Positions 1 through 20,133 of a stretch of 20,133 bases of DNA are shown here, one piece after another. The notes under the pieces were generated by a model. That model did no database searches and was not told the DNA's origin. It worked only from the letters and a program-made list of their open reading frames with translations. Positions within the stretch are counted from its first letter, which is position 1. Each line of letters opens with the position of its first letter. The stretch spans positions 1 through 20,133 of the IMG/VR virus record IMGVR_UViG_3300007276_000416. One strand, given 5' to 3'. Origin of the DNA: a virus. Made by a program: the position numbers and the translations under genes.

Positions 1-1389
1 TCCGCTTGTTACTAAATTTATATTTGTTCCCTCTGCAAGCTTAAAACTTCCACCACTTGCTGAAAGTGTTACGGTATGGTCAACTCCAGTATTTGAGTTG
101 GTTATTGTTTGATCGCCAGTATTTGTGCCACTAACATTATTAAGGGCCGTTATGTTTGCGTGTATATCTGTTGAATAAGTTCCGAAATCAGATATATCGG
201 CTTCAACTAAAGCTCTACTTTCCCAATCTACGCCATCAGCCACAAGTACATTTCTGTTTGTTGGAGTTGATGTATTGACGTCTGACAATTCATTTAGTTG
301 GGTTGCTCCACCGCCACCTCCAGACGGCGCTTTCCATGAGGCTGTTGTTGCACTATCAGCCGATAGCACCCATCCGATTGTTAGTCCAGCTAAATCTAGT
401 AGGTTAAGTTCTGTTGCTGTTGCAGTAACATCGTTTGCTCCTTGTGTTAATGGAATAGATATACTTCCTTGCGTAAAATGAATACTAGCATCGCCAATAT
501 GTGTATCAATCTGTGCGTGTGTATTTGTTCCTATATTTGTAAGCAACGTATGATCGGTAACTCCAGCAGGGTTAGTAATCCACTTCAAACCAGTAGGTTC
601 TAAGCTATCGGCAGACAATACTTGTCCATCCACGCCAACACCTAATCGTTCCTCAACAGTTGAAAATGTATAAATATCACCTTTTGTTGTTAATGGCACA
701 TTCAAACCAGTTACCTCTATATTTCCTAAAGCATCTGGAAGAACATTATTTACCGTCATTGGTATTGTACCACTAACATTAGCAAAATTATATGTTCTTT
801 CAGTCGTTAATAAAGATGTATCAAACGCTCCGTATTGACTTCCTGCTCTTATTTTAACAAGATTATCATCAAGAAAAATAGTTGAGCCTCCAGTAGAGTT
901 CCAAAGTATAATATCGCCTGTATTTTTTAAATAAACAGTTCCACTAGAATCACCTAAATATGACGTTGCACTATTGATTTCAAATCTTGGCGATCTAATA
1001 TTATTCGTTGTAATATAATTTTGATCAGTAACACTTTGTAGGTTTTGAAGTCCTGGTGATGTAACCCACTCAATCCCCTCTGGTGCGCTTACATTTGAAG
1101 ATAAAACTTGTCCATTAGTTCCTGCGCTTAAATTAACCCATTGAGAGCCATTATAAACTAATAAATCTCCTAAAGACTCTGTTGTTATAGTTGGTGTAAA
1201 TGTTGTTCCAATTATATCTGATAGCTTTGCATGAACAGTTGTATCATCCGAAAACCTTTGTAGTAAAAATCTATCATCAGCAACTAAAGGAGAACCAATA
1301 TAGTTGTGGTCTTTTATTGCTTTTGCGTCTGCTAAGATTTGCGCTATTGCATTAGCGTTAATCTGGATTTGTTCTTGCCACTGGCTCAT
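1..1389 (-). CDS. Tail fibre / receptor-binding protein, N-terminal part (runs off window)
   Basis: An open frame of 463 codons starts at an ATG (1387-1389) and continues past the left edge, so the C-terminus is missing. The sequence is rich in Thr, Ser, Asn and Gly, as in trimeric phage fibres. A degenerate module recurs: GTNGQVLSSN...GIEWVTSP near residues 90-112, GVDGQVLSAD...GLKWITNP near 252-275, and GWVLSADS...SWKAP near 339-355. The last is followed by a run of glycines and a variant, VLVADGVDWESR. A segment with HTLLTNIGTNTHAQIDTHI lies between the second and third copies. I know such GQVL...W modules from phage long tail fibres and collagen-like adhesins. The gene starts 5 nt after the preceding tail-tip gene, the usual place for the host-recognition fibre. 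The missing end may carry a chaperone/peptidase domain or the receptor tip; this cannot be seen here. Confidence 0.8.
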   Translation of the reverse strand, partial: MSQWQEQIQINANAIAQILADAKAIKDHNYIGSPLVADDRFLLQRFSDDTTVHAKLSDIIGTTFTPTITTESLGDLLVYNGSQWVNLSAGTNGQVLSSNVSAPEGIEWVTSPGLQNLQSVTDQNYITTNNIRSPRFEINSATSYLGDSSGTVYLKNTGDIILWNSTGGSTIFLDDNLVKIRAGSQYGAFDTSLLTTERTYNFANVSGTIPMTVNNVLPDALGNIEVTGLNVPLTTKGDIYTFSTVEERLGVGVDGQVLSADSLEPTGLKWITNPAGVTDHTLLTNIGTNTHAQIDTHIGDASIHFTQGSISIPLTQGANDVTATATELNLLDLAGLTIGWVLSADSATTASWKAPSGGGGGATQLNELSDVNTSTPTNRNVLVADGVDWESRALVEADISDFGTYSTDIHANITALNNVSGTNTGDQTITNSNTGVDHTVTLSASGGSFKLAEGTNINLVTSG

Positions 1390-1394
1390 AATAT

Positions 1395-3470
1395 CTATGT
1401 TTTAACAAAGCCTCCAGAACCAAATACAAATGGTGCAATATCGAAAGCGATATTATCTTCATCGTAGCCATCTTGACCTTGTCTATTATTATTGTAATTA
1501 ATGTTTGTTTTAAGCATCGATGCAATTATCGTATAAGCGTTTGTTCCTATTGCGTTCTCCACTTCAAGTTTTCCTTGCTTAATGTATCCCTGCCCGTTTA
1601 TATATATCGTTTCACAGCTTAAAGCCACTACCAATTTACGCATCATTCCCTTTGAAACCTCATCAAAGTAGAATTTATCGACTTCGTGTACAGATGAATC
1701 TATTACTTGCGAGCTTAAATCTGTAATATTTATTTCTGTCTCATCTAATGCAACGCCCTCAACATGTAGGTACTGAGCCCTAATGAAGTGTTGTATTCCG
1801 TACTTATAAAATACATCTCTGTTGTTTGCATTAAAGTATCGTATTGCTAGTGTTTTTGTGTGTTCGTCTTGAATCCAGATATTCTCACTTAAATGCTGAA
1901 CTGTTCCGTTATTAGCATCTGTGTTATTGATAAGAACATCATATAAGCCCTCTCCTATTATACTCCAATCTATTTCAAACTCATAAATTTCAAAAGGAAG
2001 TAAATCAAAATAAGATTCAACTCTTGTTTGTATTGCTATTCCAGAATAAGTGAAATCAACGATAATTGCTTTCTTTCCAATTACAGGATCAAAAACAACG
2101 TCTTTTATTTCAAATACTCCTAATCCAGTTATATCTATAAACGTCCCAACAATAGCGAAATCTGGCAAATTTCCGTTTAATGTAAATGTATCGAGTTCCG
2201 CATCAAGTACATCATAAGTGTTTCCTGAAGTAAAATAAATCCCTAGTTTTCCTGATTTATATTCGTAATACCAGCAATCCATTCGTTCAAACCTATTCAA
2301 GTTAGCGCTTTTTTTCTGCAAAGATATTTCCACGTCTGGAGAGCCGTCTTCGTTTCTTAAAAAAACAGTAGGAGTATCGTAATTGCTTTTAAATTGTATT
2401 TTTGATGTATCGCAAGTTTGTAAAAGAATAGTATCACAAAACTTAATATCCTCTAATCCTTGATGCGCTAATGCGTTGTTATCATTACGAAAAATGGTAC
2501 AGCCATCAACCTCTTCGTTTTCCACAAATGTAATTCCATTTGCTTGTGATATGTAAAGAAACGGATCTCTTGTGCCTAAGCCAGTAACTATAACTTGTTT
2601 ATTCTTTTTACAACCATATTGGTCTCTTACGTAAATAGTGTAAGTTGCATCTGCTTGGTTAAGAAATATATTTGAACTTTGCCAAATAGAATCATCAAGC
2701 GAATACTCAAAAACAAGAGTAGGGTTAGGGTTAGATACTGGTGCAAGAACAGAAACAGTAATCGTTGAACCAGATAATCCTGGTGAAACATCAATCTCAT
2801 TTATTGTCCAACTACCAATATTGTATAACAACTCTTGATAGCTTGGTTTATAAATAACATCTCCTCCTGCGTTTTCTAGTTTAAATCTATGGTAAGCATC
2901 TCTAGGTATATCAACAACAAACGGGTTAGATACATTAGCGCCATCTAACAACACTTCATTATTTCCAGTTATCAAAGAAACCTTAGTCGCTAATTCATCT
3001 GTTGTTATAGAAACCTCTACCGAACCACAAGGAGAAACAGCCTCATCAAAACTAACTAATGTAACATTAAAGCTAGGCGCTGTATCGGAACAGTTATTTA
3101 TTACTGCTGTAATTCCAACAACCGTACTACTCCAATCTAAAATATCCCAAGGACAAACGCCCTCGATAGGGTTTATGAATGTTATAGTTACAACATTTGA
3201 ATTTATACCAATAATAGATCCTTTTCCATTTATTAATCTAGCGTAGTGTGTTCCCCACCATCTCCAGTAAGCTGCTGCTGTGGCATATCCAGCTGGATTG
3301 CCACCAATATTAGGAACTTGAATCTCTCCAATTTGTGTGCTTGGCTCTAATTGAAAAGTCTCTGGCTTATATACTGGTGTAACTCCTCCAGGAGCTTGAA
3401 TTGCGAAGTTAAGTACATCTCCAACGTCTGCATCTTCATTAAATGTAATTGTTATTGAGCTTTGTCCCAT
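1395..3470 (-). CDS. Tail-tip / baseplate structural protein with SprB-repeat-like segment
   Basis: A 691-aa protein of mostly beta-rich, acidic sequence with no catalytic motif I can see. Residues about 100-300 look like immunoglobulin-like or adhesin-like modules. Residues 252-297 (FEYSLDDSIWQSSNIF, then TYTIYVRDQYGCKK) resemble the SprB repeat of flavobacterial surface adhesins: a SLDG-like turn, an aromatic, and a closing VRD-x-x-GC. Residues from about 300 onward form a different region with several Cys residues and repeated aromatic-rich strands. The ATG start lies 2 nt after the stop of the 765-aa tail gene, and the fibre gene follows after 5 nt, so this protein is probably part of the tail tip to which the fibre attaches. 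The virion role rests on position and composition. I cannot name a family with certainty. Confidence 0.65.
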   Translation of the reverse strand: MGQSSITITFNEDADVGDVLNFAIQAPGGVTPVYKPETFQLEPSTQIGEIQVPNIGGNPAGYATAAAYWRWWGTHYARLINGKGSIIGINSNVVTITFINPIEGVCPWDILDWSSTVVGITAVINNCSDTAPSFNVTLVSFDEAVSPCGSVEVSITTDELATKVSLITGNNEVLLDGANVSNPFVVDIPRDAYHRFKLENAGGDVIYKPSYQELLYNIGSWTINEIDVSPGLSGSTITVSVLAPVSNPNPTLVFEYSLDDSIWQSSNIFLNQADATYTIYVRDQYGCKKNKQVIVTGLGTRDPFLYISQANGITFVENEEVDGCTIFRNDNNALAHQGLEDIKFCDTILLQTCDTSKIQFKSNYDTPTVFLRNEDGSPDVEISLQKKSANLNRFERMDCWYYEYKSGKLGIYFTSGNTYDVLDAELDTFTLNGNLPDFAIVGTFIDITGLGVFEIKDVVFDPVIGKKAIIVDFTYSGIAIQTRVESYFDLLPFEIYEFEIDWSIIGEGLYDVLINNTDANNGTVQHLSENIWIQDEHTKTLAIRYFNANNRDVFYKYGIQHFIRAQYLHVEGVALDETEINITDLSSQVIDSSVHEVDKFYFDEVSKGMMRKLVVALSCETIYINGQGYIKQGKLEVENAIGTNAYTIIASMLKTNINYNNNRQGQDGYDEDNIAFDIAPFVFGSGGFVKT

Positions 3471-3472
3471 GA

Positions 3473-5770
3473 CTAAATAATTGTATTCTCGTTAGCTAAT
3501 ATCATTGTAAACTTACCAATTCCTTTTGGTTTAAGGTTTTTTAAGTAACCCCTTTCGGTTTCTCCTTTTTCATTTATCCACTCAAATTTAAAGTAAAAAT
3601 TTGGTACTTCCTCATAAGAGCCATTTATTAATACTGATGTCTTTCCAAATATCAAATTACTTAAATCATCATCTACTGGGTGATCAAATTTTACCTCCCA
3701 AGGCAAAACCCTTGAACGCTCTAGTGTATTAACTATAATTTCAGGCTCGTTTTCAGAGTATTCCAATTCATTAGGGAACTGCATTGATACTGTTGAGTTG
3801 TAATCTCCATTTACATATCTAATGAATTTATATAAATAAGACTCGAGTCCAGCTCTAAGAACCCATCCGTGTCTAAACATCATTCTTAAAGGAGTGAATA
3901 TCATTCCTCTCCAGCTCTCTGGGTGCGTTATTCCTGTTGGAATTTTAGTTAATCTATCATCCCAGTTAGCCTGCCTATACCTATCATCTTCAACTGGTTT
4001 TCTAATCAAATCTAACCACCAATTATGAGTATCTTGACTTGTATCTTCATCTGGAAAAGAAACTTGAGGTAATCTTCTTGTAAGTTCCATTCCAACATCA
4101 TCTCCTCTTATTTTGGATTTCTTTTCATATTTTAATGAGGATTTTCTTATTGGTGTAATGTGGCTTAAAACAGTATTAGGCTCGTCTAACCCCACTTCAT
4201 TCTCATAATTTCCTCCATTTGAATAGCCAAAAGTAGTTCCGCTGTAAAAGTGTTTTTCATCAACAGACCTTTCCTCGTTAGATACTTGAAATGGTAATTT
4301 TACAACAGTTTCTTCTCTATAAAAATATTTTAACTCCTCAACACGTAGCCTCTCTTTGAAGTTTACGGTTTCAATCCCAACTCCAATATTAAAAACAGCT
4401 TGCGATGATGATATTAAATCCTCTAAAGATATTTGCATTGACCTGTATTTCTCTGATGATGAATCAAATGCTCTTAACCAAAACCCAGATATAAGCCCAA
4501 TCAAACCTCCTCCATTATCTCCGTTTTCATCCAAACCATCTTGAGCGTATAATTCAGCATTGTTTTCATCGGTAAGACCAACTCTACCAAAAAATTTAGA
4601 ATAAAACCTATTCTTTTCTCCAGTCATAATGTATAAAAGTCTTTCATATACATCATGCGTAAACATGAATTTTAAATCGTATGATGGCTGATATGTTTCA
4701 ATGACGTTAATGTTTAGATTAAACTCGTAAGTCCTTAATTCAACAATCCCATCACCATTAAAAAGCTCCCATCTAAACATTAACCCCTCATTATATTCAA
4801 GCCCTGTAAAAGTGTAAGAGCCTGCTTTTTGAGTTCCAACTGGATTATTTACAGAAACAACCTCATTTAATAGGTTCGTTGTAGAAATAATATCATAACC
4901 AGTTCCATTCCACTTGTATCTAACTAAATCGCATTGAACCGTTTTAGGCTCATTGAAAGCGGAAATTGCGTTTTTTAAATAAACATCAAAATAAAAAGTG
5001 AAGCTAAGATCAACTAAAGTGCCTAAATCAGCAATATCATCTCTAAAAAACATAGCCTCCAATGCTGATGCACTTGTGTTGTTTCCCTCTGGAAAACTAC
5101 CATCTAAATATACATTTGAATGTCTTTGAGATGCTCCTTGCGAAACAACAAGAGTCCCTGCAGCGACATACCCGTTATCTGGTATCAACCTCCTTTGGTA
5201 ATCTCCCCTTGCATCTGTTTTAAATGTTGTTAAATCAAGCTTAGAAACTCCAGCAGCACTAATAATTCTACCCTCAATATCGATTGTTTTTAAAGGCGCA
5301 TCATCTAAAACAACACCATCAATGGAGTCTTTTCTTTCAAGTTCAAATTCATCTCCCTCATGAGATTTAATTAATTCAGCTAAATCGTTTGAATTAAAGT
5401 TAATCTCTAGTCTGTTGCCTTTTACTTTTAGGGTTTTAAAATCAGCTATTGCGTTATAGCTTTCAACCCACTTAACCTCTGAACTTCCATTTTGAAGTGT
5501 TATGTTTTTCAACTCTTCTTTTATAAGCCTAAGGTTGTTGTTTATATCTCCGTTGCCATAAGCGATAAGAATATAATCTTTTGCTTCGGCGGTAAATATA
5601 AGTTTGTTTGAAAACTTTGTAAATATTCCGTGGTATTTTTTGTGTCTGTCAAGCTCTAAATCATCATCAATCCATCCATCTGGCTCTTGATTCAGTCTAT
5701 GAGATGGTGTGTTATTAGCTTTTAATCTAAACCTAACAAAATCACTATATGCGGTTCTTATTTCACTCAT
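3473..5770 (-). CDS. Large tail-tip (distal-tail-like) protein, Bacteroidota phage type
   Basis: A 765-aa protein whose ATG directly abuts the tape-measure stop codon. The N-terminal 130 residues include a conserved-looking stretch around residues 46-70 (KYHGIFTKFSNKLIF) and an EPDGW motif near residue 30. From memory, this N-terminus occurs in tail proteins of Bacteroidota phages. The C-terminal third (residues about 480-700) is rich in charged and aromatic residues, and its last 60 residues again look beta-rich. The position right after the tape measure is where the distal tail protein (Dit) or tail hub (Tal) lies in other long-tailed phages, so a hub or baseplate role is likely. This is inference from gene order; I see no Dit or lysozyme/peptidase motif. 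Confidence 0.6.
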   Translation of the reverse strand: MSEIRTAYSDFVRFRLKANNTPSHRLNQEPDGWIDDDLELDRHKKYHGIFTKFSNKLIFTAEAKDYILIAYGNGDINNNLRLIKEELKNITLQNGSSEVKWVESYNAIADFKTLKVKGNRLEINFNSNDLAELIKSHEGDEFELERKDSIDGVVLDDAPLKTIDIEGRIISAAGVSKLDLTTFKTDARGDYQRRLIPDNGYVAAGTLVVSQGASQRHSNVYLDGSFPEGNNTSASALEAMFFRDDIADLGTLVDLSFTFYFDVYLKNAISAFNEPKTVQCDLVRYKWNGTGYDIISTTNLLNEVVSVNNPVGTQKAGSYTFTGLEYNEGLMFRWELFNGDGIVELRTYEFNLNINVIETYQPSYDLKFMFTHDVYERLLYIMTGEKNRFYSKFFGRVGLTDENNAELYAQDGLDENGDNGGGLIGLISGFWLRAFDSSSEKYRSMQISLEDLISSSQAVFNIGVGIETVNFKERLRVEELKYFYREETVVKLPFQVSNEERSVDEKHFYSGTTFGYSNGGNYENEVGLDEPNTVLSHITPIRKSSLKYEKKSKIRGDDVGMELTRRLPQVSFPDEDTSQDTHNWWLDLIRKPVEDDRYRQANWDDRLTKIPTGITHPESWRGMIFTPLRMMFRHGWVLRAGLESYLYKFIRYVNGDYNSTVSMQFPNELEYSENEPEIIVNTLERSRVLPWEVKFDHPVDDDLSNLIFGKTSVLINGSYEEVPNFYFKFEWINEKGETERGYLKNLKPKGIGKFTMILANENTII

Positions 5771-8700
5771 TTAATTCCAATTAGACATTCTATCTCTATA
5801 TGCGCTTTGCACAGGATCAAATCCTTTTAGAGTAATTTGGTTATTAATTTTTGCTTTTTTAAATCCTTGCTCTATCTCTTTGCTTAAACCAAAAAACATT
5901 GAGTTGAAATCAGCTTCTTTTATTTGAACACCACCATACAATCCAGACATCATCATTGTTTTTTTGCTTAGTTCATCGTAGTTTTTATAAACTGTATCTC
6001 CAGTTTTCAAAGGCACTAAAGCGTTTTTCTTTTCAGTAGTTAAAATTTGGTTTCCTCTGCCAATATATTCCTGGGAACCGCCATCGTTAATCATACCAAC
6101 ATGATCTCTATCTGCCCTATCCAGTCCGTCTTTATATTTAGGTATTGGCGCAGCCAAAACTGCTGCTGCCTGAAGAGCTCCCAATGCAATTATAACAGGA
6201 ATTAACGAAAGTCCAAGGAAACCCTCTTTTGTTACTGCTGAAACACCAACAGCTGTATTTATTGCAATATCAACTAAAGCTTGCGCTTTCTCAACTTTCT
6301 TCTTTTTCTGAACCTCTTTAAGACGTTTCTTTTCTAATTTCTGAATCTCAACTTCTTTATTTCGTCTTAAAACTTTTTGATTCCCCTCGTTGCCCTCTTC
6401 CAATTCAATAAGCCTATCATACTTATCTTCGGTTGCTTGAATCTCCGCCTCTATTCTTTCGATGTTAGCGTCGAATATTGCTCCAGCTAAATTCCCAATC
6501 GCATTTGAAAACTCTCCAGCTAAGTCTAGTATTTTAGCAAAGTGTTCTTTCCAGTCATCAATATCGCTATTTTCATCAGTTACACCAACTGTTGGCCTTG
6601 AATTTTCTAAATCCTGAATAAAGCCCTCAATTGCGGCTCTTCTCTCATGATTCATTACGCTTGTCATTTCAAGCTCTTTTTGCCAATGTTTAATTTTTAA
6701 GTCAATTATAGCGTTCTCCATTGACATTTCGACATCGGCTAATTCTTGAGCTAGATTTATCTCAGCTTCAGTTTGTGCTTTTTTCGCCTCACTTATCTCT
6801 TTGTCTCTAGTTTTTCTAGCGGCTAATCCTTTGTTGCTTATAGCAAACTCCTCTTCAGCTTTCTTTATTCTCGCATTAGCAATACCAACTTCAAGATTAA
6901 AAGAGGCTTTTGCATCAATTGCTCTCTGAACAAAAGGATTGTCTTCCTCCTCTACCTCGAAAGCGTTTCTTTCTTGACGTAAAGCTGTTAGTTTATCTTG
7001 TAGGGTTTTTTCGATTTGATATTGCTCAAGAGCTCTCTCCCCTTCTTTTAGTATTTTATTCTGTCTTGCCTCATTCTCAATACCCTCAATATGTTTAATT
7101 AATTCTATTTTTCTTGCGCTTGTTGTTGTTGATAAATCAATTTCCTTTTGAGCGGCGTCTATCTCTTTCTGTGCTTTATTATCAATTATTTTAGCTTGAA
7201 TATTATATGTTGATTGCGCAAGTTGTTTTTGTAACTGACTTGATTTCTTAGCGGCTGAACCCCTATCATCTACATTTGCGTTTGAGTCATTCACAACAAC
7301 ATCTAATTCTAAAACTTTTTTCTTGATACCCATGTTGATTATATCAAGTGTTAAATCGCGAATTATACGAAGTTGTTTTATTGATTTACCGTGTAGCGCT
7401 GGTCTAATACCTAACATTAGATTTCTTCTAGCCTCTAGTTTTTCTATTTGTATATTTATCTTCTCATTCGCCTCTGCAATAGCTTGGTCTTTTTCAGCTT
7501 GAGTTCCTTGAAAAAACAACGATGTTTGTTGCTCTTTTTGTTTGTTCTTTAGAGCTGTTATTTCTTCATCAATCCATTTTACAGTTTCCTTTCCTTTTTC
7601 TGTGATCTCATCTTTTTCATCTTGAATTAATTGTTTCTCGTTGCTTTCGTTTGCGTTTCTAATCTCGCCAGTCGGATCATCTGCTTCTGTTTTAAAGTTA
7701 GTGTTGATGGATTCAATCGTTCCTTTTGCGGCTTCAATTATCCCTTTTAGCTTTGCCTCTAAACTTAATACAGCTAAGTTGCTTGTATCATCTAACTTCA
7801 AAAACACGCCATCAACTAAAGTTCCAAGCTCTCCCTCTCTCATTAGTATTTGTCCAACACCATTAACCCATGTAGTATTCAGCCCTTTTCTTGCTCCTTC
7901 TAGTCTTTCTAATTTCTCTAGTGTTTCGTCTAAAATTTCGGTTTCAGATTTCAATACTATATTAGCCTCAAGATCATTAATCTCCTTATTAAGTCTAATA
8001 AATTCCGCAGCTTTTTCTGAATTTACATCTAATGCTTTACCGTATTGATCGACGGCTTCTTTTGCTACTGGAATGTTAGCTCCGAGCTTAACAATTATTT
8101 TATCTAACTCTTTCTGTTCTTCTGTATTTCTCTGTGTTATATCTTTAAGCTCATTATACCTTTGAAGTAACAATCTATTTTCTTGATTTTGTTCAGTTGT
8201 AAGCTGTATATCTCTTAATTTAGCATCATTAAGTTTTTGTTGTGCCTTAGCATCCTCTAACGATGCATCTCTTAAAGCTAGTATAACACCAACCAAAACA
8301 CCAAGAGCGCCGATAATCCAAGTTACGGGATTAGCTAACATTGCAATAGTTAGTATTCTCAATTGAGTTATTAAAGCTTTTGTTGCAGTAGCAAGTGAAA
8401 CGGTCGCTCCAGTTTGAACCGTCTTAGCAACAGCATCCGCAGCAGATACTTCCGCCGCTATTCTATTGGCCTTAATTTCATCCCAGTACGCTTTAGTTAA
8501 TAATTTAGTAACTAAAATCAGTCCTTGCTTTATTGCTGTAACAGTTAATACTACAACTTTATATGTAACAAATCCAAGCGTAACAGCTGTAATAACAGTT
8601 ACTATTGCTTTTAGGTTTTTAGCAATTCCATCTATGGCAACCATTAATAGTTTTGAAATACCTTGAGCTTCACTAAAATCTTTTATCAAGTTAGTCCAAG

Positions 8701-9670
8701 CGTTCTGTAATCTAGATGTTGCGGCCTGTAAGGTTTCAACTCGAGTAACGCTATCTAATCCAAATGCAATATTAACTTGCTCGGCAAATGCTGGTAAAAC
8801 ATCTTTTGTAATAACCTCTCCCTTTTTAAGCATGTCATCTAATACAGCAGTTGTAACACCCATAGAGTTTGCCATAATATCCATTGCACCAGGCAAACGC
8901 TCACCCAACTGACGTCTAAGTTCTTCAGTAGTTATCTTCCCTTTAGAAATCATTTGCTCTAATGCTAGGTAAACACCTTGCAACTCGTGTGTAGCTAAAC
9001 CAAGAACACCAGAAGCTTTTGTCATTGTAGCAAATATCTTCTGTGTTTCAAGAGCAGTTAATCCAGCTTGTTTTGCAGCGGCACGGAATTTAATATATCT
9101 ATTTGTTGTGGTAACAAGTTCAGCTCCAAAATCCTCTGTAATTCTCTCTAGCCAAGCCTCTGTCTTTCCTAGTTCTTCTGAATCTGTTATAACAGCTTTC
9201 ATTGAGAACGCGAGTGAATCTAATCTTTTAGTTAGTGTAAATGCGCTTTTAATTGCATTAGCAAACATCTGAACACCTTGCATTAATCCAAATGCAGCAA
9301 GAATTGATTTAACATTTGTTGCTATTCCTGAAAATACCCCTTTTTTCTTTTTTATCGAATCAAGCCTATTCTCTAATCTCTTTAACTCCTCTTGAGTTGA
9401 TTTTAACTCTTTTTTTAAGTTTCTGGTTTGGGTTACAAAACTTTTCTGTGAAGTTAAAGTGTTTTTATAGGCTTTTTGTAGTTTCTCAACAGCATCAAGA
9501 ACATCTACTTGAACGCTTCTTAAACCTTTTAAAGAAGTCTCCATTTTCCTAAAACTAGCTTTACTACCATCACCAATCCCAGTGATAGATTGTCGCATTT
9601 TATTAAACGTATCAATTATCTCGTTTAAATCTTTTATTGCTGTTTTACTTTCTATTTGAATTTGCGGCAT
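5771..9670 (-). CDS. Tape measure protein
   Basis: This 1299-aa protein sets tail length and is carried inside the tail tube. Residues about 1-110 are a charged coiled coil. Residues about 145-325 match the N-terminal tape-measure domain (SFAMKAV-like start, GKITTEELRRQLGERLPGA, then MGVTTAVLDDMLKKGEV). Hydrophobic segments near 350-375 and 435-465 could cross or enter a membrane during DNA ejection. Long Glu/Lys/Ala-rich helices fill about 470-1140. A third hydrophobic stretch near 1145-1178 ends in PIPKYKDG, followed by a Gly/Asp-rich tail (MINDGGSQEYIGRG, then ALVPLKTGDTVY) that I associate with Bacteroidota tape measures. Its start overlaps the 211-aa gene by 26 nt. At roughly 0.15 nm per residue it implies a tail near 190 nm, an estimate only. 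Confidence 0.93.
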   Translation of the reverse strand: MPQIQIESKTAIKDLNEIIDTFNKMRQSITGIGDGSKASFRKMETSLKGLRSVQVDVLDAVEKLQKAYKNTLTSQKSFVTQTRNLKKELKSTQEELKRLENRLDSIKKKKGVFSGIATNVKSILAAFGLMQGVQMFANAIKSAFTLTKRLDSLAFSMKAVITDSEELGKTEAWLERITEDFGAELVTTTNRYIKFRAAAKQAGLTALETQKIFATMTKASGVLGLATHELQGVYLALEQMISKGKITTEELRRQLGERLPGAMDIMANSMGVTTAVLDDMLKKGEVITKDVLPAFAEQVNIAFGLDSVTRVETLQAATSRLQNAWTNLIKDFSEAQGISKLLMVAIDGIAKNLKAIVTVITAVTLGFVTYKVVVLTVTAIKQGLILVTKLLTKAYWDEIKANRIAAEVSAADAVAKTVQTGATVSLATATKALITQLRILTIAMLANPVTWIIGALGVLVGVILALRDASLEDAKAQQKLNDAKLRDIQLTTEQNQENRLLLQRYNELKDITQRNTEEQKELDKIIVKLGANIPVAKEAVDQYGKALDVNSEKAAEFIRLNKEINDLEANIVLKSETEILDETLEKLERLEGARKGLNTTWVNGVGQILMREGELGTLVDGVFLKLDDTSNLAVLSLEAKLKGIIEAAKGTIESINTNFKTEADDPTGEIRNANESNEKQLIQDEKDEITEKGKETVKWIDEEITALKNKQKEQQTSLFFQGTQAEKDQAIAEANEKINIQIEKLEARRNLMLGIRPALHGKSIKQLRIIRDLTLDIINMGIKKKVLELDVVVNDSNANVDDRGSAAKKSSQLQKQLAQSTYNIQAKIIDNKAQKEIDAAQKEIDLSTTTSARKIELIKHIEGIENEARQNKILKEGERALEQYQIEKTLQDKLTALRQERNAFEVEEEDNPFVQRAIDAKASFNLEVGIANARIKKAEEEFAISNKGLAARKTRDKEISEAKKAQTEAEINLAQELADVEMSMENAIIDLKIKHWQKELEMTSVMNHERRAAIEGFIQDLENSRPTVGVTDENSDIDDWKEHFAKILDLAGEFSNAIGNLAGAIFDANIERIEAEIQATEDKYDRLIELEEGNEGNQKVLRRNKEVEIQKLEKKRLKEVQKKKKVEKAQALVDIAINTAVGVSAVTKEGFLGLSLIPVIIALGALQAAAVLAAPIPKYKDGLDRADRDHVGMINDGGSQEYIGRGNQILTTEKKNALVPLKTGDTVYKNYDELSKKTMMMSGLYGGVQIKEADFNSMFFGLSKEIEQGFKKAKINNQITLKGFDPVQSAYRDRMSNWN

Positions 9671-10280
9671 GGCTCTTATGTTTTTCTTTACTCATTTGAA
9701 TCAGTTTAACCCACTTTGATACTGTCGTTGTGTCTGGATCTATTTCTCTTTTAAGTTCCAAATTTCGCTCAAGATACAAAGCATCTCTATCTAAATCCAT
9801 TTTTACATCCTCTTTATTGGTTTCCATTGATTTTGAAAGCTTTATTTTGAAGATTTTAATTTTGTTTTTTAATCCTTTTAATCTTTGAATAAGCCTTGGT
9901 ATTTGCGGCTTTATTGGTTTCTCAAGGTCTATTCTATAACTCTTTTCGTTAAAGTTGTTTATCAATACCAACACTTCAACATTTCCGTGTTCAATGTACA
10001 AGTTAAGAAAACTACTTATCATTGTGTAAAGTAAAGACCATTCTTCGATTAAAAACTGTTTTTTTAATGTAGACCTCAATTTATGGTTGTGTGTAATTTC
10101 GCTGTATTCAAAATATATATCTTCAAATACTCTAGAGAATTCAACCAGCTGCTTTTCAGTAAGCGCCTTATCATCGTTCTCGTTGTCGAAATCTACAATC
10201 AAATACCTTAAATCATCTGTTTCAAATACCTTAAAAAATCTTCTAACTGGTAATGTTTCGCAACTCTTATATATTTTCAT
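9645..10280 (-). CDS. Putative tail assembly chaperone (gene just before the tape measure)
   Basis: A 211-aa protein, largely helical by composition, beginning MKIYKSCETLPVRRFFKVF. Residues about 125-150 are very Lys/Ile-rich (GLKNKIKIFKIKLSK) and the C-terminus is basic. It has no enzyme motif or signal peptide. The start overlaps the stop of the upstream gene in an ATGA junction, and the end overlaps the tape-measure start by 26 nt. Genes in this slot usually encode tail assembly chaperones, which bind the tape measure during tube assembly. The LP..xF(Y)K(I/V)xETxDxRYL-like N-terminus seems familiar from other Bacteroidota phages, but I cannot confirm a family. I found no convincing slippery site fusing it to a second frame, unlike lambda G/GT. 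Confidence 0.5.
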   Translation of the reverse strand: MKIYKSCETLPVRRFFKVFETDDLRYLIVDFDNENDDKALTEKQLVEFSRVFEDIYFEYSEITHNHKLRSTLKKQFLIEEWSLLYTMISSFLNLYIEHGNVEVLVLINNFNEKSYRIDLEKPIKPQIPRLIQRLKGLKNKIKIFKIKLSKSMETNKEDVKMDLDRDALYLERNLELKREIDPDTTTVSKWVKLIQMSKEKHKSHAANSNRK

Positions 10281-10750
10281 GTAAATTCTATTTTTATATT
10301 ATTTTCATTCAACCAAGCAACGAGCTCCTCCTCGAGTTCTTTTATAATAAACTCTTGCTCTTCTATTGTTAATGTAAGTATATCTTCCCCATATTTTTCT
10401 ACTAATAATAAGTTTTTTTCATCATTAGATAAAACCTTTATCTCTCCAGTTCTTTGTACTGTTGATTGAATAAATAAACTATCATACCAAGCTCCTGTTA
10501 ATTTTAATGTTGTTGGAGATGATCTAAGTCCTTGTTTTTGTTTTTTTCTTTTATACCCATCAGAGTATTGCTGAAGTTTAACGCCTTGTCCATCTGAGCC
10601 ATAATTAAAAAGCCTCCGCTTAATCGCTCCAGTAATTAGGTAATTACCTCTTCGTTGAATAAACCCATCTATGAATTTTCCAATATCGTCCCTTTTTTTT
10701 CTTAGATTATTAACGTAATCATCTAAATCATCACCAGCAACTCTACTCAT
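10277..10750 (-). CDS. Phage structural/assembly protein of unknown role
   Basis: A 157-aa protein with a basic middle (residues 40-75: RRLFNYGSDGQG, then YSDGYKRKKQKQG) and an acidic end. The pattern of an (R)LF..G.D..G motif, a YS..Y..KK segment, an LTG.W..S.F motif (residues 84-94) and a YGxxI-L segment near 115-122 resembles the small phage proteins often called virion morphogenesis or minor head/tail-joining proteins. Such genes more often sit between connector and major tail protein; here it follows the major tail protein and its terminator. It starts 18 nt downstream of that terminator's T-tract and overlaps the next gene by 4 nt (ATGA). Functional assignment is weak; that it is a real gene is well supported by its length and tight packing. 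Confidence 0.6.
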   Translation of the reverse strand: MSRVAGDDLDDYVNNLRKKRDDIGKFIDGFIQRRGNYLITGAIKRRLFNYGSDGQGVKLQQYSDGYKRKKQKQGLRSSPTTLKLTGAWYDSLFIQSTVQRTGEIKVLSNDEKNLLLVEKYGEDILTLTIEEQEFIIKELEEELVAWLNENNIKIEFT

Positions 10751-10767
10751 TTTTTTTGCTTTTAATC

Positions 10768-10797
10768 AAAAAGGAGGCTAACTTATAGCCAACCTCC
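10768..10797 (-). terminator. Intrinsic terminator after the major tail protein gene
   Basis: Read on the minus strand, GGAGGTTGGCT and AGTTAGCCTCC pair over 11 bp (three G-U wobbles) around an ATA loop and are followed by five T. The wobble pairs become A-C mismatches on the other strand, so the hairpin is directional. It lies 31 nt past the stop codon of the 308-aa gene. It would reduce expression of the downstream tail genes relative to the abundant tail protein. Confidence 0.75.
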
Positions 10798-10827
10798 CTC
10801 TCTTATTAACCAAATAAAACCCTGTTA

Positions 10828-11754
10828 TTACACAGCGGTTACGGTTTTAATCAATCCTCTGTACAATACTCCAGAATTCAAAATAACAGCAGTTAATGTT
10901 GGTATGTTGTAGGTACGAATACCTAAAACTTCCCCAGCTCCTACTGCAACAACAGTTCCAGTATATTTTCCTGCGCTAGTTTCCACTATTGCCATCGCTG
11001 TAACAACTCCATCAACAGTATATTCTAAATCAGCATCAATCAACCCCTCCACAGGAGTTAATCCATCTGATGAAAGAACAACCGTAAAATCAATTGTTGT
11101 TGCTGCTGCTGCTGGAATTGAATCAAAAGAAACATCCACACCGTTAATTCCGTCAATTTCTTCTGGCGAAAAGTCTAACGAATCTCTAAGTGCGAAATCA
11201 TAATTTTGATCCCATTGAATTCTATCCAGTAATTGAATAGAGAATGATTTAGACTCAGGATCGCCTCCTAAAGTCTTGGTATTTGTAAGCATCGCAATTG
11301 CTTGCCCAGCTGTAAACCCTCTGTAATCTCCTCCGCTTGTAACTGCAAGCCTCCAGTTGCCCTCTTCATCTGCAAAAATGAAGTCTAACGCTTTAAAGGA
11401 AGTCAGTTTAGACATTTCCTTATAGAACTCATGACCTTCCTCGTATCCAAACTTGTACTTAGGAAGCCCTAGAGTGTTTAAACGGTCAACGCCTCTAGTG
11501 TTAGTTGTAATAGCGTCTTCACTTGATTCATTATCAAATGATTCAGCTCCAATTAAAGGGATAAATTTCCCTAATTGAATCTGACTATCAATATACGCTT
11601 TGTTGAATTCCGTTTCTTTTGGAATAACAAATCCTTTCTGAATACCGATTACATGAAGTGGTGTTCCCCATTCTATCTGGCATCCTAATTTACCTGTGTC
11701 GGCGTTTGCTCCTCCGCAAGAGGTTTTTTTGCCAACTATTGTTTCTAAACTCAT
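10828..11754 (-). CDS. Probable major tail protein with C-terminal Ig-like domain
   Basis: A 308-aa protein. Residues 1-200 contain CGGANADTGKLGC near the start, then LHVIGIQKGFVIPKETEF (33-50), IPLIGAESF (65-73) and a segment ending near 190. This layout matches a tail or virion protein family I recall from Bacteroidota phages. Residues about 205-287 form a separate Val/Thr/Ala-rich beta domain (FTVVLSSDGLTPVEGLIDAD, then AGKYTGTVVAVGAG) typical of Ig-like or Big-type decorations on major tail proteins. The start ATG shares one base with the stop of the 59-aa gene (TAATG). A strong terminator follows the gene, as expected for a highly expressed structural protein. The position before the tape-measure module supports the tail-tube role; it is not proven by a specific motif. 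Confidence 0.68.
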   Translation of the reverse strand: MSLETIVGKKTSCGGANADTGKLGCQIEWGTPLHVIGIQKGFVIPKETEFNKAYIDSQIQLGKFIPLIGAESFDNESSEDAITTNTRGVDRLNTLGLPKYKFGYEEGHEFYKEMSKLTSFKALDFIFADEEGNWRLAVTSGGDYRGFTAGQAIAMLTNTKTLGGDPESKSFSIQLLDRIQWDQNYDFALRDSLDFSPEEIDGINGVDVSFDSIPAAAATTIDFTVVLSSDGLTPVEGLIDADLEYTVDGVVTAMAIVETSAGKYTGTVVAVGAGEVLGIRTYNIPTLTAVILNSGVLYRGLIKTVTAV

Positions 11755-11933
11755 TATTTAAGTTTTTTTGTATTAATTAAATGATCGATTGATTTTTTGT
11801 TTTCGCTTTCAAATACGTCTCCAACCTTATACGTCACCGTTCCAGTTTTACCCCCATATCCAATTTTGAATTCATCAATCACGATCCCTTTGTACGTTTT
11901 AGTACTTTTTGTGCTTTTTGTTTTTCTTGCCAT
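11754..11933 (-). CDS. Small basic protein between neck and tail-tube genes
   Basis: A 59-aa protein that starts MARKTKSTKSTKTYKG and continues with a beta-like stretch (IVIDEFKIGYGG, then TVTYKVGDVFES). The first 15 residues are a Lys/Thr/Ser-rich, probably disordered tail; the rest could form a small beta fold. The ATG lies 4 nt below the previous stop codon, and its TAA overlaps the next ATG as TAATG, so it is very likely translated. I do not recognise a family. The position suggests a minor head-tail or tail-tube accessory. It is short enough to be missed by automatic gene calling. Confidence 0.7.
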   Translation of the reverse strand: MARKTKSTKSTKTYKGIVIDEFKIGYGGKTGTVTYKVGDVFESENKKSIDHLINTKKLK

Positions 11934-11937
11934 AATT

Positions 11938-12444
11938 TTAAAGTATTATATTTCTTAAACAAACATCATTAATCTCAACGCTTATTGTTAGTTTGAGTGC
12001 GTCCCATAAATCAGGAAAAACACCCTCTTCCCCTGCCTCGTTATCGCTATAATTACCAAACTTAACAACTTCAAAAGTCGAGTCATAAGATAATATATTG
12101 CATTGAGTGAAAGCATCTAAAATGTTATCAAGTAACGGAAACAAAATAGGCTTAAAAGTTAAATCCATTCTTTCAGAATATCTCATTTGAGCGTTTGTTT
12201 CAACCGCTAGAATAAGGTTCATTTTCTCAACCTTTACTCTTTTTCTATTAAGATGCTCCTCTTTGTATGGTTGGTCTAACCAAATCAAAGGGTAATTTGA
12301 ATTACCAGTCGATTCAGCAAAAAAAGCAACTAACTCTTTTTTATCGCCTACCTTAAAAATAGGCGCAAAAGTGTTGATTGTTGGCAAGAAACTAAATATA
12401 GATCTTAACCTATCCTCAACTACTATTGTGTTTTTAGTTGCCAT
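11938..12444 (-). CDS. Putative neck / tail-completion protein
   Basis: A 168-aa protein with mixed helix and strand. Residues 30-60 (FKVGDKKELVAFF, then YPLIWLDQPY) and the C-terminus (FPDLWDALKLTISVEIND) look like the small neck proteins encoded between connector and tail tube in Bacteroidota phages. Analogous proteins in other long-tailed phages are head-closure or tail-terminator proteins that cap the tube where it meets the head. The start overlaps the stop of the connector gene by one base (TAATG). The call rests on position, size and the W-DAL...I..C-L pattern near the end (residues 147-164); no catalytic site is present or expected. Confidence 0.55.
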   Translation of the reverse strand: MATKNTIVVEDRLRSIFSFLPTINTFAPIFKVGDKKELVAFFAESTGNSNYPLIWLDQPYKEEHLNRKRVKVEKMNLILAVETNAQMRYSERMDLTFKPILFPLLDNILDAFTQCNILSYDSTFEVVKFGNYSDNEAGEEGVFPDLWDALKLTISVEINDVCLRNIIL

Positions 12445-13118
12445 TATAGTCCAAATTGATTTGTTCTAACTTCCCAGTATCCTGGTCTAAAATCAGCATA
12501 AGTGTCAGGTGTTGCGTAATTCATATCTCGTATAAATTGGTACAACGTCTTATCTTCATTGGTATGATAATAATCTACTCCCAACCCAAACGACTTAACA
12601 ATAACCTCGCTTTTGAATTCTCTTCCTTGAATTATATCAACCATATCTCTCCAAGCTTTAATTACTTTTTGAGTAGGGCTTCTTTCTTCAGTATTTGCTC
12701 CTTTAGGCTTAACGTGTCCTACTCCAGTTCTGAATACATCATAATTCTGTTCGTAGTGATAAAACACGTAGTTTGCTAAAAAACTTTTTGACGGCTCTGT
12801 GTCTGCTGGATTTGATAATCTTCTAATGCCTTTCCATTGAATTGTATCTCCGTTCTGGTCTGTGTATGTTTTACCGTTAAGTAAATCATTCCACTTATTA
12901 TCAACTCCATCTTTCAGTCCGTTTGTTTTTGAAACATCTAAGGTTGCAATAAATTCAGTAGCAAGAGGTAAACCCAAACACTTAATCAGACACTCTGTTT
13001 CATACTCATCAATGAAATACTCTAAATCAGCTGAAACCGTTGTAACATCTGATGTTATAGATGGTTTTGCGTGAGGAATATAAATTTCGTTTTTGTAGTA
13101 TGTGTTTTTAGTAATCAT
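12444..13118 (-). CDS. Head-tail connector (adaptor) protein, DUF6712-like
   Basis: A 224-aa helical protein. Residues about 25-60 (LEYFIDEYETECLIKCLGL) give the start of the typical helix pattern. A short (N)KWNDLLNG element lies near 74-81, followed by WKGIRRL (97-103). The helix SFLANYVFYHYEQNYDVF (111-128), then GVGHVKPKGANTEERSP and KAWRDMVD, matches the connector family I know from Bacteroidota phages, probably DUF6712. Such proteins form the ring beneath the portal that receives the tail. It lies two genes downstream of the capsid gene. The ATG is 20 nt below the stop of the 62-aa gene, with no Shine-Dalgarno sequence. The family call is from memory; the role is consistent with gene order. 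Confidence 0.65.
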   Translation of the reverse strand: MITKNTYYKNEIYIPHAKPSITSDVTTVSADLEYFIDEYETECLIKCLGLPLATEFIATLDVSKTNGLKDGVDNKWNDLLNGKTYTDQNGDTIQWKGIRRLSNPADTEPSKSFLANYVFYHYEQNYDVFRTGVGHVKPKGANTEERSPTQKVIKAWRDMVDIIQGREFKSEVIVKSFGLGVDYYHTNEDKTLYQFIRDMNYATPDTYADFRPGYWEVRTNQFGL

Positions 13119-13138
13119 GATTAAGTGCTTGTTTTATT

Positions 13139-13327
13139 TTATTGCTTCATTGTTTTTGGAATGTACTTATCGATTCTTTTCCCAACTTTAAGCAATCCTT
13201 TATCTTGAAGTGTGCTTGCAGTAGAGGAATGATAAACATCGGTTTTTCCATCTCTAACTCCGCCAATATGTACACATTCGTACATGCCTGACTCTAATTT
13301 TGCTTTCGCTTTTTTCTCGTTACTCAT
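13139..13327 (-). CDS. Small hypothetical protein after the capsid gene
   Basis: A 62-aa basic protein. After a Lys/Ala-rich start (MSNEKKAKAKLESG), a compact region YECVHIGGVRDGKTDVYH is followed by STLQDKGLLKVGKRIDKY. The second half looks like a small fold with a short helix. The gene begins 30 nt below the capsid stop, and that gap contains no GC-rich hairpin, so both are probably on one transcript. Small genes here can encode head decoration proteins or connector accessories, but nothing in the sequence decides between these. I do not recognise a family. Confidence 0.6.
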   Translation of the reverse strand: MSNEKKAKAKLESGMYECVHIGGVRDGKTDVYHSSTASTLQDKGLLKVGKRIDKYIPKTMKQ

Positions 13328-13357
13328 TATTATTTGTTTAAAAGGTTAATATTAAAA

Positions 13358-14587
13358 TTACACAGCAGCTGTAATTGCAGCTTGAACAGTTGCAATTGTA
13401 TCGTAAACAAATGCTGCTTGATCTAAGTTCTTCACATACTGGAAGTATCTTGATTCTCCTACTAACGTAAATTTGTTAGTAATGAATTGATCGTTAATCC
13501 AACCAACTCTAATTGAGAAAGGAACATAGTTTACAACATTGTATTTCGACATATCGGCAACAAAAATTTGACCTACTGGAATTTTAATCCAAGGCTTAAT
13601 TCTTACTCCTCCAATACGAACTTCATTAAACAATCCAGCTTGAGGGTATAAAGCCTCTCCGTTGTTGTACTTCGCACTAACTAATTGCTTGTAAAAATCA
13701 ATTGGGTTAATAAGTACAATGTTTGGCTGGTAATGTCCTTCATCAGCGTATGCTTGTGTTCTGTAAACATCTGTGATAATAGCGTTTACAACATCCATGA
13801 AGTTAGATTCTCCTAAAGCAAAGTGGTCAACCATATCCGTAGATACAAAAGTTCTACCGTAAACAGTAGCTCCAGTCGGCTGTCCTCCAGCTCCAGTTCC
13901 AAAGAAAATACCATTCATTTTGAATAAATCATGTTTTTTCAAAAGGTATTCTTTGGCCACAGACATTAGTCTTGTGTAATCTGTAACTGACTCTTCTGTT
14001 AAAATCTCATGAGCAGCAGCTTTAACTGGTGTTTCATATCGATTTTCCCATTTGAAATCAATTTGTGGCTTACTAACCCCTTCTGCAACGAAACCATATC
14101 CACCCTCTTTAGGTGTTAATTCCGTATAAGATAAGCTAGGACTTGATGAACTTGTCACCGTACACAAACTTAAAAGGTTGTTGTCGTTTCTCAGGTTGAA
14201 TGTTCCTAAATTAGTACTTACGTCTAAAGGAGGCGTATCAATGTCTGTTCCAGATCCAGTTGTAATATCTCCAACGGCTTTATAAGTCGGTACAAATTCA
14301 ATTGTTCCTGACTGCTCGTTTTTGATTTTCATCAACTCATCTTTGTTCTTCAATAAGAAATCACCAAACTGGCCTATGATGTTCTTAGTGACTTTTTGCT
14401 TTTGCTCTTCAATAAAATCATCTAGAGCCTTTCCTTGCGCTGTTAATGATTCTGTGATCGCCTCAATATCTTTTTGAGTCGCTCCGTTTTTTTGTGCTTC
14501 CGACAAATCCGCCTGTACTTGCGTAAAGGCTTTATCTAAGGTTTTAAACCTATTGTCGAGTGCAGCTTGCATTTCTTCTGGTGTCAT
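13358..14587 (-). CDS. Major capsid protein, HK97 fold, with N-terminal delta (scaffold) domain
   Basis: From the ATG at 14585-14587 the product is 409 aa. An upstream in-frame TTG (14615-14617) would add ten Asn/Lys-rich residues. I prefer the ATG, which is preceded by an A-rich stretch typical of Bacteroidota starts. Residues 1-75 are a charged helical coiled coil (MQAALDNRFKTLDKAF), the delta domain that acts as built-in scaffold and is cut off by the head protease. The core starts after about residue 100. A Gly-rich loop and N-arm region lie near 158-203 (GGYGFVAEGVSKPQIDF). The later part includes FFGTGAGGQPTGA, LINPIDFYKQL and RIGGVRIKPW, in the order seen in HK97-type capsids. It lies directly downstream of the protease gene. 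Confidence 0.93.
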   Translation of the reverse strand: MTPEEMQAALDNRFKTLDKAFTQVQADLSEAQKNGATQKDIEAITESLTAQGKALDDFIEEQKQKVTKNIIGQFGDFLLKNKDELMKIKNEQSGTIEFVPTYKAVGDITTGSGTDIDTPPLDVSTNLGTFNLRNDNNLLSLCTVTSSSSPSLSYTELTPKEGGYGFVAEGVSKPQIDFKWENRYETPVKAAAHEILTEESVTDYTRLMSVAKEYLLKKHDLFKMNGIFFGTGAGGQPTGATVYGRTFVSTDMVDHFALGESNFMDVVNAIITDVYRTQAYADEGHYQPNIVLINPIDFYKQLVSAKYNNGEALYPQAGLFNEVRIGGVRIKPWIKIPVGQIFVADMSKYNVVNYVPFSIRVGWINDQFITNKFTLVGESRYFQYVKNLDQAAFVYDTIATVQAAITAAV

Positions 14588-14624
14588 AATTTTTTTTAAA
14601 TTATTATTAATATTCAATTAGCAA

Positions 14625-14675
14625 AGTGACTCGTGTCGGCTTTACTTTGTTATCAGGTAGTGACTGCTGTCGGCT
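14625..14675 (-). repeat. Paired 17-bp direct repeat between protease and capsid genes
   Basis: Two copies of AGCCGACAnnAGTCACT (minus-strand reading) occur at 14675-14659 and 14641-14625, differing only in a swapped GC/CG in the middle. They are 34 bp apart, start to start. The first copy overlaps the protease stop codon; the second lies about 40 nt above the capsid ATG. The second copy also sits in a weak 6-bp hairpin (CAAAGT/ACTTTG, 14622-14649). They could be binding sites or leader RNA elements controlling capsid expression. No function is shown by the sequence. Confidence 0.6.
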
Positions 14676-15498
14676 ATCCCTTTAACCATTTCTCCAAAGC
14701 TTTCGACACTTCGGTTTTTTGTATATCACTTAACTCCTTTTTTGTTTTTGAGGTTGTGATTGTAGGTGTTATTTGATTGCTACCAATAGGAACAGCAGAA
14801 CCCTCAATGGCTTTAGCCTCGAGTACTGCAAAGAAAAAACCATCTCTCTCCACTTCATCCTTATTCGCAATATCATTAATGTATTTATCGTAAACAGCTT
14901 TGTATTTTTCATCTCCCTCTGCATCACTATTCATTGCCATCTTCATATCAACATAATACATACCAACTGAATGATTGTCTACGTTTTCATTTTTGTACTC
15001 ATGGTACATGAAATTATTTCTAGTTTCTTTTATCGTTGAATCAAAAACCAAAGCCTCTGTTTCTCCCTCGACGTTGTAACCTAAATCTTTCCAGCTATAT
15101 GTTTTTGTAAATGCCTTTAAATCATCTTTATCTGCAATAATTGATGCAAACGTCATTTTGTGTTCTTGAAGATGTTTAAGTCTCTTATTCTCTTTCAGTG
15201 ATTTTTTCCACAATCCAGTTATATGAACATCTTTATGTGAATCACGAACCATTGTTGTATTGATTATCGCACGAACCTTTACTTGTCCAGGAATTGAATC
15301 AGCTTTAGTTACAACCGATGTGCCGTCTTTCAACACTTCAGTTGTTTCTAAGCCTTGAAGCTGTGTTGTTGGAGATGTGAATCCATCAGCTTTTTTGAGC
15401 TCAGACTTTTTTTGGTAAACGATGTCATCTTCGTTCTCCTTGAGCCATTTGAACACCTCTTGCTTCGTTTTTAAAGCTTTTGGAATGTCTATTTTCAT
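14674..15498 (-). CDS. Head maturation protease, HK97-like (U35-type)
   Basis: A 274-aa protein that should cleave the capsid delta domain after assembly. The protease core starts near residue 72 (VKVRAIINTTMVRDSH). Candidate catalytic His residues are H109 and H113 in LKHLQEHK. The candidate nucleophile is S177 in DNHSVGMYYVD, matching the S-x-G position of this fold. EAKAIEGSAVPIGSN (227-241) corresponds to the E-x-S-x-V-P-x-(A)N signature near the end of the domain. The first 70 residues are an extra charged region with no clear family. Residues 242-274 are a Lys/Thr-rich tail, which may be self-cleaved. It sits between portal and capsid, the standard position. Exact catalytic residues are inferred by pattern. 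Confidence 0.85.
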   Translation of the reverse strand: MKIDIPKALKTKQEVFKWLKENEDDIVYQKKSELKKADGFTSPTTQLQGLETTEVLKDGTSVVTKADSIPGQVKVRAIINTTMVRDSHKDVHITGLWKKSLKENKRLKHLQEHKMTFASIIADKDDLKAFTKTYSWKDLGYNVEGETEALVFDSTIKETRNNFMYHEYKNENVDNHSVGMYYVDMKMAMNSDAEGDEKYKAVYDKYINDIANKDEVERDGFFFAVLEAKAIEGSAVPIGSNQITPTITTSKTKKELSDIQKTEVSKALEKWLKG

Positions 15499-15568
15499 AT
15501 CTAGTTTTCTTTATAGGTTCGTAATAGTAATTTAATCCTGTTATTGAGTTGTATGAAAGTCTTAGCAT
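15425..15568 (-). CDS. Possible 47-aa ORF overlapping the protease start (uncertain)
   Basis: An ATG forming a TAATG junction with the stop of the 35-aa gene opens a 47-codon frame (MLRLSYNSITGLNYYYEP...) that runs 74 nt into the protease gene in another frame. The stop-start junction is the same kind used by well-supported genes in this window, which argues for translation. The long overlap and lack of a recognisable family argue against. It may simply be a reinitiation leader for the protease. No other gene explains the 69 bases between 15499 and 15567. Confidence 0.2.
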   Translation of the reverse strand: MLRLSYNSITGLNYYYEPIKKTRYENRHSKSFKNEARGVQMAQGERR

Positions 15569-15675
15569 TATTTTTTCTTTTTAACAAGTTCTCTTTCTCT
15601 TGATTCAGTTTTTTTTTGCTTATCCTTAAACATCTTTTTTATTTTTTCTGCCTTTTCTTTATCAACTTTATCCAT
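15568..15675 (-). CDS. 35-aa lysine/glutamate-rich protein between portal and protease
   Basis: A short open frame starts at ATG 15673-15675, 10 nt below the portal stop codon, and ends at TAA 15568-15570. The product starts MDKVDKEKAEKIKKMF and is more than one third lysine, with many Glu and no aromatic residue except one Phe. It would be a single charged helix, strongly basic at the end (ELVKKKK). It resembles nothing I can name; a highly charged helix at this position could bind DNA, RNA or the portal, or act in scaffolding. The spacing and the filled gap between two clear head genes support it as real, though composition alone is weak evidence. Confidence 0.5.
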   Translation of the reverse strand: MDKVDKEKAEKIKKMFKDKQKKTESRERELVKKKK

Positions 15676-15685
15676 TTTCTTGATT

Positions 15686-17029
15686 TTAATTCATTTGTAA
15701 TAACTCCTTTTCGTTTAATTCAGCATCAATTAATTCCTTTATTAGTTCTTCGAGTTCTTTGAGCTCCTTTTTCTTATCTGGTTTATTTTCCCCTGCAGGT
15801 TCTGGTTTTTCTAGTTTTGCTAATACAGTTCCTTTTTCAAATCCACATAAATCAAGAGCAACATCATCTGGAAGCCCTGCGTTTCTTAGTGCCTGAAGAG
15901 CAGTAGCTCTTTTAAGAATACCCTCATATCTCTCAATTAATACAAATTGCATTATTGGCATATTTTCGTATGTACCCCTTAATTTTAGATTTGGATCATC
16001 TATTAAGTACTGGAAAGGCTCTAAAAAAGCGTTTACAGTTGGCTGCATTTCGTTCTGAATAAATGAAACCATCGACTCTTTGAAGTTGTTGTATGTTGTC
16101 TTTTTGGCTTCTAAGGAAAGTATATCTTTTGGAATATGCAAGGCTGTATAAATCAAATTACCATCAACCTTAACGCTTTCATCAAGCCCTAAATCTCTTA
16201 GAGCTATATGTAATGATTGCCATTTAAGAGGCGCTTTAGTAACTATCGCTCTTCGTCTTCCTACGCCTAATCCTTTTTTACTATGCAACAAATCCTCTGC
16301 GTCTTTCTTTTCGTCATTTGATAAAGGGAATGTCCCAGCGCCCTTATCTAAAGTCAAAAGTTCCTTGCCGTTTGTTTTAAGTATAATATTTTTCGCTAAT
16401 AAACTATCTTTTGTATTTATAAGTGTTTGTTTTAATCCATCAAGCCGACTTTTAACATCAAACATGTTGCTTGTTTTCAATCCATTTGGTAAGTCGTATA
16501 AAAAAACCAAATCCCTTATTGGTATTCTTTCATTCTGACCATCTCTGTCGTAGAGTATTTTTGTGCTTTGTATTTTATTATCGCTATTCCTAACAGATAA
16601 AGGGGTTGTAAATTCGTCTGGATATTCAATAAGATCTCCATTTAATATGTAAATAGATTCTGGTTTTGACATCCCTGTTGTTTTTCTTAGCCAAATAACA
16701 GATTTACCTTCCGCTATCTGAGTAAAGTTAGCGCTTTCAAGAAAATCGTTTCTAGTTTGATAGTAGTTTGGATTGTTTAATAAATCTAATAACCAATGGT
16801 TTGTTATTTTCTCTTTTGTTGTTTTATTTTCAATATAAAACTCTGCTTGTGAAAAAAGCTTCGCCAAGAAAAGAATCGCTGGTGTTAATATTGGGTGGTT
16901 TTGGGATACCTCAAGGTTACTTCCACCGAATGTTCCCCACTTATTAAACTCTTCAATAGAGTACATTGTATCTCCGTTGATGTATCGTGTAAAAAAAGGA
17001 ATAGTTATCCTTGGGAACTTAAATGCCAT
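15686..17029 (-). CDS. Portal protein, HK97 family
   Basis: A 447-aa protein. The portal is a ring of twelve at one head vertex through which DNA enters and leaves. The family pattern is clear: an N-terminal region with NHPILTPAILFLAKLFSQAEF (45-65) and HWLLDLLNNPNYYQTRNDF (77-95), a middle containing DLVFLYDLPNG, then RRRAIVTKAPLKWQSL, and LIYTALHIPKDIL ahead of the long stem helix (FKESMVSFIQNEMQP). The last 45 residues are Glu/Lys-rich and likely disordered. The gene is separated from the terminase gene by an intrinsic terminator and has its own promoter candidate. The length is normal for the family. Confidence 0.92.
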   Translation of the reverse strand: MAFKFPRITIPFFTRYINGDTMYSIEEFNKWGTFGGSNLEVSQNHPILTPAILFLAKLFSQAEFYIENKTTKEKITNHWLLDLLNNPNYYQTRNDFLESANFTQIAEGKSVIWLRKTTGMSKPESIYILNGDLIEYPDEFTTPLSVRNSDNKIQSTKILYDRDGQNERIPIRDLVFLYDLPNGLKTSNMFDVKSRLDGLKQTLINTKDSLLAKNIILKTNGKELLTLDKGAGTFPLSNDEKKDAEDLLHSKKGLGVGRRRAIVTKAPLKWQSLHIALRDLGLDESVKVDGNLIYTALHIPKDILSLEAKKTTYNNFKESMVSFIQNEMQPTVNAFLEPFQYLIDDPNLKLRGTYENMPIMQFVLIERYEGILKRATALQALRNAGLPDDVALDLCGFEKGTVLAKLEKPEPAGENKPDKKKELKELEELIKELIDAELNEKELLQMN

Positions 17030-17047
17030 TTGATTGCATATTTTAGA

Positions 17048-17079
17048 CGAATCTACAACAAAATATCATAAAAGATAAA
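17048..17079 (-). promoter_or_regulatory. Candidate Bacteroidota-type promoter for the head genes
   Basis: On the minus strand TTTA (17079-17076), a 20-base spacer and TAGATTCG (17055-17048) approximate the Bacteroidota TTTG / TAnnTTTG boxes with one mismatch each. The predicted start site lies about 12 nt above the portal ATG. The same TAnnTTCG variant occurs in the stronger candidate at 19979-20010. Its upstream box overlaps the terminator T-tract, so it is placed to restart transcription. The match is short in AT-rich DNA. Confidence 0.4.
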
Positions 17080-17124
17080 AAAAATCCCCTAAAATTGGTA
17101 AATGGTAAACCAAAATCAAGGGAT
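17077..17124 (-). terminator. Intrinsic terminator between large terminase and portal
   Basis: On the minus strand ATCCCTTGATTTTGGT pairs with ACCAATTTTAGGGGAT. The 16-position stem has two T-T mismatches and two G-U pairs, a nine-base loop, and runs straight into eight T. The T-tract is only on this strand. It lies 25 nt past the terminase stop codon, so packaging transcripts probably end or thin out here. Confidence 0.75.
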
Positions 17125-17148
17125 AAATACAAAAACAGATTGTTTTTT

Positions 17149-18489
17149 CTATACTTTTATACTAAGATAACCGACTAAATAACTAATAATATATCTAAGA
17201 GCATCCATTAAATGATCATCAGCTTTCAATGGAGAATCTATGCTTTTTCCGTTTTTATCAATTTCCCAAGAATAATTATCATATTCAAATGAAAGGTTGT
17301 CGCTAGGTACATAATAAATCGTAAATCCTTGAACTAATGTTATACCAACTTCAACTGAACCAGAGCCTTTTGTTGCTCCAATTGCCATATAACCCTCATT
17401 CAATAAGAGGTCAAGATACGATTGTTTTGCTGAATCTCCAACTAAAATTGACTCTCCATGAATAATGTTTGGTACTCGAAGCTTTACGGCTGTTGGTAAG
17501 GAATCTGCAATATCCTGAAGTGGTGTGTACATTCTTTCAGTAATATAAAAAGCTCCATCGCCATCATACTTAACTTCCATGCAGGCCGTCGGATTACTAG
17601 CTCCAAAATCCATTCCGAAATAAGATGTTAAATCTATACCATCAAAATGTTCTTGCGTGATCGGAATCCACCCCTTATAAATCTTATTAGGTTTTTCAGA
17701 ACCTACACCTAAACCATAAACAAGCCAATGCCAGACATCAGCTGTTCCTTGTGCTATGTTATCTGAATTCGGAGGAGGTTCGTTTCCTACTGCAATCGGT
17801 TTTCCATTATACAAGCATCTAAATCCATCAAATTCATAGCTTCCAGTTTCCCAAGGCTCGTAAGATCTTAGTCTTTTAACTATGTTCGGCGGACAAAATG
17901 CGTTATTCTCGAAATTTGAATGAATAAATATTGTTTCGCTGTTCTGTCTATATGTTTCTAGCCAAAAGTTTTTACTAGGATTATAATCGCAAAAAACTCT
18001 TTCAGCTGTTCTCTGTGTGATTTGTAAGTAAACATCCTTACGGAATTCCGTAACTTCATTGAAAAAAGAAATATCTTGCGTTAATCCGTGAACTTTGCCA
18101 GGAGAATCAGCTCCCTCAAATATAATTTTAGATCCAGTTGGAACGTATGTAAAGCTGCCAGCTTGCTTATTTTCCCTAATATCTTTGAAAATCTTATAAT
18201 CAAACATGATTATATTCTTAAAATCTTCCATTACAGTAGCTCTACAATTAACCTTTGTAGCTCTCCAAACTGTTATTTTAAGATTTGTTCGAGAAACCAT
18301 CTCAAGAAGTAGCAGCTGAAGTATTGAGTATGTTTTACTAGAACGAGAGCCTCCCATAGACACAATTTGCGTGTATCTGTATTCTGGCTCAACATCAATA
18401 TTCTTAGAGTGATCTATCTCAAATTGATTCTTTGCCTCATGGTAAACCTCGTATGTTTTTTGGAAAGTATATGAAACATCTATATCCAT
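17149..18489 (-). CDS. terL: Terminase large subunit (DNA-packaging ATPase/nuclease)
   Basis: A 446-aa motor that pumps DNA into the prohead and cuts concatemers. The ATPase domain has a Walker A motif GGSRSSKT (46-53) and a Walker B DISFFNE (139-145) with catalytic Glu145. The VHGLTQD stretch precedes it, as in PBSX/SPP1-type terminases. The RNase H-like nuclease domain has FGMDFG (Asp294), VGDSA (Asp352) and KADDHLMDA (Asp424, Asp425, Asp429). Length and motif order are normal for an intact enzyme. Its ATG shares one base with the stop of the VRR-NUC gene. The nuclease type points towards headful or cohesive-end packaging, which I cannot separate from this sequence. Confidence 0.97.
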   Translation of the reverse strand: MDIDVSYTFQKTYEVYHEAKNQFEIDHSKNIDVEPEYRYTQIVSMGGSRSSKTYSILQLLLLEMVSRTNLKITVWRATKVNCRATVMEDFKNIIMFDYKIFKDIRENKQAGSFTYVPTGSKIIFEGADSPGKVHGLTQDISFFNEVTEFRKDVYLQITQRTAERVFCDYNPSKNFWLETYRQNSETIFIHSNFENNAFCPPNIVKRLRSYEPWETGSYEFDGFRCLYNGKPIAVGNEPPPNSDNIAQGTADVWHWLVYGLGVGSEKPNKIYKGWIPITQEHFDGIDLTSYFGMDFGASNPTACMEVKYDGDGAFYITERMYTPLQDIADSLPTAVKLRVPNIIHGESILVGDSAKQSYLDLLLNEGYMAIGATKGSGSVEVGITLVQGFTIYYVPSDNLSFEYDNYSWEIDKNGKSIDSPLKADDHLMDALRYIISYLVGYLSIKV

Positions 18490-18854
18490 TAATTAATTAG
18501 TGTTTTAATTATTGTTTTGAAAGATGCTAAACTTGTTATCTTTAAATAAATAAAGCCCTGTTCCTGTACTTTGTCCCTCCAAGCTTTTTGATTTTTTTGC
18601 AGTAATTTTGTATCGTCTTTTTTTAGTTCAATCATAAAAGCTGAACCACTATAAAGTAGAATTAAATCGCTTACACCTGAAACAACACCAGTTAATCTCA
18701 GTATCTTTCCTTGTTTTCCGCCTCTATCCCCTCCGTTTGGAACAGCAAATAACAACCCTCTTAGTAATGGGTATGTGTTATGAAACCAAAAAACACACTT
18801 CTGTTGGAGAGCATCCTCTGATTGTCCCTGTACGTCTATGTGTATATTTGTCAT
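18489..18854 (-). CDS. VRR-NUC domain nuclease
   Basis: A 121-aa single-domain protein of the VRR-NUC branch of PD-(D/E)xK nucleases. Visible motifs are an early Glu (E13), FAVPNGG (36-42), GVVSGVSDLILL (56-67) with catalytic Asp63, ELK (76-78) with Glu76 and Lys78, Q89 followed by AW, and GFIYLKI (100-106). Family members cut structured or branched DNA, and phages often carry one near replication or packaging genes. Here the gene ends in a TAATG junction with the large terminase, so it may trim or resolve DNA before packaging. That link is inference from position. The start lies 2 nt beyond the stop of the preceding 75-aa gene, with one intervening base. Confidence 0.88.
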   Translation of the reverse strand: MTNIHIDVQGQSEDALQQKCVFWFHNTYPLLRGLLFAVPNGGDRGGKQGKILRLTGVVSGVSDLILLYSGSAFMIELKKDDTKLLQKNQKAWRDKVQEQGFIYLKITSLASFKTIIKTLIN

Positions 18855-18855
18855 C

Positions 18856-19083
18856 TTATTTTCCGCTTAAATAAATATTGCAAGCCCTATGCATTCCTTT
18901 AAGGCCGTCTTTATTGTAGTATGTAATAAGCATTTCTCTTATTTCTGCTCTAGGTGCATCTGTGTGTGGTTGTATTTTTGAAACTAAATCCGCTAAATAA
19001 GCTCTTAATTTCACTTTTTTCTTACCTCCCTTAAAAGTTACCCATCCTTTTTTATTATCTGAATAGTTATTTGTTGCTCCCAT
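18856..19083 (-). CDS. Small basic hypothetical protein
   Basis: A 75-aa protein. The first 25 residues are Gly/Lys-rich (KKGWVTFKGGKKKVKL), followed by two helices (LRAYLADLVSKIQ and RAEIREMLITYYNKDG) and the end HRACNIYLSGK. The basic start suggests nucleic-acid binding, but I do not recognise a domain. It is joined to both neighbours: the ATG overlaps the previous stop as TAATG, and the nuclease gene begins one base after its stop. Co-translation with the nuclease and terminase suggests a role in packaging or DNA processing. Confidence 0.6.
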   Translation of the reverse strand: MGATNNYSDNKKGWVTFKGGKKKVKLRAYLADLVSKIQPHTDAPRAEIREMLITYYNKDGLKGMHRACNIYLSGK

Positions 19084-19328
19084 TATTTAAATAATTGGTT
19101 AATTATATTTTGTCTTTGTAGTTCAGCTCCAATATCTGCAATATGCTCAAGCCCATACTCTATCTCATAAATCTCAAACTTATCTTTATTCTCCATTAAT
19201 TCATTAGATAATGTTGTCAACTCTAAAAATGTATTAGAGCTATCTGCGTCTATTAGGATTTCAGATAATGTTCTTTTTGATTCCATGGTTGTTATGTGTA
19301 TGTATTCTGCTAATGTCATGCATTTCAT
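19083..19328 (-). CDS. Small acidic hypothetical protein
   Basis: An 81-aa, mostly helical and acidic protein (TLSEILIDADSSNTFLEL, then NKDKFEIYEIEYGLEHIAD). The first ATG overlaps the stop of the 128-aa gene by four bases (ATGA); a second ATG three codons later is also possible. No domain is recognisable. It belongs to the overlapping cluster upstream of the terminase genes. Confidence 0.55.
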   Translation of the reverse strand: MKCMTLAEYIHITTMESKRTLSEILIDADSSNTFLELTTLSNELMENKDKFEIYEIEYGLEHIADIGAELQRQNIINQLFK

Positions 19329-19711
19329 TTCTTATCTCCTAGATTTATTTGAATATTTATTGTTTTATCCACTTTCTCTCCACGCTCTCCAGCTGTTCTT
19401 ATTACTTTTGGCTTAAAGAATTCCATCGCTTTTAAGTAAATCCGCATAAATTCCCTGTCTGGTAGTTGGGTTAGTATTTTATTAAACTTTTCGGCGTGTT
19501 CATTATCCATTGCCGACCTCATTTCCTCCCAAGTTTTTACCTTGCTCGCAGGAACAATATTTGTATCTAATGTTTTCTCAGTGAATGTCATGGTTCTTTC
19601 AATAACATTTGCTGTTTGAGCCAATGCTTTAGCGAAAATATCATCATTTAAAACAATAGCTTCTACTTCCTCGATACCATCCTTAATCGATTTAGGTTTT
19701 TTCCCCTTCAC
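19325..19711 (-). CDS. Candidate small terminase subunit
   Basis: A 128-aa protein read from a GTG start (19709-19711) that lies inside the end of the upstream gene (20-nt overlap). The first ATG in frame is only at residue 41, so the GTG is preferred to keep the Lys-rich start (KGKKPKSIKDG). The C-terminal 55 residues include LPDREFMRIYLKAMEFFKPK and then IRTAGERGEKVDKTINIQINL. This pattern resembles the end of putative small terminase or related DNA-binding phage proteins in Bacteroidota. Position, three genes above the nuclease and terminase, fits. No helix-turn-helix is obvious in the first half, so the assignment is tentative. Confidence 0.45.
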   Translation of the reverse strand: MKGKKPKSIKDGIEEVEAIVLNDDIFAKALAQTANVIERTMTFTEKTLDTNIVPASKVKTWEEMRSAMDNEHAEKFNKILTQLPDREFMRIYLKAMEFFKPKVIRTAGERGEKVDKTINIQINLGDKK

Positions 19712-19850
19712 TTCGTGCTATTTTTACATAGTTAATCATAAAAGCTTCTAAGGTTTCAGTCATATCCAAACCCCTCTTATAAAGCTCAGATGCAAATTCC
19801 TCTTTTACTTGAGCGTCAAATCTAAATGATGTGTTTACCCCTTTGGCCAT
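19692..19850 (-). CDS. Ribbon-helix-helix (CopG/Arc-like) small DNA-binding protein
   Basis: A 52-aa protein too short for routine gene calling. The sequence VNTSFRFDAQVKEEFASE (5-22), then KRGLDMTETLEAFMINYV (25-42) fits the ribbon-helix-helix plan: a beta strand, a helix, a Gly turn and a second helix with Thr-Glu-x-Leu. Such proteins bind operators as dimers. The start overlaps the end of the 40-aa gene by 16 nt, and the end overlaps the candidate small terminase gene by 20 nt. It is the best candidate regulator for the palindromic operator just upstream, but that pairing is inference. Short Arc-like proteins can also be DNA-binding packaging factors. Confidence 0.7.
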   Translation of the reverse strand: MAKGVNTSFRFDAQVKEEFASELYKRGLDMTETLEAFMINYVKIARSEGEKT

Positions 19851-19957
19851 TGTAGTTGTATTGCGTTTTTCTCAAATTCATCTCTTCTAACTTTTGGCGC
19901 TACAACTCCAGCAACGCCTAGAAGTCCAACTCTTTTTAAAAAATCTTTTCTGTTCAT
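19835..19957 (-). CDS. 40-aa microprotein with Tat-signal-like N-terminus
   Basis: The first gene after the promoter candidate starts at ATG 19955-19957 and ends at TAA 19835-19837. It begins NRKDFLKRVGLLGVAGVVAP, which resembles a twin-arginine (Tat) signal (R-R/K-x-F-L-K followed by a short hydrophobic stretch), with KVRRDEFEKNAIQLQWPKG after it. There is little mature protein beyond the signal. It might be a truncated host-like gene, a phage peptide that only inserts in the membrane, or a chance resemblance. It overlaps the ribbon-helix-helix gene by 16 nt in another frame, which supports both as being translated. Small Tat-signal-like peptides are annotated in some Bacteroidota phages, to my knowledge without a known function. 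Confidence 0.6.
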   Translation of the reverse strand: MNRKDFLKRVGLLGVAGVVAPKVRRDEFEKNAIQLQWPKG

Positions 19958-19968
19958 GATTTTTGGTT

Positions 19969-19982
19969 TTCGTATATACGAA
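19969..19982. repeat. 14-bp perfect palindrome at the promoter start (possible operator)
   Basis: TTCGTATATACGAA is a perfect inverted repeat located immediately downstream of and partly over the -7 box of the promoter candidate. A protein bound here would block initiation. It is 12 nt above the first ATG of the cluster. It may be the target of the ribbon-helix-helix protein encoded below, or of a phage or host repressor outside the window. Confidence 0.6.
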
Positions 19983-20010
19983 GATACGCCATCACCTAAT
20001 AATATGCAAA
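19979..20010 (-). promoter_or_regulatory. Bacteroidota-type promoter of the packaging gene cluster
   Basis: On the minus strand TTTG (20010-20007), exactly 20 bases, then TATCTTCG (19986-19979) match the Bacteroidota -33/-7 pattern TTTG / TAnnTTTG with one mismatch. The predicted transcript starts about 15 nt above the 40-aa gene. The palindrome at 19969-19982 overlaps its -7 box. This is the best promoter candidate in the window and sits at the head of the whole late-gene series. Confidence 0.65.
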
Positions 20011-20064
20011 TCCAAACCCAAAAACTTAACTCAACCCTGTTTTTTCGACATCAGAAAACCTATT

Positions 20065-20133
20065 TTAACACTCTTTTGCGCAACACAAAAACACTTCAAA
20101 ACCGAACTCTGGCCAGTAGTGGTAGGCTTTCCA
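20065..20133 (-). CDS. Possible 3' end of an upstream gene (edge fragment)
   Basis: A frame open to the right edge ends at TAA 20065-20067 and gives 22 residues (WKAYHYWPEFGFEV, then FLCCAKEC). The bases here are richer in G and C than the rest of the window. The Cys-rich ending is suggestive, but 22 residues cannot be assigned, and a second frame is also open to 20032. The remainder up to 19983 holds only the promoter. Confidence 0.25.
   Translation of the reverse strand, partial: WKAYHYWPEFGFEVFLCCAKEC

Follow-up and report, generated by a model that had tools for sequence, protein, structure and literature searches.

Tat signal peptides are described by the curated model TIGR01409 (TAT_signal_seq), and their canonical motif carries two consecutive arginines (R-R). 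According to a study on SufI of E. coli, lysine is tolerated in place of either motif arginine, transport being slower but not blocked (PMC1182353). Tat-type ORFs as such are not new in phages: CcrRogue_gp023 is annotated as a "putative TAT signal protein". The titles and abstract beginnings retrieved for phage Tat leaders and their motif contained nothing on the subject, and this literature, as far as it was covered, gave no description of (i) an isolated signal encoded first in a packaging operon or (ii) identical leaders on unrelated genes.

The locus analyzed here belongs to a 20,133-base IMG/VR virus record (the window), which includes genes for the terminase large subunit (TerL), portal and capsid. 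The initial annotation had placed a 40-aa Tat-signal-like microprotein at positions 19835..19957, as the first gene of a packaging operon. An ORF of this size was found there on the minus strand, running from an ATG start to a TAA stop and encoding the product MNRKDFLKRVGLLGVAGVVAPKVRRDEFEKNAIQLQWPKG; it is referred to below as the leader.

Tat-type signal and coding character of the leader ORF

Codons 3-8 of the leader (19934..19951, minus strand) specify the twin-basic motif R-K-D-F-L-K, and codons 10-20 (19898..19930, minus strand) a hydrophobic segment, VGLLGVAGVVA, with P next. By eye, the peptide has no good signal-peptidase site, and no cargo domain was detected in the ORF by sequence. 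TIGR01409 matched residues 5-21 of the peptide with 17.5 bits (curated cut-off 16.7). In a six-frame search the leader scored 16.6 bits, or 16.9 bits with its neighbours in frame (cut-off 16.7), and it was the single match of the model in the whole window record. The motif is R-K, one arginine short of the canonical form. The hydrophobic stretch after it reaches a 12-residue Kyte-Doolittle maximum of 2.1; the 18-residue hydropathy maximum is just 1.3, which is low for a stable membrane anchor.

A profile of 66 other viral Tat leaders gave the window leader 31.0 bits, a score that is partly the motif itself, since the profile was trained on motif-selected leaders. With the same profile, 200 dinucleotide shuffles of the window, comprising 105,509 starts, gave at most 11.0 bits; the next best start in the window reached 6.5 bits, and among 14,696 starts from 72 relative loci (some contigs being present twice) the maximum was 9.4 bits. 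The codon log-odds of the leader is 0.349 per codon; leave-one-out values of six small window genes are 0.12-0.27, and one of the 106 other window ORFs, perhaps itself a gene, scored higher. Coding-like codons would also be expected of a fresh insertion without usefulness. The leader ORF is not a chance frame, because it matches the Tat model, stands far above the shuffled starts in the profile search and has phage-like codons. The proposed Tat-signal character is borne out by the curated model, the leader profile and the codon composition; the motif departs from it, being R-K and not R-R.

No whole-peptide homologue was detected by tblastn in 50,697 phage records (E up to 10), and searches of Pfam and PHROGs with the peptide gave no match.

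The packaging operon, its promoter and related operons

The operon comprises, in order, (i) the leader, (ii) a gene for a ribbon-helix-helix (RHH) protein, (iii) a TerS-like gene, (iv) two small ORFs, (v) a VRR-NUC-like gene and (vi) the TerL gene. Successive genes overlap by 16, 20, 4 and 1 nt, are then separated by a gap of one, and finally overlap by 1 nt, so the 16-nt overlap of the leader with the RHH gene fits the style of the other joins. Within the window, the leader is the first gene of this operon; the record ends 176 nt upstream of its ATG, and a further gene may lie beyond that end.

The next gene (19692..19850, minus strand), which begins 16 nt inside the leader, encodes a 52-aa product that, by its profile match, is a ParG/Arc-like RHH protein: a 27-row profile matched ParG (1p94) at E 4e-6 and, weakly, 2kel and 4aai, RHH proteins of archaeal viruses. 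Its structural model consists of two helices (mean pLDDT 86.8), and Foldseek returned weak matches (all E > 0.9), among them Arc, CopG and MatP. The conserved gene that follows (19325..19711, minus strand; GTG start) encodes a 128-aa protein that we call TerS-like from its position, its family matches all lying below cut-off. One comparison of this protein, with AcrIC5, gave E 0.0031 and 18 bits, below the cut-off of 27. The VRR-NUC-like nuclease (18489..18854, minus strand; 22 bits, cut-off 23.8) matched phrog_824, of unknown function (1.9e-28), and an endonuclease family (5.2e-10) in PHROGs, and TerL (17149..18489, minus strand) was identified by Pfam and PHROG searches. Elsewhere on the minus strand of the window, two small ORFs with coding-like codons, 15568-15675 (35 aa) and 11754-11933 (59 aa), are located in intergenic gaps.

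A -7 box of the Bacteroidota type, TATCTTCG (19979..19986, minus strand), lies 21 nt before the leader ATG and is one base off TAnnTTTG. A candidate -33 element, TTTG (20007..20010, minus strand), is located 20 nt before this box. The -7 box fits the Bacteroidota promoter consensus, and from this promoter type the phage host is probably a member of the Bacteroidota. The -7 box overlaps a perfect palindrome, TTCGTATATACGAA (19969..19982); at this place the window reads TATCTTCGTATATACGAA. In the nearest relatives the box, there in the form TAnnTTTG, runs into the palindrome TTTGTATATACA, i.e. the window palindrome is kept in part. The palindrome may be an autoregulatory operator, a candidate site for the RHH protein. 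Palindromes similar to that of the nearest relatives were also observed over the -7 box before the RHH gene in L002, L003, L008 and L011-L015.

Related operons were collected by TerL searches, which gave 17 and 68 loci (the second set partly from the same contigs); a search of genome contigs for relatives gave one partial TerL only. An RHH profile search found the gene in 54 of the 85 sources. These correspond to 35 distinct genes including that of the window, and hence to 34 relatives, some of them near-identical (L011/L015 and L012/L014) and three, in L201, L206 and L207, with weak matches of 25-28 bits. For the counts of boxes, upstream ORFs, slot contents and hydrophobic ORFs given below, RHH starts were set by hand, slightly off the profile search in L031, L167 and L179. 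In the relatives the operon usually begins with the RHH gene, with the TerS-like gene usually next, and leads on to TerL.

The promoter box is also found in the relatives. The 60 nt adjoining the RHH start contain TAnnTTTG in 24 of the 34, compared with 580 of 11,738 background stretches (4.9%); when the form of the window box is allowed, the counts are 25/34 and 711/11,738, respectively. In the window itself, the 60 nt before the RHH ATG contain no box-like sequence. The simplest reading of the two arrangements is that the Tat ORF was gained between promoter and RHH gene, because the box lies directly before the RHH gene in the relatives and before the leader in the window.

A conserved place beside the packaging genes, which the initial annotation had proposed to look for, was not found: in all 34 related operons the region in front of the RHH gene, available over 120 nt or more in 28 of them, lacks a Tat-like ORF (the best start there scores 2.1 bits), and none of 16 related records has a TIGR01409 match anywhere. 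A loose motif scan of loci L154-L217 likewise revealed no Tat-like ORF at the operon start. As judged from this comparison, the leader was acquired at the operon head in this phage lineage and is an optional addition, not one of the conserved packaging genes, because none of the 34 relatives has it before the RHH gene and in 24 the box directly precedes that gene.

The position before the RHH gene was then compared as a slot. In 27 of the 34 relatives it contains no ATG-initiated ORF of at least 25 aa ending near the RHH start; such an ORF is present in the other seven (L014, L165, L171, L179, L201, L206 and L207), and is preceded by the box in L165, L179, L201 and L014. Two of these ORFs are hydrophobic. 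L179:190-354 encodes 54 aa (18-residue hydropathy 2.64), with the box 9 nt before its ATG and a 13-nt overlap with the RHH gene, and L201:169-288 encodes 39 aa (hydropathy 2.19), with the box 21 nt before it and a 5-nt gap to an RHH gene whose own match is weak. Neither is Tat-like, and both are unrelated to the window leader. The slot of L165 contains a 101-aa ORF that overlaps the RHH gene by 4 nt.

These arrangements favour the view that the operon head before the RHH gene is a slot that may take small accessory genes, membrane ones included. They lend it support and not proof, because short hydrophobic ORFs are common by chance here, so the case of L179 and L201 is built on the promoter box and the tight joins. 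The presence of a hydrophobic microprotein had initially been considered odd in a packaging cluster; with other ORFs of this kind in the same slot of L179 and L201, it is less so.

Between the RHH gene and TerL, hydrophobic ORFs of 35-62 aa (e.g., L008:4305-4421, L031:3125-3250 and L033:3625-3744) were counted in 10 of the 34 relatives on the coding strand and in 15 of the 34 on the opposite strand. With the control higher, this count is no evidence for membrane microproteins in that interval, and the candidate was rejected. The packaging operons of some relatives also encode proteins with CAP/SCP domains (PF00188 in 4 of 4 tested: L002:4381-4857, L003:1482-1967, L008:4409-4870 and L010:1475-1957); the L010 protein begins, by eye, with a lipoprotein-like signal, and none was seen in the operon of the window.

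Tat-type leaders on other phage genes

A motif scan of viral contigs yielded at least 119 stretches, a sample chosen by pattern, so that its rates do not describe viruses at large. The matches listed include 98 distinct ORFs. Of the 87 with R at position 3, 66 have a hydrophobic stretch, compared with one of the 11 with S at this position (Fisher 2.7e-5); within the same list the stretch is present in 13 of 25 R-K leaders and 53 of 62 R-R leaders. Fifty records, from the 67 loci first listed, were searched further: TIGR01409 matches at E up to 0.1 were obtained in 37 of them, 23 of which lie above the cut-off, and TerL matches in 19.

A closer leader pattern was found in four contigs, L063, L067, L072 and L128, in ORFs with other bodies. 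L067 is the best match to the window leader among those listed, with 16 of the first 22 residues in common. The ORFs of L035, L063, L067 and L072 (51-76 aa) combine a Tat-type signal with an R-M-R-I/C-like ending resembling tail-fibre repeats. This resemblance is based on matches of L035 to phage tail fibres and a weak PHROG match of L067 (E 0.0081), and was seen by eye in L063, which had no database match, and in L072. A search for promoter and leader together gave one contig, L218, a 389-kb record with a different, 61-aa leader ORF, and a leader followed by an ATG-GCN-AAR start at the distance of the RHH gene was found in L109 and L149.

Several such leaders are linked to packaging and head genes. 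Tat-type leaders are joined in frame to TerL in L043:6650-8023 and L073:1641-2423, and to a head maturation protease in L094:3789-4082. Matches to the L043 TerL were obtained in 1,504 phage records; in the 15 of these that were listed, the alignment begins only at residue 38-39, and the L043 leader is therefore an extra. In L036 a Tat-type ORF lies upstream of a possible TerS and TerL, and in L128 one begins 63 nt after TerL. Short Tat peptides next to terminase genes, which the initial annotation had suggested searching for, thus occur in unrelated phages (L036 and L128), and in none of the 34 related operons.

The pattern to which these data point is one of Tat-type leaders on many unrelated phage genes, some of whose products are expected to remain cytoplasmic; if such leaders are functional, phage assembly or takeover involves the host Tat system or inner membrane. 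One broader reading, which we regard as rather unlikely, would make them a mobile module of some 66 nucleotides beginning at the ATG, copies of which head unrelated phage genes, among them those for cytoplasmic proteins such as terminase and head protease, and tie assembly or packaging steps to the host inner membrane. The window ORF would then be a free-standing copy captured by the packaging operon, at a position occupied by different membrane microproteins in other phages of the group.

Closely matching Tat-type leaders, identical over up to 60 of 60 nt, were observed on ORFs with unrelated bodies in G022, G053 and G026 (L219-L224; the row L221:886-954 was left out of account). In these pairs the identity mostly extends from the ATG to approximately nucleotide 70, a few reaching some 20 nt upstream. 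Within its 84.5 kb, G022 has 13 matches to TIGR01409. Of 23 leader-like ORFs examined in the three records, 13 have inverted repeats with perfect arms of 13-15 bp, one variant being changed on both arms. L098 and L126, which also have 60/60 nt in common, lack such an inverted repeat, and none was seen in the window.

Possible explanations and comparison with known systems

We tentatively favour, at close to even confidence, the view that the leader is a genuine small cistron gained by this phage lineage at the head of its packaging operon and encoding an accessory Tat-type signal that carries no cargo and stays at the inner membrane. The lineage would have gained the cistron between the promoter of the late (packaging) operon and the gene of the RHH regulator, in a slot that takes small genes. 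The predicted product is a Tat-type signal without cargo, composed of the basic R-K-D-F-L-K n-region and a short hydrophobic stretch, with no obvious cleavage site. Upon firing of the promoter, the leader would be translated as the first protein made, and the peptide, presumably uncleaved, would dock at the inner membrane or the Tat receptor and stay there as an accessory membrane microprotein. It would have no role in DNA packaging itself and may benefit the phage; interference with Tat export and superinfection exclusion, both raised in the initial annotation, are conceivable uses. On this account, a microgene consisting of a signal alone can be accommodated at the head of a packaging operon. 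Two features speak against this view: among the leaders listed, a hydrophobic stretch is less frequent with R-K than with R-R, and the 18-residue hydropathy of the peptide is low for a stable anchor.

The main rival, which we consider possible and somewhat less probable, is a translated leader cistron whose peptide is idle: the truncated start of a Tat leader, placed past the promoter, that couples ribosomes to the RHH gene or is a decaying relic. The absence of a Tat-like ORF upstream of the RHH gene in the 34 relatives agrees with it, as do several features of the peptide. Among the matches listed, the similarity to the nearest leader, L067, stops after P-K and one similar residue, and of 63 complete leader ORFs that include a hydrophobic stretch, all but one exceed the 40 aa of the window leader (the shortest has 35 aa); the C-terminal half of the window leader resembles nothing found, the end being overprinted by the 16 nt of the RHH start. 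Against idleness, the signal part contains no stop or frameshift, its codon score is on a par with that of real genes, and a box with no such leader precedes the RHH gene in 24 of the 34 relatives. As no relative of the whole peptide was found in the records searched, selection on it is not measurable, and the membrane microprotein and the idle leader are not separable with certainty.

Three further readings are far less probable. The inverted repeats of other leaders prompted the proposal that the leader is an RNA or DNA hairpin element and the signal-like peptide arose by chance, which appears very unlikely. The 13-15 bp repeats of the 13 leader-like ORFs in G022, G053 and G026 are longer than in at least 98.5% of synonymous shuffles. 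For the window leader, folding of the first 90 nt is somewhat better than in synonymous shuffles (z -2.0; 3% do equally well) and than in dinucleotide shuffles (z -2.19; 6/200). The longest perfect arm in the window leader is, however, 4 bp (p 0.93), or 8 bp with wobbles (p 0.11), the 148 nt including the 5' region fold ordinarily (z -1.03, 26/200), and the median z over 92 leaders, window included, is -0.02. The hairpin is therefore not supported in the window.

Slightly less probable still is a fusion of the Tat signal to the RHH protein, as a membrane-tethered regulator, through -1 ribosomal frameshifting late in the leader. Relative to the leader, the RHH gene is in the -1 frame, which stays open for the seven codons preceding the RHH ATG, a stretch adjoining GAG AAA AAC in the leader frame; G-AAA-AAC is not known as a canonical slippery heptamer, three stops occur in the RHH frame just upstream, and no in-frame Tat-RHH fusion was seen upstream of the RHH genes of the 34 relatives. 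Least probable of all is a chance frame in the 5' untranslated region, with which the length of only 40 codons and the lack of conservation in the relatives examined would agree, but none of the 105,509 shuffled starts reaches half of the leader's profile score and its codons are coding-like.

Regarded as an accessory membrane microprotein or as an idle cistron, the leader may be compared with four described groups. It shares with the formate_TAT family (TIGR02811) the form of a small protein with a Tat signal, and matches it weakly and locally (13.5 bits); it is far below the cut-off of that family (48.45), which is described from the formate dehydrogenase region. Like bacterial leader or coupling cistrons, it is short, directly follows the promoter and overlaps the next start by 16 nt; unlike them, it shows by eye no attenuator-type terminator or stall motif and has a clear signal character. 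The small Tat-leader ORFs of phages (L035, L063, L067, L072 and CcrRogue_gp023) carry the same type of leader. The first four differ in having 51-76 aa, with a body after the signal and a tail-fibre-like end, no packaging gene among the neighbours read and no phrog_2 terminase match in their records, and CcrRogue_gp023 in its 576 nt. With Tat signal peptides (TIGR01409) the leader has in common a basic R-K-D-F-L-K n-region, a short hydrophobic stretch, an N-terminal location and a score above the cut-off; it is distinguished from them by R-K in place of R-R, by the lack of a cargo domain and of a clear cleavage site, and by its place at the head of a packaging operon.
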